The notes under the pieces: generated by a model
Told to the model about the DNA's origin: nothing
Databases searched by the model: none
The model's input: the letters and a program-made list of their open reading frames with translations, nothing else
Shown: one piece after another, positions 1 through 64,000 of the stretch
Position numbering within the stretch: position 1 is the first letter of the stretch
How the letters are laid out: every line of letters starts with the position of its first letter
From: Microbacterium sp. BLY
Lineage (GTDB): Bacteria; Actinomycetota; Actinomycetes; Actinomycetales; Microbacteriaceae
Direction: 5' to 3'
Length of the DNA: 64,000 bases
Assembly: GCF_017939615.1 (NCBI RefSeq)
Contig: NZ_JAGKSR010000001.1
Coordinates: forward strand, 1,674,001-1,738,000
Made by a program: the position numbers and the translations under genes

Positions 1-832
1 CGCGCAGCTGCACTCCCGTGCGAACCTCGAGGCGATCGGCGGCCGCATCCCGACCGGGACGCTCGCCGAGGACACCATGACCACGTTCGAAAGCCAGCTC
101 CACGGCCGCCGGATGGTGTTCGAGCCGCACGCGGTCGTGTACGCGGAGGAGCCGCGGACGATCGACAGCCTATGGAAGCAGCGTCTGCGCTGGGCGCGCG
201 GGAACGTGCAGCTCACCTCGATCTACAAGAACCTCTGGTTCCGGCCAAGCCGCGCGCACAACCTCGGCAGCGTCTCCTTCGGGCTCGCCTGGTTCACGAT
301 CCTGCTGATGCCGGCGCTCATGCTCCTCGCCGCCGCCGCGATGATCGTCCTCCTCGTCCTGCACAGCGACATCGCGGAGTTCGTCTTCCGGTTCATGTGG
401 GTCGCGGCCGCGGGCATCTACATCTTCTCGATGCTCTTCTCCGCGCAGCTCGATCCGCGCATCGGGCGGCAGTCGTGGCGCGAGGTGATCATGTTCCCCG
501 GACTCGGGGCCCTGATGCTCATGGCGCTGGCGCTCTTCCCCTGGGCGCTCGACGACCTGATCCGCGCCGTCGGACAGGAGCCGACCGAGCAGGCGCGTGT
601 GCTGTGGCTCATCGCGTTCAACCTCTGGGGACCCGTCTCCCTGCTCGGCATCTGGCTCGCCCGTGCGGTCGAGCCGCTGCCGGGCGGGCGCTTCTTCGCC
701 GGGCTGCTGCTCTACGTCTGCGGGTACGGATCGCTGCTCTGCGCGATCACCGCCGATTCCTACCTCAAAGAATGGCGCCGCGCGGACGCCTCCTGGATCA
801 AGACCGAGAAGATCGGACGGGTCGACTCATGA
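1..832 (+). CDS. Family 2 glycosyltransferase, membrane-embedded (5' end outside window)
   Basis: The open frame runs in from the left edge (frame starts at base 2), so the start codon lies upstream. Seen: an LAEDT motif around bases 65-76 and a QRLRW motif near base 179, matching the acceptor-binding ED and Q/RxxRW signatures of processive GT2 enzymes of the cellulose/hyaluronan/chitin synthase type. Then come four or more hydrophobic segments in the C-terminal 180 residues. The family polymerises or transfers sugars from nucleotide-sugar donors at the membrane; substrate unknown here. The stop overlaps the next ATG by 4 bp, so it is translationally coupled to a small membrane protein and a two-component pair. 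The ATG at 77 is internal to the GT fold. Confidence 0.85.
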   Translation, partial: AQLHSRANLEAIGGRIPTGTLAEDTMTTFESQLHGRRMVFEPHAVVYAEEPRTIDSLWKQRLRWARGNVQLTSIYKNLWFRPSRAHNLGSVSFGLAWFTILLMPALMLLAAAAMIVLLVLHSDIAEFVFRFMWVAAAGIYIFSMLFSAQLDPRIGRQSWREVIMFPGLGALMLMALALFPWALDDLIRAVGQEPTEQARVLWLIAFNLWGPVSLLGIWLARAVEPLPGGRFFAGLLLYVCGYGSLLCAITADSYLKEWRRADASWIKTEKIGRVDS

Positions 833-972
833 GCGATGCCCCTGCGCACGATGCCGAGGTCGAGGAGATCGCCGCCGACCGGCGCGCGGAGTGGCGCCTC
901 ATCCCGCAGGCGCTCCTCTCGCTGGCCGTCGTCGTCGTGATCGTCGTCGTCCGAGAGATGCTGCTGCGATGA
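829..972 (+). CDS. Small single-pass membrane protein (47 aa), unknown function
   Basis: A 47-codon ORF starts at ATG 829, overlapping the glycosyltransferase stop by 4 bp, and its own stop overlaps the next ATG (969) by 4 bp. The N-terminal half is acidic and charged. Residues about 26-41 form one valine/isoleucine-rich transmembrane helix, followed by an arginine and a short tail. I do not recognise a family. Its position between a glycan polymerase and a two-component pair, coupled on both sides, makes it a credible accessory subunit. That role is inference. Confidence 0.7.
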   Translation: MSDAPAHDAEVEEIAADRRAEWRLIPQALLSLAVVVVIVVVREMLLR

Positions 973-1316
973 CCGGACGGCCGCTCGCCCTGGTCGTCGA
1001 GGATGCGCCGGACCAGGCCACCCTCCTCGGACGCTACCTCGATCGCGAGGGCTTTGACGTGTTCATCGCCCCCGACGCGGAGTCCGCGATCGCCGCCTTC
1101 CCCGACATCGATCCCGTGGTGGCCGTGATGGACCTCCTGCTCCCGGGGATCTCCGGTCAGGCGTGCTGCCGTCTCGTCCACGAGCGCTACCCGGACTGCG
1201 TCCTCATCGTCAGCTCGGTCCTCGACGTCACCGAGTATCCCGCGGCCGACGTCGCGCTCCCGAAGCCCATCACCGGAGCGGATCTGCACCGGGCCGTGGA
1301 GCGGGTGCCCCGGTGA
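969..1316 (+). CDS. Single-domain response regulator (receiver only)
   Basis: 115 aa, only a CheY-like receiver domain. Seen: acidic pair E11-D12, phospho-acceptor D55 in an MDLLLPG context, switch serines near 82-83 and conserved K99 in an LPKP motif. There is no output domain, so it must act by protein contact or phosphorelay. ATG start overlaps the 47-aa ORF stop; the stop overlaps the GTG start of the adjacent histidine kinase, its likely partner. Neighbouring glycosyltransferase suggests control of an envelope polysaccharide, which is inference. Confidence 0.88.
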   Translation: MTGRPLALVVEDAPDQATLLGRYLDREGFDVFIAPDAESAIAAFPDIDPVVAVMDLLLPGISGQACCRLVHERYPDCVLIVSSVLDVTEYPAADVALPKPITGADLHRAVERVPR

Positions 1317-3133
1317 GGGCCACGCCGCTGGAGCGGGCCGAGAGCCGCTGGTACCGCGTCCTCGACAATCCGAGCCCGATCGTCAAGCAGATCCCCACGC
1401 TCGTCGCCACGAGCATCGCGGCGGGGCTGACGTTCGCGATCCCCGACCTGCCGTTCACGGACACGACCGCCGCGTTCCTCGGCATCGGCCTCGTCCTCGT
1501 CGCCACGGTCCACGCGGGCATCCTGAGCGCGCTGCACCGCCGCGAGGGCGTGATCGTCCTCCTCGTCCCGCTCCTCGACATCATGGGGCTCGGTCTGTTC
1601 CGCGACGGGACCGGCGGGGCGACATCGGTGTTCACCTCGCTCGTGCTCCTCCCGGTGGTGTGGATCGCCGCCGCGCCGGGCATCCGGTGGGTCTTCGTCG
1701 TGGGGGCCGCGACGTCCGTGGCACTGCTGCTGCCGTATGTCACCGATCCGCCGTCCAGCCGCGTCGAGTGGCTTCGCGGCGTGGTCGGCCCCCTCGTGTT
1801 CGCGACGCTCGCCGCCGTCGTCAACGAGCTGTCGCGTCAGCAGCGGGTGCGGGTCCAGCAGGCGGAGCAGCTGGTCACCGAGCGGACGGCCGCGCTCTCC
1901 GACAACGTGTCGATGATCGTGCAGCTGCGCCAGAAGGAACACGAGTACCGCGTACTGCTCGACTCGTTCGAGGGGCTGTGGGCCTCCATCACCGCGCAGG
2001 CCGTGATCGGCACGGACAGGACGGGGACCGTCACCGCCTGGAACCCGGGATCCGTGCGTCTGCTCGGCCTGTCGCACGACGAGGCGCTCGACGGCGTGCG
2101 CGTCGACCGCTTCTTCTCGACGTCCGCCCTGTCGCTGCTCGCCGACGACAGCGCGGCGCGCGACGAGCTCGCGGGGGCGTCGCCGCTCCCCGACGGTCCG
2201 GCGGAGCCGTCGGACCTGCCGGACGGTCTCCAGCGTCTCTTCGCACAGGCGGATGCCGGACGGACCGTCGACGGCGACATCGAGGTGAGGACCGCGGGCG
2301 GGACCCGGGTGCCCGCGCGCGTGACCGTCACCCCCCACAGGGATCCCTCGGGAACGCAGCAGGGGTATCTGTTCGTCCTCACCGACGAGACCAGGGCGGT
2401 CGAGGTCGCGCGGATGAAGGACGAGTTCGTCGGCATGATCTCCCACGAGCTGCGCACCCCGCTGAGCGCCATCATCGGCTTCCTCGACCTGCTCCAGAAC
2501 GATCCGGCGCAGCCGCTGACCGAGGAGCAGCAGGAGTTCGTCGGCATCATCGAGCGGAACGCGAAGCGCCTCCTCAACCTCGTCGGGGATCTGCTCTTCA
2601 CGGCGCAGGTGGAGTCCGGGCGCTTCCCTCTCGAGAGGGACGAGGTCGACATCGCCGACCTCGTGCGTTCCGCGGTCGCGTCGGCGGGTCCCCACGCGCA
2701 GCGGGAGGGCATCGAACTGGATCTGCGGGTCGGCGACGAGCCGATCCCGCTGTTCGTCGATCCGGGGCGCATCGGGCAGGCCGTGGACAACCTCCTCTCC
2801 AACGCGATCAAGTTCACCCCCCGCGGCGGCCGGGTGACGGCGAGCGTGCGTCGCTCCGACGGCGGCGTGCAGATCGCCGTCGCCGACACCGGAGTGGGGA
2901 TCCCGGAGGACGAGCAGGGCATGCTCTTCACCCGGTTCTTCCGGGCATCGACGGCCACCCGCAATGCGGTGCCCGGCGTCGGCCTCGGACTCACGATCAC
3001 CCGGGCGATCGTGCTCGCCCACGGCGGGACGATGGACGTGACGAGCCAGGAGGGCGTCGGCACCGAGTTCCGTTTCGCGCTCCCGGCCACGCCCCGCACC
3101 GAGATGCTGCAGGTGCTCAGTCGTCCGGACTGA
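1313..3133 (+). CDS. Membrane sensor histidine kinase with PAS domain
   Basis: 606 aa from GTG 1313, chosen because it overlaps the response-regulator stop (GTGA) and gives a normal N-terminus before the membrane region. About five or six hydrophobic segments lie in residues 27-175, then a coiled coil (about 180-225), a PAS domain (about 225-355), HisKA with phospho-acceptor H378 in an SHELRTPL motif, and HATPase_c with N-box (DNLLSNA), G1 (DTGVGI) and G2 (GVGLGL). It should autophosphorylate and pass phosphate to the receiver encoded just upstream. The signal is unknown. Confidence 0.9.
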   Translation: MRATPLERAESRWYRVLDNPSPIVKQIPTLVATSIAAGLTFAIPDLPFTDTTAAFLGIGLVLVATVHAGILSALHRREGVIVLLVPLLDIMGLGLFRDGTGGATSVFTSLVLLPVVWIAAAPGIRWVFVVGAATSVALLLPYVTDPPSSRVEWLRGVVGPLVFATLAAVVNELSRQQRVRVQQAEQLVTERTAALSDNVSMIVQLRQKEHEYRVLLDSFEGLWASITAQAVIGTDRTGTVTAWNPGSVRLLGLSHDEALDGVRVDRFFSTSALSLLADDSAARDELAGASPLPDGPAEPSDLPDGLQRLFAQADAGRTVDGDIEVRTAGGTRVPARVTVTPHRDPSGTQQGYLFVLTDETRAVEVARMKDEFVGMISHELRTPLSAIIGFLDLLQNDPAQPLTEEQQEFVGIIERNAKRLLNLVGDLLFTAQVESGRFPLERDEVDIADLVRSAVASAGPHAQREGIELDLRVGDEPIPLFVDPGRIGQAVDNLLSNAIKFTPRGGRVTASVRRSDGGVQIAVADTGVGIPEDEQGMLFTRFFRASTATRNAVPGVGLGLTITRAIVLAHGGTMDVTSQEGVGTEFRFALPATPRTEMLQVLSRPD

Positions 3134-3222
3134 TCGGCCGGAGCCGGCCGTCGTCGCGGGACGCCCGGTGGGCTGATAGCCTGGTCGGCTCGCTGTCCGC
3201 GGGCGGAAGGACGGCCACGCTC

Positions 3223-4911
3223 GTGGGCTACATCGACGCATCCGGGATCTCACTGACGCTTCCCGACGGCAGACCGCTTCTCGACGACGTCTCGTTCCGG
3301 GTCGGCGCGGGATCGACCAGCGCCCTCATCGGGCCGAACGGGGCGGGGAAGACGACGCTGCTGCGCATCATCCGCGGCGTCCAGCCCGCCGACGACGGCG
3401 TGGTGACGATCGACGGCGGCCTCGGGGTCATGGACCAGTTCGTCGGACACGGCGAGCCGGGGCAGACCGTGCACGAGCTGCTGGTGCGCGTGGCATCGAC
3501 CCGCATCCGCGCCGCCGCCGAGGCGCTGGACGCGGCGGAGAACGCCCTCATCGACCGGGACGAGCACGATACGCAGATGGCGTACGCCGCCGCGATCGCC
3601 GAGTACGCGGACGCCGGGGGGTACGAGCACGAGACGGTCTGGGACCAGTGCACGGTCGCGGCGCTCGGCGTGCCGTTCGAGCGCGCCCGCTACCGTGAGC
3701 TCACCTCGCTCTCCGGCGGCGAGCAGAAGCGGCTCGCGCTGGAGGCGCTGCTCCGCGGCCCCGACGAGGTCCTCCTGCTCGACGAGCCGGACAACTACCT
3801 CGACGTGCCGACCAAGCGCTGGCTCGAAGAGCAACTGCGGGCCACCCCCAAGACCGTGCTCCTGGTCTCGCACGACCGTGAGCTGCTCGCCCGCGCCGCC
3901 GACCGTCTCATCACGCTCGAGCCCGGCGCGGCCGGGTCGACCGCCTGGGTGCACGGCGGCGGGTTCGCGACCTACCATCAGGCCCGGACGGATCGGATGG
4001 ACCGCCTCGACGAGCTCCGCCGCCGCTGGGACGAGCAGCACGAGAAGCTGCGGGTCCTCGTGGCGAACCTCAAGGTGAAGGCCGCGGCGAACGACGGCTT
4101 CGCGTCGCGGTATCAGGCCGCCCAGACGCGGCTGCGGCGGTTCGAGGACGCGGGACCTCCCCAGGAGCGTCCCCCGGCCCAGGAGTTCGACATGCGACTG
4201 CGCGGCGCGCGGACCGGGAAGCGGGCGATCGTCACCGACCGTCTCGAGCTGACCGGGCTGATGCGTCCGTTCGACGCGGAGATCTGGTACGGCGACCGGG
4301 TCGCGGTGCTGGGCTCGAACGGGTCCGGCAAATCGCACTTCCTGCGGCTGCTGGCCCGGGGAGGGACCGACCCCGATCCGTCGCTCGGTCACGTGACCGC
4401 GGCGGCGGAGGAGCTGCGTCCCGTCGCGCACACCGGCCGGGCGGTGCTCGGCGCGCGGGTGGTGCCGGGGCTCTTCGCCCAGACGCACGCGCATCCGGAG
4501 TTCGTCGGACGCACCCTGCTGGAGATCCTGCACCGGGGCGACGACCGCCGCGCGGGCCTGCCCCGCGACGCGGCGAGCTCGGCCCTCGACCGCTACGGTC
4601 TCGTGCGTCAGGCGCAGCAGACGTTCGACTCCCTGTCCGGCGGGCAGCAGGCGCGGCTCCAGGTGCTCCTGCTGGAGCTGTCCGGCGCGACGCTGCTCCT
4701 GCTCGACGAGCCCACTGACAACCTCGACCTGGAATCCGCCGAGGCGCTCGAGGAGGCGCTGGTGCGCTTCGAGGGCACCGTCGTCGCGGTCACGCACGAT
4801 CGCTGGTTCGCGCGCTCGTTCGACCGGTTCCTCGTGTTCGGCACCGAGGGGGAGGTGTACGAGTCCGACGAGCCGGTGTGGGACGAACGGCGGGTGGCCC
4901 GTGCGCGCTGA
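3223..4911 (+). CDS. ABC-F family ATPase (two ABC domains, no membrane part)
   Basis: 562 aa with two tandem ATPase domains. First Walker A GPNGAGKT at 37-44 and signature LSGGEQ near 163; second Walker A GSNGSGKS near 364 and signature LSGGQQ near 472; both Walker B motifs end in DEP. No membrane segments. ABC-F proteins act on the ribosome E site as translation factors or antibiotic-resistance proteins; which applies here cannot be told. Start GTG 3223 is preceded by GGAAGG 12 nt upstream; an upstream in-frame extension lacks homology. A TAGCCT -10-like box lies at 3177-3182. Confidence 0.88.
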   Translation: MGYIDASGISLTLPDGRPLLDDVSFRVGAGSTSALIGPNGAGKTTLLRIIRGVQPADDGVVTIDGGLGVMDQFVGHGEPGQTVHELLVRVASTRIRAAAEALDAAENALIDRDEHDTQMAYAAAIAEYADAGGYEHETVWDQCTVAALGVPFERARYRELTSLSGGEQKRLALEALLRGPDEVLLLDEPDNYLDVPTKRWLEEQLRATPKTVLLVSHDRELLARAADRLITLEPGAAGSTAWVHGGGFATYHQARTDRMDRLDELRRRWDEQHEKLRVLVANLKVKAAANDGFASRYQAAQTRLRRFEDAGPPQERPPAQEFDMRLRGARTGKRAIVTDRLELTGLMRPFDAEIWYGDRVAVLGSNGSGKSHFLRLLARGGTDPDPSLGHVTAAAEELRPVAHTGRAVLGARVVPGLFAQTHAHPEFVGRTLLEILHRGDDRRAGLPRDAASSALDRYGLVRQAQQTFDSLSGGQQARLQVLLLELSGATLLLLDEPTDNLDLESAEALEEALVRFEGTVVAVTHDRWFARSFDRFLVFGTEGEVYESDEPVWDERRVARAR

Positions 4912-4938
4912 CCGCCGCGGGGGCGGCCGGGCGCCGGG

Positions 4939-4944
4939 TAGGCT
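4939..4944 (+). promoter_or_regulatory. -10 box of leaderless promoter (GuaB3)
   Basis: TAGGCT followed by exactly 6 nt and then GTG 4951. There is no Shine-Dalgarno sequence, so the mRNA probably begins at the start codon. Confidence 0.55.
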
Positions 4945-4950
4945 GGACGG

Positions 4951-6072
4951 GTGACCATGGAGATCGAGCTCGGCCGAGGAAAGCGCGCGCGTCGCGCGTA
5001 CACGTTCGACGACATCGCGGTGGTGCCCTCGCGGCGCACGCGCAACCCGGAGGACGTGTCCACCGCGTGGACGATCGACGCCTTCGGCTTCGAGATCCCC
5101 GTGCTGGGAGCGCCGATGGACTCGGTCGTCAGCCCGCGCACCGCCATCATGCTCGGCCAGCTCGGCGGTCTGGGCGTGCTCGACCTCGAGGGCCTCTGGA
5201 CCCGGTACGAGGACCCCGAGCCGCTGCTCGCCGAGATCGCGGGACTCGCCGAGGACCGCGCGACCGTGCGCATGCAGGAGCTCTACTCCGAGCCGATCAA
5301 GCCCGAGCTCATCACCCGCCGCATCGCCGAGATCCGTGAGGCGGGCGTCACCGTCGCCGGCTCGCTGACGCCGCAGCGCACGCAGGAGTTCTACGACACC
5401 GTCGCCGCCGCCGGGGTCGATCTCTTCGTCATCCGGGGGACCACCGTCTCCGCCGAGCACGTCTCGAGCGTCGCCGAGCCGCTGAACCTCAAGAAGTTCA
5501 TCTACGACCTCGACGTGCCCGTCATCGTCGGCGGAGCGGCGACCTACACCGCCGCCCTCCACCTCATGCGCACCGGTGCGGCCGGCGTCCTGGTGGGCTT
5601 CGGCGGCGGCGCGGCCTCCACCACCCGGGCGACCCTCGGCATCCACGCGCCCATGGCCACCGCGGTGTCCGATGTGGCCGCGGCGCGCCGCGACTACCTC
5701 GACGAGTCGGGCGGGCGCTACGTGCACGTCATCGCCGACGGCGGCGTCGGCACGTCGGGCGACATCGTGAAGGCGCTGGCGATGGGTGCCGACGCGGTCA
5801 TGCTCGGCGTCGCCCTGGCCCGTGCCACGGACGCCCCCGGTCAGGGGTTCCACTGGGGCCCCGAGGCACACCACCCCAAGCTTCCGCGCGGACGACGCGT
5901 CGAGGTGGGCGGCATCGGCACGCTGGAGGAGATCCTCTACGGTCCTGCGCCCGTCGCCGACGGCACCGCGAACCTCATCGGCGCGCTGCGCAAGTCGATG
6001 GCCACCACCGGGTACTCCGACCTCAAGGAGTTCCAGCGGGTGGAGGTCGTGCTTGCCCCCTACGAGGCCTGA
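4951..6072 (+). CDS. guaB3: GuaB3-type IMP dehydrogenase-related protein
   Basis: 373 aa (beta/alpha)8-barrel of the IMPDH/GMP reductase superfamily without CBS domains. Seen: N-terminal YTFDDI, the APMDSV element, and the flap/glycine loop GFGGGAASTTR. Canonical IMPDH has a catalytic cysteine in that loop (ICTTR); here the position is Ser-Thr-Thr-Arg with no cysteine, so ordinary IMPDH chemistry is doubtful. Actinobacteria commonly carry such a paralogue beside true IMPDH; its reaction is unsettled. Start GTG 4951 fits a leaderless promoter; an ATG two codons later is possible. SURF1-like gene follows after 15 nt. Confidence 0.85.
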   Translation: MTMEIELGRGKRARRAYTFDDIAVVPSRRTRNPEDVSTAWTIDAFGFEIPVLGAPMDSVVSPRTAIMLGQLGGLGVLDLEGLWTRYEDPEPLLAEIAGLAEDRATVRMQELYSEPIKPELITRRIAEIREAGVTVAGSLTPQRTQEFYDTVAAAGVDLFVIRGTTVSAEHVSSVAEPLNLKKFIYDLDVPVIVGGAATYTAALHLMRTGAAGVLVGFGGGAASTTRATLGIHAPMATAVSDVAAARRDYLDESGGRYVHVIADGGVGTSGDIVKALAMGADAVMLGVALARATDAPGQGFHWGPEAHHPKLPRGRRVEVGGIGTLEEILYGPAPVADGTANLIGALRKSMATTGYSDLKEFQRVEVVLAPYEA

Positions 6073-6087
6073 GGTCTCCGCTCCACC

Positions 6088-6888
6088 GTGACTTCCCCTG
6101 CCCCCTTCCCGCCCACCCTTCGTGAGGTGATGCTGCGGGGACGCTGGATCGCGATGCTCCTGCTGTGTCTGGTCGTCGCCGGCGTCTTCGCCTGGCTCGG
6201 GCAGTGGCAGCTGGAGCGGGCGATCGAGACCGATCCGCCGCCGCCGGGCGCCACCGAGCAGGTGCGGTCGCTCGATGAGGTGGTGGCGCCGGGGGAGTAC
6301 CTCCCGGAGCCGCTCGTCGGCCAGCGCGTGGAGACCGAGGGCTCCTGGATCCCCGGCGACTTCCTCGTCGTCGGGAGTCGTTTCAACGACGGCGTCGAGG
6401 GCTACTGGGTCACCGGCCAGCTCCGGGTCGCCGAGCGCGTGTCCGTGGCGGTCGCCATCGGCTGGGCGCCCGACCGCCGGTCCGCGGACGCCGCGGTGGA
6501 GCGGCTGGAGGCGGAGGCCGACGGCCAGGTGGTGGAGGTGACCGGCCGCATCATCTCGGACGAGGGCCCCTCCGTGCCGCCGCGCACGGATCCGATGCAG
6601 ATGGACCGGATGTCGCCGGCCGCGCTGCTGAGCCGCTGGCACGATGTCGAGCAGCTGGACGTGTACCGCCCCTACCTGGCGTCGACGACGGCCACGGCCG
6701 GTCTCGACGACATCGCCTCCCCGGCGCCGGAGGAGAGCTCTCCGATCAACTGGCTCAACGTGTTCTACGCCGCCGAGTGGGTCATCTTCGCGGGGTTCGC
6801 GTTCTACCTCTGGTACCGCCTCGCGAAGGACGCCTGGGAGCGCGAGCTAGAGGAGTTCGAGGACGCCGAGGCCTCCGCCGCGGTCTGA
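6088..6888 (+). CDS. SURF1 family cytochrome oxidase assembly protein
   Basis: 266 aa with an N-terminal transmembrane helix (about 19-36) followed by the family's GQWQ motif, a long extracytoplasmic loop, and a second helix near 225-245 followed by a charged tail. This two-helix topology with SURF1-type loop is typical of actinobacterial SURF1 proteins that help insert heme a into cytochrome c oxidase. GTG 6088 is the likely start; an ATG 14 codons later (6130) is an alternative. It sits 15 nt after guaB3 and is probably cotranscribed. Confidence 0.82.
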   Translation: MTSPAPFPPTLREVMLRGRWIAMLLLCLVVAGVFAWLGQWQLERAIETDPPPPGATEQVRSLDEVVAPGEYLPEPLVGQRVETEGSWIPGDFLVVGSRFNDGVEGYWVTGQLRVAERVSVAVAIGWAPDRRSADAAVERLEAEADGQVVEVTGRIISDEGPSVPPRTDPMQMDRMSPAALLSRWHDVEQLDVYRPYLASTTATAGLDDIASPAPEESSPINWLNVFYAAEWVIFAGFAFYLWYRLAKDAWERELEEFEDAEASAAV

Positions 6889-6979
6889 ACGGACCTGCGC
6901 ATCCGCGCGCGTCATCGTGCGCTTCTGCGCGCCGTCGGCTCGTCGTGTGAACCTTCGTCAGGGGGTCTCGCGGCCATTC

Positions 6980-6997
6980 GGTGAGCGCTCGGTGACC
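6980..6997 (-). promoter_or_regulatory. PHO-box-like direct repeat upstream of the secreted nuclease
   Basis: On the minus strand two heptamers, GGTCACC and GCTCACC, repeat with an 11-bp period. Each differs by one base from the actinobacterial PhoP unit GTTCACC, and the spacing equals the known 11-bp unit. It ends 15 bp before the -35 of the nuclease/5'-nucleotidase promoter, a place suited to activation under phosphate starvation. Binding is inferred. Confidence 0.4.
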
Positions 6998-7012
6998 AAT
7001 GGGAAAACTCCG

Positions 7013-7041
7013 TTGAGGATGTCCGAACCGCTCCGTATGCT
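7013..7041 (+). promoter_or_regulatory. Sigma-70 type promoter for the nuclease/nucleotidase gene
   Basis: TTGAGG (7013-7018), 17-bp spacer, TATGCT (7036-7041). Transcription would start near 7048, giving an 80-nt leader with a GAGGAG ribosome site at 7115-7120. Confidence 0.55.
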
Positions 7042-7129
7042 CGCTCCATGTGCGCACGCTGGGAGTTCCCGATGTGTGCGATGACAGCGTCCTGAGCAGC
7101 GCCGGAACACGATCGAGGAGACAGCACCG

Positions 7130-10100
7130 ATGATGTCCGCTCCCGAGCACGGGGAGACCCTGACCCCCGTCTCACCCCGCAGAATCGGAGGGCGCGTCGG
7201 CGCTCTCGCCGCGACGTGCGTCGCCGCCCTGAGCCTCGGCTCGCTGGTGGTCGCCCCCGCGTCCGCGAACACCGAGGGCACCGGGGTGGTGATCAACGAG
7301 GCCTACCTGTCCGGCGGCAGCGCCGGGGCGGCGTTCGCGAACAAGTTCGTCGAGCTGTACAACCCGACCACAGCCCCCGTCACGCTCGACGGGATGTCCC
7401 TGCAGTACCGCTCCGCCGCGGGCACGGGAGCCTTCAACGGCGTCGCGCCGCTGACCGGCACGATCCCCGCCGGCGGCTACTTCCTGGTGCAGGCGAACAG
7501 CAACGGCGCCAACGGTGCCGCGCTGCCCACACCCGACGCGACCACGACGCTGAGCCCGAGCGGCACCAACGGCACCCTCGCCCTTGTCGAGGGCACGGCG
7601 GCGGTCACCCTCACCCCGGGCTCGACGGTCGGCGTCGACGGCGTGATCGACCTCCTGGGCTACGGCTCCTCGAACACGTTCGAGACGGCGGCCGCCGCCG
7701 CCCCTTCGAGCAACACCGACGTCCGCTCGCTGAACCGCACCGCGGGTGCCGACCAGGACGACAACAAGTCGGACTTCACGCTCTCGGCCACCATCACCCC
7801 GCAGAACTCCGGCGGCACCGACCCGGGCGAGGAGCCGGGGGAGGAGCCGAAGACCGCCACGATCGCCGAGGTCCAGGGCACCGGTGACGTCTCGCCTCTG
7901 GCCGGACAGCGCGTCCGCGTCGAGGGTGTCGTCACGGCCGACCACCGCACCGGCGGCTACAAGGGCATCGTCATCCAGACGCAGGGCTCCGGCGGGGCCA
8001 CCGACGCCACTCCCGGCGCGTCGGACGGCGTGTTCGTGTTCCTGAACGCCCTGGCGCCCACGCTCGAGATCGGCGACCTCGTGTCCGTGACGGGCACCGT
8101 CAGCGAGTACTACGGCCAGACCCAGATCGCCCCCGCCGCGGTCGCCGACGTCTCCGTCGTCACCGCCGGCGTGGGCGTCCCCGAGCCCACGCCGCTTCCC
8201 GACACGGTCCGCGGAGCCGATCGCGAGCAGTACGAGAACATGTACGTCGTCCCGACCGGCACGTACCGTCTCGCCTCGAGCCACCAGCTGTACAACTACG
8301 GCACGCTGTGGCTGAACGCCGGAGACGACCTCAACGTCAAGAGCACCGAGACCACGCGTCCCGGCGTCGACGCCGCCGCCATCGCGGCCGAGAACCGCGC
8401 CAACCGCATCCTGCTCGACGACGCCTGGTCCATCCAGGTGACCAACAACGGCCACCCCGGTGAGCAGCCGTACTTCACGGAGGACACGGTCGTCCGCAAC
8501 GGCGACACCGTCGACTTCGGCTCCAACGGCTACGTGCTCCAGTGGGGCTTCGACGACTGGCGACTCCAGCCGGTGGTGCCGATCGACGACGCGTCGCCGG
8601 CCGACCGCAAGGTGACGTTCGAGCCCACGAACCCGCGCCCCGAGAAGGCTCCGGACGTGGGCGGCGACGCGCAGGTCGCCTCGTTCAACGTCTACAACTA
8701 CTTCACGACGCTGAAGAGCGAGAACGCCGACGCCCGCGGCGCGGCGAACGCCGCCCAGTTCGCGATCCAGAAGTCCAAGATCGTCTCGGCCATCAACGGC
8801 CTCGACGCCGAGATCGTGGCGCTGATGGAGATCGAGAACTCGGTCAAGCTCGGCAAGCCGGTCGACACCGCCCTGAAGGACCTCGTCGCCGGCCTCAACG
8901 CCGACGCGGGCTCCGACGTCTGGGACTACGTGCGCACGCCCGAGGCGCTGCAGGACCCGGCGACGACGGACTACATCACCAACGCGATCATCTACAAGAA
9001 GGACGCCGTGAGCGCGGTCGGCGACAGCGCCACCGTCACGGACGAGTCGGTGTGGGGCAACGCCCGCGAGCCGATCGCGCAGGCCTTCGACATCGACGGC
9101 CGCGTCGTCACGGTCGTCGCCAACCACCTGAAGTCCAAGTCGCCGCCGCAGGGCGCCGGTGCCGAGCCGGCCGACGGTCAGGGCTTCTTCAACGCCGACC
9201 GGGTGACGCAGGCGCAGGCCGTCCTCGCCTTCACGGACGAGCTCGCCGAGACCAGCGGCAGCAGCGACATGCTGCTCATCGGCGACTTCAACGCCTACGG
9301 CAAGGAAGACCCGATCGACGTCTTCACCTCGCAGGGGTGGAGCGACGTGGCCGCCGACAAGGCCGCCGGCCAGTACACGTACACGTTCGACGGCGAGCTC
9401 GGCTCGCTCGACCACGTGATCGCGTCGCCGTCGCTCGCCGCCTCGATCACGGGCGCGGGCGTGTGGGGCATCAACTCGCCGGAGTGGAGCGACCGCGGGT
9501 ACGCGTTCGGTGCCGCCGAGGAGGGCACGCCTTACCGTTCCAGCGACCACGACCCGATCCTCGTCGGCGTCTCCTCGGAGATCCCGCCGGTGAACATCGA
9601 CGTCGTGACCGTCAACGACTTCCACGGCCGTATCGAGGCCGACGGGGCGGCGGCGGGTGCCGCGGTGCTCGCGGGCGCGGTACAGCAGTTCCGGGAGGCG
9701 AACCCGAACACGATCTTCGCCGGCGCCGGCGACCTGATCGGTGCCTCGACGTTCACCTCGTTCATCAACGATGACAACCCCACGATCGATGCGCTCAACG
9801 CCGCCGGTCTGGACGTGAGCGCTGCGGGCAACCACGAGTTCGACCAGGGCTGGGAAGACCTGCGTGACCGGGTGCAAGAGCGCGCCGACTGGGAGTACAT
9901 CTCCTCGAACGTGTTCCTCACCGAGACCGGGGAGCCCGCGCTCGCCCCGGCCTGGGTCAAGGAGCTCGACGGGGTGCGCGTCGGTTTCGTCGGCGCCGTC
10001 ACGGAGGACCTCGACTCGCTCGTCTCGCCCGAGGGCATCAAGGACCTCGAGGTGCGCAGCATCGTCGACTCCGTGAACGCCGTCGCCGACGATCTGCGCG

Positions 10101-11758
10101 ACGGAGACCCGGCCAACGGCGAGGCGGATGTCGTCATCCTGCTCGTCCATGAAGGCGCCGAGAGCACCGCGCTGTCCGCGATCACCGAGGACTCCCCGCT
10201 GGGCGAGATCGTCTACGGGGTCGACGACGACGTGGACGCGATCGTCTCCGCGCACACGCACCTCGCGTATAACCACGTCATCGACGGGCGTCCGGTCGTC
10301 TCGGCCGGGCAGTACGGCGAGAACCTGGGGCTCATGAACATCCAGGTCGACCCGAAGACGAAGGAGCTGCTCTCGATCACCAACGAGATCAAGCCCCTCA
10401 CATCCGCCGGCAAGCCGCTGTACCCGGCGGTGCCGGAGGTGCAGGCGATCGTCGACAAGGCCAAGGCCGAGGCCGACGTGCTGGGGGCCGTGAAAGTCGG
10501 CGACATCACCGCCGACTTCAACCGCGCGCGGCAGACCAACGGCTCGGAGAACCGCGGTGGCGAGTCCACCATCGGCAACTTCGTCGCCGACGTGCAGAAG
10601 TGGTCGACGGGGGCGGACATCGCTCTGATGAACCCGGGCGGTATCCGCGCGAATCTGACGTACGCGTCGAGCAACGCCGAGGATCCGGACGGCAACGTCA
10701 CGTACCGGGAGGCGGCGACGGTGCAGCCGTTCGCCAACACCCTGGTGACGCTGACGCTCACCGGCACGCAGCTGAAGGCGGTGCTGGAGGAGCAGTGGCA
10801 GCCGGCCGGATCGGCGCGGCCGTTCCTCAAGCTGGGCGTCTCGGAGGGGCTGGTGTACACCTACGACCCGACGGCCGCGCAGGGCTCGCGGATCACCTCG
10901 ATCACGCTGAACGGCACCGCGATCGATCCCGACGCGGAGTACACGGTGGCGGCGAACTCCTTCCTCGCAGCGGGCGGCGACAACTTCGCCACCTTCAAGG
11001 AGGGCGCGGGCAAGCGCGACACCGGCAAGATCGACCTGCAGTCCATGGTCGACTGGTTCGACGAGAACAAGACGGCCTCGCCCGACCTCGCGCAGCGGGC
11101 GGTCGGTGTGACCGTCAGCCCGGCGGACGCCGACGGCTACCGCGCGGGTGACCAGGTGACGGTCTCGCTCTCGTCGCTGGCGTTCAGCGGTGGCGAGGCG
11201 GCTCCCGGAGCGGTCACGCTGTCGCTCGGCGACACCCAGCTCGCGGCCGGCACGGTCGACCCGACCATCGTCGACACCACCGACGAGGGTGGCCGTGCCA
11301 CCCTCACCTTCACGGTGCCGTCGGGTGTCTTCGGAGACCAGCAGCTCACGGTCGAGGTCCCGGCGACGGGCACGACGGTGCAGATGCCGTTCACCATCGC
11401 CGGCGAGGAGGAGTTCGCGGGGACCATCGCGCTCGGCTCCTCGAAGGTGGCCGCGGGCAAGAAGCTCGATGTCACGGGCACGGGCTACCAGCCCGGCGAG
11501 ACGGTCACGGTGGAGCTCCGGCCGAAGAAGGGCCAGGGCGTCCAGGTGGGGACGGTGCAGGTCCGTCAGGACGGCACGTTCCGCACCTCGGTGACGGTGC
11601 CGAAGAACGCCCAGCCCGGGAAGTACACCGTCGCGGTGGCGCAGGCGGACGGTGACGAGGCCACGGCCACCGTCACCGTCAACCGGGCCGGCGGCATCGG
11701 CGGCATCATCAAGGACATCGTCGACTGGCTGTGGGACCTCCTGACCGGGTGGTTCTGA
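7130..11758 (+). CDS. Secreted ExeM/NucH-type endonuclease fused to 5'-nucleotidase
   Basis: 1542 aa. Signal peptide with arginine region and hydrophobic core, likely cleaved after PASA near residue 45. Domains in order: lamin-tail-like beta domain (about 50-210), a linker rich in PGEEP, OB-like domain (about 240-350), endonuclease/exonuclease/phosphatase fold (about 515-815, ending in SSDHDPI), 5'-nucleotidase metallophosphatase (about 820-1085; NDFHGR, GDL and GNHEFD metal motifs), nucleotidase C-terminal domain (about 1125-1320), two Ig-like beta domains, and a tryptophan-rich terminal helix. Likely degrades extracellular DNA and dephosphorylates the nucleotides, for phosphate or nucleoside supply. 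GAGGAG lies 9 nt before ATG 7130; ATG 7133 is the next codon. Confidence 0.9.
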   Translation: MMSAPEHGETLTPVSPRRIGGRVGALAATCVAALSLGSLVVAPASANTEGTGVVINEAYLSGGSAGAAFANKFVELYNPTTAPVTLDGMSLQYRSAAGTGAFNGVAPLTGTIPAGGYFLVQANSNGANGAALPTPDATTTLSPSGTNGTLALVEGTAAVTLTPGSTVGVDGVIDLLGYGSSNTFETAAAAAPSSNTDVRSLNRTAGADQDDNKSDFTLSATITPQNSGGTDPGEEPGEEPKTATIAEVQGTGDVSPLAGQRVRVEGVVTADHRTGGYKGIVIQTQGSGGATDATPGASDGVFVFLNALAPTLEIGDLVSVTGTVSEYYGQTQIAPAAVADVSVVTAGVGVPEPTPLPDTVRGADREQYENMYVVPTGTYRLASSHQLYNYGTLWLNAGDDLNVKSTETTRPGVDAAAIAAENRANRILLDDAWSIQVTNNGHPGEQPYFTEDTVVRNGDTVDFGSNGYVLQWGFDDWRLQPVVPIDDASPADRKVTFEPTNPRPEKAPDVGGDAQVASFNVYNYFTTLKSENADARGAANAAQFAIQKSKIVSAINGLDAEIVALMEIENSVKLGKPVDTALKDLVAGLNADAGSDVWDYVRTPEALQDPATTDYITNAIIYKKDAVSAVGDSATVTDESVWGNAREPIAQAFDIDGRVVTVVANHLKSKSPPQGAGAEPADGQGFFNADRVTQAQAVLAFTDELAETSGSSDMLLIGDFNAYGKEDPIDVFTSQGWSDVAADKAAGQYTYTFDGELGSLDHVIASPSLAASITGAGVWGINSPEWSDRGYAFGAAEEGTPYRSSDHDPILVGVSSEIPPVNIDVVTVNDFHGRIEADGAAAGAAVLAGAVQQFREANPNTIFAGAGDLIGASTFTSFINDDNPTIDALNAAGLDVSAAGNHEFDQGWEDLRDRVQERADWEYISSNVFLTETGEPALAPAWVKELDGVRVGFVGAVTEDLDSLVSPEGIKDLEVRSIVDSVNAVADDLRDGDPANGEADVVILLVHEGAESTALSAITEDSPLGEIVYGVDDDVDAIVSAHTHLAYNHVIDGRPVVSAGQYGENLGLMNIQVDPKTKELLSITNEIKPLTSAGKPLYPAVPEVQAIVDKAKAEADVLGAVKVGDITADFNRARQTNGSENRGGESTIGNFVADVQKWSTGADIALMNPGGIRANLTYASSNAEDPDGNVTYREAATVQPFANTLVTLTLTGTQLKAVLEEQWQPAGSARPFLKLGVSEGLVYTYDPTAAQGSRITSITLNGTAIDPDAEYTVAANSFLAAGGDNFATFKEGAGKRDTGKIDLQSMVDWFDENKTASPDLAQRAVGVTVSPADADGYRAGDQVTVSLSSLAFSGGEAAPGAVTLSLGDTQLAAGTVDPTIVDTTDEGGRATLTFTVPSGVFGDQQLTVEVPATGTTVQMPFTIAGEEEFAGTIALGSSKVAAGKKLDVTGTGYQPGETVTVELRPKKGQGVQVGTVQVRQDGTFRTSVTVPKNAQPGKYTVAVAQADGDEATATVTVNRAGGIGGIIKDIVDWLWDLLTGWF

Positions 11759-11780
11759 CGCCGATCGGCGGATGACGAGG

Positions 11781-11812
11781 CGGAGGCCGTCGGGGCGACC
11801 CGGCGGCCTCCG
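11781..11812. terminator. Hairpin terminator after the nuclease gene
   Basis: Perfect 9-bp GC stem (CGGAGGCCG at 11781-11789 with its complement at 11804-11812), 14-nt loop, followed by TCGTT. It lies 22 nt after the stop codon. Confidence 0.6.
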
Positions 11813-11849
11813 TCGTTCCCGCGGGGTCGGGGTGCTGCCCGCCGCCGAC

Positions 11850-11855
11850 TAGACT
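11850..11855 (+). promoter_or_regulatory. -10 box of leaderless promoter (DUF3817-guaA)
   Basis: TAGACT, then 6 nt, then ATG 11862, with no ribosome-binding site. Confidence 0.55.
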
Positions 11856-11861
11856 GGGGGC

Positions 11862-12374
11862 ATGCCCGAACCGAAAGTCGCCAGCTTTCCGGCGATCCGC
11901 GGTGCGCTGAAGTTCTACCAGATCGCGTCGATCATCACGGGAGTCATGCTGCTCCTGCTGCTCGCCGAGATGGTGCTGAAGTACACGCCGATCCACCTCG
12001 AGCTCTTCGCCGGGGGTTCGGGCGGCCCGCTCTGGTTCGCCGGCGTCATCGCCGGACCGGACTGCCAGTGGTGGTCGCTGTTCGCCCCGTGGACGAACTC
12101 GTGCGAGATGACCTCCCTCGGGGACGGCTTCAACATCTCGCTGTTCATCCTGGTCGCCCACGGCTGGTTCTACGTCGTCTACCTCTTCGCGTGCTTCCGC
12201 ATGTGGAGCCTGATGCGCTGGCCGTTCCGCCGGTTCATCCTCCTCGCGCTCGGCGGCGTCATCCCGCTGCTGTCGTTCTTCATGGAGGCGATCGTCGCCC
12301 GTGAAGTCAAGACCTATCTCGCCACCCGGGAGGCCGCCGAGGCCTCCGCGATCGCCCCGGAAGGTGTCCGTTGA
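11862..12374 (+). CDS. DUF3817 family membrane protein
   Basis: 170 aa with three hydrophobic segments (about 20-40, 85-110 and 120-145) and an early FRxALKFYQIxS-like helix typical of the DUF3817 family, small integral membrane proteins of unknown function in actinobacteria. Two cysteines (near 67 and 82) flank an extracytoplasmic loop. The stop overlaps the TTG start of guaA by 4 bp, so guaA translation is probably coupled to it. No enzymatic motif is visible. Confidence 0.75.
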
Positions 12375-13957
12375 CCGAACAGTCCGAGACCCAGCAGCGC
12401 CCCGCGCTCGTCGTCGACTTCGGCGCCCAGTACGCGCAGCTCATCGCCCGCCGCGTGCGGGAGGCGGGTGTCTACAGCGAGATCGTGCCGCACACGGCGA
12501 CCGCCGAGGAGATCGCCGCGAAGAACCCGGTCGCGATCATCCTCTCCGGCGGGCCGTCGTCGGTGTACGAGGAGGGGGCACCGCAGCTCGACCCCTCCGT
12601 CTTCGACCTCGGCGTCCCCACGCTCGGCATCTGCTACGGCTTCCAGTACATGGCGCAGACGCTCGGCGGGGAGGTCGCGCACACCGGCCTCCGCGAGTAC
12701 GGCGCGACCGACGCGGTCATCTCCGGCGATGGCGGCACCCTCCTGGGCGGCCAGCCCGCTGAGCAGAACGTGTGGATGAGTCACGGCGACCAGGTCGCCA
12801 AGGCTCCAGAGGGCTTCGAGGTGCTCGCGACGACGGAGGCCACCAAGGTCGCCGCCTTCGCGAACGAGGAGCGCGGCTTCTACGGCGTGCAGTGGCACCC
12901 GGAGGTCAAGCACTCCGACCACGGTCAGCGCGTGCTGGAGAACTTCCTCCACAAGGGAGCGGGTCTGGCGTCCGACTGGAACCCCGACAACGTGATCGCC
13001 GAGCAGGTCGAGCGGATCCGCGAGCAGGTGGGTGACGCCCGCGTCATCTCCGCGCTCTCCGGCGGCGTGGACTCCGCGGTCTCGACCGCTCTCGTGCACA
13101 AGGCCATCGGCGACCAGCTCACGGCCGTCTTCGTCGACCACGGGCTCCTCCGCAAGGGCGAGCGCGAGCAGGTCGAGAAGGACTACGTCGAATCCACCGG
13201 CGTCCGCCTCATCACGGTCGATGCCGCCGAGACCTTCCTCGGCCACCTGAAGGGCGTGACCGACCCGGAGGAGAAGCGCAAGATCATCGGCCGCGAGTTC
13301 ATCCGCGCGTTCGAGAAGGTGCAGCTCGACCTCGTCGAGGAGGCGAAGGCCGATGGCGGTGCGCCCGTAAAGTTCCTCGTGCAGGGGACGCTCTACCCGG
13401 ACGTGGTGGAGTCGGGCGGCGGCGCGGGGACCGCGAACATCAAGTCGCACCACAACGTCGGCGGCCTGCCGGACGACCTCGACTTCGAGCTCATCGAGCC
13501 GCTGCGCGCGCTCTTCAAAGACGAGGTCCGTGCGATCGGGCGCGAGCTCGGCATCCCGGAGGCGATCGTCGGCCGCCAGCCGTTTCCGGGGCCCGGCCTC
13601 GGCATCCGGATCATCGGTGAGGTCACCGCTGACCGTCTCGAGATTCTGCGTGAGGCCGACGCCATCGCCCGCGAGGAGCTGACGAAGGCCGGACTCGACC
13701 AGGAGATCTGGCAGTGCCCGGTGGTGCTGCTCGCCGACGTGCGCTCGGTGGGCGTGCAGGGCGATGGTCGTACCTACGGCCACCCGATCGTGCTGCGCCC
13801 GGTCTCCAGCGAGGACGCGATGACCGCGGACTGGACCCGGTTGCCGTTCGAGGTGCTGGCGAAGATCTCGAACCGGATCACGAACGGCGTGCGCGACGTG
13901 AACCGCGTCGTGCTCGACGTCACGTCCAAGCCGCCGGGGACGATCGAGTGGGAGTAG
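12371..13957 (+). CDS. guaA: GMP synthase (glutamine-hydrolysing)
   Basis: 528 aa, normal length. Class I amidotransferase domain: nucleophile C88 in a GICYG motif and a WHPE histidine/glutamate near 176-178. Then the ATP-pyrophosphatase domain with PP-loop SGGVDS near 230, and the dimerisation domain ending in the family's KPPGTIEWE. Converts XMP to GMP with ATP and glutamine. The start is TTG 12371, inside the DUF3817 stop; no better ATG/GTG keeps the [11 protein letters not shown] core. A weak start plus 4-bp overlap suggests coupling limits expression. Confidence 0.97.
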
Positions 13958-13965
13958 GGGGCACG

Positions 13966-15351
13966 ATGCCCCCGGTCTCGGCGCCGGTCCTCCCGAACGC
14001 CGAGTACCTCGTGCTGTCCAGCCGGCTGATCCCGGGGCTGGACGGCGGCTACACGATCGCGACGCTCGCGCGTGCGCGGCTCCTCGCCGCCGCCGGTGCA
14101 GGCGGGGGCCGGGGCCCGGAGCTGCTGACGTTCGATCCGGGGACGGCGGCGGATCATGCCGCGCATCGCCGGGTGTTCGCCGAGCGCGGGGCGCTCACCG
14201 ATCCGTCGCGCCTGCGGAACCTCTTCGATGAGGCCATCGGCCCGGACGGCGGAGCGTCCGCCTGGCTGCGCGCCGCCGCCGACACGGCGGTCACGGCCGA
14301 CCCCGATGTGGAGTACCGGGTGCTCGCCGACGTCGAGGGACGTCCGTTCGCGGCGCTGCCGGTGATCCCGGGCAACCCGGACTGGCATCTGACCGAGGAG
14401 CCGGTCCTCGTGTACGACGAGGCGGGGACGGTGACGGGGGCGTTGCACGGCTTCCGCGGGCTCTACCGGGCGTGGCTCACCCACGTGACCGCGCGACGAG
14501 GAGACCGTCCGATCGTCGTCATCTGCGAGTCGCGTCAGCTCGGCGAGCTCATCGCGGACTGGGACGACCCGCGGGTCCGCATCGTCCACACCGTGCACAC
14601 CATCCACGTCGAGGCCCCGTACACGCCCGATGCGGACATGAACACGCTGTGGACACGGTGGTTCCGGCTGGCCGACCGGTTCGACGCCGTGGTCTGGCCG
14701 ACCGCCACGCAGCGGGACGACGTCGTGGCCCGTTTCGGCGGCGCGGCGAACCACGTGGTGGTGCCGAACCCCATCTCTCCGGTCGAGCGGCGCGATCACC
14801 TGCGCGAGGACGGGCTCGTCGTGGTGCTGGGCCGCCTCGCGGCGGGCAAGCGCATCGATCACGCCATCCGTGCCTTCCTCGCGGCGGACGTGCCGGGCAC
14901 CCGCATGGAGATCTGGGGCACCGGTCCGGAGGGGGAGCGGCTGGCGACGCTGATCGACGAGCTCGACGCCGCCGACCGGGTCCGCCTCTGCGGCTACACC
15001 ACGGATCCGGCGACGGTGCTCGACCGCGCCGCGCTCCTGGTCACGTCGACCGCGTTCGAGGGGCAGCCGCTCGGAGTCGTCGAGGCGCTTCTGCACGGCA
15101 CGCCCGTCGTGTCCTACGACGTGCGGTACGGTATCCGCGATGTGCTCGGCGCCGGGGGCGGCGCGCTCGTGCCTGCCGGCGATGTCGAGGCGTTGGCGGC
15201 AGCGCTGCGGCAGCTGCTGACCGATCCGGAGCGTCTCGCCGCCGCGCGTGCGGAGGCGCCGTCGGTCGCGGCGGCGTGGAGCCCGGAGCGTTCTCTGGCG
15301 GCCCTGGCTGAGACGATCACCGCGGTCCTGCAGGCCCCGCCTCGACGCTGA
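13966..15351 (+). CDS. Glycosyltransferase family 4 (GT-B)
   Basis: 461 aa. The C-terminal Rossmann half shows GRLAAGKRIDHAI, a GTGPEGERL turn and an FEGQPLGVVEAL motif, the retaining GT4 signature with the E-x7-E pattern. The N-terminal half carries TVHTIHVEAPY. This resembles TagE-like poly(glycerol-phosphate) or related cell-wall glucosyltransferases, but acceptor and donor are not certain. No membrane helix; cytoplasmic face. ATG 13966 has a GGGAG ribosome site 10-15 nt upstream and lies 8 nt after guaA. Confidence 0.82.
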   Translation: MPPVSAPVLPNAEYLVLSSRLIPGLDGGYTIATLARARLLAAAGAGGGRGPELLTFDPGTAADHAAHRRVFAERGALTDPSRLRNLFDEAIGPDGGASAWLRAAADTAVTADPDVEYRVLADVEGRPFAALPVIPGNPDWHLTEEPVLVYDEAGTVTGALHGFRGLYRAWLTHVTARRGDRPIVVICESRQLGELIADWDDPRVRIVHTVHTIHVEAPYTPDADMNTLWTRWFRLADRFDAVVWPTATQRDDVVARFGGAANHVVVPNPISPVERRDHLREDGLVVVLGRLAAGKRIDHAIRAFLAADVPGTRMEIWGTGPEGERLATLIDELDAADRVRLCGYTTDPATVLDRAALLVTSTAFEGQPLGVVEALLHGTPVVSYDVRYGIRDVLGAGGGALVPAGDVEALAAALRQLLTDPERLAAARAEAPSVAAAWSPERSLAALAETITAVLQAPPRR

Positions 15352-15363
15352 CCGTGAGGTGCG

Positions 15364-15407
15364 CTCCGGCCGCAGGGAGGTCGGGGACGACATCCCGGCG
15401 GCCGGAG
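15364..15407. terminator. Bidirectional hairpin between convergent genes
   Basis: Perfect 10-bp stem CTCCGGCCGC (15364-15373) with GCGGCCGGAG (15398-15407). It separates the convergent glycosyltransferase and the glycosyl hydrolase. Confidence 0.55.
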
Positions 15408-15411
15408 GGGG

Positions 15412-17496
15412 TCAGCGCGTGCGGCGGCGCGACGCGGCCACGCCGGCGGTGACGGCGCCGGCGGTCAGCAGCAGCCCACCCAGCAGCAGGCCTCCGAAGG
15501 GCACCTCACCTCCGGTCGCGGCGAGATCATCGCGGTCTCCGCGCGACGCGCTTCCCGGTGCGGCGGCACCGCCTCCGTCGCCCGCGGTGTCCGGGTCGGT
15601 GGGCGTCGCAGGGCCTGTCGGATCCGTCGGCGTGCCGGGGCCGGTCGGGTCCACCGGGTCGACCACGACGGCCGCGGGCGCGCTCTCGACGGCCGCGGCA
15701 TCCAGCGCGGTCACCACCCACGTCACCGCGGCGGCGCGGGCGGCGAGCGGCGCGGTGACGCTGGGGAGCGGGTAGCGGAGCGCGGTGGCCCCGCCCGCCC
15801 ACACGGTGTCGATCAGGGTGCCGGGTGTCGCGACGATCGTCGCGGGATCGCCCGTGCCGCGATAGATCGCGTACCGGCGCGCCTCCTGTGCGTCCCCGGC
15901 CTGCCAGCGGAGCTCGCCGTCGACCACGGTGGGAGCGGCGGGGGCGGTCACCGGGCCGTCGGAGAGCCAGGGCTTCGCGGGGACGAGCGTGGGGTGGGCG
16001 AAGGCCTCGTTCGTGAGGAGGTCGATCGCGGTGTTCTTCGCCCCGTGCTTCGGCTGCTGATCCGCCGGCAGGGTGCTCAGGTCGCTGGGTTTCATGTCGT
16101 TGTAGCTGAACAGGACGCTGCCGTCGATGCCGTCGAGATTCTGGGTGAAGCGGATCTGGTTCGGCACCTCTTCCGGGTTCATCCAGGCCTGCTCCCAGCC
16201 GCCGTTGTTGACGTGCTTGTAGAGCGCGTGGCCCACGTAGACCTGGGTGCGGCTGTCCGCGGCGGCGGCGCTCCACCACTGCGCGAGCTCCCCGTACGGC
16301 GCCGCGGCCTGGTCGAAGCTCCAGTAGATCTGCGGGACGATGTAGTCGATCAGCTCGTCCTGCACCCAGCCGCGGGTGTCGGCGAACACGGCCTGGCTGT
16401 AGGTCTGCGACGAGCTGGTGGGCGTGTGGGAGCCTGCCGGGTCCAGCGCCTCGTGCTCCCAGATGCCGAACGGGCTGATGCCCAGCTGCACGGCCGTGCC
16501 GCGGGCGGCGTTGCCGGCATCGACGGCGTCGCCCACGAGCGTGATCAGGTGGGTGATGTTGTCGCGGCGCCAGGCCTCGATTCCGGCCACGGCGTCCGGG
16601 TACCCGGCGGTGAGGCCGAACTCCTCGAAGGTCGCGCGGTCCTCGCCCTGCGCGCCGAAGAACACGTTCTGTCCGTCGACGGTGATCCGGTACGGGTAGA
16701 AGTAGTCGTCGAAGTGGATGGCGTCGACGTCGTAGTTCGCGGTGATCTCCGCGACGGTGGCGGCGACGTAGGCCGGGACCTCCGGCTGGCCGGGGTCGAG
16801 GAAGAGCTTCTCCTCGAACGACAGCACCCAGTCGGGATGCTGCACGGCGAAGTTGTCGTCGGCGAGGATGCCGGCCTCGTTCAGCGCGGCGATGTACTGG
16901 GGGATGGTGAGCGCCTTCACGTCCTCGGCGGTCATGTCCAGCGCGGTGAGGATCGCCGGGGAGGTCATCTTCGCGTTGGTCACGCGGTAGGGGTTCAGCC
17001 AGGCGTGGAACTCCATGCCGCGGGCATGGGTCGCCGCGACCATGCGCTGCAGGGGGTCGTATCCGGGATCGGCTCCCTGCGTCCCGGTGAGGAATTCGGA
17101 CCACGGGTTCAGCGCCGAGGGGTAGTAGGCGTCCAGGAGGGGCCGCACCTGGAAGATGACGGCGTTCATGTTCCAGGAGGAGAAGTCGTCGAGCACCGTC
17201 GCGTAGCGGGCGTCGAAGTCCGCGGCGTCCGCCGGCCAGCCGAAGTTCAGGTTGCCGATGGTCCCCACCCATGCACTGGAGAAGCGTCGATTCTCGGGGG
17301 TCAGCGTCGTCGGGATCGTGACCTGTTCCCCGGAGCCCGGATAGGTGGACACGGGCTCGGTGCCGTAGCCGTAGGCGCCGGACGCATCCTTGACGTAGCG
17401 GGTGAGCGGCGCCTCGTCGGGGGCCGCTCCCGCGGCCGTCGGGAGTGCCAGCAGCAGCAGGGCGGCCGCGGCGGTGGCGGCCAGTCGTCTCTTCAT
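15412..17496 (-). CDS. Secreted GHL10-type (DUF187) glycosyl hydrolase with C-terminal sorting signal
   Basis: 694 aa from ATG 17496, chosen for its GAGGA ribosome site and immediate signal peptide (MKRRLAAT, hydrophobic core, cleavage after AGA near 26). Residues about 60-420 form a GHL10 barrel with FQVRP, DGIHFDDYFYP-like and WLNPYR motifs. A fibronectin-like domain (about 535-625) follows, then a Pro/Thr/Asp-rich linker. The C-terminus is LAATG, a hydrophobic helix and RRRTR, fitting a class E sortase signal (LAxTG), so it is probably anchored to the wall. Family members act on extracellular glycans; substrate unknown. Confidence 0.85.
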   Translation of the reverse strand: MKRRLAATAAAALLLLALPTAAGAAPDEAPLTRYVKDASGAYGYGTEPVSTYPGSGEQVTIPTTLTPENRRFSSAWVGTIGNLNFGWPADAADFDARYATVLDDFSSWNMNAVIFQVRPLLDAYYPSALNPWSEFLTGTQGADPGYDPLQRMVAATHARGMEFHAWLNPYRVTNAKMTSPAILTALDMTAEDVKALTIPQYIAALNEAGILADDNFAVQHPDWVLSFEEKLFLDPGQPEVPAYVAATVAEITANYDVDAIHFDDYFYPYRITVDGQNVFFGAQGEDRATFEEFGLTAGYPDAVAGIEAWRRDNITHLITLVGDAVDAGNAARGTAVQLGISPFGIWEHEALDPAGSHTPTSSSQTYSQAVFADTRGWVQDELIDYIVPQIYWSFDQAAAPYGELAQWWSAAAADSRTQVYVGHALYKHVNNGGWEQAWMNPEEVPNQIRFTQNLDGIDGSVLFSYNDMKPSDLSTLPADQQPKHGAKNTAIDLLTNEAFAHPTLVPAKPWLSDGPVTAPAAPTVVDGELRWQAGDAQEARRYAIYRGTGDPATIVATPGTLIDTVWAGGATALRYPLPSVTAPLAARAAAVTWVVTALDAAAVESAPAAVVVDPVDPTGPGTPTDPTGPATPTDPDTAGDGGGAAAPGSASRGDRDDLAATGGEVPFGGLLLGGLLLTAGAVTAGVAASRRRTR

Positions 17497-17513
17497 CGAG
17501 TCCTCGTTCGTTC

Positions 17514-17535
17514 TGGAAAAAATTTCCACTGGAAA
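17514..17535. promoter_or_regulatory. Three-half-site TGGAAA operator candidate
   Basis: Half-site TGGAAA occurs at 17514-17519, inverted at 17523-17528 and direct again at 17530-17535. This gives one perfect palindrome with a 3-bp centre overlapping another with a 1-bp centre. It sits 18-39 bp upstream of the glycosyl-hydrolase start codon, just before its ribosome site, where a bound repressor would block transcription. Regulator unknown. Confidence 0.4.
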
Positions 17536-17602
17536 GGGGTGAACTGAAACTCTATGTCTTTCGCATCGCCGGGTGAAGTGCGCAAAGAAAGTTCTGGACG
17601 GA

Positions 17603-17629
17603 TGTCGATATCCGGTGTTCCCGTTCGAC
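17603..17629 (+). promoter_or_regulatory. ECF42-like promoter of the YCII-sigma operon
   Basis: TGTCGA (17603-17608), 17-bp spacer, CGAC (17626-17629), 50 bp upstream of the YCII gene start. As I recall, ECF42 sigma factors recognise TGTCGA at -35 with a CG(A/T)C-type -10, which would make this autoregulatory. An inverted TGTCGA at 17646-17651 may face the divergent hydrolase. Confidence 0.5.
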
Positions 17630-17679
17630 GTCTGTGGTGAGAGGGTCGACACACGGCCCTTCGGAACAAGGAGAACATC

Positions 17680-18108
17680 ATGAAGTTCATGCTCATCATG
17701 CGCGCGACGGACGACGCGGTGGCCGCCTACAAGGAGATGCCCTTCGAGCAGGTCATCGAGGCCATGGGCCGGTACAACGAGTCAATGATGAAGGCGGGCG
17801 TCCTCGTCGCCGGAGAGGGCCTGACCGACGCGGCGGAGGGCTTCGTCGTCGACTTCAGCGCCGAGAAGCCGCTCCTCACCGACGGCCCCTACGGCGAGAC
17901 GAAGGAGCTCTTCAACGGCTTCTGGATCATCGAGGTGTCGTCGCGCGAAGAGGCCGCGGAATGGGCGAGTCGGGCCCCGCTGGGCCCGGGCTCCTTCCTC
18001 GAGGTGCGCCGGGTGACGGGTCCCGACGACTTCCCGGCCGACAACGAGTGGATCGAGAAGGAGGCGGGTTGGCGGGAGGAGCAGGCCCGCCGCGCCGAGC
18101 AGGCGTGA
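17680..18108 (+). CDS. YCII/DGPF-domain protein linked to ECF sigma factor
   Basis: 142 aa YciI-like ferredoxin-fold protein. Seen: MKFMLIMRA start, a TDGPYGETKE motif (the DGPF signature) near 67-76, and a charged helical tail. These proteins are the conserved partners of ECF42-group sigma factors; their biochemical role is unknown. ATG 17680 has AAGGAGAA at about 17668-17675. The stop overlaps the GTG start of the sigma gene by 4 bp, so the two are coupled. Confidence 0.88.
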   Translation: MKFMLIMRATDDAVAAYKEMPFEQVIEAMGRYNESMMKAGVLVAGEGLTDAAEGFVVDFSAEKPLLTDGPYGETKELFNGFWIIEVSSREEAAEWASRAPLGPGSFLEVRRVTGPDDFPADNEWIEKEAGWREEQARRAEQA

Positions 18109-19418
18109 CGCCGGCACCCCTGATGACTCTGCCCGAAGACCCCGCGACGGCCCCCGCCGACTCCGCGAAGGAGGCGGCCGAGCGGGCCGTCGCGGCGGTG
18201 TGGCGCATCGAGTCCGCGCGCATCGTCGGGACGCTGATCCGTCTCGTGGGCGACTTCGGCCTGGCCGAGGATCTCGCCCAGGAAGCCCTGGTCGACGCGC
18301 TGCGGCAGTGGCCGGTCGAGGGGGTCCCGCGCAACGCGGCAGCCTGGCTGACCGCCGTCGCGAAGCGCAAGGCCGTGGATGGCTGGCGGCGTCGCGAGCG
18401 CGGGAACGAGCACCTCGCGCTGCTCGCGCACGACCTCGAGCAGCAGCAGGCGGACGCCCCGGATCTCCTGTGGGATCCGGACGCCGTGGACGACGATGTG
18501 CTGCGACTCCTCTTCATCGCGTGCCATCCCGTGCTCTCCCGGGAGGCTCAGGTCGCGCTCACGCTGCGGGTGGTCGGCGGCTTGTCGAGTGAGGAGATCG
18601 CGCGCGCGTTCCTCGTGCCCACGGCGACCGTGCAGCAGCGGATCGTCCGTGCGAAGAAGACGCTCGCCGCGGCCCGGGCGCCGTTCGAGGTTCCGCCGCG
18701 CGAGGATCGCACGGCCCGCCTCGGCGGTGTCCTCGCGGTGCTGTACCTCATCTTCAACGAGGCGCATGCCGCGAGCAGCGGTCCGGACTGGATGCGACCC
18801 GAGCTGAGCGACGAGGCGATCCGGCTCGGCCGGATGCTGACGGCGCTGCTGCCGCGGGAGCCGGAGGTGCACGGTCTGCTCGCCCTGATGGAGCTCACGG
18901 CGGCGCGCTTCCCGGCCCGGGTCGACGCGGACGGGGAGCCGGTGCTCCTGGCCGATCAGGACCGTCGCCGGTGGGACCGCGGCCGCATCATTCGCGGGCG
19001 CGCGGCCTTGGCGCGCGCGGATGGTCTCGGTCGCGGCCGTGGCGCGTACGGTCTCCAGGCCGCGATCGCCGAGTGCCATGCCCTCGCTCCGTCCGTCGCG
19101 GAGACCGACTGGGACCGGATCGTCGTCCTCTACGAGGCTCTCGGGCGGATCGCCCCATCACCCGTGGTCGAACTGAACCGCGCGGCGGCGGTGGCGATGG
19201 CGACCGGTCCCGCCTCGGCCTTGCGCCTGCTCGACGAGGTGGCGGCGTCCGGCGCGCTGCGCGGATACCACCTGCTGCCGGCGACCCGCGGCGAACTGCT
19301 GCGGCGGCTCGGACGCGAGGACGAGGCGCGCAGCGAGTTCGCGGTGGCCGCGGGACTGGCGGGCAACGATCGCGAGCGCGCCCTCCTGGAACGCAAGTCC
19401 CAGGGCGCGGCGACCTGA
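18105..19418 (+). CDS. ECF42-type RNA polymerase sigma factor with C-terminal TPR-like extension
   Basis: 437 aa from GTG 18105; ATG 18123 is an alternative. Sigma-70 region 2 around residues 35-105 (AEDLAQEALVDAL, then WLTAVAKRKAVDGWRR) and region 4 about 135-190 (LRVVGGLSSEEIARAFLVPTATVQQRIVRAK). A helical extension of more than 200 residues follows, with YLIFNEAHA and tetratricopeptide-like helices near 330-430. No anti-sigma gene is adjacent. In ECF42 factors the extension replaces the anti-sigma partner in control. Overlaps the YCII gene. Confidence 0.88.
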   Translation: MTPAPLMTLPEDPATAPADSAKEAAERAVAAVWRIESARIVGTLIRLVGDFGLAEDLAQEALVDALRQWPVEGVPRNAAAWLTAVAKRKAVDGWRRRERGNEHLALLAHDLEQQQADAPDLLWDPDAVDDDVLRLLFIACHPVLSREAQVALTLRVVGGLSSEEIARAFLVPTATVQQRIVRAKKTLAAARAPFEVPPREDRTARLGGVLAVLYLIFNEAHAASSGPDWMRPELSDEAIRLGRMLTALLPREPEVHGLLALMELTAARFPARVDADGEPVLLADQDRRRWDRGRIIRGRAALARADGLGRGRGAYGLQAAIAECHALAPSVAETDWDRIVVLYEALGRIAPSPVVELNRAAAVAMATGPASALRLLDEVAASGALRGYHLLPATRGELLRRLGREDEARSEFAVAAGLAGNDRERALLERKSQGAAT

Positions 19419-19442
19419 CGGGGTGTGAAAAGGAAGACCCGC

Positions 19443-19472
19443 CCCTCACGGATGCTCTCGCAGCCGTGAGGG
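19443..19472. terminator. Bidirectional hairpin terminator
   Basis: Perfect 9-bp stem CCCTCACGG (19443-19451) with CCGTGAGGG (19464-19472), between the convergent sigma factor and GlsB-like genes. Confidence 0.55.
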
Positions 19473-19514
19473 ACGGGCGTGGGTGACGCGCAGGCGCGTC
19501 GAGTGGGGTCTGCG

Positions 19515-19787
19515 TCAGTCGTTGACCCGCTGACCGCGGCCCGCGATGAGGCCGTAGATCAGCAGCACGATGATCGAACCGCCGATGGCGAGGAGCCAGG
19601 TCCCGAGGTCCCAGAACTCCGTGAGCGGACGGTTGAGGATCAGGCTGCCGAGCCAGCCTCCGAGCAGGGCGCCGACGACGCCCAACAGCAGGGTGATGAA
19701 CCATCCGCCGCCCTGCTTTCCGGGCAGGATCAGCTTCGCGATGGCTCCGGCGATGAGGCCGAGGAGAAGAAAGCCGAGAAAACTCAT
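19515..19787 (-). CDS. GlsB/YeaQ/YmgE-type stress membrane protein
   Basis: 90 aa, almost entirely three glycine-rich transmembrane helices (about 3-20, 28-50 and 60-82) with a LILPGKQGGGW loop typical of the transglycosylase-associated/GlsB family. Members are general-stress membrane proteins of uncertain function. Start ATG 19787 has a good AAGGAG 6-11 nt upstream on the minus strand. A strong hairpin (19808-19827) lies just upstream. Confidence 0.85.
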   Translation of the reverse strand: MSFLGFLLLGLIAGAIAKLILPGKQGGGWFITLLLGVVGALLGGWLGSLILNRPLTEFWDLGTWLLAIGGSIIVLLIYGLIAGRGQRVND

Positions 19788-19807
19788 GGTCAGCTCCTTG
19801 CGTCAAG

Positions 19808-19827
19808 AGCCCCGGGGTGCCGGGGCT
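19808..19827. terminator. Short strong hairpin upstream of the GlsB-like gene
   Basis: 8-bp stem AGCCCCGG/CCGGGGCT with a 4-nt loop. It lies between the GlsB-like start and the upstream Bax-inhibitor terminator on the same strand. It could be a second terminator or a leader structure. Confidence 0.35.
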
Positions 19828-19899
19828 TCGTGACACCCACTGTGCCCGCTCGCCGGATCGCGTGCCAACCCCTTGCGCGCTCCCTCCCGGATATGGCAA

Positions 19900-19929
19900 G
19901 AGGCCCGCCTCCGAAGGGAGACGGGCCTC
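19900..19929. terminator. Hairpin terminator downstream of the Bax-inhibitor-like gene
   Basis: 8-bp stem GAGGCCCG (19900-19907) with CGGGCCTC (19922-19929), 18 nt past the minus-strand stop codon. Confidence 0.55.
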
Positions 19930-19946
19930 GTGTGCGCGCTGTCGCG

Positions 19947-20867
19947 TCAGTTGTTGCCGCGGGCGATCGCGATGATCCGGAGGATCTCGACGTACAGCCA
20001 GACGACGGTGACCATGATGCCGAAGGCGCCGAGCCAGCCGTACTTGCGCGGAGCGCCGTTGCGGACGCCCTGCTGGATCTGGTCGAAGTCGAGCACCAGA
20101 GAGTAGGCCGCCATGATCACGACGAGGACGCCGATGATGAGACCGAGCGGGATGCCCATGATCTCGGCGCTGAAGAGACCGAACGCGTTGGTGTTGATCC
20201 CGGTCCACATGAGGACGAGGTTCAGGAGCGAGAAGACCAGGTAGCCGATCATCGCGATCATGAAGATCTTGGTCGCCTTCTTCGAGGCGCGGATCTTGCC
20301 GCTCGCGAAGAGGGCGAGGGTCACGCCGACGACCGAGATCGTCGCGAGCGTCGCCTGGAAGACGATGCCGGGCCAGCGGACCTCGAAGAACGCCGAGATA
20401 CCGCCGATGAAGAGTCCCTCGAAGGCCGCGTAGGCGAAGATCAGCGCGGGGCGGACCTTCTTGCGCGACGTGAAGGTGATGACCATCGCGAGCACGAAGC
20501 CGCCGAGCGCGCCGAGTGCCCACGGCAGCACGTTGACGGCGGCCGGGTTGTAGGGGTCGTAGCGGGGCACGTCGAGGCCCCCGAGCGTCAGCACCCAGCC
20601 GACGGCGGCGGTGACGAGGAGGATGCCGAACAGGCCGGCGGTCTTCCACACCGTGTCCTCGACGGACATCCGATCGGTCTCGATGGCGCCGGCGGCCGGG
20701 GCGGCGTACATGCCCTCGAGCTGCGCGTTGGCGGCGGCATCCATCGCACCGTGCTGGAACGACGCGGCCTGGGCACCCTGAGCAGCCTGGGGCGCACCCG
20801 GGTACGTCGCGACGTTGCGCGGGTCCTGCTGCTGGAAAGCAGGATTGTTGAAAGCGAAGTTGCTCAT
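19947..20867 (-). CDS. Bax inhibitor-1/YccA family membrane protein
   Basis: 306 aa. A disordered Ala/Gln-rich cytoplasmic N-terminus (1-70) is followed by seven hydrophobic helices and a final GPI-less tail ending in ARGNN. Seen: SLVLDFDQIQQGV in the sixth-helix region, where the family keeps its D-D pH/calcium-sensing pair. Family members are cation-leak channel-like proteins; the bacterial role is poorly defined. Start ATG 20867 has GTGAGG upstream. Monocistronic, with its own terminator. Confidence 0.87.
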   Translation of the reverse strand: MSNFAFNNPAFQQQDPRNVATYPGAPQAAQGAQAASFQHGAMDAAANAQLEGMYAAPAAGAIETDRMSVEDTVWKTAGLFGILLVTAAVGWVLTLGGLDVPRYDPYNPAAVNVLPWALGALGGFVLAMVITFTSRKKVRPALIFAYAAFEGLFIGGISAFFEVRWPGIVFQATLATISVVGVTLALFASGKIRASKKATKIFMIAMIGYLVFSLLNLVLMWTGINTNAFGLFSAEIMGIPLGLIIGVLVVIMAAYSLVLDFDQIQQGVRNGAPRKYGWLGAFGIMVTVVWLYVEILRIIAIARGNN

Positions 20868-20946
20868 CGGTGGGCCTCACTCCAAAAGGGGGGTCGTAGG
20901 TCGCTTTCCTCCACGATACCCGCGTGGCGACACTCCCGGGGTGCCT

Positions 20947-20952
20947 TACGCT
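20947..20952 (+). promoter_or_regulatory. -10 box of leaderless promoter (phosphodiesterase)
   Basis: TACGCT, then 6 nt, then GTG 20959; this spacing decides the start among three in-frame GTGs (20941, 20953, 20959). Confidence 0.5.
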
Positions 20953-20958
20953 GTGAGC

Positions 20959-21945
20959 GTGCCCAGCAAATCCCCGCTCGTCATCGGGCATCGCGGCGCT
21001 CCCGGGTACCGCCCGGAGCACACCCGTTCGTCGTACGAGCTCGCTCTCGCGATGGGGGTCGACGCCGTCGAGCCGGATGTGGTCGCCACCAAGGACGGCG
21101 TCCTGGTCGTGCGGCACGAGAACGAGATCTCCGGCACCACGGACGTCGCCGATCGACCGGAGTTCGCTGATCGCCGGACGACCCGGCAGGTCGACGGCGC
21201 GGCACTGACCGGCTGGTTCACGGAGGACTTCACCTGGGCGGAGCTGTCCACGCTGCGGTGTCGGGAGCGGCTGCCGAAGCTGCGGGCGTCCAGCGCGTCG
21301 TTCGACGGCACCGAGCCGATGCTGCGGCTGCGCGACGTCCTCGACCTCGTGCGCGCGGCCGCGGTCGCGCAGGGCCGGGACATCGGCGTCGTCCTCGAGG
21401 TCAAGCACGCCACGCACTTCGCGCGCATCGGGCTCGACCTCGCGCCCCTCATCGCGCAGGAGCTGCGGGACGCCCGGTGGGCTGAGGGGGAGCTGCCGCT
21501 GATCGTGGAGAGCTTCGAGTCGACCGTGCTCGGGCGGCTCCGTGCCGAGGGCATCGTCGCGAGCTTCGTGTACCTCATCGAGGCGGCGGGGCACCCGTAC
21601 GACCTCCTCGTCGCCGAGGGGTCGGAAGCGCTGAGCTATCCGGAGACGGTGGCCCCCGCCAACCTCGACCGCCTGGTCGGGCAGGTCGAGGGGATCAGCG
21701 TCGACAAGAAGATGCTGCTCGTGCCGGGGACGACCCTGGTCGCCGATGCGCATGCCCGGGGCCTGACCGTCTTCACCTGGACGTGCCGTCCCGAGAACGC
21801 GTTCCTCGCCGCGCCGTTCCGCCGGCCGGGAGGCAAGCGCGCGTTCGGCGACTACGCAGGGGAATGGGACGTGATCGCCCGGCAGGGCGTGGACGGCGTG
21901 TTCGTCGACCACCCCGACCTCGGCATCGCGTTCTTCCGGGGCTGA
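20959..21945 (+). CDS. Glycerophosphodiester phosphodiesterase
   Basis: 328 aa GDPD-type TIM barrel. Seen: GHRGAPGYRPEHT near the start (catalytic His and RPEHT), the EPDVVATKDGVLVVRHE block with metal-binding Glu/Asp and second catalytic His, EVKH in the middle and VFTWT near the end. Hydrolyses glycerophosphodiesters to glycerol-3-phosphate and an alcohol. No signal peptide, so cytoplasmic. GTG 20959 chosen by leaderless -10 spacing. Confidence 0.88.
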   Translation: MPSKSPLVIGHRGAPGYRPEHTRSSYELALAMGVDAVEPDVVATKDGVLVVRHENEISGTTDVADRPEFADRRTTRQVDGAALTGWFTEDFTWAELSTLRCRERLPKLRASSASFDGTEPMLRLRDVLDLVRAAAVAQGRDIGVVLEVKHATHFARIGLDLAPLIAQELRDARWAEGELPLIVESFESTVLGRLRAEGIVASFVYLIEAAGHPYDLLVAEGSEALSYPETVAPANLDRLVGQVEGISVDKKMLLVPGTTLVADAHARGLTVFTWTCRPENAFLAAPFRRPGGKRAFGDYAGEWDVIARQGVDGVFVDHPDLGIAFFRG

Positions 21946-21955
21946 ACCGGCGCGA

Positions 21956-22354
21956 TCAGAGCGTGCGATCGAACGCGCCCTGACGAGTGGAGACGATCTC
22001 CTTGCCGAGGGGCATGAGCGAGACCGGCACCATCTTGAAGTCGGCGATGCCCATCGGGATGCCGATGATCGTGATGCACAGCGCCAGGCCCGACACGATG
22101 TGACCGAGGGCGAGCCACCATCCGGCGAGGATGACCCAGAGCACGTTGCCGAGGAACGACCCGACGCCGGCCGTCGGCTTGCTGACGACCTCGCGGCCGA
22201 ACGGCCAGATGGCGTAGGCGGCGATGCGGAACGAGGCGATCGCCCACGGGATCGTGATGATCGGGATGCACAGCAGGATGCCGGCCAGGACGTAGCCGAG
22301 GAAGAGCGCCCAGCCCGCGAGGATGACCCAGATGATGTTGAGGATCGTGCGCAT
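21956..22354 (-). CDS. YccF domain membrane protein
   Basis: 132 aa with two tandem YccF repeats, each containing NxxWVILAGWWLALGH-type helices and CI(I/T)IIGIP motifs, and FPGKEIV-like LGKEIV near the end. Small inner-membrane proteins of unknown function. Convergent with the phosphodiesterase, 10 bp apart. Start ATG 22354; no convincing ribosome site is visible, so it may be leaderless. Confidence 0.85.
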   Translation of the reverse strand: MRTILNIIWVILAGWALFLGYVLAGILLCIPIITIPWAIASFRIAAYAIWPFGREVVSKPTAGVGSFLGNVLWVILAGWWLALGHIVSGLALCITIIGIPMGIADFKMVPVSLMPLGKEIVSTRQGAFDRTL

Positions 22355-22431
22355 ACAGCGATTGTGTCACCCGTGGGGCGGCGCGGCTGGGGATCAGCCC
22401 CGAGGTCCCCGGTGCCGATGCCGCGCGATGC

Positions 22432-22437
22432 CAGACT
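22432..22437 (+). promoter_or_regulatory. -10-like box of leaderless promoter (ABC ATPase)
   Basis: CAGACT, then 6 nt, then ATG 22444. Confidence 0.35.
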
Positions 22438-22443
22438 GACCGC

Positions 22444-23424
22444 ATGACCGGAATAGTGGTGGACGACGTCAGCAGAGCGTTCGGGGACGTGCAGGCCGTG
22501 CGAGGGGCCACCCTGCGCGCCGAGGCGGGGAGGGTGACGGGCCTCGTCGGTCCGAACGGGGCGGGCAAGACGACCCTGCTGCTCATGCTCGCCAGCCTGC
22601 TCGCTCCCGACAGCGGCACGATCCGGATCGGCGGCGTCGACCCCGAGGCCGATCCGCTCGCCGCCCGGAGGGTGCTGGGGTGGATGCCCGACGCGCTCGG
22701 CGCCTGGCCATCGCTCACGGCACGCGAGACGATCGTCACCACGGCACGGCTCTACGGGATCGCGCGGCCGGACGCGGAGCGGCGCGCGCAGCACCTCCTC
22801 GGCCTCGTCGGCCTCGGCGAGCTCGCGGACTCCGCGGCGAAGGTGCTCTCACGCGGCCAGAAGCAGAAGCTCGGCCTCGCCCGGGCGCTCGTCCACGACC
22901 CGCAGGTCCTGCTGCTCGACGAGCCGGCATCGGGTCTCGACCCCGAGGCCCGCGTACAGCTGCGGGTGCTGCTGCGACGCTTCGCGGCCGAGGGACGCAC
23001 CGTCCTGATCTCCAGTCACGTGCTGTCCGAGCTCGAGGAGGTCGTCGACGACGCCGTGTTCCTCGTCGGCGGATCCGTCGTGGACGCCGCGCCGGCACAG
23101 AGCACCATCCGGGCCTGGCGGGTGCGGCTCGCCGGCGCCACCCCGGAGCGCCTGAATGCGGACACCTGGCAGGTCGCCTCCGCGCTCGGGCTCGCCCCCG
23201 AGGCCCTCGCCGTGGATCGCGGTGCCGTCCTCGTCGGCTTCGCGGGGGAGGACGCCGCCGCGCAGTCGCTGCGTCACCTCGTGGAGGCCGGCCTTCCGGT
23301 GGCGGAGTTCGCCCCCGCGCAGAGCGACCTGGAGCACACGTTCCTCGCGCTGCGGCACCCGGCGGCGCCCGACCCGACGACACCGCCGCCTGCGGCATCC
23401 CACGGAACGGAGGCGGGCGCATGA
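22444..23424 (+). CDS. ABC transporter ATP-binding protein
   Basis: 326 aa. Walker A GPNGAGKT (37-44), signature LSRGQKQKLGLARAL near 137-150, Walker B LLLDEPASGLD near 155-165, H-loop SSHVLSE near 190. The C-terminal 100 residues are a variable domain, as in CcmA/NatA/DrrA-type exporters. The stop overlaps the start of the permease by 4 bp, so they form one exporter. Substrate unknown. Confidence 0.9.
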   Translation: MTGIVVDDVSRAFGDVQAVRGATLRAEAGRVTGLVGPNGAGKTTLLLMLASLLAPDSGTIRIGGVDPEADPLAARRVLGWMPDALGAWPSLTARETIVTTARLYGIARPDAERRAQHLLGLVGLGELADSAAKVLSRGQKQKLGLARALVHDPQVLLLDEPASGLDPEARVQLRVLLRRFAAEGRTVLISSHVLSELEEVVDDAVFLVGGSVVDAAPAQSTIRAWRVRLAGATPERLNADTWQVASALGLAPEALAVDRGAVLVGFAGEDAAAQSLRHLVEAGLPVAEFAPAQSDLEHTFLALRHPAAPDPTTPPPAASHGTEAGA

Positions 23425-24437
23425 GCCTCGCGAACATCAGCGTCATCGCGCGCCTCGAACTGACGCAGCGGCTGCGGAGCGTCGGCTGGTACGTGCTCCT
23501 CGGCGTCTTCGCCCTGGTGCTCCTCGGGGCCACCGGCCTGTCCTTCGCCGTGTACTCCTGGGGCGACGCGGTCGGTGCCGGCGTCTCCTCCATCGTCCTC
23601 AACATCGTCCTGCTGCTCGTCGTCCTCGTCTCGCCCACCCTCAGCGGAAACGCGATCAACGGCGACCGCGAGGCCGCGACGCTCGCACCGATCCAGGTCA
23701 CGGCGGCGTCGACCGGCGACATCATGCTCGGCAAGCTGCTCGCCGCGATCGCGACGGGCGGCGCCTTCCTCCTCGTGGCCCTCCCGTTCCTGGCGGTGTC
23801 GCTGCTGGGCGGCGGGACCGCCCCGGGTGCGCTGTTCGTGGCGCTGCTGATCCTCGCCGCGGAGATCGTGATCGTCGCCGCCATCGGTGTGGGACTGAGC
23901 GGCCTCATCGCCCGGCCGCTCTTCTCCGTCGCGACGACCTACCTCGTGGTCTCGGCGCTCGTCATCGGGACGCTCATCGTCTTCGCACTGGGCGGCATGG
24001 CCGTGCGCAGCGAGGCCACGACCTACAGCCGACCCTACGACAGCAACGGCAACGTGGACTGCGAGAGCTGGGACTCCTACACCTACCAGGCTCCGCGGTT
24101 CGACCTCGTGTGGTGGGCGCTCGCCGCCAACCCGTTCGTCGTGCTCGCCGACGCGACCCCCACCGAGTTCAGCGACGCGGGGTACCCGCTGGATCTGTAC
24201 GGGCAGATCAAGTTCGGCGTCCGCAGCGCACAGCTCTCCCCGCTGGAGCAGCGCTGGGACGACTGTGATCCGGACAGCACGTCGCGGACGGCCGAGCAGG
24301 TGATCGATGAGACCGTGCCGAGCTGGTTCGTGGGTCTCGGAGTGCAGGTGGTGCTGGCCGGGTCGCTGTTCGCCGGGGCCTGGGCCCGCACGCGGACGCC
24401 GGCGCGGCAGCTGCCTCCCGGCACACGCATCGCCTGA
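23421..24437 (+). CDS. ABC transporter permease (ABC-2-like)
   Basis: 338 aa from ATG 23421, overlapping the ATPase stop. About six hydrophobic segments; a NAINGDREAATLAPIQVT cytoplasmic motif near 72-90, typical of NatB/ABC-2 permeases (here xxGDRExxTL). A large extracytoplasmic loop (about 195-290) contains two cysteines. Partner of the upstream ATPase; direction probably export. Substrate not predictable. Confidence 0.85.
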   Translation: MSLANISVIARLELTQRLRSVGWYVLLGVFALVLLGATGLSFAVYSWGDAVGAGVSSIVLNIVLLLVVLVSPTLSGNAINGDREAATLAPIQVTAASTGDIMLGKLLAAIATGGAFLLVALPFLAVSLLGGGTAPGALFVALLILAAEIVIVAAIGVGLSGLIARPLFSVATTYLVVSALVIGTLIVFALGGMAVRSEATTYSRPYDSNGNVDCESWDSYTYQAPRFDLVWWALAANPFVVLADATPTEFSDAGYPLDLYGQIKFGVRSAQLSPLEQRWDDCDPDSTSRTAEQVIDETVPSWFVGLGVQVVLAGSLFAGAWARTRTPARQLPPGTRIA

Positions 24438-24507
24438 CGGGGCGGGAGGGCCCGCCCCCGGAGCCGGGGACCGCGATGTCGGTGCCGCCGCCTAGACTCG
24501 AGAGGTC

Positions 24508-26961
24508 ATGACCGAAGCCCCTCTCATCGTCCCCGGTTCCGTCGGCCCGCAGTCCTCCGGCGCCCCCGCGCAGGACGACCTCCTCGCCGGCCTCAACCCC
24601 CAGCAGCTCGAGGCCGTCACCTACCGCGGCCCCGCGCTGCTCATCGTCGCCGGCGCCGGATCGGGCAAGACGAGCGTGCTCACGCGCCGCATCGCCTCGC
24701 TGCTGCGCAGCCGGGAGGCGTGGCCGAGTCAGATCCTCGCCATCACCTTCACCAACAAGGCGGCCGGTGAGATGCGCGAGCGCGTCGAAGGTCTCATCGG
24801 CGACGCCGCGCGCGGCATGTGGATCTCGACGTTCCACTCCGCATGCGTGCGCATCCTGCGTCGTGAGGCGCAGCAGTTCGGGTTCACGAAGAACTTCACC
24901 ATCTACGACTCCGGCGACTCCCGCGCGCTGCTCAAGAGGCTCGTCAAAGAGCACGAGGCCGACGCCTACGGCCTCACGCCGGCGGCGGTGCAGGGGCGCA
25001 TCTCCAAGCTCAAGAACGAGCTCTCCGACGCCGAGGCCTACGCGCGTCAGGCCAACATGAGCGACCCGGCCGAGCGCGTCTTCGTGGACGTCTTCGCCGA
25101 CTACCAGCGGCAGCTCCAGAAGGCCAACGCCTTCGACTTCGACGACCTCATCGGGCAGACGGTCTACCTGTTCCGGGCGTTCCCGCAGGTCGCCGACACG
25201 TACCGCCGCCGGTTCCGGCACATCCTCGTCGACGAGTACCAGGACACCAACCACGCGCAGTACGCGCTCATCCACGAGCTCACCCGGCCGGTGTCCGGTG
25301 TCGGTGCCACGCCGGAGCCCTATGCCTCGAACGGCATGATGATCTTCGAGCCCGATCCCGAGCCGGCCCCCGGCGCGGGCGAGGCCGGGGCGTCGCTGAC
25401 CGTGGTCGGCGACTCCGATCAGTCGATCTACGCGTTCCGCGGTGCGGACATCCGCAACATCAGCGAGTTCGAGCGCGACTTCCCCGGGGCGAAGGTGGTG
25501 CTCCTCGAGCAGAACTACCGGTCGACGCAGAACATCCTCTCCGCGGCGAACGCGGTCATCGGCAACAACTTCGACCGCAAGGACAAGAAGCTCTGGAGCG
25601 ATCGCGGCGAGGGCGACAAGATCATCGGCTTCACCGGCTACTCGCAGCACGACGAGGCCCAGTTCGTCGCCGACGAGATCGAGGCGCTGCACCGCAAGGG
25701 CGTACCGTACTCGGAGATGGCCGTCTTCTATCGCACCAACTCGCAGTCCCGTGCGCTGGAGGAGATCTTCATCCGCTCGGCCGTGCCATACAAGATCATG
25801 GGCGGCACCAAGTTCTACGAGCGGGCCGAGATCAAGGACGCGCTCGCCTACCTCGTGGCGGTCGCCAACCCCGCCGACGAGATGGCGGTCCGCCGCATCC
25901 TCAACAAGCCCCGGCGCGGCATCGGCGACGTGACCGAGACCGCCATCGCCCGCTTCGCCGAGGAGCACGGCATCACCTTCCGTGATGCCCTGTCGCTTCC
26001 CGGCCAGCTCGGCGTCGGTCCGAAGATCCAGGCCGCCATCGCCCAGCTCGACGCGGTGCTCGCCGAGGCGACGGCGATCATGCTGCCGCCGACGGGGGAG
26101 GTGCCCCCGCCGACCTCGGTGGCGGACGGGCTCAGCGTGCTGCTGTCCAAGAGCGGCTACCTCGACGCGCTGCGCGCCAGCCGCGACCCGCAGGACGAGG
26201 CCCGCGTGGAGAACCTCGACGAGTTCGTGGCCGTGACGCGCGACTTCGCGCGCAACAACCCCGAGGGCACGATCACCGACTTCCTCACCGAGGTCGCGCT
26301 GGTCTCCGACGCGGACGACCTCGACGACGAGTCCGGATCCGTCTCGCTCATGACCATGCACACGGCCAAGGGCCTCGAGTACGACGCGGTCTTCGTGACG
26401 GGTGTGGAGGAAGACCTCATCCCGCACCGCATCTCGGCGGGCGAGCCCGGCGGGCCGCAGGAGGAGCGACGGCTCTTCTACGTGGGCATCACCCGGGCCC
26501 GCAAGCGTCTGCACCTGTCTCTGGCCATGACCCGTGCGCAGTTCGGCGAGGTGACGGTGGCGATGCCCAGTCGGTTCCTGCAGGAGATCCCCGCCTCCCT
26601 CATCGACTGGCGCCAGTCGCCCGGCGATGTGAACTCGCGCGGCGGCATGCAGTCCCGCGCGCTCAACGCCCGCCGGTCCGGCGGCTCCGGAGACCGGTTC
26701 GGCGTCAAGGCGCTGCCTCGCGAATCGCTCCGGCCGCTGTCGACGGCGATGGACAAGATCCCCAACCGCGTGACCGCCAAGATGCGCGACAACGGTGACC
26801 TCGAACTCGCCGCGGGGGACCGCATCCGCCACGATGACTTCGGTGAGGGGCGGGTCGACGCCGTCACCGGCGAGGGCGCGAAGCGCATCGCGCACGTCCG
26901 CTTCGACACGGCGGGGCAGAAGAAGCTGCTCATCAAGGTCGCACCGATCCAGAAGCTCTGA
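24508..26961 (+). CDS. pcrA: ATP-dependent DNA helicase of the UvrD/PcrA family
   Basis: 817 aa. Superfamily 1A motifs: LNPQQLEAV (Q motif), GAGSGKT (I), FTNKAAGEM (Ia), VDEYQDTN (II), GDSDQSIYAFRGA (III), EQNYRS (IV), MTMHTAKGLEYD (V) and YVGITRARKRL (VI). A roughly 30-residue insert (about 265-295, acidic/proline-rich) separates motifs II and III. The C-terminal end carries the Tudor-like DRIRHDDFGEGRV domain that binds RNA polymerase in PcrA. A 3'-5' helicase for repair and replication-transcription conflicts. TAGACT lies 9 nt before ATG. Confidence 0.94.
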   Translation: MTEAPLIVPGSVGPQSSGAPAQDDLLAGLNPQQLEAVTYRGPALLIVAGAGSGKTSVLTRRIASLLRSREAWPSQILAITFTNKAAGEMRERVEGLIGDAARGMWISTFHSACVRILRREAQQFGFTKNFTIYDSGDSRALLKRLVKEHEADAYGLTPAAVQGRISKLKNELSDAEAYARQANMSDPAERVFVDVFADYQRQLQKANAFDFDDLIGQTVYLFRAFPQVADTYRRRFRHILVDEYQDTNHAQYALIHELTRPVSGVGATPEPYASNGMMIFEPDPEPAPGAGEAGASLTVVGDSDQSIYAFRGADIRNISEFERDFPGAKVVLLEQNYRSTQNILSAANAVIGNNFDRKDKKLWSDRGEGDKIIGFTGYSQHDEAQFVADEIEALHRKGVPYSEMAVFYRTNSQSRALEEIFIRSAVPYKIMGGTKFYERAEIKDALAYLVAVANPADEMAVRRILNKPRRGIGDVTETAIARFAEEHGITFRDALSLPGQLGVGPKIQAAIAQLDAVLAEATAIMLPPTGEVPPPTSVADGLSVLLSKSGYLDALRASRDPQDEARVENLDEFVAVTRDFARNNPEGTITDFLTEVALVSDADDLDDESGSVSLMTMHTAKGLEYDAVFVTGVEEDLIPHRISAGEPGGPQEERRLFYVGITRARKRLHLSLAMTRAQFGEVTVAMPSRFLQEIPASLIDWRQSPGDVNSRGGMQSRALNARRSGGSGDRFGVKALPRESLRPLSTAMDKIPNRVTAKMRDNGDLELAAGDRIRHDDFGEGRVDAVTGEGAKRIAHVRFDTAGQKKLLIKVAPIQKL

Positions 26962-27004
26962 CGCTCGGTGAGGCGCTCTGGGCGAGACGGTTAGGCTGGC
27001 TCTC

Positions 27005-28141
27005 ATGGCCCTCTTCTCCCGCCGCAAGAAGTCCGGCGACGACGCCGTCGCTCCCACCCCCTCCGCCGCTCCGCCCGCCGAGACCGAGGAGGGCGCGAGC
27101 ACGGCGACCGAGGAGGCGGAGGCTCCCACGGTCCAGGCATCGCCCGCCGTCGGCATCTCCGTCCAGGCGTTCCGCGGTGTCGGCGCCGAGGCCGGACCCG
27201 AGGTCTCCCTTCCTGATCCGGAGGCCGCGACAGCTCCGGCGCCCGCGGCGGCGCCGACGCCGCCGCGCCCCGCCGCGGAGTCCGCGACGCCGGCTGCCGA
27301 GCGCAAGCTCCCGCTCGCTCCCGCCCTCCCGCCGGAGCAGACCGAGACCGTCCCCGGCATGAAGGACAACGTGCTCCTGCGCGAGGCCTTGAGCCAGATC
27401 GAGGCGGGCGCCAGCAACGAGCAGCTCCTCGGTGTGCTGCGTCAGGCCCTCCAGGGGCACCTCTACATCCGGGTGAACGGCGATGCCCGCGCGCAGATCA
27501 GCGAGGGCAAGCCCCTGGCCGTCGCCGTCGTCCGCGACGGGGAGCGGCAGTTCATGCTCGCCTTCAGCTCGGCGGCCGCCGTCCGCGACTCCGTCCAGCT
27601 CGAGGCCGATCCGTCCGCGACGTCGGCGGTCGCCCAGCCGGCCACGTCGGTCATGCAGCAGGTCGTCTCGGGCGACTTCGCCGGCCTCATCATCGACAAC
27701 GCGTCCGCGCCGCACCGGGTGGTGTTCCCGACCGAGCTCCTGCAGAAGACCCTGGAGCAGGCCGACGCCGACATGACCGTGAAGTCGCTGCTCGCGGCGC
27801 CGCGGGAACAGGACTCCCCGGCCAAGGTGGGGCGTGCCCTCGCCACGACCCGGATGTGGGTGGCGGTGAACGACGGGTCCGGCTCCGGGCAGGTCGGCAT
27901 CGCCGAGGCGCAGACCGCGGACGGACGTCGTTTCCTCCAGCTCTTCACCCACCCGCTGGAGGTCATCGCGCTCGGGCGCGGCGACCGTCCCCTCCCGTTC
28001 GAGCCCGAGCAGCTCGCCAAGGTCCTGTCCAGCCACGCGGAGATGGCGGGCGTCATCATCGACTCCGCCGGTCCGTCGATGGTGGTCGAGCGCGAGGCGC
28101 TGGGCCCGGTGCTCGTGCGTGCGGTGCAGATCGACGACTGA
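27005..28141 (+). CDS. SseB family protein with two tandem SseB-like repeats
   Basis: 378 aa. Residues 1-115 are low-complexity Ala/Pro/Glu, probably disordered. Two similar alpha/beta units follow (about 120-255 and 260-378), each with a DGERQFMLAFS- or DGRRFLQLFTHP-like strand-turn and an AGxIIDxAxP motif (FAGLIIDNASAP, MAGVIIDSAGPS). SseB-type proteins have no clear enzymatic function; some relate to type III or ESX secretion. ATG 27005 with TAGGCT 7 nt upstream. Confidence 0.8.
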   Translation: MALFSRRKKSGDDAVAPTPSAAPPAETEEGASTATEEAEAPTVQASPAVGISVQAFRGVGAEAGPEVSLPDPEAATAPAPAAAPTPPRPAAESATPAAERKLPLAPALPPEQTETVPGMKDNVLLREALSQIEAGASNEQLLGVLRQALQGHLYIRVNGDARAQISEGKPLAVAVVRDGERQFMLAFSSAAAVRDSVQLEADPSATSAVAQPATSVMQQVVSGDFAGLIIDNASAPHRVVFPTELLQKTLEQADADMTVKSLLAAPREQDSPAKVGRALATTRMWVAVNDGSGSGQVGIAEAQTADGRRFLQLFTHPLEVIALGRGDRPLPFEPEQLAKVLSSHAEMAGVIIDSAGPSMVVEREALGPVLVRAVQIDD

Positions 28142-28192
28142 CGGCCCGCGCAACCCCGGGCGGCGGGGGTTCCCCGCGCCGGGGACGCGCCC

Positions 28193-28198
28193 TAGGGT
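28193..28198 (+). promoter_or_regulatory. -10 box of leaderless promoter (LigD polymerase)
   Basis: TAGGGT, then 6 nt, then ATG 28205. Confidence 0.45.
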
Positions 28199-28204
28199 CG
28201 GAGC

Positions 28205-29275
28205 ATGGCCTCCGAACGCGTGACCCTGACCGTCGCCGACACCGACGGAGAGCGCGAGGTCGCGCTCTCCAGCCCGAACCGGGTGGTGTGGCCCGACCTC
28301 GGCATCACCAAGGCCGAGCTCGCGGAGTATGTGCAGTTGGTCTCCGGACCGTTCCTGTCGGCGAACGGCAACCGCCCCGTGTCCCTGGAACGCTTCCGCG
28401 ACGGCGTGGGAACAGCCGGCGGACCGCGCCCGGAGGGCTTCTTCTCGAAGAACCCGCCGAAGGGCACCCCGGACTTCGTCGATGCGGTCACCGTCACCTA
28501 CAACAGCGGCCGGCGGCATCCGCAGATCGTGTTGAACCGCACGAGTGCGATCGTGTGGGCGGTGCAGATGAACACGATCGTCTTCCACCCCTGGGCCTCT
28601 CTCGCGACCGACTCCGACAATCCCGTGGAACTGCGCATCGACCTGGACCCGCAGCCGGGCACGGGCTTCGCCGAGGCCGTGCCCGCGGCGCACGCCCTGC
28701 GTGAGGTGCTGCGCGAGGCGGGCCTGGAGGCCTTCGCCAAGACGAGCGGCAACCGGGGCCTGCATGTGTTCGCGCCGATCGAGCCGACCCACGAGTTCCT
28801 CGACGTGCGGCACGCGGTGATCGCCGCCGGCCGGGAGCTGGAACGGCGGATGCCGGACCGGGTGACGACGAACTGGTGGAAGGAGGAGCGCGGCGAGCGC
28901 CTCTTCGTGGACTTCAACCAGGCGAACCGCGACCGCACGATGGCCGGCGCCTACAGTCCGCGTGCCCTTCCGGGGGCGACCGTCGCGACTCCCGTGCACT
29001 GGGAGGAGCTCGACGACCTCGACCCGCGTGTCTTCACCGTGCGGAGCGTCCCGCAGCGCCTCGAAGAGGTCGGCGACCCGTGGGCTGACATGCAGGCGAA
29101 GCCCGGGCGCATCGACACGCTCCTGGAGTGGTGGGAGCGCGACACGGCGGACGGCCTCGGAGAGCTGCCCTTCCCGCCGGAGTTCCCGAAGATGCCGGGC
29201 GAGCCCCCGCGGGTCCAGCCCAGCAAGAAGAACGCCGCGAACTGGGACGCCGACGGCAACCCCGTCGACGACTGA
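28205..29275 (+). CDS. LigD-type polymerase/primase domain protein (NHEJ)
   Basis: 356 aa archaeo-eukaryotic primase fold. Metal-binding D146 and D148 in a RIDLDPQPG motif; SGNRGLHVFAP and VDFNQANRDRTM motifs are typical of LigD polymerase domains. In end joining it fills gaps with ribonucleotides. It stands alone, whereas in mycobacteria it is fused to ligase and nuclease domains. The ATP-dependent ligase gene is convergent and 6 bp away. No Ku gene is in the window. Confidence 0.9.
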   Translation: MASERVTLTVADTDGEREVALSSPNRVVWPDLGITKAELAEYVQLVSGPFLSANGNRPVSLERFRDGVGTAGGPRPEGFFSKNPPKGTPDFVDAVTVTYNSGRRHPQIVLNRTSAIVWAVQMNTIVFHPWASLATDSDNPVELRIDLDPQPGTGFAEAVPAAHALREVLREAGLEAFAKTSGNRGLHVFAPIEPTHEFLDVRHAVIAAGRELERRMPDRVTTNWWKEERGERLFVDFNQANRDRTMAGAYSPRALPGATVATPVHWEELDDLDPRVFTVRSVPQRLEEVGDPWADMQAKPGRIDTLLEWWERDTADGLGELPFPPEFPKMPGEPPRVQPSKKNAANWDADGNPVDD

Positions 29276-29281
29276 GAGCGC

Positions 29282-30325
29282 TCAGCTCAGGACGTCGGCG
29301 AGGTCGTAGCCGGCGACGGTGTCGAGCTGGTCGTAGGTGCAGGAGCGGGCGTCGCGGTCCGGACGCCACCGCTCGAACTGCACCGTGTGGCGGAAGCGGG
29401 CGCCCTCCAGCTGGTCGTACCGCACCTCCAGCACCCGCTCGGGGCGCAGCCGCACGAACGAGACGTCCTTCGACCCGCTGAACCGCGATCGCTCACCCTC
29501 GCCGGTCACGGCTGCGCCGTCCTCGTCGCGCTCGACCAGCGGCGCGAGCTCCTGCACGAGCTGCTTCCGCTTCGCGTCGCTCCACGCCGCCACGCCCCCG
29601 ACCTGGCGGAGGGTCCCGTCCGTGTCGTAGAGCCCCACGAGCAGCGATCCGACCCCGGAGCCGGACTTGTGGATGCGGTAGCCGAGGGCGACGACGTCGG
29701 CGGTCCGGGCGTGCTTGACCTTGAACAGGGTGCGCTTCCCCGGGGCATACGGCTGCGCCAGCGGCTTCGCCACGACGCCGTCGAGCCCCGCTCCCTCGAA
29801 CTCCTCGAGCCAGCGGAGGGCCGCGTCGCGATCCCGGGTGGTCCTCGTCAGGTGCAGGGGGTGCTCGATCGAGTCCAGAAGCGTCTCCAGACGGGCGCGT
29901 CGCGTCTCGAACGACTCGCTCTGCAGGTCGTCCTCCCCGGACGCGAGGAGGTCGAAGGCGATGAACATCGCGGGGGTCTCTGCGGCGAGCTTCGCGACCC
30001 GGGAGGCCGCCGGGTGGATGCGCTGGCTCAGCGCCTCCCAGTCCAGCCGCTGCGCCCCGCGCGGGCCGGTCGCGACGACGATCTCCCCGTCGAGCAGGCA
30101 GGGGACGGGGAGCAGCTGCGGGATCGCGTCGACCAGCTCGGGGAAGTACCGCGTGAGGGGTTTCGCACCTCGGGAGCCGATCTCGACCGTCTCACCGTCC
30201 CAGGCGATGAGGCCGCGGAAGCCGTCCCACTTCGGCTCGAACAGCAGGCCACCCGGCGTCTTGTCGGGGTCGGGGACGGTGGCGACGGCCTTGGCGAGCA
30301 TGGGAGCCGGGATCTCGTAGCGCAT
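29282..30325 (-). CDS. ATP-dependent DNA ligase (LigD/LigC-like)
   Basis: 347 aa. Adenylation motif EPKWDGFR with nucleophile K32, GSRGAKPLT (motif Ia region), LDGEIV (motif III), EGLDGVVAKP-like GLDGVVAKP (motif IV) and KVKHARTADVV (motif V), then an OB-fold. Seals nicks or breaks with ATP. Beside the stand-alone LigD polymerase, so probably the ligation half of non-homologous end joining. Start ATG 30325, possibly leaderless. Confidence 0.9.
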   Translation of the reverse strand: MRYEIPAPMLAKAVATVPDPDKTPGGLLFEPKWDGFRGLIAWDGETVEIGSRGAKPLTRYFPELVDAIPQLLPVPCLLDGEIVVATGPRGAQRLDWEALSQRIHPAASRVAKLAAETPAMFIAFDLLASGEDDLQSESFETRRARLETLLDSIEHPLHLTRTTRDRDAALRWLEEFEGAGLDGVVAKPLAQPYAPGKRTLFKVKHARTADVVALGYRIHKSGSGVGSLLVGLYDTDGTLRQVGGVAAWSDAKRKQLVQELAPLVERDEDGAAVTGEGERSRFSGSKDVSFVRLRPERVLEVRYDQLEGARFRHTVQFERWRPDRDARSCTYDQLDTVAGYDLADVLS

Positions 30326-30368
30326 GCCCCCATCCTGGACCGGGCGGCGAGCGGGGGAAAGAGCCGGG

Positions 30369-31820
30369 TCAGCCGAAGAGATCGTCCAGCTCTGCGGGCG
30401 TGCCGGCGTCGCGGAGCACGGTGTGCGCGGCGTGCCAGCCGGCCATGCCGTTCACCGCGGGGCCGGGCGGAGTGGAGGCCGAGGCGAGGTAGACGCCGCG
30501 CATCGGGGTCCGCCACGGCGTGGGCGACAGCACCGGGCGGCGCAGGGCCTGACGCATGTCGAACACGCCCCCGGAGATGTCGCCGCCGACCTCGGCCGGG
30601 TTGAGCGCCTCACGGGACGACGCCGGGACGGCGTGGTGGGCGAGGATGCGATCACGGAAGCCCGGCGCGAACCGCTCGACCTGTGCGGTGATGAGCTCCG
30701 TCGGGTCGAGGTCGGAGCCGTTCGGGACGTGGATGTACGCCCAGAGCACGGCCTTGCCGTCGGGCGCCCTGGTCGGGTCGAAGAGCGACGGCTGGACGGC
30801 CAGGACGTAGGGGCGCTCGGACACACGACCGACGGCCACCGTGTTCTCGCTGTTCCACACCTCGTCCCTTGTTCCGGCCACGTGCACGGTGGGGGCGTTC
30901 CGCACCTGCTCGTTGGCCCACGGGACCGGGCCGTCGAGTGCGAAGTCGACCTTGGCGGCGGCGGCGCCGTAGCGGTATCCGCGGAGCGCACGGGCGTAGG
31001 AGGCGGGGATGTCCGGGTGGGTGAGCGCGAGCCGGGGAGAGGTGTTCAGCAGCAGCACGTCACCGCGGTCCGGGTCGCCCCAGTCCAGAGCGGCGAGGTC
31101 GGTGATGCGGGCACCGGTCTCGATCGTGCCGCCGTGAGCCTCCAGATCCGCGACGAGCGCGTCCGCGATCATCTGCGACCCGCCGCGGGGGTAGGGCCAG
31201 CCGCCGGCGTGGGCGAGTCCGGCCAGCAGCAGCCCCGCCGCGGCGCCGGCGAGCGTGGGCTGCGGGGAGTTCGCGTGCGCGACGACCCCGGCCATGAGCG
31301 CGGCCGCTTCCTCCGTGCGGAAGGCGTCACGCGCGAGGGGCGTGCCCTGATCGAGCATGCGGACGGCGTAGCGCACGGCGGTGACGGGATCACGGGGCAC
31401 GCGCAGGAGCTGGTTGCCGGTGAAGTCCGTGACGCCGTCGATGTGGGTGCTGAGAGGCCGCAGCCGACGCAGCCATGCGTCGCCGTCGATGCCGAGCTCG
31501 GCGGCGGTGCGCTCGATGTCGCGCCAGGCGATGGCGGCGCGGCCGTCATCGAGGGGGTGGGCGAACGAGATCTCCGGCCGGATCCACTCGATCCGCTCGT
31601 CGAGCCCGAACGCCCGGAAGAAGGGGGAGGCGACGGCCGCCGGGTGCACGGCGGAGCACACGTCGTGACGGAAGCCCGGGAGCGTGGCCTCCTGGGTGCG
31701 CAGGCCGCCGCCGATCGTGTCCGCAGCCTCCCGCACCCGTACCCGATAGCCGGCGCGGGCGAGGGAGACGGCGGCGGCGAGGCCGTTCGGTCCGGATCCG
31801 ATGATCGTCGCGAGTGCCAT
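30369..31820 (-). CDS. FAD-dependent oxidoreductase, phytoene-dehydrogenase-like
   Basis: 483 aa. Dinucleotide-binding GSGPNGLAAAVSLARAGYRV at residues 8-27 (Rossmann GxGxxG variant), then an EAADTIGGG motif. The C-terminus has GVYLASASTPPGPAVNGMAGWHAA, the second FAD contact in CrtI/PYROXD2-like enzymes. Reaction unknown; no carotenoid genes are nearby. ATG 31820 preferred over an upstream extension because the FAD fold starts immediately and a GAGACT box lies 6 nt upstream on this strand. Confidence 0.85.
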   Translation of the reverse strand: MALATIIGSGPNGLAAAVSLARAGYRVRVREAADTIGGGLRTQEATLPGFRHDVCSAVHPAAVASPFFRAFGLDERIEWIRPEISFAHPLDDGRAAIAWRDIERTAAELGIDGDAWLRRLRPLSTHIDGVTDFTGNQLLRVPRDPVTAVRYAVRMLDQGTPLARDAFRTEEAAALMAGVVAHANSPQPTLAGAAAGLLLAGLAHAGGWPYPRGGSQMIADALVADLEAHGGTIETGARITDLAALDWGDPDRGDVLLLNTSPRLALTHPDIPASYARALRGYRYGAAAAKVDFALDGPVPWANEQVRNAPTVHVAGTRDEVWNSENTVAVGRVSERPYVLAVQPSLFDPTRAPDGKAVLWAYIHVPNGSDLDPTELITAQVERFAPGFRDRILAHHAVPASSREALNPAEVGGDISGGVFDMRQALRRPVLSPTPWRTPMRGVYLASASTPPGPAVNGMAGWHAAHTVLRDAGTPAELDDLFG

Positions 31821-31885
31821 GCGGCCAGTCTCGCACGCGGGCCCGCGGTCGGCGGAGGGGGTTGCGCCGTGCGATCCTGGAAGGG

Positions 31886-32368
31886 ATGAATGAAGTCCAG
31901 GGCCCGACCCCCGCCGGCACCTCCCGTCCGTACCGTTCACTTCCCGAGGCGCTCCGCGCGCACCGCATCGATCCGGTGAACCACGCGTTCATCACCGAGA
32001 TCGTCGCGTCCGCGGGGGTGACCTCGCTGATCGACCGCGGTCGTTACATCGAGGCGATCCGTCGCGAGGGGGCCGCGCTGCACATCGGGCGCACCTACAC
32101 GAACGGCTTCACGGAGGACGAGGTCGTGACCGTCGGTTCGACCCGGCCCCGCCTGCAGCCCAGCGAGGGGCGCGCGCCGTACTTCTACGTCACGCACCCG
32201 AGCGAGTTCGCCCCGCAGGCCCCCGTCAAGGCCAAGCGCTCCTCGACGCCGCGCACCCCCGCCGCTCCGCGCACCCCCGCCGCTCCGAAGCCCGTCGAGC
32301 GCGACTACGGCGTGTGTGACGTGTGCTTCATGGTGAAGACCCCCGCCGGCGGCTGCGGCTGCGACTGA
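31886..32368 (+). CDS. Hypothetical protein with C-terminal cysteine knuckle
   Basis: 160 aa, not recognised. Residues 15-110 look folded (alpha/beta). A repeated RTPAAP linker (about 122-134) follows, and the last 18 residues hold CDVC...GGCGC, two CxxC/CxC pairs able to bind zinc. The stop overlaps the next start by one base (TGATG), so it is coupled with an acetyltransferase. AAGGG lies 1-5 nt before ATG, too close to be a good ribosome site. Function unknown. Confidence 0.7.
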   Translation: MNEVQGPTPAGTSRPYRSLPEALRAHRIDPVNHAFITEIVASAGVTSLIDRGRYIEAIRREGAALHIGRTYTNGFTEDEVVTVGSTRPRLQPSEGRAPYFYVTHPSEFAPQAPVKAKRSSTPRTPAAPRTPAAPKPVERDYGVCDVCFMVKTPAGGCGCD

Positions 32369-32916
32369 TGCACGCCGCTTCCGCACGCGGCGGCGTCACC
32401 GTCCGCGAGGCGGAGTGGCCGGGTGACGCGGCTTTCGTGAGTGCGGCCGTATCGACATATCTCCGGCAGACCGAGCAGGAGAAGCACGACATCCTGGGTG
32501 ACCCGGCGGAGCCCGAGGGCGGACTCCCCGAGCGGTACCGGCCGGAGGTCCGGGACCCCGCGACCGCGTACGCCGGAGGGCGGGTGCTCGTGGCGGAGAT
32601 CGACGGGGGTCCGGTCGGCGTGGTGATCGCCCTTCCGCATGCCGGGTACACCGAGATCAAGCGGCTCTGGGCGGATCCGACGGTCCGCGGCCGAGGCGTC
32701 GGATCCGCGCTGCTCGACGCCGTCCTGCGGGAGGCCGAGGGGGCGGTGCAGCTGTCGGTCTGGGACTGGCGCGACGCCGCGATCCGGCTCTACACGTCCC
32801 GCGGCTTCCGCCCCGTCGATGCCCGGGACGACCGCGATCGCCTTCTCTGTTTCGAATCGCGCACTTCGCTGCATCCGGCCGCCGAAGGCAGCGAAGGGCG
32901 CGATTCGAAGGGCTAG
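32368..32916 (+). CDS. GNAT family N-acetyltransferase
   Basis: 182 aa. The acetyl-CoA binding motif A is clear: LWADPTVRGRGVGSALLDAVLREA (R/Q-x-x-G-x-G/A as RGRGVG near 112-117), followed by WRDAAIRLYTSRGFRPV (motif B). Substrate unknown. It shares TGATG with the upstream gene. The last 20 codons contain a 22-bp inverted repeat, and the stop codon (CTAG) overlaps the convergent acyl-CoA dehydrogenase stop by 4 bp, so both transcripts must end inside coding sequence. Confidence 0.87.
   Translation: MHAASARGGVTVREAEWPGDAAFVSAAVSTYLRQTEQEKHDILGDPAEPEGGLPERYRPEVRDPATAYAGGRVLVAEIDGGPVGVVIALPHAGYTEIKRLWADPTVRGRGVGSALLDAVLREAEGAVQLSVWDWRDAAIRLYTSRGFRPVDARDDRDRLLCFESRTSLHPAAEGSEGRDSKG
32851..32909. 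terminator. Long inverted repeat inside the 3' end of the acetyltransferase gene
   Basis: 22-bp arms (32851-32872 and 32888-32909) with one mismatch and a 15-nt loop, arms starting TTCGAATCGCGC. It lies just before the shared stop region of two convergent genes, so it likely terminates the acetyltransferase transcript. Confidence 0.6.
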
Positions 32917-34148
32917 GCGAAGGCGCTCATCCCGGTGATGTCGCGGCCGAGCAGCAGTGCCTGGACCGACTCCGTGCCCTCGTAGGTGTGGATGGCCTCG
33001 ATGTCGGCCATGTGCTGCATCACGCCGTTCTCCAGCAGGATGCCGTTGCCGCCGAGGAGATCCCGCGCGGTCGCGGCGATCCGCCGGGCGGCGCGGGTGT
33101 TGTGGAACTTCGCGAGCGACGCCTGGGTCGGCCGCAGGGCGCCCGCCTGCTCCAGGTCGGCCATCCGGCGGCAGTACAGCTGCATCGCCGTGAGATCTTC
33201 CAGCATGTGGGTCAGCCGCTCTTGGACCATCTGGAACTTCGCGAGCGGTTTGCCGAACTGCACCCGCTCCTTCGCATACGCCAGCGCCGCCTCGTAGCAG
33301 GCCGTCGCGTGACCCAGCGCCGACCAGGCGACCCCGGACCGCGTGGCGTAGAGCACGGTCGAGGCGTCCCTGAAGCTCGTCGTCCCCGGCAGCACCGCGT
33401 CTGCCGGCACCCGCACGTCGTCCAGGCGGATGTGGGCCTGATGGATCGCGCGGAGGGAGGCCTTCCCGCGGATCACGGTGCCGGTGTATCCGGGGGTGTC
33501 CTGCTCGACGAGGAAGCATCGCACCGCCCCGTGTTCGGCAGCGGACTCGTCGTCCACCCGCGCCCAGACGAACGTGATGCCGCCGGAGGCCCCGTTGCCG
33601 ATCCACTTCTTGGCGCCACGCAGCACCCAGCTGTCGCCGTCGCGGCGGGCCACGGTCTCGAGCGAGACGGAGTCGGAGCCGTGGTCCGGCTCGGTCAGCG
33701 CGAACGACCCGAGCACCGAGCCGTCGGCGAGCGCGGTGAGCCAGCGGTCCTGCTGGGCGGGGGAGCCGAAGAGAGCGAGGGTCCGGAGGGCGAGGCCGCC
33801 CTGCACGGCGAGGATCGTGCCGAGCGAGCCGTCGCCGCGGGAGATCTCCATGTTCACCAGGCCCGCCGCGAGCGGGGAGAGCCGGGTGAGGGAGGGGTGG
33901 TCCACGCCGTCGACGACGAGGTCCATCTCACCCATACGGCGCGCGGCCTGGAGCGGGTACTCGGCGCGGTCCCACGCCTCGGCCATCTGCGGGGCGACCT
34001 CGTCGATGTACGCCTTCGCGCGGTCCCAGGCCTCCCGGTCGGCGGCGGGGATATCGGCGAAGACCGCGTAGTAGTCGCTGTCCTGCCGACCGGTGACGTC
34101 GTAGGACGAGACGCGCTCGCCGGGGACGGGGGAGGCTTCGGTGCTCAT
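32913..34148 (-). CDS. Acyl-CoA dehydrogenase (glutaryl-CoA dehydrogenase-like)
   Basis: 411 aa. FAD-binding FALTEPDHGSDS and WVLRGAKKWIGNG motifs; ATARDLLGGNGI; catalytic base E390 in TYEGT, where the glutaryl-CoA/short-chain branch keeps it. Oxidises an acyl-CoA with electron-transfer flavoprotein. ATG 34148 has AAGGAG 6-11 nt upstream. A palindromic operator (34160-34200) overlaps its promoter, and a TetR gene lies next to it on the same strand, so that repressor probably controls it. Confidence 0.9.
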   Translation of the reverse strand: MSTEASPVPGERVSSYDVTGRQDSDYYAVFADIPAADREAWDRAKAYIDEVAPQMAEAWDRAEYPLQAARRMGEMDLVVDGVDHPSLTRLSPLAAGLVNMEISRGDGSLGTILAVQGGLALRTLALFGSPAQQDRWLTALADGSVLGSFALTEPDHGSDSVSLETVARRDGDSWVLRGAKKWIGNGASGGITFVWARVDDESAAEHGAVRCFLVEQDTPGYTGTVIRGKASLRAIHQAHIRLDDVRVPADAVLPGTTSFRDASTVLYATRSGVAWSALGHATACYEAALAYAKERVQFGKPLAKFQMVQERLTHMLEDLTAMQLYCRRMADLEQAGALRPTQASLAKFHNTRAARRIAATARDLLGGNGILLENGVMQHMADIEAIHTYEGTESVQALLLGRDITGMSAFA

Positions 34149-34159
34149 GACTGCTCCTT

Positions 34160-34200
34160 CGTGACACCAGGTATCGTACTCCTCGATACTCGGTATCACG
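34160..34200. promoter_or_regulatory. Candidate TetR operator before the acyl-CoA dehydrogenase
   Basis: Nested imperfect palindrome with all arms centred on base 34180: inner GTATCG (34171-34176) with CGATAC (34184-34189), outer CGTGACACC (34160-34168) with GGTATCACG (34192-34200). 14 of 20 base pairs match. Size and symmetry suit a TetR dimer pair. Confidence 0.5.
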
Positions 34201-34216
34201 ACCTCCCTGCCGCGGC

Positions 34217-34879
34217 TCAGTCGAGCTCGGAGCGCAGCCTCCGCGTCACCTCGGCGATGGGCATGGACCGGGGGAAGACGGCCACGACGACATCGTCCGG
34301 AGCGCCGGCCGCGGCGTCGTCGCCCACGCCGTAGCGGCGACGCGCATCCGCGAGTGCGGACTGGAGGGTCGCCAGCGGCACCTTCTTGCGTCCGCGCAGC
34401 AGTTGGCGCAGCACGTGGTTGTGCACCGCGGTGACCAAGGCGGCGAACCCGACCGCATCGAGCGGGTCCACCCCCGGCAGCGCGGCGCGGAGGTACTCGT
34501 CGAACAGCCGCTCGTACCGGAAGACGGTGATGATCTCGCGCTCGCGGAGCACCGGCACCTGGCGCACGATCTGGTAGCGCCGCCGCGCCAGCTCGGGGTC
34601 GTTCGCGAAGTGCGTGAACACGGATTCGGATGCCGCGCACACCGCGCCCCACGGGTCGTCGTGGCCCTCGGCGAGGAACTCGCGGAGCTGCTCGAGCAGC
34701 ACCTCGTGATCGGCGAAGACGACGTCCTCCTTGCCGCCGAACTGGCGGAAGAAGGTCGATCGGGAGACACCCGCCGCTTTCGCGATCTGCTCGACGGACG
34801 TCTGGTCGAAGCCCTGGGTCTGGAACAGTTCGAGCGCGGCGGCGACCACGGCGTCGCGCGGATCGGAGAAGTCTCGCAT
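34217..34879 (-). CDS. TetR/AcrR family transcriptional regulator
   Basis: 220 aa. N-terminal [42 protein letters not shown] (residues 15-53). The C-terminal helical domain is variable and would bind a ligand, plausibly an acyl-CoA given the neighbouring dehydrogenase. Start ATG 34879 with TAGGCT 7 nt upstream on the minus strand, so probably leaderless. Divergent from sucC. Confidence 0.9.
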
Positions 34880-34962
34880 GACGCAAAGCCTAGGACCTTC
34901 CGACCGCTCCGCACCGGCCCTGCCGAGGCGCCGTCGGCCGCGGGAGCGCCCAGACCGAGGTA

Positions 34963-34968
34963 GTAGGC
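34963..34968 (+). promoter_or_regulatory. -10 box of sucCD promoter
   Basis: TAGGCT about 70 bp before the sucC start, the only good -10 match here. It would start the transcript near 34975 and put the palindrome at 34980-34999 in the early transcribed region. Confidence 0.4.
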
Positions 34969-34979
34969 TGGGGGACTGG

Positions 34980-34999
34980 TCGATGTCTCGACATCGAGA
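34980..34999. promoter_or_regulatory. Palindrome upstream of sucC, shared with icd
   Basis: TCTCGACATCGAGA (34986-34999) is a perfect palindrome; overlapping it, TCGATGTC/GACATCGA is a second 8-bp inverted repeat. A 14-bp element of the same pattern, TCTYGRYAYCRAGA, precedes icd at 50174-50187. Likely site of a shared TCA-cycle regulator. Confidence 0.5.
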
Positions 35000-35039
35000 G
35001 AATCACCACACCAGACCGCAGCCCAGTGAAGGAAGCACA

Positions 35040-36206
35040 GTGGATCTGTACGAGTACCAGGCACGAGACGTTTTCGAGAAGTACGGAGTGCCGGTCCTCG
35101 CCGGCATCGTCGCGGACACCCCCGAGGAGGTGAAGGCGGCTGCCGAGAAGATCGGCGGTGTCGTGGTCGTCAAGGCCCAGGTCAAGACCGGAGGCCGCGG
35201 CAAGGCCGGCGGTGTCAAGGTCGCCAAGACTCCCGACGAGGCGTACGAGGCCGCGAAGGCCATCCTCGGGCTCGACATCAAGGGCCACGTCGTCAAGCGC
35301 GTCATGGTCGCGCAGGGGGCCCGCATCGCCGAGGAGTTCTACTTCTCCGTGCTGCTCGACCGCGCCAACCGCTCCTACCTCTCCCTGTGCTCCGTCGAGG
35401 GCGGCATGGAGATCGAGCAGCTCGCCGTCGAGAAGCCCGAGGCCCTCGCCCGCGTCGAGGTGAACCCGCTCACGGGGATCGACAAGGAGAAGGCGGTCGA
35501 GATCGCTCGCGCCGCGAACTTCCCGGAGGACCTCGTCGAGAAGGTCTCCGACGTGTTCGTGAAGCTCTACGACGTCTACAAGGGTGAGGACGCGACGCTC
35601 GTCGAGGTCAACCCGCTCGTCCGCACCGAGGACGGCGACATCATCGCGCTCGACGGCAAGGTCACGCTCGACGACAACGCCTCCGAGATCCGCCACCCCG
35701 AGCACGAGGCGCTCGAGGACAAGGACGCCGCCGACCCGCTCGAGGCCAAGGCCAAGGCGTCCGGCCTCAACTACGTCAAGCTCGACGGCGAGGTCGGCAT
35801 CATCGGCAACGGGGCGGGACTCGTCATGTCCACGCTCGACGTCGTCGCCTACGCCGGCGAGAACCACAACGGCGTCAAGCCCGCCAACTTCCTCGACATC
35901 GGCGGCGGCGCGTCGGCCGAGGTCATGGCCGCCGGCCTCGACGTCATCCTCGGCGACCCGCAGGTCAAGAGCGTGTTCGTCAACGTGTTCGGTGGCATCA
36001 CGGCGTGCGACGCCGTCGCCAACGGCATCAAGGGTGCTCTCGAGACCCTGGGAGACACGGCCTCGAAGCCGCTCGTCGTCCGCCTCGACGGCAACCGCGT
36101 GGACGAGGGTCGTGCGATCCTCGCCGACTACGCGCACCCGCTCGTGACCCTGGCCGCCACGATGGACGAGGGCGCCGACAAGGCCGCCGAGCTCGCCAAC
36201 GCCTGA
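35040..36206 (+). CDS. sucC: Succinyl-CoA ligase (ADP-forming) beta subunit
   Basis: 388 aa from GTG 35040, preceded by GAAGGAAG and beginning with the family's [13 protein letters not shown]-grasp domain ([19 protein letters not shown] near 40-58), EVNPLV metal/nucleotide motif near 193-198, and a C-terminal CoA-ligase domain with NVFGGIT. With SucD it converts succinyl-CoA to succinate with substrate-level phosphorylation in the TCA cycle. sucD starts 28 nt downstream. Confidence 0.97.
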
Positions 36207-36234
36207 CGCTTCGACAGGATTTAAGGAACAGAAC

Positions 36235-37137
<903 letters not shown>

Positions 37138-37152
37138 TCTGAGCTACGCTGA

Positions 37153-37192
37153 ATGACGAAGGCCCCGGGCTCCACCCCGGGGCCTTCGTCAT
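37153..37192. terminator. 17-bp perfect-stem terminator after sucD
   Basis: Stem 37153-37169 pairs perfectly with 37176-37192 (core GAAGGCCCCGGG), 6-nt loop, 15 nt after the stop codon. Can act in both directions. Confidence 0.75.
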
Positions 37193-37202
37193 GCCACTCA
37201 CT

Positions 37203-37257
37203 CGAATCACGCAAACGGCCCCATTCCGAGGCGGAATGGGGCCGTCTGCGTGATTCG
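37203..37257. terminator. 26-bp hairpin next to the purine permease stop
   Basis: Arms 37203-37228 and 37232-37257 pair over 26 bp with one mismatch and a 3-nt loop. The arm begins CGAATCACGCA, similar to the arm of the hairpin at 32851. It lies 6 bp beyond the minus-strand permease stop codon and 10 bp from the sucD terminator. Confidence 0.65.
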
Positions 37258-37263
37258 AACGGG

Positions 37264-38739
37264 TCAGATCCCGACGCCGAAGAGGGCCTCGATGGGACCG
37301 CGGGCGAAGAAGATGAGGAAGCCGGCGCCGACCACCCACAGCAGCGGGCTGATCGTCTTGGCCTTGCCGGAGAAGGCGTGGATGAGCACCCAGCTCACGA
37401 AGCCCGCCCCGATGCCGTTGGCGATCGAGTACGTCAGCGGCATGACCGACACCGTGAGGAACACCGGCAGCAGCACGCGGAAGTCGCCGAAGTCGATGTG
37501 CCGGATCTGCGCCATCATCATCGCGCCGACGATGATCAGCGCCGCGGCGGCGATCTCGGTCGGGACGATCGAGGTCAGCGGCGTGAGGAACATCGCGACG
37601 AGGAACACGATGCCGGTCACGACGTTCGCGAGTCCGGTGCGGGCTCCCTCTCCGATGCCGGCGCCGGACTCGATGAAGACCGTGCTGGAGGACGACGAGG
37701 TGGCACCACCCGCGATGGCTCCGACACCCTCGACCACGAGCGCCGACTTGATGCGCGGGAAGTCGCCGTTGTCGTCGGCGAGGTTCGCCTCCTTCGCCAG
37801 GCCCGTCATGGTGCCCATGGCGTCGAAGAAGTTCGTGAAGAGGAGCGTGAAGACGATCATCACGAGCGCGACGAGGCTGACCTTGCCGAGGTCGAACGAG
37901 AAGTCGACGGCGCCGATGAGGCTGAGGTCGGGAACGCTGACGGGGGAGCCGTTCAGCGCCGGGACGGTCAGGCCCCAGCCGCCGGGGTTGACGACATTGC
38001 CCTCATCGTCGACGCCGCGGGCGCCGATGTGCCAGATCGCCTCGACGACGACCGCGAGCACGGTGCCGCCGATGAGGCCGATGAGCATCCCGCCCTTGAC
38101 CCGCAGCGCGACGAGGATGCCGGTGAGCAGCAGCGTGATCACGAACAGGAGGCTCGGCACGGTCGCGATCGAGCCGTTGACGCCGAGGCCGACGGGAGGC
38201 GACGACGCGCCGGTCGCGGTGACGAAGCCGGAGTTGACGAACCCGATGAACGCGATGAAGAGGCCGATGCCGACCGTGATCGCGATCTTCAGCTGGAAGG
38301 GCACCGCGTCGAAGATCGCCTTGCGCAGCCCGGTGGCGGCGAGGAGCACGATCACGACGCCGTTGATCATCACGAGCGCCATCGCCTCGGGCCAGGTGAC
38401 CTGGCCGACGACGGAGAACGCGACGAAGGCGTTGATGCCGAGGCCGGCGGCGAAGCCGAACGGCAGGCGGGTGACGACACCGAAGAGGATCGTCATGACG
38501 CCGGCGGTCAGGGCCGTCGCGGCCCCGACGGCGTTGAAGTCGAGCATGTCGCCGGCGACGTCCGGCTTGCCGGACAGGATGATCGGGTTCAGGATCACGA
38601 TGTAGGCCATCGTGACGAACGTCACGAGGCCTCCGCGGATCTCGGTGCCGATCGTCGATCCGCGCTTGCTGATCTCGAAGAAGCGGTCCAGGGTACCGGT
38701 GGGCTCGGTGGACGTCGGGGCGGGTGGGGCAGTAGTCAT
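37264..38739 (-). CDS. NCS2 family purine permease (AzgA-like)
   Basis: 491 aa with about 12-14 hydrophobic segments. N-terminal GGLVTFVTMAYIVILNP and AGLGINAF motifs, and VEGVGAIAGGATSSSSSTVFIESGAGIGEGARTGLANVV in the middle, are typical of the AzgA (adenine/guanine/hypoxanthine) branch of NCS2 proton symporters. Start ATG 38739 with GGAGG upstream. Its position near purN-purH fits purine salvage, but it is transcribed alone on the opposite strand. Confidence 0.9.
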   Translation of the reverse strand: MTTAPPAPTSTEPTGTLDRFFEISKRGSTIGTEIRGGLVTFVTMAYIVILNPIILSGKPDVAGDMLDFNAVGAATALTAGVMTILFGVVTRLPFGFAAGLGINAFVAFSVVGQVTWPEAMALVMINGVVIVLLAATGLRKAIFDAVPFQLKIAITVGIGLFIAFIGFVNSGFVTATGASSPPVGLGVNGSIATVPSLLFVITLLLTGILVALRVKGGMLIGLIGGTVLAVVVEAIWHIGARGVDDEGNVVNPGGWGLTVPALNGSPVSVPDLSLIGAVDFSFDLGKVSLVALVMIVFTLLFTNFFDAMGTMTGLAKEANLADDNGDFPRIKSALVVEGVGAIAGGATSSSSSTVFIESGAGIGEGARTGLANVVTGIVFLVAMFLTPLTSIVPTEIAAAALIIVGAMMMAQIRHIDFGDFRVLLPVFLTVSVMPLTYSIANGIGAGFVSWVLIHAFSGKAKTISPLLWVVGAGFLIFFARGPIEALFGVGI

Positions 38740-38830
38740 CGGGAAACCTCCGGAGAAACGCTATCGTGTCGTCCGCCTCGCGCGCGCCCACGGGGAGCGG
38801 ACGGGAACTCGTCGTAGTCTCGGAAGCGCT

Positions 38831-40198
38831 ATGCAACGCCTCCTCGTCGCGCTCCTCGCCGCCCTCGACGCCGCCATCGCGGCGGCGATCGGACTCGTCG
38901 TGCTGCTGGCGCCGCTGACGCTCCTGTGGACCCTGGCGTTCGGCGTCACCGCCGACTGGGGTGCGCTCTGGCCGCTCACCGGCACGCTCTGGGAGTTCGG
39001 GCACGGCGTCCCCCTGGAGATCACGATTCCGGACGCCCTGCTCGTCGCCCTGGCGATCCCCGCCGACGCCGCGCGCTTCGTCGTGTCGATCACGCCGCTG
39101 GCGTTCCTCTTCTTCACCCTCCTGTTCGCCGCGCGCTCGGGCGGGCGGGCCGCGCGCTCCGGCGCCTGGCTGCTCGGCTCGCTGGCGGGAACCCTCGTGT
39201 TCGCCGTGATCGCCACGGTCGTCGCCCTCACCTCGGCGCTGGAGGCGGCGCGCGTGCCGATGGCGCTCGCGATCCTGCTCCCCACCGCCGTGTACCTCGT
39301 GGGTGTCGTGTGCGGCGCCGTGCGGGTGGCGTGGGAGGACGGCGACGGCGGGATCCTCGACCGGATCCACGACGTGCTGGACGCCCGGGAGGAGTGGGCC
39401 CCGGTGCCGGCGGCGATCGTGCGCGGGGCCGCGTTCACGCTGGTGGGGGTGGCCGGCGCGGCCGCACTCGCCGTCGCCGTCTCCGTCCTCCTCCGTGGCG
39501 GGGAGGTCGTCGCCCTGTTCCAGGCGGCCCGGGTCGACGCGCTCGGTGCCACGGTGATGACCCTCGGGCAGCTCGCGTACCTGCCGACGGCGGTCGTGTG
39601 GGCGGCCTCGTGGCTGGCCGGACCCGGGTTCGCGGTCGGGGCGGGGACCGCGGTGTCGCCGGCCGGCACGCAGCTCGGGGTCGTCCCCGGCATCCCGGCC
39701 TTCGGTCTGCTGCCCGAGAACACGTCCATGTGGATGCTGATCGTCATCCTGCTCCCCGTGGCAGCAGGGGCGTTCGCCGGGTGGGCCGTGCGTTCGCGGC
39801 TCGTGTGGGAGGGGACGCCGCTCGGCGTCCTGCAGCGCGCCGTGATCGCCGTCGGGATCGCCGCGGTCTCGGCCGGCGTCGCCGGTCTCGCCGCCGCCCT
39901 CGCGAACGGATCGATGGGCCCGGGCCGGCTGGGGGTCGTGGGGCCGGCGGTCCTGCCGTTCGCGCTGTCCCTCGGTGGGGAGGTGCTCGTCGGCGCGGCG
40001 ATCCTGCTGCTCTCCCCCCGGAACCGCGACGAGGTCGCCGAGGAGCGCACGGACCGCTGGATCGCGGAGATGTCGGCGCTCGGCTCCGAGGGTCCGATCG
40101 GCGGCCGCGCGGCCGACACGGATGTCCCGGCCCCCGACGGCACGGTGCCGCTGGACGGACTCCCCGGACGGGACGGTGCGCCTCCGGCGCGCCGGTAG
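38831..40198 (+). CDS. DUF6350 (PerM-like) multi-pass membrane protein
   Basis: 455 aa with about ten hydrophobic segments, alternating with short loops, and a hydrophilic C-terminal tail. Matches by composition and context the DUF6350 family, also annotated as cell-division protein PerM in mycobacteria and regularly found just before purN in actinobacteria. Its stop codon TAG is part of the TAGACT -10 box of purN. ATG 38831 is the first start after the divergent permease promoter. Confidence 0.75.
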   Translation: MQRLLVALLAALDAAIAAAIGLVVLLAPLTLLWTLAFGVTADWGALWPLTGTLWEFGHGVPLEITIPDALLVALAIPADAARFVVSITPLAFLFFTLLFAARSGGRAARSGAWLLGSLAGTLVFAVIATVVALTSALEAARVPMALAILLPTAVYLVGVVCGAVRVAWEDGDGGILDRIHDVLDAREEWAPVPAAIVRGAAFTLVGVAGAAALAVAVSVLLRGGEVVALFQAARVDALGATVMTLGQLAYLPTAVVWAASWLAGPGFAVGAGTAVSPAGTQLGVVPGIPAFGLLPENTSMWMLIVILLPVAAGAFAGWAVRSRLVWEGTPLGVLQRAVIAVGIAAVSAGVAGLAAALANGSMGPGRLGVVGPAVLPFALSLGGEVLVGAAILLLSPRNRDEVAEERTDRWIAEMSALGSEGPIGGRAADTDVPAPDGTVPLDGLPGRDGAPPARR

Positions 40199-40201
40199 AC
40201 T
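40196..40201 (+). promoter_or_regulatory. -10 box of leaderless promoter (purN)
   Basis: TAGACT, then 6 nt, then GTG 40208. The first three bases are the stop codon of the preceding gene. Confidence 0.5.
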
Positions 40202-40207
40202 GGGCGC

Positions 40208-40795
40208 GTGCTCACGGTCGCCGTACTCATCTCGGGCGCCGGCTCGAACCTTCGCGCCCTCCTCGAGGCCGCTCGTCACCCCGATTTCCCGGCGAGGGTC
40301 GTCGTCGTCGGGGCGGACCGCGAAGCCGACGGGCTGGCCCACGCCGAGGAGTTCGGCATCCCCAGCTTCACCGTGCCGTGGCATGAGCACGAGAGCCGCG
40401 AGGCCTGGGGGGAGGAGCTGGGCCGTCAGCTCGCCGTCTGGACGCCCGACCTCGTGGTGCTCAGCGGCCTCATGCGGCTGCTGCCGTCGTCGCTCGTCGC
40501 CGCCTATGCGCCGCGGATCATCAACACCCATCCCGCGTATCTGCCCGAGTTCCCGGGGGCGCACGGCGTCCGCGACGCCCTCGCCGCCGGGGTGCGCGAG
40601 ACCGGCGCGAGCGTGATCGTCGTGGACGACGGCGTCGACACCGGTCCCATCCTCGCGCAGGAGCGGGTGCCGATCCGGGCCGACGACACCGAGCACACGC
40701 TGCACGAACGCATCAAGCCGGTCGAGCGCCGGCTCCTCATCGACGTCGTCCGGCGCATCGCGACCGGCGACCTCACCCTGACCTCCGCCCCCTGA
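40208..40795 (+). CDS. purN: Phosphoribosylglycinamide formyltransferase (GART)
   Basis: 195 aa. N-terminal LISGAGSNL; catalytic N106 and H108 in an [13 protein letters not shown] segment and D144 in VDDGVDTGP. Transfers formyl from 10-formyl-THF to GAR, step 3 of purine synthesis. GTG 40208 fits a leaderless promoter. purH begins 31 nt later and is probably cotranscribed. Confidence 0.95.
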
Positions 40796-40826
40796 CCCCC
40801 CGACGCCCCGCACGAAGGAGCCCATC

Positions 40827-42434
40827 ATGGCCGGCCCCCGCCACGACCCCACGCTCTACCGCGATCGCGACACCGTGCCGATCCGGCGCGCGCTCGTCTC
40901 GGTCAGCGACAAGACCGACCTGCTCGTGCTCGCCGCCGCGCTCGCCGAGGCGGGGGTCGAGATCGTCTCGACGGGATCGACCGCGTCCACGATCCGCGAC
41001 GCCGGGTTCGAGGTGACCGATGTCGCCGCCGTGACCGGTGTCGCCGAGATGCTCGACGGCCGGGTGAAGACCCTGCACCCGAAGGTGCACGGCGGCCTGC
41101 TGGCCGACCTGCGCCTGGAGGACCACGAGCGCCAGCTGGCCGACCTCGACATCGCGCCGTTCGAGCTCGTCGTGGTCAACCTCTATCCGTTCGTCGAGAC
41201 CGTCGCCTCCGGGGCGGCCGGAGACGACGTGGTGGAGCAGATCGACATCGGCGGGCCGGCCATGGTGCGCGCGGCCGCGAAGAACCACGCGAACGTCGCG
41301 ATCGTCGTGTCGCCGCAGTCCTACCCCGCGATCGTCGCGGCCGTCGCCGACGGCGGCACCTCCCTCGCACAGCGGCGCGAGCTGGCCGCCCGGGCGTTCG
41401 CGCACACCGCGGCCTACGACACGGCCGTCGCGCAGTGGTTCGCCGAGGGGACCCTCACCGAGCCGGGCGACCTGCCCGCGCACCTGACGATCCAGGCCGA
41501 GCGGCTGGCGACCCTCCGCTACGGCGAGAACTCGCACCAGCGCGGCGCCATCTACACCCGCGCCGGCGGACACGGCATCGCCCAGGCCACGCAGCTGCAG
41601 GGCAAGGAGATGTCGTACAACAACTACGTGGACGCCGACGCCGCCCTGCGCGCCGCCTACGACATGATCAAGCCCGCCGTCGCCATCATCAAGCACGCCA
41701 ACCCGTGCGGCATCGCGACCACGGCGCCGAACGCCCTCGACCCGATCGCCAGCGCGCACCTGCGCGCCCACGAGTGCGACCCGGTGTCCGCGTACGGCGG
41801 CGTGATCGCCGCGAACGGCACCGTGACGCTGAAGATGGCCGAGAACCTTAAGGACATCTTCACCGAGGTCATCGTGGCGCCGTCGTTCGAGCCGGCGGCG
41901 CTGGAGGTCTTCAAGGCCAAGAAGAACCTGCGTCTCCTCCAGCTGCCGGAGGACTGGCAGCAGGAGCGCATGGACGTCCGCCTCGTCTCCGGCGGTCTGC
42001 TGCTCCAGGACGCCGACCGCTTCCCGGACGACATCGTCTCGGTCGCGAAGGACTGGGAGCTCGTCTCGGGGGAGCGTCCGAGTGACGAGGAGATGGAGAA
42101 CCTCATCTTCGCGTGGAAGGCGTGCCGAGCGGTGAAGTCGAACGCGATCGTGCTCGCGAAGGACAACGCGACGGTCGGTGTCGGCATGGGCCAGGTCAAC
42201 CGCGTCGACTCGTGCCGCCTCGCGGTCGAGCGCGCCGGCGACCGCGCGGCCGGATCGGTCGCGGCCTCCGACGCCTTCTTCCCGTTCGCGGACGGCGCGC
42301 AGGTGCTCATCGACGCCGGTGTCACGGCGATCGTGCAGCCCGGCGGCTCCGTCCGTGACGAAGAGGTCGTGGATGCCGCGCGCAAGGCCGGCGTCACGAT
42401 GTTCTTCACCGGGGAGCGTCACTTCTTCCACTGA
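40827..42434 (+). CDS. purH: Bifunctional AICAR formyltransferase/IMP cyclohydrolase
   Basis: 535 aa. MGS-like IMP cyclohydrolase domain at the N-terminus ([33 protein letters not shown]) and AICAR transformylase domain with K289-H290 in a KHANPCG motif and NNYVDADAA. Catalyses the last two steps of IMP synthesis. ATG 40827 has GAAGGAG upstream. Followed by an 18-bp-stem terminator. Confidence 0.97.
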
Positions 42435-42453
42435 GCCGAGACCCCGCTCTTCC

Positions 42454-42497
42454 GCCGAGACCCCGGCGTGCGCACGTGTGCACGCCGGGGTCTCGGC
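42454..42497. terminator. 18-bp perfect-stem terminator after purH
   Basis: GCCGAGACCCCGGCGTGC (42454-42471) pairs perfectly with 42480-42497 around an 8-nt loop. The first 12 bases of the arm also occur as a direct repeat at 42434-42445. Confidence 0.7.
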
Positions 42498-42578
42498 GCG
42501 TGGGCGGGGTTTCCGCGCATCACCGCGATGTCCGATTTCCGCCAGCCGGACGCCCGTGGGGGTGAGAGGGTGGAGGAC

Positions 42579-44087
42579 ATGAGCCACTCCTTCGACGAGC
42601 GCTACCGGGCGATCAGCGCCCGGGACACCCGCTTCGACGGGCAGTTCGTCACGGCCGTGCGCTCGACCGGCATCTACTGCCGCCCGAGCTGTCCTGCGCG
42701 CACGCCGAAACCGCAGAACGTCACCTTCTTTCCGACGAGCGCCGCCGCCCATGAGGCCGGGTATCGTGCGTGCAAGCGCTGCCTCCCCGAGGCCGCCCCG
42801 GGGTCTCCCGCGTGGGACGTCCGCGGGGACACCGCCGCGCGGGCCATGCGCCTGATCTCGTCGGGGGTGGTCGAGCGGGAGGGTGTCCCGGGGCTCGCCG
42901 CGCGGCTCGGCTACTCCAGCCGTCACCTCACCCGGCTGCTGACGACCGAGCTCGGCGCCGGCCCGCTCGCGCTGGCCAGGGCGCACCGCGCCCACACCGC
43001 CCGCATGCTCCTCGTGGGCACGGACATGCCCATCGCGGATGTCGCCTTCGCGGCCGGCTTCCACAGCATCCGGCAGTGCAACGACACGATCCGCGAGGTG
43101 TTCGCCCTCACCCCGGGGGAGCTGCGTGCCCGCCGCCGGACGGCGACGGCGGCGGTGCCGGGCGCGATCGACCTCATCCTGCCGTACCGGGGGCCCCTGG
43201 ACGCGGCCGGCGTCTTCGCCTGGATGGCCGCCCGTGCGGTGACCGGCGTCGAGGAGACCACGCCGACCTCCTTCTCCCGTCATCTCCGGATGCCCGGTGG
43301 TCCGGCGTGGTTCGAGGTGCGGCAGGATGAGACGGCGCGGTTGCGCCTGCGCGCGCGGGTGGCGCAGCTCGGCGATCTCGCGCCGCTCGTGGCGACCGCG
43401 CGGCGCATCTTCGACCTGGACGCCGACCCGCTCGCGATCGAGGAGGCGCTGGCGGCGCACTCGCCCCTCGCGCCGCTCGTCACGCGGACCCCCGGCATCC
43501 GCGTGCCGGGCGCCGCCGATCCGCACGAGATGCTGATCCGCGCGATGATCGGGCAGCAGATCACGGTCGTCGCGGCCCGCACCGCGCTCACCGCGCTCAC
43601 CGCCGCGCTGGGGGAGCGCACACCGGACGGCCTGCTGTTCCCGACCATGACGGCCATCGCGACCCACGGCGCGGAGGTGCTGCGCGGGCCCGCCGCCCGG
43701 ATCCGCGCCGTCACCGGAGCCGCCGCCGCGCTCGCCGACGGGAGCCTGACCCTCAGCGTCGGTGACGACGGCCCCACGCAGCGGGCCGCTCTCCTCGCGA
43801 TGCCCGGAATCGGCCCCTGGACGGCCGACTACGTGCGGATGCGGGTGCTCGGTGATCCGGACGTGCTGCTGCCCGGCGACGTCGCCCTGCGCGCCGGTGC
43901 GGCGGCGGCCGGACTCCCGTCCGACCCGAAGAGCCTGACCGCGTGGGCGGAGCGCACCGCGCCGTGGCGCAGCTACCTCAGCGCGCACCTGTGGCGTGCG
44001 GCCCCCGTCCGTCCCGCCGGACCGCGGAGCAGATCCGCCGTCCGCCCCGCCCGTGGCCCCGCGCCCGACACCGAGGAGACCTCATGA
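42579..44087 (+). CDS. Ada-AlkA fusion: methylphosphotriester sensor, AraC HTH and DNA-3-methyladenine glycosylase
   Basis: 502 aa. Ada zinc domain with four cysteines C34, C38, C65 and C68 (IYCRPSC and RACKRC). AraC-type HTH (about 85-190, with [23 protein letters not shown]). Then AlkA N-domain and HhH-GPD glycosylase with [14 protein letters not shown] near 405-418 and catalytic D434 in GDVAL. It should sense methylated DNA, activate transcription and excise alkylated bases. ATG 42579 chosen (GAGAGG 9 nt upstream); ATG 42528 is possible. Overlaps ogt by 4 bp. Confidence 0.92.
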
Positions 44088-44581
44088 CCGCTCTCATCCA
44101 GACCCTCGACACCGCCGACGGTCCCTTCACGATCCTGGCCGACGAGCGCCAGCGCGTGCTCGCGTCCGGGTGGACCGACGACGTCGAGGCGATCCTCGTC
44201 CGGCTGCCCGCCCGCACACGACCGGAGACCGTGCGCGAGGTGGAGACCGACGCGGCGGGGGCCGTCCGTGCGTACTACGCGGGCGACGTCACCGCGATCG
44301 ACGCGGTCGCGGTCGCGCAGACGGGCACGGCCCTGCAGCTCGCCGGTTGGGCGGCGCTCCGCGGCATCGCCCCCGGAGAGCCGCTGACGTACACGAGCTT
44401 CGCGGCGCAACTCGGCAATCCGCAGGCGGTGCGGGCAGCCGCGTCGATCTGTGCCCGCAACGCTCCGGCCCTGTTCGTCCCGTGCCATCGCGTGCTGCGC
44501 ACCGACGGCTCCCTCGGCGGCTTCGCCTGGGGGTTGCCCGTGAAGGAGAGCCTCCTGGCGCGGGAGCGCGCCGCGCGCTGA
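44084..44581 (+). CDS. ogt: Methylated-DNA-protein cysteine methyltransferase
   Basis: 165 aa. The PCHRV active site places the acceptor at C134; a helix-turn-helix ([24 protein letters not shown]) precedes it. Repairs O6-methylguanine by suicidal transfer. The start overlaps the Ada-AlkA stop (ATGA) with GAGGAG upstream, so sensor, glycosylase and methyltransferase form one coupled alkylation-response operon. Confidence 0.95.
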
Positions 44582-44600
44582 ACCCCGCGGGGAATGCCTC

Positions 44601-44630
44601 TTGCGCTCAGCTGGTTCACAGGAATAGGCT
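44601..44630 (+). promoter_or_regulatory. Promoter of the leader peptide and ABC exporter operon
   Basis: TTGCGC (44601-44606), 18-bp spacer, TAGGCT (44625-44630). Transcription would start near 44637, leaving a leader of about 210 nt before the first transporter gene. Confidence 0.5.
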
Positions 44631-44683
44631 GATGGGCTGTCGCGCCAACCGGACGACCTCGCCGAGCCCTTGAGGAGGACACC

Positions 44684-44749
44684 ATGACCACGATCGCCAC
44701 CGCGCGGATCGCCACCCTCGGCTCGACCCCGGCGGCCGCGCTCTCGTAG
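44684..44749 (+). CDS. 21-aa leader peptide upstream of the ABC exporter
   Basis: ATG 44684 to TAG 44749, preceded by a near-perfect GAGGAGG (44672-44678) with 5-nt spacing, a better ribosome site than that of the transporter itself. The peptide starts MTTIATAR and ends PAAALS; no known family. Its stop codon touches the first of three complementary GAGCCCG/CGGGCTC segments. It therefore looks like a regulatory upstream ORF, as bmrB is before the bmrCD exporter of Bacillus. Translation is inferred. Confidence 0.6.
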
Positions 44750-44796
44750 AGCCCGCGCGCCTTCTCCTGCACCGGACGCCGGGCTCCGTGAGCCCG
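44749..44796 (+). promoter_or_regulatory. Mutually exclusive hairpins (attenuator candidate)
   Basis: Segment 1 GAGCCCG (44749-44755), segment 2 CGGGCTC (44780-44786), segment 3 GAGCCCG (44790-44796). Segment 2 can pair perfectly with 1 or with 3 but not both. A ribosome at the leader stop codon would cover segment 1 and switch the fold. A pyrimidine/T-rich run follows at about 44811-44830. Confidence 0.5.
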
Positions 44797-44846
44797 CTCT
44801 CGCGTCCGCCTTCTCACTTTTTCCTTCCTCGACTCCTCTGAGAGAC

Positions 44847-46793
44847 ATGTCTTCCTCGTCTTCCGCGCAGAATCCGTCCCCGTCGTCCTCCCTCTCCACA
44901 CCCGCCGCGCTGTGGCGGCTCAAGCCGTTCGTGAAGCCGGTCATCTGGCGCCTCGCCGGCGGTGCCGCCAGTGCGCTCGTCGCCGCGCTCATCGCGCTGA
45001 TGATCCCCATCGTGCTCGAGCAGATCATCCGCGGGCCGGTGCGCTCCGGCGCCCTCGACGCCATCATCTGGGGCGCGCTCGCCGTCTTCGCCCTCGGCCT
45101 CGGTGAAGCCCTCATGGTGTGGCTGCGCCGCCAGTTCGTGCTGTTCCCGGCCACCCAGGTCGAGTACCGCATGCGCACCGAGCTGTACTCGCGCCTGCAG
45201 ACGCTGCCGGTCGCGTTCCACGACCGCTGGCAGTCGGGACAGCTGCTGAGCCGCATGATGCAGGACATCGGGCTGATCCGCCGGTGGCTGGCCTTCGGTC
45301 TCGTGCTGCTCGTCGTGAACGTGCTGACGATCATCATCGGCTCGGTGCTGCTGTTCCGCTGGCACTGGCTGCTGGGCACGATCTTCCTCGTGACGGCGAT
45401 CCCGCTGTGGATCCGCGGCTACCTCTTCGAGAAGCGCTACGGCGCCCTGACCCGCCGCAGCCAGGATCAGGCCGGCGACCTCGCGACCAGCGTCGAGGAG
45501 AGCGTGCACGGCATCCGCGTGCTCAAGGCGTTCGGCCGCGGCACGCACGCGCTGCGCCGCTTCAGCCGTCAGGCCGAGACGCTGCGCGAGACCGAGATGA
45601 GCAAGGCCGGGGCCATCGCCTCGATCTGGTTCTGGCTCGACCTGATGCCGCAGATCGCGTTCGGTCTCAGCCTCGTGTCCGGCATCTGGCTGATCTCGCA
45701 GGGGGCCATCGACGAGGCCCAGCTGTTCGCGTTCTTCGCGATGGCCGTCGTGCTCCGGTGGCCGATCGAGTCGATCGGGTTCCTGTTCTCGTTCATGCTC
45801 GACGCGCGGACGGCGACGGACCGCGTGTTCGACATCTTCTCGGAGACGAACACGATCACCGATCCGGCGCAGCCGGTGCGCATCGAGAACCCGCGTGGCG
45901 AGCTCGCGTTCGAGAACGCGCACTTCCGCTATCAGGACGCGGGCCCGGACGAGCGCGACCTCCTCGACGGGATCGACCTCGTGCTGCGACCGGGCGAGAC
46001 CATGGCACTCGTGGGCCTCACCGGCAGCGGCAAGACGACGCTGACGACCCTGCCCACGCGCCTGTACGACGTGACGGGCGGGCGGGTCACCCTCGACGGC
46101 GTCGACGTGCGCGACCTGACGCTCGCGGAGCTGCGGGAGCACATCGCGATGGCGTTCGAGGACGCCACCCTCTTCTCCGCCTCGGTCCGCGAGAACGTCC
46201 TCCTCGGACGTGCGGACCTCGACGTGCACAGCCCGGAGGCCGAGCGAGTGCTGCGCGAGGCCCTCGACGTCGCGCAGGCGTCGTTCGTCGACACCCTCCC
46301 CGAGGGCGTCGAGACGGTGATCGGCGAGGAGGGCCTGAGCCTGTCCGGCGGGCAGCGACAGCGGCTCGCCCTGGCGCGCGCCGTGGCCGCCAACCCCAAG
46401 GTCCTCGTCCTGGACGACCCGCTGTCGGCGCTGGACGTCGACACCGAAGCGCTCGTCGAGGAGGCGCTGCGTCGCGTCCTCGCCGACACCACGGCGATGA
46501 TCGTCGCCCATCGTCCGTCCACCGTGGCGCTCGCCGACCGGGTGGCGCTGCTGCAGGACGGCCGCATCACCGCGGTGGGCACGCACGCCGAGCTGCTGAA
46601 GACGAGCCGGCACTACCGGCACGTCATCTCGAGTCTGGAGGCGGAGGAGGCCGCGCGCACCGGCGCGATCCCGATCATCCGGGATGAGCAGGCCGAGATC
46701 CACGAGACCGTGCAGGAGGGCCTCCGCGAGGAGGCCGACGACGAGGCGCCGGGAGGCGCCCCCCGATTCGCAGGAGAGGAGGTGCAGCGATGA
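44847..46793 (+). CDS. Heterodimeric ABC exporter half-transporter, degenerate-site subunit
   Basis: 648 aa. Six-helix ABC-1 membrane domain (about 30-330), then an ATPase domain: Walker A GLTGSGKT, signature [16 protein letters not shown], Walker B VLVLDD, H-loop AHRPS. The catalytic glutamate after Walker B is aspartate (D524), as in the degenerate subunit of BmrC/LmrC/TM287-type heterodimers. Probably a multidrug exporter with the next gene, which overlaps by 4 bp. Only GAGAG, 2 nt before ATG, serves as ribosome site, so initiation may depend on leader control. Confidence 0.9.
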
Positions 46794-48601
46794 GCTCTCT
46801 CACCGGAACCCAGGACGAGGACCGCTCCCGCCTCACCACGGAGGAGAGCAGGGCGGTCCGCCGCCGCTCGCTGCGGCTGCTCGGCTCGCTCGTGCGCCCG
46901 CTCAAGCCGCAGATCGCGCTCGCCGCGGTGGTGCTCGTCGTCTCGACGGCGCTGCAGGTCGCCGGCCCGATCCTCATCAGCATCGGTCTAGACCGGGCTC
47001 TGCCGGCGGTGCTGGATCACGCCGACTGGATGCCGACCTTCGTCGTCGGCGGGATCTACCTGCTCGCCGGGGCTCTCGCTGCCGTGCTCATCGCCTGGTA
47101 CGTCATCATCGCGGCGAAGCTCACGCAGGCGGTGCTGCTGGACCTGCGTAAGCGCATCTTCCTGCACACCCAGCGCCTGAGCCTCGAGTTCCACGAGTCG
47201 TACACGTCGGGCCGGATCATCTCCCGGCAGACGAGCGACCTCGACTCCATCAAGGAGCTGCTCGACGGCGGACTCAACGAGCTGGTCTCCGGTGTGCTCT
47301 TCGGCATCTTCACCTTCATCGCGCTGTGCGTGTGGGACTGGCAGTCCGGGCTCATCCTCGCGATCGGCGGCATCCCGCTGTTCTTCCTGATGCGCTGGTT
47401 CTACTCGCGCTCGCAGCTCGTGTACCGGGAGTCCCGGGTGATCAGCGCGAAGGTGATCGTCCAGTTCGTCGAGACCATGACGGGCATCCGCGCGGTCAAG
47501 GCGTTCCGCAAGGAGCCGCGCAACGACGAGGTGTTCCAGGGCGTCGCGGGGGAGTACCGGGATGTGAACCGTCGCTCGATGCTGCTGTTCGGCACGTTCG
47601 AGCCCGGGCTCATGGGTGTCGCGGCGCTCGTGCTCGGCGTGGTCGTGCTGTGGGGCGGCATCCGGGTCTCGGAGGGCGCCCTGACCGTCGGCGTGCTGCT
47701 GTCCGCCGTGCTGTACGTGCGCAACTTCTTCGCTCCGATGCAGGAGATCGCGATGTTCCTCAACTCCTACCAGTCCGCCACCGCGGCGCTGGAGAAGGTG
47801 TCCGGCGTCCTGGAAGAGGTGCCGACGGTGCCGGACCCCGAGAAGCCGGTGGACCTCTGGGAGTCCCGGGGCCACATCCGCTTCGACGAGGTCACGTTCG
47901 CGTACAACGAGGACAAGACGATCCTGCCGAACTTCTCGCTCGACATCCCCGCGGGGCAGACGATCGCGCTGGTCGGGACGACGGGGGCGGGCAAGTCGAC
48001 GCTCGCGAAGCTCATCTCGCGGTTCTACGATCCGTCGGCCGGGGTCGTGACGCTCGACGGCGTCGACCTGCGGTCGCTGCACCCGAAGGACCTCCGCCGG
48101 GCGATCGTCATGGTCACCCAGGAGGCCTACCTGTTCAGCGGGACGGTCGCCGACAACATCGCGCTGGGCCGCCCCGACGCGACGCTCGACGAGGTCCGCG
48201 AGGCCGCCAGGGCGGTCGGCGCCGACGCGTTCATCTCCGCGCTCCCGGACGGGTACGACACGGACGTCAACAAGCGGGGTGGTCGCGTCTCGGCGGGGCA
48301 GCGTCAGCTGATCTCGTTCGCCCGCGCCTTCCTCGCCGACCCGGCGGTGCTGATCCTCGACGAGGCGACCGCCTCGCTGGACATCCCGTCCGAGCGCCTG
48401 ATCCAGGATGCGCTGCAGACGCTGCTCGCGGACCGGACGGCGATCATCATCGCCCACCGGCTGTCGACGGTCGCGATCGCGGATCGCGTGCTCGTGATGG
48501 AGCACGGCCGGATCATCGAGGACGACACGCCCGCGGCCCTGATCGGCGGCACCGGGAAGTTCGCGCAGCTGCACGCGGCCTGGCAGGAGACGCTCGTCTG
48601 A
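46790..48601 (+). CDS. Heterodimeric ABC exporter half-transporter, canonical-site subunit
   Basis: 603 aa. Six-helix membrane domain (about 40-335) and ATPase domain with Walker [10 protein letters not shown], Walker [12 protein letters not shown] (catalytic Glu kept) and H-loop AHRLS. Its signature is RVSAGQRQ rather than LSGGQ. The combination of an altered signature here and D524 in the partner gives one consensus and one degenerate nucleotide site, the usual plan of heterodimeric exporters. Start overlaps the upstream stop; a hairpin terminator follows. Confidence 0.9.
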
Positions 48602-48623
48602 CGGTCCTCCACGATCCGGCAGG

Positions 48624-48651
48624 GGCCCGGCATCCGCACGGATGCCGGGCC
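48624..48651. terminator. Hairpin terminator after the ABC exporter operon
   Basis: 13-bp perfect stem (48624-48636 with 48639-48651, core CCCGGCATCCG), 22 nt after the stop codon. Confidence 0.7.
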
Positions 48652-48684
48652 TCGTCCGTCCCGCCGCGCGTCCTCCGCGGTCGG

Positions 48685-48690
48685 TAGCAT
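48685..48690 (+). promoter_or_regulatory. -10 box of leaderless promoter (coiled-coil protein)
   Basis: TAGCAT, then 6 nt, then ATG 48697. Confidence 0.4.
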
Positions 48691-48696
48691 CGAAGG

Positions 48697-49518
48697 ATGG
48701 ACCCCTTGCTGCTCGTCGCGGAGTGGTGGTGGCTCGCCCCCACCGCGGCCGCCGGCGTGACCGCGGGCGCCATCGGTGTCCGTCGGAGCCGCACCCGCAG
48801 CGGCCGCCGGCTGGAGTACGACGCGGCCCGCCACGACCTCCGTGAGGCACGGCAGCGTGCGGTCGTCCGTCGGACCGCTCTGAAGGTGGCGCGGGCGGAT
48901 CTCGCCCGTGTCTCGGCCGAGCGCGCCGCACAGCGGGCGAGCGCCGAGCAGGTGTCAGGCGCCCGTCGCATGCTCAAGGAGCGCGAACGCGATGCCCGGG
49001 CCGCCGCTGCCGAGGTGCGCGCCCGGCGCGTGCGGGTGAACGCCGCGCGCGCGGCGATCCCCGCCGGCTCCGCACCGCGCCCGCTGGAGCGTCTGTACGC
49101 GGAGCACGATGCCGTCACCGCCCGGTGGATGCGCTACGAGACCGACCCCGCGCTCCAGATCACCTACCCGGAGATGACCGACGTCAAGCGGCCGGAGACG
49201 GCCGCCTACCTGCGTGCCGCCGGCGCCGCGGTCGAGGCTCGGCGGCAGACGACCGGACGGATCACCGCGGCCGAGTACGCGGCGTACCGCGACGCCGTGG
49301 CGGAGCTGGAGCGGGCGTTCGAGGCCGCCGAGCACGCGGCGAAGGTGCAGACCGGCGAAGCGCCTCCGACGCCGGCCTGGCAGGACGCCGCGCAGGACAT
49401 GCTCCACCGTTCCGCCGAGGCCATCGATCGGGCGGCCGGCGCGGCGGCGTCGGCGTTGGCTGCGTGGAACAGCCGTCGCGGCAAGGGCACGCCGCCGGAC
49501 GGCAGCGGACCACGCTGA
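48697..49518 (+). CDS. Membrane-anchored coiled-coil protein, unknown function
   Basis: 273 aa. One N-terminal hydrophobic helix (about 3-27, with a WWW cluster), then a long Ala/Arg/Glu-rich stretch (about 35-110) with heptad-like spacing suggesting a coiled coil. A folded segment near 115-170 holds PALQITYPEMTDVKRPETAAYL, and a helical C-terminus follows. I do not recognise a domain. The conserved-looking YPEMTD segment suggests a real family in related actinobacteria. Monocistronic. Confidence 0.75.
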   Translation: MDPLLLVAEWWWLAPTAAAGVTAGAIGVRRSRTRSGRRLEYDAARHDLREARQRAVVRRTALKVARADLARVSAERAAQRASAEQVSGARRMLKERERDARAAAAEVRARRVRVNAARAAIPAGSAPRPLERLYAEHDAVTARWMRYETDPALQITYPEMTDVKRPETAAYLRAAGAAVEARRQTTGRITAAEYAAYRDAVAELERAFEAAEHAAKVQTGEAPPTPAWQDAAQDMLHRSAEAIDRAAGAAASALAAWNSRRGKGTPPDGSGPR

Positions 49519-49553
49519 GCCCGGTCGAGACGGCGGGCGTCGAGGGCGACGGA

Positions 49554-49580
49554 GTCTCGATGGGGGAGGGGATTCGAGAC
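49554..49580. terminator. Weak hairpin between convergent genes
   Basis: GTCTCGA (49554-49560) pairs with TCGAGAC (49574-49580); outer GAGACGGCGG and CCGCCGCCGGTCTC can extend it with a bulge. Confidence 0.35.
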
Positions 49581-49593
49581 CCCGCCGCCGGTC

Positions 49594-50052
49594 TCAGGAG
49601 GGGACGCGGATCTCGGCGATGACCTCGCCGTAGGCGGTCTCCCCGACCGGGGTGAAGCCGACGCGGCGGAAGAATGCCTCCGGGCCGTCCTCCCCGGCTT
49701 CGTAGATCACGTTGACGTGGTCGACGCCGCGGTTGCGCGCTTCGTCGATGAGGTTCTCGACGGCGAAGCGGCCGATGCCGCGGCCCTGGTCGTCCGCGTC
49801 GACGTTGATGCGCCACAGCACGGAGCGGAAGTGCTCCTCCGGCGCCTCGTCGTCGAAGTTCGCGCTCACGAAGCCCACGACCTCGTTGCGGTCCAGGATC
49901 ACCCGCTGCCAGGAGGTCTGCGGGTTGATGACGGTGGCCGCGATGCCGTACGAGACGGGGGCGAGGAACTGCTCCTGTCCGGGCTTGAGCGACAGGTTGT
50001 TCACGGCGACGATCGTCGCGGCGGAGAGTTCGACCATGCGCAGTTCGGACAT
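49594..50052 (-). CDS. GNAT family N-acetyltransferase
   Basis: 152 aa. Acetyl-CoA motif A is present as NVDADDQGRGIGRFAVENLIDEARNRG (Q-G-R-G-I-G near 92-97), followed by VNVIYEAGEDGPEAFFRRVGFTPVGE. Substrate unknown. On the minus strand TAGCCT (50064-50059) lies 6 nt before ATG 50052, so it appears leaderless. Divergent from icd. Confidence 0.87.
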   Translation of the reverse strand: MSELRMVELSAATIVAVNNLSLKPGQEQFLAPVSYGIAATVINPQTSWQRVILDRNEVVGFVSANFDDEAPEEHFRSVLWRINVDADDQGRGIGRFAVENLIDEARNRGVDHVNVIYEAGEDGPEAFFRRVGFTPVGETAYGEVIAEIRVPS

Positions 50053-50058
50053 GCCCCC

Positions 50059-50064
50059 AGGCTA
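50059..50064 (-). promoter_or_regulatory. -10 box of leaderless promoter (acetyltransferase)
   Basis: TAGCCT on the minus strand, then 6 nt, then ATG 50052. Confidence 0.45.
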
Positions 50065-50173
50065 GCCCCTCCCGTCGACGCATTCATCACTCGGGCCGGA
50101 CTTTTCCCGGACGTCGCGGCCCGTGCGCGGCGGCGACCGGGGCGCCCGCTTCGGACCGGGAGCCGCTCAGGTA

Positions 50174-50187
50174 TCTTGGTATCGAGA
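50174..50187. promoter_or_regulatory. Palindrome upstream of icd, matching the sucC element
   Basis: TCTTGGTATCGAGA, 31 bp before the start codon, fits the same TCTYGRYAYCRAGA pattern as the sucC palindrome. It overlaps the likely promoter. Confidence 0.5.
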
Positions 50188-50217
50188 CAAATCGCCCCGT
50201 GAACGGAGAACCTCCCG

Positions 50218-52437
<2,220 letters not shown>

Positions 52438-52444
52438 GACGACG

Positions 52445-52478
52445 GAAGGGGGCGGATGCTGCGGCATCCGCCCCCTTC
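52445..52478. terminator. 15-bp perfect-stem terminator after icd
   Basis: GAAGGGGGCGGATGC (52445-52459) pairs perfectly with 52464-52478 around a 4-nt loop, followed by TGCTGTCT. Convergent with the L,D-transpeptidase gene. Confidence 0.75.
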
Positions 52479-52512
52479 TGCTGTCTGCCCTCTGCCGACG
52501 CAGAACTCCGGG

Positions 52513-54003
52513 TCAGTTGTAGACGGCGACCTCGAGGCCCACGGGGGACCAGTCGTAGACGTACTTGGCGAGGTCGATCGGCAGGTTCACGCAGCCGTGG
52601 CTCATCCGGTTGCCGAAGTTGTTGTGCCAGTAGGTGCCGTGGAAGCCGATGTTCGGCGCGAACCACGTGATCCAGGGCACGTCCTCGGTGCAGTACGGGG
52701 CGCCTTCGTAGCAGCCCATGTCCTGCATGGCGGTGTGCGCGAAGACCTTGAAGTTGCCGGTCGGGGTCGGCGTGCCGGGAAGACCGGTGGACACCGCCCA
52801 GGACTGCACGACCTTGTCGTTCTCGAACAGGTACGCCCGCTGCGTGCTGAGGTTGATCTCGGCGCGGCGGTACAGGTTCGTCGTCTCGAAGGGCGTCTCG
52901 GTGACCGAGAGCGCGAAGACGCCGTCACCCGCGGCCAGCTGCGTGGCGAACTGGTCGGCGATCTGCGAGGTGTCGCCGAGGGCGCGGCCGGTGGCGCCCT
53001 CCTGCTCGGCGCGGAGCACGGTGCCCGCCGAGTCGACGATGTTGGTGGCGTTCACCGGAGCGCGGTCCACCGCGGCGGGCAGCGTGTCGACGGTCGCCTG
53101 GATCGCCTGCGGGTCGGCCTCGATCCGGAGCTGACCGTCGTCGTCGACGACCGTCAGCCAGGACGCGGCGACGGCGGGGGCGACCGGGACGGTCCGCTCC
53201 TCACCGACGTAGAAGCCGATGGTCGCGAGCATGGTGTTCAGTGTGCCGGCCGTCGCGGCGGCGTCGTCATCGGACACGGCGGGCAGCGCTTCCGCCGGAC
53301 CGCCGGGGTACTCGAACGTCGTGCGCCCATCGGCCACCGCCTCGGCGAAGGCCGTGTTCAGGTCGGCGACGTCGATGCCGGTGCCGGGGGCGGAGGCGGT
53401 GACGGTGTAAGTGGCCTTGGCGGCATCGAAGACGACGCCGGCGTCGACCGGGTCGACGAAGCTGGCGGGCACGGCGTCGCGGAGCGCGGCCGTGGCCGTC
53501 TCCGGGTCGAGCACGATGTCGGCGGGCACCGGGTCGCCCATCCAGGCGCCGAGGTTCCACATCGGGTGCGCGGCGAATGCCGCATCGGCGAGGGCCGTGG
53601 CGTCCGTGGTCGCGCCGAGGTCGGCGCCGGTGAGCACGACGTCGTCGCCTTCGCCGGTCAGGGTGACCTCGGTCTGCGCGAGGTGCGAGCTGATCGCCTC
53701 GGCGGCGGCGCCCGGCGTCATCCATCCCACGGGGATGCCCGCGACGGTGGTGCCGGGGGCGATCAGGATCAGGGACGCCGCGCCGGCGCCGAGTGCGAGC
53801 ACACCCACGCCCAGCCCGATCCACAGGCCGAGGTGCCGCTTCTTGGGCGCCGGGTCCGTGGGGGCCCAGGCCAGGGGCTGCTCGCCGGTCTGCGGCGGGA
53901 CGGTGTCGGTCGGTGTCTCGGACGGCGTCAGAACGCTCGTCGGTGTCGCATCGTCGGGCTGTGCCCCCGTTGCAGCGCCCGGCGCTGAGATCAGATCGGT
54001 CAC
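52513..54003 (-). CDS. Membrane-anchored L,D-transpeptidase (YkuD) with peptidoglycan-binding domains
   Basis: 496 aa. Cytoplasmic Pro/Thr-rich N-terminus (1-55), one transmembrane helix (about 58-80), two PG_binding_4-like repeats (about 85-330), then the YkuD catalytic domain with [10 protein letters not shown] and SHGCVNL, nucleophile C471 and H469. Forms 3-3 cross-links or attaches proteins to peptidoglycan outside the membrane. Start GTG 54003 preferred: a G6 run lies 8 nt upstream; GTG 54012 is too close to it. Confidence 0.9.
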
Positions 54004-54062
54004 GAACCACACCCCCCGCAGTTTCGACGTGCCTGTGGTCTATGGTACGGGATGGCTGGTAA

Positions 54063-54097
54063 CGGGGAGGCAACGGTCCTGATAGGGTGCCTCCCCG
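54063..54097. terminator. Hairpin between ridA end and the L,D-transpeptidase promoter
   Basis: CGGGGAGGCA (54063-54072) pairs perfectly with TGCCTCCCCG (54088-54097), 19 nt past the minus-strand RidA stop. Confidence 0.5.
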
Positions 54098-54116
54098 CCG
54101 GTCCGGGGTGGGAGGG

Positions 54117-54521
54117 TCAGCCGATGACGGCGAGGCCGTCGATCTCGACGAGCATCTCCTCGCGGGGGAGCCCGGTGAAGACGGTGGTGCGGGCCGGCAG
54201 GACGCCGCTGGTCGTGTGGGCCTCCACGAACGCGCCGTAGGCCTCGTTCATGATCGGGAAGTCGTCGCGCGTGGTCAGGTAGACGCGCAGCATCACGACG
54301 TCGTCGAAGGTGGCCCCCGAGGCCTCCACGATGGCCTTGACGTTCTCGAGTGTGCGGGTGGTCTGCGCCGCGACGTCGCCGGGGTGGAGGTACTCGTTGG
54401 TCTGCGGGTCGACGGGTCCCTGGCCGGAGACCTGGACGATCGGGCCCTTGCGGACGCCCTGCGAGAAGGTGTGCGCGGGAGCGGGGGCGGCGTCGGTGGA
54501 AACTCGTGTCTTCGCGGTCAT
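54117..54521 (-). CDS. RidA family enamine/imine deaminase
   Basis: 134 aa Rid-fold protein: VSGQGPVDP, QTTRTLENVKAIVEASGATFDDVVMLRVYLT (with the arginine that binds substrate carboxylate in RidA), and a LPREEMLVEIDGLAV ending. RidA proteins hydrolyse reactive 2-aminoacrylate and related imines made by PLP dehydratases. It is divergent from a D-amino-acid deaminase-like PLP enzyme with only 25 bp between the start codons, strongly suggesting it cleans up after that enzyme. Leaderless start (TAGGCT, 6 nt). Confidence 0.9.
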   Translation of the reverse strand: MTAKTRVSTDAAPAPAHTFSQGVRKGPIVQVSGQGPVDPQTNEYLHPGDVAAQTTRTLENVKAIVEASGATFDDVVMLRVYLTTRDDFPIMNEAYGAFVEAHTTSGVLPARTTVFTGLPREEMLVEIDGLAVIG

Positions 54522-54527
54522 GCCGCC

Positions 54528-54540
54528 AGCCTAGTAGCCT
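54528..54540. promoter_or_regulatory. Back-to-back leaderless promoters for ridA and the deaminase
   Basis: Minus-strand TAGGCT (54533-54528) and plus-strand TAGCCT (54535-54540) are separated by one base, and each is followed by exactly 6 nt and an ATG (54521 and 54547). The -35 of each must lie in the other's coding sequence. Confidence 0.55.
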
Positions 54541-54560
54541 TGTTAGATGCCTCTACAAAT
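54541..54560. promoter_or_regulatory. Inverted repeat over the deaminase start codon
   Basis: TTGTTAGA (54540-54547) and TCTACAAA (54552-54559) form an imperfect inverted repeat. TTGTTAG also occurs in the ROK operator at 59083-59104 on the minus strand. Possibly a second ROK site. Confidence 0.3.
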
Positions 54561-55764
54561 TCCGGATCCCGTTCTCGGCGCCTGGGCGAAGGGGTTCCCG
54601 GCGCGTGCCGCGGGGCTGCGTCTGTCGGAGGTCGCCGGAGCCGGCCTGCGTCTGTCCGATCTCCGCACCCCGGTGCTCACGGTGCACGCCGATGCGCTCG
54701 CGCACAACGAGGCCACCGTGTTCGGCTGGGCCGAGCGGAGGGGCGTCCGCCTCGCCCCGCACGGCAAGACCACCATGGCACCCGCGTTGTGGCAGCGCCT
54801 GCTCGACGCCGGCGCCTGGGGTCTCTCCGTCGCGACGCCGTGGCAGGCCCGGGTGGCGGTGGACGCGGGCGTCCCCACGGTGCTCATCGCCAACGGCGTG
54901 ACCGACGGCGCGGCCGCCAGGGAGCTGGGCGCGCTGCTCGCCGCCGACGAGGGTCTGCGGATCCTCTGCGGGGCCGATTCGCTCGCCGGTGTCGCGATCC
55001 TCGCCGAGGCGCTCGCCGACGCCCCGCGTCCGCTGGACGTCCTCGTGGAGCTCGGCGGCGCCCAGGGGCGCACGGGGGCGCGGACCGTCGCGGAAGGCGA
55101 GAGCATCGCCGCGGCGATCACGGCCGCTCCCGGTCTCCGCCTCGCCGGGGTGACCGGCTATGAGGGGCCGTTCGGCCCCGACCGGTCCGCGGCCTCGGTG
55201 GCGGCGGTCGACGGCTTCCTCGCCACCCTCGGCGAGCTGCACCGCCGCCTGCAGTACCCCGATGGTCTCCGCCCCGTGCTGAGCGCGGGCGGGAGCTCGT
55301 TCCCCGACCGCGCCGCCGCGGTCCTCGGTGCCGCCGCCGGAGAAGCGGAGGTCGTCCTGCGCTCCGGGGCCTTCCAGATCCACGACGACGGCTTCTACTC
55401 CCGCATGTCGCCGTTCGGGCCGGCGACGGACACCGCGCCGCTGCGCTCCGCGATGCACGCGTGGGCGCGCGTCGTGTCCCAGCCGGAGCCCGGGCTCGCG
55501 CTGCTCGACGCCGGGCGCCGGGATGTGCCGTTCGACATCGATCTCCCCGTACCGCAGTCCGTCGCCGGGGCGATCACGGCGCTCAACGACCAGCACGCCT
55601 TCCTCCGACCCGCCGACGGCGCGACCGTCGCGGTGGGCGAGGTCGTCCGCCTCGGGCTGTCGCACCCCTGCACCGCGTTCGACAAGTGGCGGGTCGTCGC
55701 GGTGATCGACGACCCCGACGCCGCCGACCCGCGCGTGATCGATGCGGTGGCGACATGCTTCTGA
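54547..55764 (+). CDS. D-serine dehydratase/D-threonine aldolase-like PLP enzyme (D-amino-acid deaminase)
   Basis: 405 aa of the alanine-racemase-N/DSD family. PLP lysine K74 in an APHGKTTM motif; C-terminal zinc site H373 and C375 in a SHPCTAFDKW motif, as in eukaryotic-type D-serine dehydratase. Converts D-amino acids (D-serine-like) to keto acids and ammonia through an enamine. Divergent RidA fits that chemistry. The last 10 bases overlap the amidohydrolase-hexosaminidase gene, so the two are translationally coupled. Exact substrate unproven. Confidence 0.87.
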   Translation: MPLQIPDPVLGAWAKGFPARAAGLRLSEVAGAGLRLSDLRTPVLTVHADALAHNEATVFGWAERRGVRLAPHGKTTMAPALWQRLLDAGAWGLSVATPWQARVAVDAGVPTVLIANGVTDGAAARELGALLAADEGLRILCGADSLAGVAILAEALADAPRPLDVLVELGGAQGRTGARTVAEGESIAAAITAAPGLRLAGVTGYEGPFGPDRSAASVAAVDGFLATLGELHRRLQYPDGLRPVLSAGGSSFPDRAAAVLGAAAGEAEVVLRSGAFQIHDDGFYSRMSPFGPATDTAPLRSAMHAWARVVSQPEPGLALLDAGRRDVPFDIDLPVPQSVAGAITALNDQHAFLRPADGATVAVGEVVRLGLSHPCTAFDKWRVVAVIDDPDAADPRVIDAVATCF

Positions 55765-58700
55765 GCGCCGAGAAGGCGGCGGCAGGCGGTGTGCGCGTCT
55801 ATCGGCGTGCCACCGTCGTCGACGGCACCGGGGCCGCGCGGTACATCGCGGACGTCGCCGTCGAGGGCGCCAGGGTCGTCGCGATCCGCCGCGAGGGCGA
55901 CACCGACGGTCTCGTGGTGCCCGACGGCGCGATCGAGGTGGACGCGTCCGACCTCGTGCTGGCCCCCGGGTTCATCGACATGCACGCGCACAGCGATCTC
56001 GCGGTGCTCGACGGCGCGGCGCACGACGCCAAGATCCGCCAGGGCGTGACCACCGAGGTGCTCGGCCAGGACGGTCTGGGGTACGCACCGCTGGACGAGG
56101 CCACCGCCGCCGTCATCCCCGCGCAGATCGCCGGGTGGAACGGTCTGCCGGACGAGGTGCCCTGGCGGTCGATGGACGACCTGCTGACGGCCATCGACCG
56201 CGTCACCGTGGCCAACGCCGCCGTGCTCGTGCCGCAGGGCAACCTCCGGATGATGGTGGTCGGGCACGAGAACCGCGCGGCCACGACCGCGGAGATCGCC
56301 GCGATGGCCGACCTCCTCGGGCAGGCGCTCGACGCCGGCGCATTCGGCATGTCGAGCGGACTCACCTACACCCCGGGGATGTACGCCGACACGGCCGAGC
56401 TGGAGGCGCTCTGCCGCGTGGTCGCCGAGCGCGGAGGCTACTGGGCGCCGCACACGCGCAGCTACGGCGGCGCCGCGTTGGACGCGTACCGCGAGGCGAT
56501 CGAGATCGGCCGCCGCACCGGGTGCGCGGTCCACCTCACGCACGCGACCATGAACTTCGCCCCCAACCGCGGGCGCGCCGCCGAGCTGCTGGCTCTCGTG
56601 GACGAGGCCGTGGCGGACGGGGTCGACGTGACGCTGGACACCTACCCCTACCTGCCGGGCGCGACCACGCTGTCCGCGCTGCTGCCGAGCCGGCTCGCGG
56701 CCACCGGCGACCTCCTCGGCGCCCTCGCCGCCCTCGACGCCGACGGACGCGAGGCGGTCAGGGTCGAGCTGGAGGAGATCGGCTGCGACGGCTTCCACGG
56801 GGAGGTCGCCGACTGGACGGCGATCCAGATCTCGGGCACCGCGCATCCCGCGCTGGCCGGACTCGTCGGGCGCACGGTCGCCGACATCGCCGCGGACTCC
56901 GGGCGGCGCGCCGTCGACGTGGTGATCGACACGATCCTCCTCGACGCCGGAGCCACAGGCGTGCTCATGCACATCGGCGACGAGGACAACGTCCGCGCGA
57001 TCATGCGGCATCCGCGGCACTCCGGCGGCAGCGACGGGATCCTCATCGGCGCGCGTCCACACCCCCGTGGCCGCGGCACCTTCCCCCGCTACCTCGGCCA
57101 CTATGTCCGCGAGCTCGGCGTGCTGAGCCTGGAGGAGGCCGTGCGCCATCTCTCGGGCACCCCGGCCGCCCGGCTCGGTGTGGACCGCGGCGATGCCCCG
57201 CGCGGCGTCCTCCGCGAGGGCGCGACGGCCGATCTCGTGCTGTTCGACCCCCGGACCATCGCCGCCGGCGCCACCTTCGACGACCCGCACGGTCGCCCGC
57301 AGGGGGTGCGCGAAGTGCTCGTCGGCGGCGTGCCGGTGGTCCTCGACGGCGAGCCGACGGGGGTCGTCGCCGGGCGGGCCCTGCGGATGCCGCCCTCGGC
57401 CGCCCGGGCGACCGTCCCGCACATCGCGGCCCGGATCGATCCGCAGGCGATGCCGTTCCGCTGGACCCCCGCGACCCCGATCACGGCCCCGCCCGCGTTG
57501 TCCGCCGCCGTCGCCCGTCTCGGCGGCGGTGCCGGCGACGCCGCCCTCCCGGCCATTCGCCTGCTCGTCGATCCGGAACTCGGCGTCACCGCGGCGGCGG
57601 AGGGACGTCGGGGGGAGGAGGCGTTCCGCGTGACCGTGACCTCCGCGGGGATCGAGATCGTCGGGGCGACCCCGGCCGGCGTGTTCCGTGGCGCCACCAC
57701 GCTCCGTCAGCTCCGCGACCCCGATCTCGGCCCCACGGCGCCCGCCGTGATCCCCGCCGGGCAGTGGGAGGGTGCTCCCGCCTCCTCCTGGCGGGGAGCG
57801 ATGCTCGACGTGGCGCGGCACATCCGCCCGGCGGAGGACGTCCGCCGCCTCATCGACCTGCTGGCCGATCACCACCTCAACATCCTCCATCTGCACCTGA
57901 CGGACGACCAGGGATGGCGTTTCGAGGTGCCCGGCTACCCGCGTCTCACCGAGATCGGGGCGCATCGGTCGGCGACGCAGCGTGGCCACGGGCCGGAGGC
58001 GACCGTCGAGCCCGGGGTGCACGAGGGGTTCTACACCACCGCCGAGCTGCGCGATCTCGTCCGGTACGCGTCCGACCGCTTCGTGACCCTCGTGCCCGAG
58101 GTCGAGCTTCCCGGACACGTGCAGGCGGCACTCGCCGCGTATCCGGACCTCGGCAACACCGACGTCGCGGAACCTGCGGACGGCCCGTGGGAGCGCTTCG
58201 GCGTGAACGCGCGCACGCTCGCCCCGACCCCGGAGGCGCTGGCGTTCGGCCGTGCCGCCATCGACGCGCTGTGCGAGGTGTTCCCGTCGGCATGGATCGG
58301 GATCGGGGGCGACGAGGTGCCCGTGACGGAGTGGGCCGCGAGTCCGGCCGCGGCCGTGCGGATGCAGGAGCTCGGACTCGCCACGCCGCACGATGTGCAG
58401 CCGTGGTTCACGGCGCAGTTCGTCGCCCACGTGCGGGCGCGGGGGAGGACGGCGCTCGCGTGGGACGAGGTGCTGGAGGGCGACGTCCCCGACGGGGTGC
58501 GCATCCTCGCCTGGCGGGGTCCGGTCGCGATGGGCGCAGCGCTGCGGCGCGGGATCCCGGTCGTCGCCTGCCCGGACCTCGAGGTCTACCTCGACTACCC
58601 GCAGTCGGAATCCGCCGAGGAGCCGATCCGGGTCGGTCCGCCGCTCACGCTCGAGCGTGCCTACTCGTTCCGGGTCGTCGACGGCGCGGTGGGCGGCCAG

Positions 58701-59027
58701 GCGAACGTCTGGACCGAGCACCTGCCGACGCGGGACCGGGTGGACTTCGCGATGTTCCCCCGCCTGGCGGCGATCGCCGAGCGGCTGTGGGACGGGGGAG
58801 ACCCCGCGCCGTTCGCCGACTTCGCGCGTCGTCTGCCCACGCACCTGCGGCGGCTGGCGGCGGCGGGCGTGCGGTATCGTCCGCTGGACGGCCCGACACC
58901 GGCGCAGCGGCGTCCGGGTGTCCCCGGTAAGCCGATGACGGTGGAGACGAGGGAGGGGATCGTCGCCGGGCTGGTCGAGCGGCTGCGCCGGATGGCGCAG
59001 GACCAGGCGGCACCGCCGTCCCTCTGA
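55755..59027 (+). CDS. Fusion of N-acyl-D-amino-acid deacylase-type amidohydrolase and GH20 beta-N-acetylhexosaminidase
   Basis: 1090 aa in one uninterrupted frame. Residues 1-544: amidohydrolase of the D-aminoacylase family (APGFIDMHAHSD with metal ligands H77 and H79; HTRSYG; GGSDGILIGARPHPRGRGTFPR; ends VLVGGVPVVLDGEP...GRALR). The usual metal-bridging cysteine (GNCG) is replaced by GQDG (D106). Residues 545-1090: GH20, with GH20b subdomain, GAMLDVARH, LHLTDDQGWRFE and the catalytic pair D853-E854 in GIGGDEVP. The junction is a methionine (M545, base 57387), so each half equals a complete enzyme. No signal peptide, so cytoplasmic. Overlaps the deaminase by 10 bp. Confidence 0.9.
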   Translation: MLLSAEKAAAGGVRVYRRATVVDGTGAARYIADVAVEGARVVAIRREGDTDGLVVPDGAIEVDASDLVLAPGFIDMHAHSDLAVLDGAAHDAKIRQGVTTEVLGQDGLGYAPLDEATAAVIPAQIAGWNGLPDEVPWRSMDDLLTAIDRVTVANAAVLVPQGNLRMMVVGHENRAATTAEIAAMADLLGQALDAGAFGMSSGLTYTPGMYADTAELEALCRVVAERGGYWAPHTRSYGGAALDAYREAIEIGRRTGCAVHLTHATMNFAPNRGRAAELLALVDEAVADGVDVTLDTYPYLPGATTLSALLPSRLAATGDLLGALAALDADGREAVRVELEEIGCDGFHGEVADWTAIQISGTAHPALAGLVGRTVADIAADSGRRAVDVVIDTILLDAGATGVLMHIGDEDNVRAIMRHPRHSGGSDGILIGARPHPRGRGTFPRYLGHYVRELGVLSLEEAVRHLSGTPAARLGVDRGDAPRGVLREGATADLVLFDPRTIAAGATFDDPHGRPQGVREVLVGGVPVVLDGEPTGVVAGRALRMPPSAARATVPHIAARIDPQAMPFRWTPATPITAPPALSAAVARLGGGAGDAALPAIRLLVDPELGVTAAAEGRRGEEAFRVTVTSAGIEIVGATPAGVFRGATTLRQLRDPDLGPTAPAVIPAGQWEGAPASSWRGAMLDVARHIRPAEDVRRLIDLLADHHLNILHLHLTDDQGWRFEVPGYPRLTEIGAHRSATQRGHGPEATVEPGVHEGFYTTAELRDLVRYASDRFVTLVPEVELPGHVQAALAAYPDLGNTDVAEPADGPWERFGVNARTLAPTPEALAFGRAAIDALCEVFPSAWIGIGGDEVPVTEWAASPAAAVRMQELGLATPHDVQPWFTAQFVAHVRARGRTALAWDEVLEGDVPDGVRILAWRGPVAMGAALRRGIPVVACPDLEVYLDYPQSESAEEPIRVGPPLTLERAYSFRVVDGAVGGQANVWTEHLPTRDRVDFAMFPRLAAIAERLWDGGDPAPFADFARRLPTHLRRLAAAGVRYRPLDGPTPAQRRPGVPGKPMTVETREGIVAGLVERLRRMAQDQAAPPSL

Positions 59028-59070
59028 TGTCACGTTTCGGTAACCCTGCCCGCGGAATCGCGGGGGAAGG

Positions 59071-59099
59071 TTGCACAATTCCTGTTCGTAAGGTCTACT
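59071..59099 (+). promoter_or_regulatory. Promoter of the ROK-kinase-nagB operon
   Basis: TTGCAC (59071-59076), 17-bp spacer, TCTACT (59094-59099); ATG 59107 follows 7 nt later, so the transcript is probably leaderless. Confidence 0.45.
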
Positions 59100-59103
59100 A
59101 ACA
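59083..59103. promoter_or_regulatory. ROK autoregulatory operator candidate
   Basis: Inverted repeat TGTT-N-GTA (59083-59090) and TAC-N-AACA (59096-59103) over the promoter spacer and -10 box, directly before the ROK repressor gene. A bound repressor would block RNA polymerase. Confidence 0.5.
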
Positions 59104-59106
59104 AAC

Positions 59107-60294
59107 ATGTCCGTTTCGGATGATCAGCGCCCGGCGGCGACGACAGACTTCGTCGCCGCGAACGCGCACGCCTTCGGCCCCGCGCGGCATCTCCGTTCGC
59201 GCACCAAGGTGCTCCCCGAGCACGCCCGCGGCCACAACCGCGCGCTCGTGCTCCAGACGCTCTACCACTCCGGCGCCATGAGCCGCGCCGACCTCTCCCG
59301 CGAGACCGGCCTCACCCGGGTGACGATCTCCGACCTGGTGGCCGAGTTCATCGCCGACGGCATCGTCGTCGAGATCGGGGTGCGCGAGGCGGTCGGTCCC
59401 GGCAAGCCCCCGATCCTCATCGACATCGACCGCGTGGGGCACCAGATCATCGGTCTCGATCTGTCCGGCCCGACCGCCTTCGAGGGCGCCGTCCTCAGCC
59501 TCGACGGCGACGTGCTGGAGCGCCGCGAGGTGCCGCGGCCGGAGACGCCGGACGGCGATGCTGCCTACGACGCCCTGCGGGGCCTCGCGCAGACCCTCGT
59601 CGAGATCGCGACGCAGCCCGTCCTCGGCGTCGGCATCGGCACGCCGGGCGTCGTGCGCCCCGACGGCGTCGTGCTCAGCTCGCCGAACCTCGGCTGGACC
59701 GACTTCCCGCTGGAGGCGAAGCTCAGCGCAGACCTCGACCTCCCGGTGCTCGCCCGCAACGACGCCAACGCCGCCGTGCTCGCCGAGTACACCTTCGGCG
59801 AGGCGGAGGCCGACTTCATGCTCATCAAGATCGGTCGCGGCGTCGGCGCCGGCCTGATCACCGGCAGCCAGCCGCTGCTGGGCAGCCGGTTCGCAGCGGG
59901 GGAGATCGGCCACGTCGTGGTCGGCACCGACGGCGGACCCCGCTGCGCCTGCGGCAAGATCGGCTGCCTCGAGGCCTGGCTGAGCGTGAGCCGTCTGCGG
60001 CAGGCGATCGAGGCCGACCCCGCGGCGCGCGACGAGATCCTCCGCGATTCCGGCACCCGCATGGCGATCGCCATCGCCCCGATCGTGGCCGCGCTGGACC
60101 TCTCCGAGGTCGTGCTCTCCGGCCCGGCGGAGCTGCTGGACGGCACGCTCATCGACGCCGCCGTCGAGACCCTCCACGCCCGTACGCTCGAGGGCGTCTT
60201 CGAGGACGTCCTGGTGCGCCTCACCCATCAGGACGACATCGTGCTCCGCGGTGCCGCGGTGATGGTGTTGTCCGGGCAGCTGGGTGTGTCATGA
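59107..60294 (+). CDS. ROK family transcriptional repressor (NagC-like)
   Basis: 395 aa. Winged helix at about 40-90 (RALVLQTLYHSGAMSRADLSRETGLTRVTISDLV), then a ROK sugar-kinase fold. The phosphate loop of true kinases (DxGGTK) is LDLSGPT here, so it should not phosphorylate sugar; the zinc motif CACGKIGCLE (about 281-290) is kept and N218-D219 resemble the sugar contact. It likely senses GlcNAc or a phosphorylated amino sugar. Opens the promoter unit driving the kinase and nagB; the operator overlaps its own promoter. Confidence 0.9.
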   Translation: MSVSDDQRPAATTDFVAANAHAFGPARHLRSRTKVLPEHARGHNRALVLQTLYHSGAMSRADLSRETGLTRVTISDLVAEFIADGIVVEIGVREAVGPGKPPILIDIDRVGHQIIGLDLSGPTAFEGAVLSLDGDVLERREVPRPETPDGDAAYDALRGLAQTLVEIATQPVLGVGIGTPGVVRPDGVVLSSPNLGWTDFPLEAKLSADLDLPVLARNDANAAVLAEYTFGEAEADFMLIKIGRGVGAGLITGSQPLLGSRFAAGEIGHVVVGTDGGPRCACGKIGCLEAWLSVSRLRQAIEADPAARDEILRDSGTRMAIAIAPIVAALDLSEVVLSGPAELLDGTLIDAAVETLHARTLEGVFEDVLVRLTHQDDIVLRGAAVMVLSGQLGVS

Positions 60295-60325
60295 CCCCGA
60301 TGCGCACGACCGGGAACGGCACCCG

Positions 60326-61291
60326 ATGACCGTTCCCGCCCCCGCCGACCTCGCCGGTCGGCCGATTCGCGTGGGCCTGGACGTCGGAGGCACCAAGATC
60401 GACGCCGTCGCTGTCGACCCCGCCGGCACCATCCTCGGGCGACTGCGGCGACCGACGGGATGGGGGGAGGACGCGGTCGTCGAGAGCATCGTCGCGACCG
60501 TCGTCGCGCTCGCCGACGAGATCGGCGTGCCGCTGTCCGCGGTCGGCTCCGCCGGCATCGGCATCCCCGGTCTCGTGGACGCGGAAGCCGGTCGGGTCCT
60601 CCACGCGGTGAACCTCGGCGTGGAGTCGCTCGACCTGGCGACACGCGCCGCGCAGGCGCTGGGCATCCCGTTCCGGGTGGAGAACGACGTCAAGGCCGCC
60701 GCATTGGGCGCCGCCGTGCTGAGCGACGTCGCCGGCTCGATGGCGTACCTCAACCTCGGCACCGGGGTCGCCGCCGGCATCGTCATCGACGGGCGCATCT
60801 GGCGCGGTGCGCGGGGGACCGCCGGCGAGGTCGGGCACCTCTCCGTCGACCCGCGCGGACGTCTGTGCGGGTGCGGCCAGCGCGGCTGCGTGGAGACCTT
60901 CTGCGGGGGAGGTGCGCTCGCGAAGGCGTGGGGGCGCCCCGGCGCCCTGCCCGTCAAGGACATCGTCGACGCCGCCGACGCGGGAGACCCCCAGGCGCTC
61001 GCACTGCGCGCCGACCTCTTCTTCGGGGCGGCCGCGGCGGTGCGGGTGCTCGTGCTGTCGGCCGACGTCGAGACGGTGGTCATCGGCGGTGGGCTCACGG
61101 CTCTCGGCACCCGCCTCGCGGACGGCGTCCGCGAGGCCCTCCATGCGGGCGCCGAGGCGTCACCGTTCCTGAGGTCGCTGCGTCTGGATGAGAGAATCGA
61201 ACTGCTCCCCGCGGGTTCCCCCGCCGCCGCTTTCGGCGCCGCTCTGGTGGGCGCATCCATTTCTGAGAAGGAGATCGTTCCGCATGGCTGA
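60326..61291 (+). CDS. ROK family sugar kinase (probable N-acetylglucosamine/amino-sugar kinase)
   Basis: 321 aa. Phosphate-binding DVGGTK (19-24), catalytic D121 in an ENDVKAAA motif, zinc site C-x-C-x4-C (CGCGQRGCVE near 182-191) with a preceding GHLS histidine. These make it an active ROK kinase, unlike its upstream neighbour. Substrate inferred from nagB downstream and the hexosaminidase upstream. ATG 60326 preferred (31 nt after the ROK regulator); GTG 60284 would add 14 residues. Overlaps nagB by 8 bp. Confidence 0.87.
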   Translation: MTVPAPADLAGRPIRVGLDVGGTKIDAVAVDPAGTILGRLRRPTGWGEDAVVESIVATVVALADEIGVPLSAVGSAGIGIPGLVDAEAGRVLHAVNLGVESLDLATRAAQALGIPFRVENDVKAAALGAAVLSDVAGSMAYLNLGTGVAAGIVIDGRIWRGARGTAGEVGHLSVDPRGRLCGCGQRGCVETFCGGGALAKAWGRPGALPVKDIVDAADAGDPQALALRADLFFGAAAAVRVLVLSADVETVVIGGGLTALGTRLADGVREALHAGAEASPFLRSLRLDERIELLPAGSPAAAFGAALVGASISEKEIVPHG

Positions 61292-62063
61292 GGTCGTCAT
61301 CGTCGAGAATGCCGAGGCCGCCGGCGCCCTGGTCGCCACCGAGATCGTCGAGCTCATCGACCGCCGTCCGGATGCGGTGCTCGGCCTCGCGACCGGCTCC
61401 ACCCCGCTGCCCGTCTACCAGGCTCTCCGCAGCCGCCTCGCCGGGCGCGACGTCTCGCAGGTGCGCGGATTCGCACTCGACGAGTACGTGGGCATCGATC
61501 CCTCCCACCCGGAGAGCTACCGCTCCGTCATCACCCGCGAGGTGGTCGAGCCGCTCGGTCTCGACCCGCAGCGCATCCATGTGCCGAACGGCGCGGAGGC
61601 GACGATCCAGCACGCCGGTGAGGACTACGACGCCGCCATCGCCGCGGCCGGCGGCGTCGACCTGCAGATCCTCGGCATCGGCACGGACGGCCACATCGGG
61701 TTCAACGAGCCGGGGTCATCCTTCGCCTCGCGGACCCGCGTGAAGACGCTCACGGAGCAGACGCGCGAGGACAACGCCCGCTTCTTCGACTCCATCGACG
61801 ACGTCCCGATGCACTGCATCACCCAGGGGCTCGGCACCATCCTGGAGGCCCGTCACCTCGTGCTCCTGGCCTTCGGTGCGGGCAAGGCCGAGGCCGTCGC
61901 GGCAGCGGTCGAGGGACCGCTCACCGCGCTGCTGCCCGGGTCGGCGATCCAGCTCCACCCGCACGCGACCATCGTCGTCGACGAGGCCGCGGCCTCGAAG
62001 CTCCAGCTCGCGGACTACTACCGGTACACCTTCGCGAACAAGCCGGCCTGGCAGGGCATCTGA
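61284..62063 (+). CDS. nagB: Glucosamine-6-phosphate deaminase
   Basis: 259 aa. LGLATGSTPLPVYQAL phosphate site, D66 in FALDEYVG and the GIGTDGHIGFNEP ring-opening/catalytic block. Converts glucosamine-6-phosphate to fructose-6-phosphate and ammonia, feeding amino sugar into glycolysis. ATG 61284 with GAAGGAG upstream, overlapping the kinase stop. nagA, needed to deacetylate GlcNAc-6-P first, is absent from the window. Confidence 0.96.
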   Translation: MAEVVIVENAEAAGALVATEIVELIDRRPDAVLGLATGSTPLPVYQALRSRLAGRDVSQVRGFALDEYVGIDPSHPESYRSVITREVVEPLGLDPQRIHVPNGAEATIQHAGEDYDAAIAAAGGVDLQILGIGTDGHIGFNEPGSSFASRTRVKTLTEQTREDNARFFDSIDDVPMHCITQGLGTILEARHLVLLAFGAGKAEAVAAAVEGPLTALLPGSAIQLHPHATIVVDEAAASKLQLADYYRYTFANKPAWQGI

Positions 62064-62070
62064 CGCGGCG

Positions 62071-62478
62071 TCAGCGCGCGGCCGCCGGCCATGCGAGCGG
62101 CAGCAGGTGCTCGACGCTCAGCGGGGCCAGCGGGAGCGTGGCGGCGTCCGCCGGGGTGATCCAGCGGAGCTCGGCGAGCTCGGCCCGGACCTGGACGCCG
62201 GTCGGGTCGATGGTCGTCGCGAACGCCTCCGCGACGACCCGGTGACCCGGCTCGTTGGCGGCCGCGGACACGAAGCGGCCCAGCGGCCGCAGGTCGGCCT
62301 CCGCCAGCTCCAGCCCCAGCTCCTCCTGGAGCTCGCGGAGGAGGGTCTCGGCCGCCGACTCGCCCGGCTCGGGCTTGCCTCCCGGCTGCATGAACCGCGT
62401 CGTGCCGTGCTTGCGGACGACGAGGACGCGGCCGTCGTCGTCGACGATCACGGCGGCGCTCACATGGATGTCAGGCAT
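62071..62478 (-). CDS. Nudix hydrolase
   Basis: 135 aa. Complete Nudix box GGKPEPGESAAETLLRELQEELGL (residues 38-61, GX5EX7REUXEEXGU). Hydrolyses a nucleoside diphosphate linked to another moiety; substrate unknown. ATG 62478 overlaps the stop of the FAD oxidase gene by 8 bp, so they are coupled. Convergent with nagB, 7 bp apart, with no evident terminator. Confidence 0.88.
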   Translation of the reverse strand: MPDIHVSAAVIVDDDGRVLVVRKHGTTRFMQPGGKPEPGESAAETLLRELQEELGLELAEADLRPLGRFVSAAANEPGHRVVAEAFATTIDPTGVQVRAELAELRWITPADAATLPLAPLSVEHLLPLAWPAAAR

Positions 62479-63835
62479 CGGGGACGAAGACCTTTCCGGG
62501 ATTGAGGATCCCGAGGGGATCGAAGACGGCGGCGATGTCCCGCTGCAGCTGCCACTGGTCATCGCCGAGCTCGTCCGCGAGCCAGCGGCGCTTCAGGACG
62601 CCGATGCCGTGCTCCCCGGTGAGCGTGCCGCCCAGACGGATCGCGGCGCGGAACAGTTCGTCGGCGGCGGCCCAGACCTCCGGTGGTGTCTGCGTGCCCT
62701 CGAAGATGAAGTTGGGGTGCAGGTTGCCGTCCCCGGCGTGGGCGACGGTCGGGATCGTCATGCCGAACTCGCGCTCGATCCGCGCGATCTCGTCGAACAT
62801 GGCCGGCATGGCGCTCCGCGGCACCGAGACGTCCTCGATGAGGGTCGTCCCGAGGGAGGCCATCGCGGCATGCATCGAGCGGCGGACCGCCAGCAGTCGC
62901 TCGCCCTCGGCGGGGTCGTGCGAGACGACGGGGACGCCCTCGTGGGCCCGCAGGATCGTCGCGATCGCCTCCGCCTCCGCACGGGCGGCGGGACCGTCGG
63001 TCTGGATCGTGAGCTGGGCGGCTCCGGGCGTCGGCTCGGGGAGGCCCAGCAGGGCGTGGACGGCGGCGAGGCTCACGGCGTCCATGAGCTCCATGATCGC
63101 CGGCTGGAGCCCGGCGGCGGTGACCGCGGCCGAGCCGGCGGCGGCGGCCCGCACGCCAGGGAAGGTCGCCGTGACCGTGCAGGTCTCGCCCGGAACGAGC
63201 CGGCGCAGCTTGAGGGTGGCGCCCACGACCACGCCGAGGGTGCCCTCCGACCCGACGACCAGTGCCGTCAGGTCGAGACCGGTGACGCCCTTCACGCTGC
63301 GGTGGCCGAGGTGCAGCAGCCGCCCGTCGGCGAGCACGAGGTCCACCCCGAGGACCGCATCCCGCACGACGCCGTACTTCGCGCACAGCAGGCCTCCGGC
63401 GCCGGTGGCGATGTTGCCGCCGACCGTGGAGATGTCGCGACTGGCGGGGTCGGGCGCCCACCACAGGCCCTGGGTCGCGAGATGCGCATTGAGGTCCGCG
63501 TTGAGGATGCCGGGCTCCACCACGGCGAGGAGGTCGTCGGGCCGCACCTCGAGGATGGCGTCCATCCGGCGGAGGGAGAGGACGATCTCGCCCTCGCCCG
63601 CGTTCGCGGCGCCCGCGAGTCCGGTGCCCGCACCGCGGACGACGACCGGGGTGCGCGTCGCCGTCGCGATCCGCATGGTCTGCTGTACGTCGTCGACGCT
63701 CTCGGCATGGACGACGGCGAGGGGACGGCCGGCGGCGGCATGCCCGGAGCGATCCGCCCTGGCCTCTTCCCTGGACTGCTCGCTGACGTCCACGCGCGCG
63801 CCGAGCGCATCGCGGAGGAGCGAGACGACGCTCAT
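62471..63835 (-). CDS. FAD-linked oxidase, GlcD/D-lactate dehydrogenase type
   Basis: 454 aa VAO-type flavoprotein. FAD-binding PVVVRGAGTGLAGAANAG (GxGTxxxG) near 64-81, RDISTVGGNIATGAGG near 130-147, GSEGTLGVV near 187, and the C-terminal AHAGDGNLHPN and GEHGIGxLK motifs of the GlcD/D2HGDH/DLD branch. Oxidises a 2-hydroxyacid such as D-lactate or glycolate. D-lactate would be released from MurNAc, which links it loosely to the amino-sugar cluster, but it is on the opposite strand. ATG 63835. Confidence 0.88.
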   Translation of the reverse strand: MSVVSLLRDALGARVDVSEQSREEARADRSGHAAAGRPLAVVHAESVDDVQQTMRIATATRTPVVVRGAGTGLAGAANAGEGEIVLSLRRMDAILEVRPDDLLAVVEPGILNADLNAHLATQGLWWAPDPASRDISTVGGNIATGAGGLLCAKYGVVRDAVLGVDLVLADGRLLHLGHRSVKGVTGLDLTALVVGSEGTLGVVVGATLKLRRLVPGETCTVTATFPGVRAAAAGSAAVTAAGLQPAIMELMDAVSLAAVHALLGLPEPTPGAAQLTIQTDGPAARAEAEAIATILRAHEGVPVVSHDPAEGERLLAVRRSMHAAMASLGTTLIEDVSVPRSAMPAMFDEIARIEREFGMTIPTVAHAGDGNLHPNFIFEGTQTPPEVWAAADELFRAAIRLGGTLTGEHGIGVLKRRWLADELGDDQWQLQRDIAAVFDPLGILNPGKVFVPDA

Positions 63836-63845
63836 GGCCGTGCGC

Positions 63846-64000
63846 TCACGCCAGGGCGCGGCGCCCGCTGAGGACGCCGGCGACGACGGCGACGAGCGCG
63901 AACGCGGTGCCGATCAGGGCCTGCCCCATCGACCACCAGGCGATCGTCACGCCCACGTAGATGAACAGCTCGACGATGGCGCGGAGGAACGGGTGCACGC
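63846..64000 (-). CDS. Small membrane protein, YrdB/DUF2568-like (5' end outside window)
   Basis: The last 50 codons of a minus-strand gene run off the right edge; the stop is at 63848-63846. Two hydrophobic segments are visible, with FLRAIVELFIYVGVTIAWWS and a final SGRRALA. Length and pattern resemble YrdB-like (DUF2568) proteins. It ends 10 bp before the FAD oxidase start and may be in the same operon. Confidence 0.5.
   Translation of the reverse strand, partial: VHPFLRAIVELFIYVGVTIAWWSMGQALIGTAFALVAVVAGVLSGRRALA

Follow-up and report, generated by a model that had tools for sequence, protein, structure and literature searches.

The closest described counterpart of the locus presented here is the ong cluster of Pseudoalteromonas prydzensis, which encodes a GH20 enzyme (OngA), a deacetylase (OngB), a deaminase (OngC), a RidA-family protein (OngD) and KdgK (PMC9537276). 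OngB is a deacetylase of N-acetyl-D-glucosaminate (GlcNAc1A) that has the D-aminoacylase fold and is separate from the GH20 protein OngA (PMC9537276; PMC12017989). By the published definition a locus counts as an ong cluster when four or more homologues of the ACAM 620 genes, at >30% identity, occur together, and complete pathways were reported in Gammaproteobacteria, one Betaproteobacterium excepted (PMC9537276). Two Aeromonas strains screened for the pathway are reported to have no close OngB or OngC (PMC11653859). Microbacterium itself is represented by HJ5Nag from Microbacterium sp. HJ5, an enzyme of the same GH20 family that is reported as a secreted protein of 535 residues with a signal peptide and no amidohydrolase part (PMC5387316). 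Among the matches listed in open-licence full texts, we found no report of an ong pathway in Actinobacteria, nor of a fused enzyme of the kind described below.

Here, we analysed a window of 64,000 nucleotides from Microbacterium sp. BLY (contig NZ_JAGKSR010000001.1, positions 1,674,001 to 1,738,000) in which a single uninterrupted frame of 1090 residues (55755-59027, forward strand) encodes both a D-aminoacylase-fold amidohydrolase and a GH20 β-N-acetylhexosaminidase (Table 1). In Pfam the protein matches Amidohydro_3 over residues 61-529 (E 1.4e-23), Glyco_hydro_20b over 561-663 and Glyco_hydro_20 over 678-1013 (E 2.7e-85), all above cut-off. The locus resembles the ong cluster in that four of the five enzyme types are adjacent and the predicted chemistry as far as KDG is the same (PMC9537276), with KDG-kinase-like genes in the clusters of many relatives. 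It differs in that OngA, predicted to be periplasmic, and OngB are separate proteins whereas their counterparts here form a single protein that lacks a signal peptide; in its host, which belongs to the Actinobacteria rather than, as is mainly the case for ong, the Gammaproteobacteria; and in its regulator, MurR/RpiR in the ong cluster but ROK here and IclR in relatives, while for the present locus an ABC importer is also proposed (PMC9537276). We lean towards the reading that the fusion is a cytoplasmic bifunctional enzyme for C1-oxidized chitooligosaccharides, combining an OngA-type with an OngB-type step.

Table 1. Features in and around the fusion gene, in window coordinates.
Feature	Position	Strand	Basis and remarks
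RidA-family protein, 134 aa, OngD-like by position	54117..54521	-	Pfam PF01042, E 3e-29; divergent from deaminase gene
Regulatory-looking conserved block between RidA and deaminase genes	54522..54575	.	TTGTTAG at 54540; extends into deaminase start
OngC-like PLP D-amino-acid deaminase, 405 aa, putative D-glucosaminate deaminase	54547..55764	+	Pfam PF14031 and PF01168 above cut-off
Fusion protein, 1090 aa	55755..59027	+	Start codon overlaps end of deaminase gene (ATGCTTCTGA); AF2 pLDDT 89.4, pTM 0.89
First half, residues 1-544: D-aminoacylase-fold amidohydrolase, putative GlcNAc1A deacetylase	55755..57386	+	Pfam, PDB matches, residue mapping, AF2 model comparison
Linker around junction (PGRALRMPPPAHRATVPRIDARIDP-like)	57375..57455	+	M545 at 57387; 59 distinct sequences aligned
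Second half: GH20 β-N-acetylhexosaminidase with N-terminal GH20b domain	57387..59024	+	Pfam; 3rcn sequence and fold match
Palindrome CCTGTTCGTAAGGTCTACTAACAAA directly before ROK regulator start, probable ROK operator	59081..59105	+	Pattern counts, conservation
ROK-family transcription regulator (NagC/Mlc-like)	59107..60294	+	Pfam PF00480, E 7e-44; MarR_2 and NCBIfam matches below cut-off
ROK sugar kinase, putative GlcNAc kinase	60284..61291	+	Pfam PF00480, E 4e-55; NCBIfam sugar-kinase matches below cut-off
NagB glucosamine-6-phosphate deaminase	61284..62063	+	NF001684 and TIGR00502 above cut-off; listed ORF begins earlier, at 61188

The two-enzyme fusion is conserved in Microbacterium. Among the matches listed, one match runs across both halves in 85 of 366 Microbacterium genomes, and the junction is free of stops in all 85; 82 of these rows hold no stop at all, and reading of the loci placed the listed stop of the remaining three (G083, G113 and G298; loci L148, L128 and L129) after the GH20 part, with the frame unbroken across the junction. 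The 85 include three genomes in which the match is incomplete at one end (G226, G269, G286) and leave out one whose contig ends at the junction (G211), one with indels in five of the 11 genes matched at the locus (G250), one with the GH20 half deleted (G028) and those with a decayed first half. Outside the genus, none of 60 amidohydrolase loci, from 49 genomes of which 11 are represented twice, carries the fusion. The original prediction of a genuine in-frame fusion is borne out by the single frame, the Pfam domains and these genomes, in which the same two-domain order is found rather than split orthologues with a conserved stop before M545. The AlphaFold model is likewise confident and shows two enzymes, and both halves are under purifying selection: over five pairs dN/dS is 0.10-0.15 in the amidohydrolase half, 0.16-0.26 in the linker (35 codons), 0.21-0.31 in the GH20 N-terminal domain and 0.08-0.13 in the GH20 catalytic part. 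That the two enzymes are joined only by chance or through misassembly, acting separately and with no role for the link, is scarcely credible. The stop-free junction in 85 genomes, the low dN/dS of both halves and a conserved linker rule out an assembly error, and such long conservation argues against chance without proving channelling, even though loss of the barrel at three places of the tree and of the GH20 half in G028 shows that the link is not indispensable.

In a MAFFT alignment of 59 distinct sequences, which include decayed ones, the column of M545 holds a methionine in 52; the other seven have L, K, H or R. Because this residue is not invariant, a separate start of the second half at M545 is not possible everywhere, and an independent start there was rejected. 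The proposal that the fusion arose when a stop between overlapping genes was lost found no support, since none of the unfused relatives among the loci read has the two genes in this order; the real gene overlap involves the opposite end of the frame, where the deaminase gene runs into the start of the fusion. Two Frigoribacterium loci (L098, L107) are unfused with the GH20 gene first, and in three Microbacterium loci (L114-L116) the amidohydrolase and GH20 genes are convergent.

The second half scores 287.2 bits for the GH20 catalytic domain (cut-off 22.3) and 37.5 bits for GH20b (cut-off 26.1), and the catalytic pair D853-E854 of its GGDE motif (58311-58316) is invariant in a 22-row alignment of relatives. 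Its best match in both sequence (E 1e-112) and fold (Z 50.7, 497 residues aligned) is the Arthrobacter aurescens GH20 protein 3rcn, which is however free-standing. Judged from these matches, the second half would be a terminal β-GlcNAc hydrolase. Inspection of the fusion protein N terminus revealed no signal peptide (19-residue hydropathy ≤1.1 for starts in the first 60 residues), and the protein is presumably cytoplasmic.

The first half presents the D-aminoacylase-like barrel and β-domain, and over its whole length shares the fold of PpOngB (9kb1, 9kb3; Z 52-53, 33-34% identity; PMC12017989), with 33% identity to the ACAM 620 protein in a structural alignment confined to this half. Superposition of the model (residues 2-547) on the complex of PpOngB with GlcNAc1A (9kb3) gives Z 53.1 and an rmsd of 2.3 over 474 aligned residues, the top structural score, although tied with 9g5m, 3gip and 1m7j (Z 52.5 for 1m7j). 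By sequence the half is closer to the D-aminoacylases 3gip (BbDam) and 1m7j (AfDam), at 1e-70, than to PpOngB, at 1e-56. OngB positions were mapped through the alignment to AfDam onto two sets of relatives: 121 distinct sequences passing E 1e-60 with 400 aligned residues, and the 58 of at least 64% identity that make up the fused clade. The key residues of the half are H77, H79, D106, H233, H263, D427 and R434. Both metal-ligand histidines of OngB (His222, His252) are kept, as is the catalytic Asp368 (D427 here, aspartate in 121/121) and the equivalent of Tyr285, while position 379 is arginine in 48 and lysine in 10 of the 58. In contrast, the zinc ligand Cys97 is replaced by aspartate in 121/121 (D106), Lys254, which binds the substrate carboxylate, by threonine in 58/58 (T265), Glu226 by tyrosine in the fused clade, Ser291 by alanine and the OngB-specific Ser292 by threonine in 58/58, as in the D-aminoacylases. 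The set of metal ligands is therefore incomplete for want of the cysteine and the set of carboxylate residues (Lys254, Tyr285, Arg379) for want of the lysine, and because of these two replacements the half was not filed as an OngB. The cysteine is retained in more distant relatives, from Frigoribacterium and in a paralogue of the same genome (L002). In NCBIfam the half scores best, though below cut-off, against a general amidohydrolase model, and it would mark a deacetylase group with an altered active site that is named by no curated model among those searched.

The same replacements bear on the earlier assignment of this half as D-aminoacylase-type, which in the strict sense is not supported, given aspartate for the metal-ligand cysteine and threonine for the substrate lysine. 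AfDam and BbDam share its fold, are its top PDB sequence matches and have threonine at position 292, but in the present protein their cysteine and lysine are replaced, and its gene neighbourhood is of sugar-acid type. An ordinary N-acyl-D-amino-acid deacylase serving salvage would feed the D-serine-deaminase-like neighbour, and the GH20 link would then serve cell-wall or glycopeptide debris. The sequence ranking of solved structures suits such a role, as does the best PDB match of the deaminase, D-serine deaminase 3gwq (E 4e-58), and GntP permeases, found near relatives, include a D-serine transporter, with DsdX model matches below cut-off. We nevertheless consider it unlikely: D-amino acids would not need the KDG-kinase-like and KdgR-like genes found beside 20 of 34 chosen relatives, and the lysine and metal ligands reported as strictly conserved in D-aminoacylases (PMC12017989) are partly replaced.

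We infer for the bifunctional enzyme the following substrate, order of steps and regulation. On a substrate such as GlcNAc-GlcNAc1A, the GH20 half would cleave off the non-reducing GlcNAc, and the amidohydrolase half would then deacetylate the freed GlcNAc1A. The OngC-like deaminase with RidA would convert D-glucosaminate to 2-keto-3-deoxygluconate, which a KDG kinase and a KDPG aldolase, whose genes lie outside this locus, may process further, while the freed GlcNAc would pass through the ROK kinase, NagA (also encoded elsewhere) and NagB. The ROK repressor next door probably controls the operon together with a family-5 oligosaccharide ABC importer. The general idea put forward earlier, of a substrate carrying both a β-GlcNAc and an N-acyl D-amino acid, fits GlcNAc-GlcNAc1A, for which OngA and OngB are described (PMC9537276; PMC12017989).

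The adjacency of RidA, OngC-like deaminase, D-aminoacylase-fold half and GH20, four of the five ong enzyme types, argues for this pathway, and RidA adjoins the deaminase or fusion gene in most Microbacterium loci read. In NCBIfam the deaminase matches BhcC alone, at a score far under the cut-off. The palindrome that precedes the ROK regulator is a probable operator: its pattern has one match in the window against none in 100 shuffles, and its CTAACAA is found in 20 of 21 loci. At up to three mismatches it recurs at one other place in the genome, before an ABC importer whose binding protein matches the chitin-oligosaccharide-binding protein 1zty (1e-45), level with 8i5j. The TTGTTAG ahead of the deaminase gene is a half-site like this palindrome and is kept in 21 of 22 loci (absent from L075); the block as a whole is too diverged for the pattern to find it, and its similarity to the palindrome is equalled by 4 of 3000 random stretches of the window.

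Co-occurrence points the same way. Among the matches listed, and with relatedness ignored, an OngC-family gene is present in 84 of 85 fused genomes vs 70 of 281 others. An orthologue-level deaminase is missing from 15 of the 85, 14 of which carry a copy of about 50% identity elsewhere. Around 34 unfused amidohydrolase relatives, picked for spread and not randomly (20 from the 74 genomes of the class with a match, 14 from the family), the neighbours are OngC (28 loci), RidA (29), PfkB (20), IclR (20), GntP (10) and a lactonase-type gene (3). At L114 the best PDB match of PfkB is a KDG kinase, with NCBIfam matches below cut-off and an inositol-pathway kinase model matching almost equally well, and the IclR protein matches KdgR best and BhcR second, both below cut-off. 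In Amycolatopsis (L100) a GntP protein above the gluconate:H+ symporter cut-off lies beside a lactonase-type gene. These neighbours point to an aldonic acid over an ordinary D-amino acid.

The downstream logic would be unchanged were the substrate another N-acetylated sugar acid or a lactone, for instance some other hexosaminate or an acid derived from the cell wall. The changed substrate-binding residues and the lactonase-type genes, in the Amycolatopsis relative and at the 3/34 loci, are compatible with this, yet it seems to us rather improbable. The gluco configuration is the best fit for KDG-type downstream genes, and chitin is indicated by the GH20 half, by NagB and by the importer, which has a chitin-oligosaccharide-binding protein among its matches.

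Besides the adjacency, action on oxidized chitin is supported by the OngC co-occurrence, the KDG-type genes near relatives, the palindrome-linked importer, the 9kb3 match and the enrichment of AA10 LPMO genes (below). Against it stand the replacement of Cys and Lys254, the closer sequence match to D-aminoacylases, the absence of an AA10 LPMO, the matches of the deaminase and IclR proteins to BhcC and BhcR, the near-equal inositol-pathway match of PfkB, the 15 fused genomes without an orthologue-level deaminase, and the position of PfkB, IclR and GntP, none of which is adjacent to the fusion in the window. The genome itself does hold KDG-kinase-like, KHG/KDPG-type aldolase, NagA and GntP genes. 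The PfkB gene at C1:1553716 is 53% identical to the L114 kinase, making it a KDG kinase candidate by homology, PF01081 is above cut-off twice (KDPG aldolase candidates), and the NagA gene (C1:1740810-1741919), which follows the fusion at a distance of about 8 kb, is 0.4 bits above its NCBIfam cut-off.

Relatives in which the fusion has decayed separate the partners of the two halves. At three places of the tree the barrel is lost while GH20 stays; L121, L123 and L126 have lost the barrel and the adjacent deaminase and kept GH20, ROK regulator, kinase and NagB, and at L122, L124 and L125 the kinase and NagB are also not nearby. Conversely, an amidohydrolase without GH20 and NagB (L119) is accompanied by deaminase, RidA, IclR and PfkB, an exception being L117, with PfkB near and no deaminase nearby; in G028 GH20 is deleted and the amidohydrolase left. 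This pattern, and the nearby NagA gene, weigh against the alternative that the first half deacetylates GlcNAc or GlcNAc-6-P, substituting for NagA in a hydrolytic route from GH20 through GlcN and the ROK kinase to NagB. That the operon holds kinase and NagB genes and lacks nagA would suit such a role; given the NagA gene downstream and the partners kept or lost with each half, it is very unlikely and was set aside. Where the barrel and the neighbouring deaminase have gone, the deaminase family has not gone with them: among the matches listed, a member is still present elsewhere in 9 of the 10 genomes whose first half has decayed.

In 9 of 10 decayed loci read, the leftover β-domain of the deacetylase is retained in frame. 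A first-half remnant was recognizable in L130, where two flanks match at 1e-6 and 6e-5, and none in L155. The AlphaFold model of the decayed fusion L074 is weaker (pLDDT 74.9, pTM 0.70), with the stretch replacing the barrel disordered, and is only suggestive. In the tree, built from 55 chosen rows, the long branch formed by Agromyces (L092 and two more) joins the fused clade, which leaves the placement of these outgroups unsure. Separately, of ten ORFs scanned in three further regions, three gave no match.

Taken together with use of oxidized chitin by the fusion, these observations allow a wider proposal that we put forward tentatively: that an undescribed oxidized-chitin pathway is widespread in actinobacteria (Amycolatopsis, Microbacteriaceae and many others of the class) with a separate Asp-for-Cys deacetylase family, that the Microbacterium fusion passes GlcNAc1A between its active sites, and that after barrel losses the retained β-domain is perhaps a structural part of the glycosidase. 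If the oxidized-chitin reading is right, the range of bacteria feeding on this material would extend far beyond the Gammaproteobacteria in which the pathway was described, and would take in species that have no AA10 LPMO themselves and live on the products of others. The fusion would be a natural sign that the glycosidase and deacetylase steps belong together, and a single protein allows glycoside cleavage and deacetylation to be studied jointly on the same substrate.

Reliance on the organism's own LPMO was rejected, AA10 (PF03067), the family searched for, being absent from this genome. Because it is absent here and rare in the genus (15 of 366 Microbacterium genomes), the oxidized-chitin substrate would come from other organisms. 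AA10 is lacking in 75 of 86 fused genomes (G211 added), yet commoner among these, at 11/86, than among the others, at 4/280, in a comparison that does not correct for kinship; two of the four unfused genomes with AA10 (G191, G299) carry a decayed fusion.

In this locus an amidohydrolase and a GH20 hexosaminidase share one uninterrupted frame of 1090 residues, with an Amidohydro_3 domain at residues 61–529 followed by two GH20 domains at 561–663 and 678–1013 (Pfam, all above cut-offs). The host genome (3.24 Mb, 99.99% complete) has Microbacterium as its closest named relatives. The gene order is RidA (reverse strand), an OngC-like PLP deaminase, the fusion, a ROK regulator, a ROK kinase and NagB, and the deaminase stop overlaps the fusion start codon (ATGCTTCTGA). 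In the AlphaFold2 model (pLDDT 89.4, pTM 0.89; 32 aligned sequences as input), residues 2–547 fit PpOngB with N-acetyl-D-glucosaminate (GlcNAc1A), 9kb3 (Z 53.1, rmsd 2.3, 474 aligned), a score tied within 1 Z unit by the K. pneumoniae D-acylase and the D-aminoacylases 3gip and 1m7j, while residues 547–1068 fit the GH20 structure 3rcn (Z 50.7, rmsd 2.2, 497 aligned; all VIA-align).

The fusion frame is not an artefact. The in-frame joining of two enzymes proposed in the original prediction is borne out by a single match across both halves in 85 of the 366 searched genomes of the genus; a stop is listed in 3 of these 85 spanning rows and, in the loci read, lies after the GH20 part. Across 59 distinct sequences, mainly intact fusions plus a few decayed ones, the junction resembles PGRALRMPPPAHRATVPRIDARIDP; the methionine (545) predicted there is the usual residue (52/59) rather than an invariant one, another being found in 7/59. 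Against five relatives, dN/dS of the fusion is 0.10–0.15 for the amidohydrolase part, 0.16–0.26 for the linker (35 codons), 0.21–0.31 for the GH20 N-terminal domain and 0.08–0.13 for the GH20 catalytic part. Two assemblies (L064 and L127) were left out as evidence for broken fusions because their frameshifts are scattered across several genes of the locus.

In 349 family genomes, 7 of which are listed under the same genus, rows covering the two halves together (E 1e-80 or better) came from no other genus, and none of 60 amidohydrolase loci from 49 genomes outside the genus held amidohydrolase and GH20 in one frame. A GH20 tree built from 55 selected rows separates all 41 fused or decayed sequences from the rest by a branch with support 100/100, and first halves are decayed or lost at three separate places; the simplest account is therefore a single fusion event followed by at least three losses of the first half. 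Nine of the ten decayed loci read keep the amidohydrolase flanks, mainly the beta-domain, in frame before GH20 with the barrel mostly or wholly gone (L121–L126, L154, L156 and, more weakly, L130), and L155 has no recognisable amidohydrolase remnant. The remnant in these nine is possibly a leftover turned structural part of the glycosidase. In a comparison of L072 with L073, the remnant evolves faster (0.35) than the GH20 part (0.15). At L131 (genome G028) the amidohydrolase is intact and the GH20 half gone. In four loci where the deaminase is missing (L040, L044, L053, L062), its first codons seem, to the eye, to run in frame into the start of the fusion, which would now begin with the deaminase start region.

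In excerpts of Jiang et al. (2022; PMC9537276), OngA is a GH20 enzyme splitting GlcNAc-GlcNAc1A, OngB a D-aminoacylase-like deacetylase acting on GlcNAc1A, and OngC converts D-glucosaminate to 2-keto-3-deoxygluconate (KDG); the RidA protein OngD and a KDG kinase are encoded in the same cluster as these three, the complete pathway being located there in Gammaproteobacteria and one Betaproteobacterium; the OngB structure was solved by Wang et al. (2025; excerpts of PMC12017989). Compared with the cluster so described, all four types, OngA to OngD, lie at one place in the window, whereas here the OngA- and OngB-type parts are fused. The predicted substrate carrying both a beta-GlcNAc and an N-acyl-D-amino acid finds a counterpart in GlcNAc-GlcNAc1A, a compound of that kind and the substrate we infer. 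Because the fusion N terminus is of low hydropathy and shows no signal peptide on inspection, the glycosidase and deacetylase steps would both be cytoplasmic, in which the fusion would differ from OngA, and the oligosaccharide would need to be imported.

Counter-evidence comes from the active site, mapped by alignment to AfDam with residue numbers from excerpts of PMC12017989, using 121 distinct first-half relatives (E 1e-60, 400 aligned residues), 58 of them the fused clade. The Zn-ligand Cys is replaced by Asp in 121/121, the position of Lys254, which in OngB binds the substrate carboxylate (PMC12017989), is Thr in 58/58 of the fused clade, and this clade has Tyr at Glu226 and Thr at Ser292. 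More distant amidohydrolase relatives retain the Cys, and Frigoribacterium, with an unfused GH20–amidohydrolase pair near RidA and deaminase, retains Cys, Lys and Glu. The replaced residues, with the Cys kept in distant relatives, therefore mark the fused clade as a separate group, so that its specificity cannot be deduced from OngB and the first half is not classed as OngB; the gene neighbourhood nevertheless suggests that it may work like OngB. A further point against the oxidised-chitin reading is that AA10 LPMO genes are absent from the host genome and occur in only 15 of 366 genus genomes, although these are concentrated in the fused group (11/86 versus 4/280; Fisher 4e-5, a statistic that ignores kinship).

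The amidohydrolase half tends to occur together with the deaminase: a deaminase-family gene (E 1e-40 or better) is present in 84/85 fused genomes versus 70/281 others. The deaminase's single NCBIfam match, BhcC, is far below cut-off, which counts against the proposed pathway. Fifteen fused genomes have no deaminase at orthologue level (at least 61% identity); 14 have a ~50%-identical copy elsewhere, and the fifteenth, G237, is 79% complete. Neighbours at 34 chosen loci of unfused relatives include deaminase (28), RidA (29), PfkB kinase (20), IclR regulator (20) and GntP permease (10). At one locus read, L114, the kinase has KDG kinase as its best PDB match (3e-41) and best NCBIfam model, the latter below cut-off with an inositol-pathway kinase model close behind, and the regulator's best NCBIfam model is KdgR, below cut-off, with BhcR next. 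The Amycolatopsis GntP lies above the gluconate:H+ symporter cut-off (NCBIfam) and adjoins a lactonase-type gene. Taken together, these neighbours would suit 2-amino aldonic acid breakdown via KDG.

Three loci that lost the barrel (L121, L123, L126) have also lost the adjacent deaminase and keep GH20, ROK regulator, kinase and NagB, and L119, an amidohydrolase without GH20, keeps deaminase, RidA, IclR and PfkB. Because of these retained partners we read the amidohydrolase as belonging with the deaminase route and GH20 as belonging with the GlcNAc route, the fusion joining both. Fused loci without an adjacent deaminase (e.g. L120, L040, L062, L075) fit this pairing poorly, as does L117. A deaminase-family gene lies elsewhere in 9/10 decayed genomes. 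L142, L143, L147 and L149 are second loci in genomes whose fused locus lost deaminase or barrel; each module there has an amidohydrolase (36–38% identical), deaminase, IclR and often RidA/PfkB, and may have taken over the role. At L144, L145 and L146 the deaminase is present with no second amidohydrolase near. Genes for NagA, for aldolases of the KHG/KDPG type and for a KDG-kinase-like protein are also present in the host genome, as is a single GntP gene. The stretch L152:6812-10475 (C1 near 1553000 of the host genome) groups a MurR/RpiR-type regulator with a KDG-kinase-like PfkB and a further family-5 binding protein, and may belong to the proposed pathway as its second part.

The palindrome before the ROK regulator has one other genomic place at up to 3 mismatches, and at a related half-conserved site between RidA and deaminase TTGTTAG is kept in 21/22 loci.

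Coordinates of the fusion, the palindromes and the importer
Feature	Position	Remark
Fusion	55755-59027 (+)	
Palindrome before ROK regulator	59081-59105	
Other palindrome place	L232:1535-1559 (own genome C1:1917134)	perfect inverted repeat TTTGTTAG...CTAACAAA
Family-5 ABC importer	L232:1673-7073	downstream of palindrome at L232:1535-1559

In the PDB, the importer's binding protein is matched at 1e-45 by 1zty, a chitin-oligosaccharide-binding protein from Vibrio, on a par with 8i5j; the remaining family-5 proteins in its match list bind peptide or nickel.

The open-licence texts listed in the searches contained no description of the fusion and no report of the oxidised-chitin pathway in Actinobacteria. 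The sole described Microbacterium GH20 enzyme found, HJ5Nag, is, unlike the fusion, secreted, of 535 residues and without the first half (excerpts of PMC5387316). We rate the chemistry as known and the architecture, bacterial group and altered active site as new. Elsewhere in the window, at 28205-30325, a LigD-type primase-polymerase (+) and an ATP-dependent ligase (−) are convergent, ordinary end-joining repair genes.
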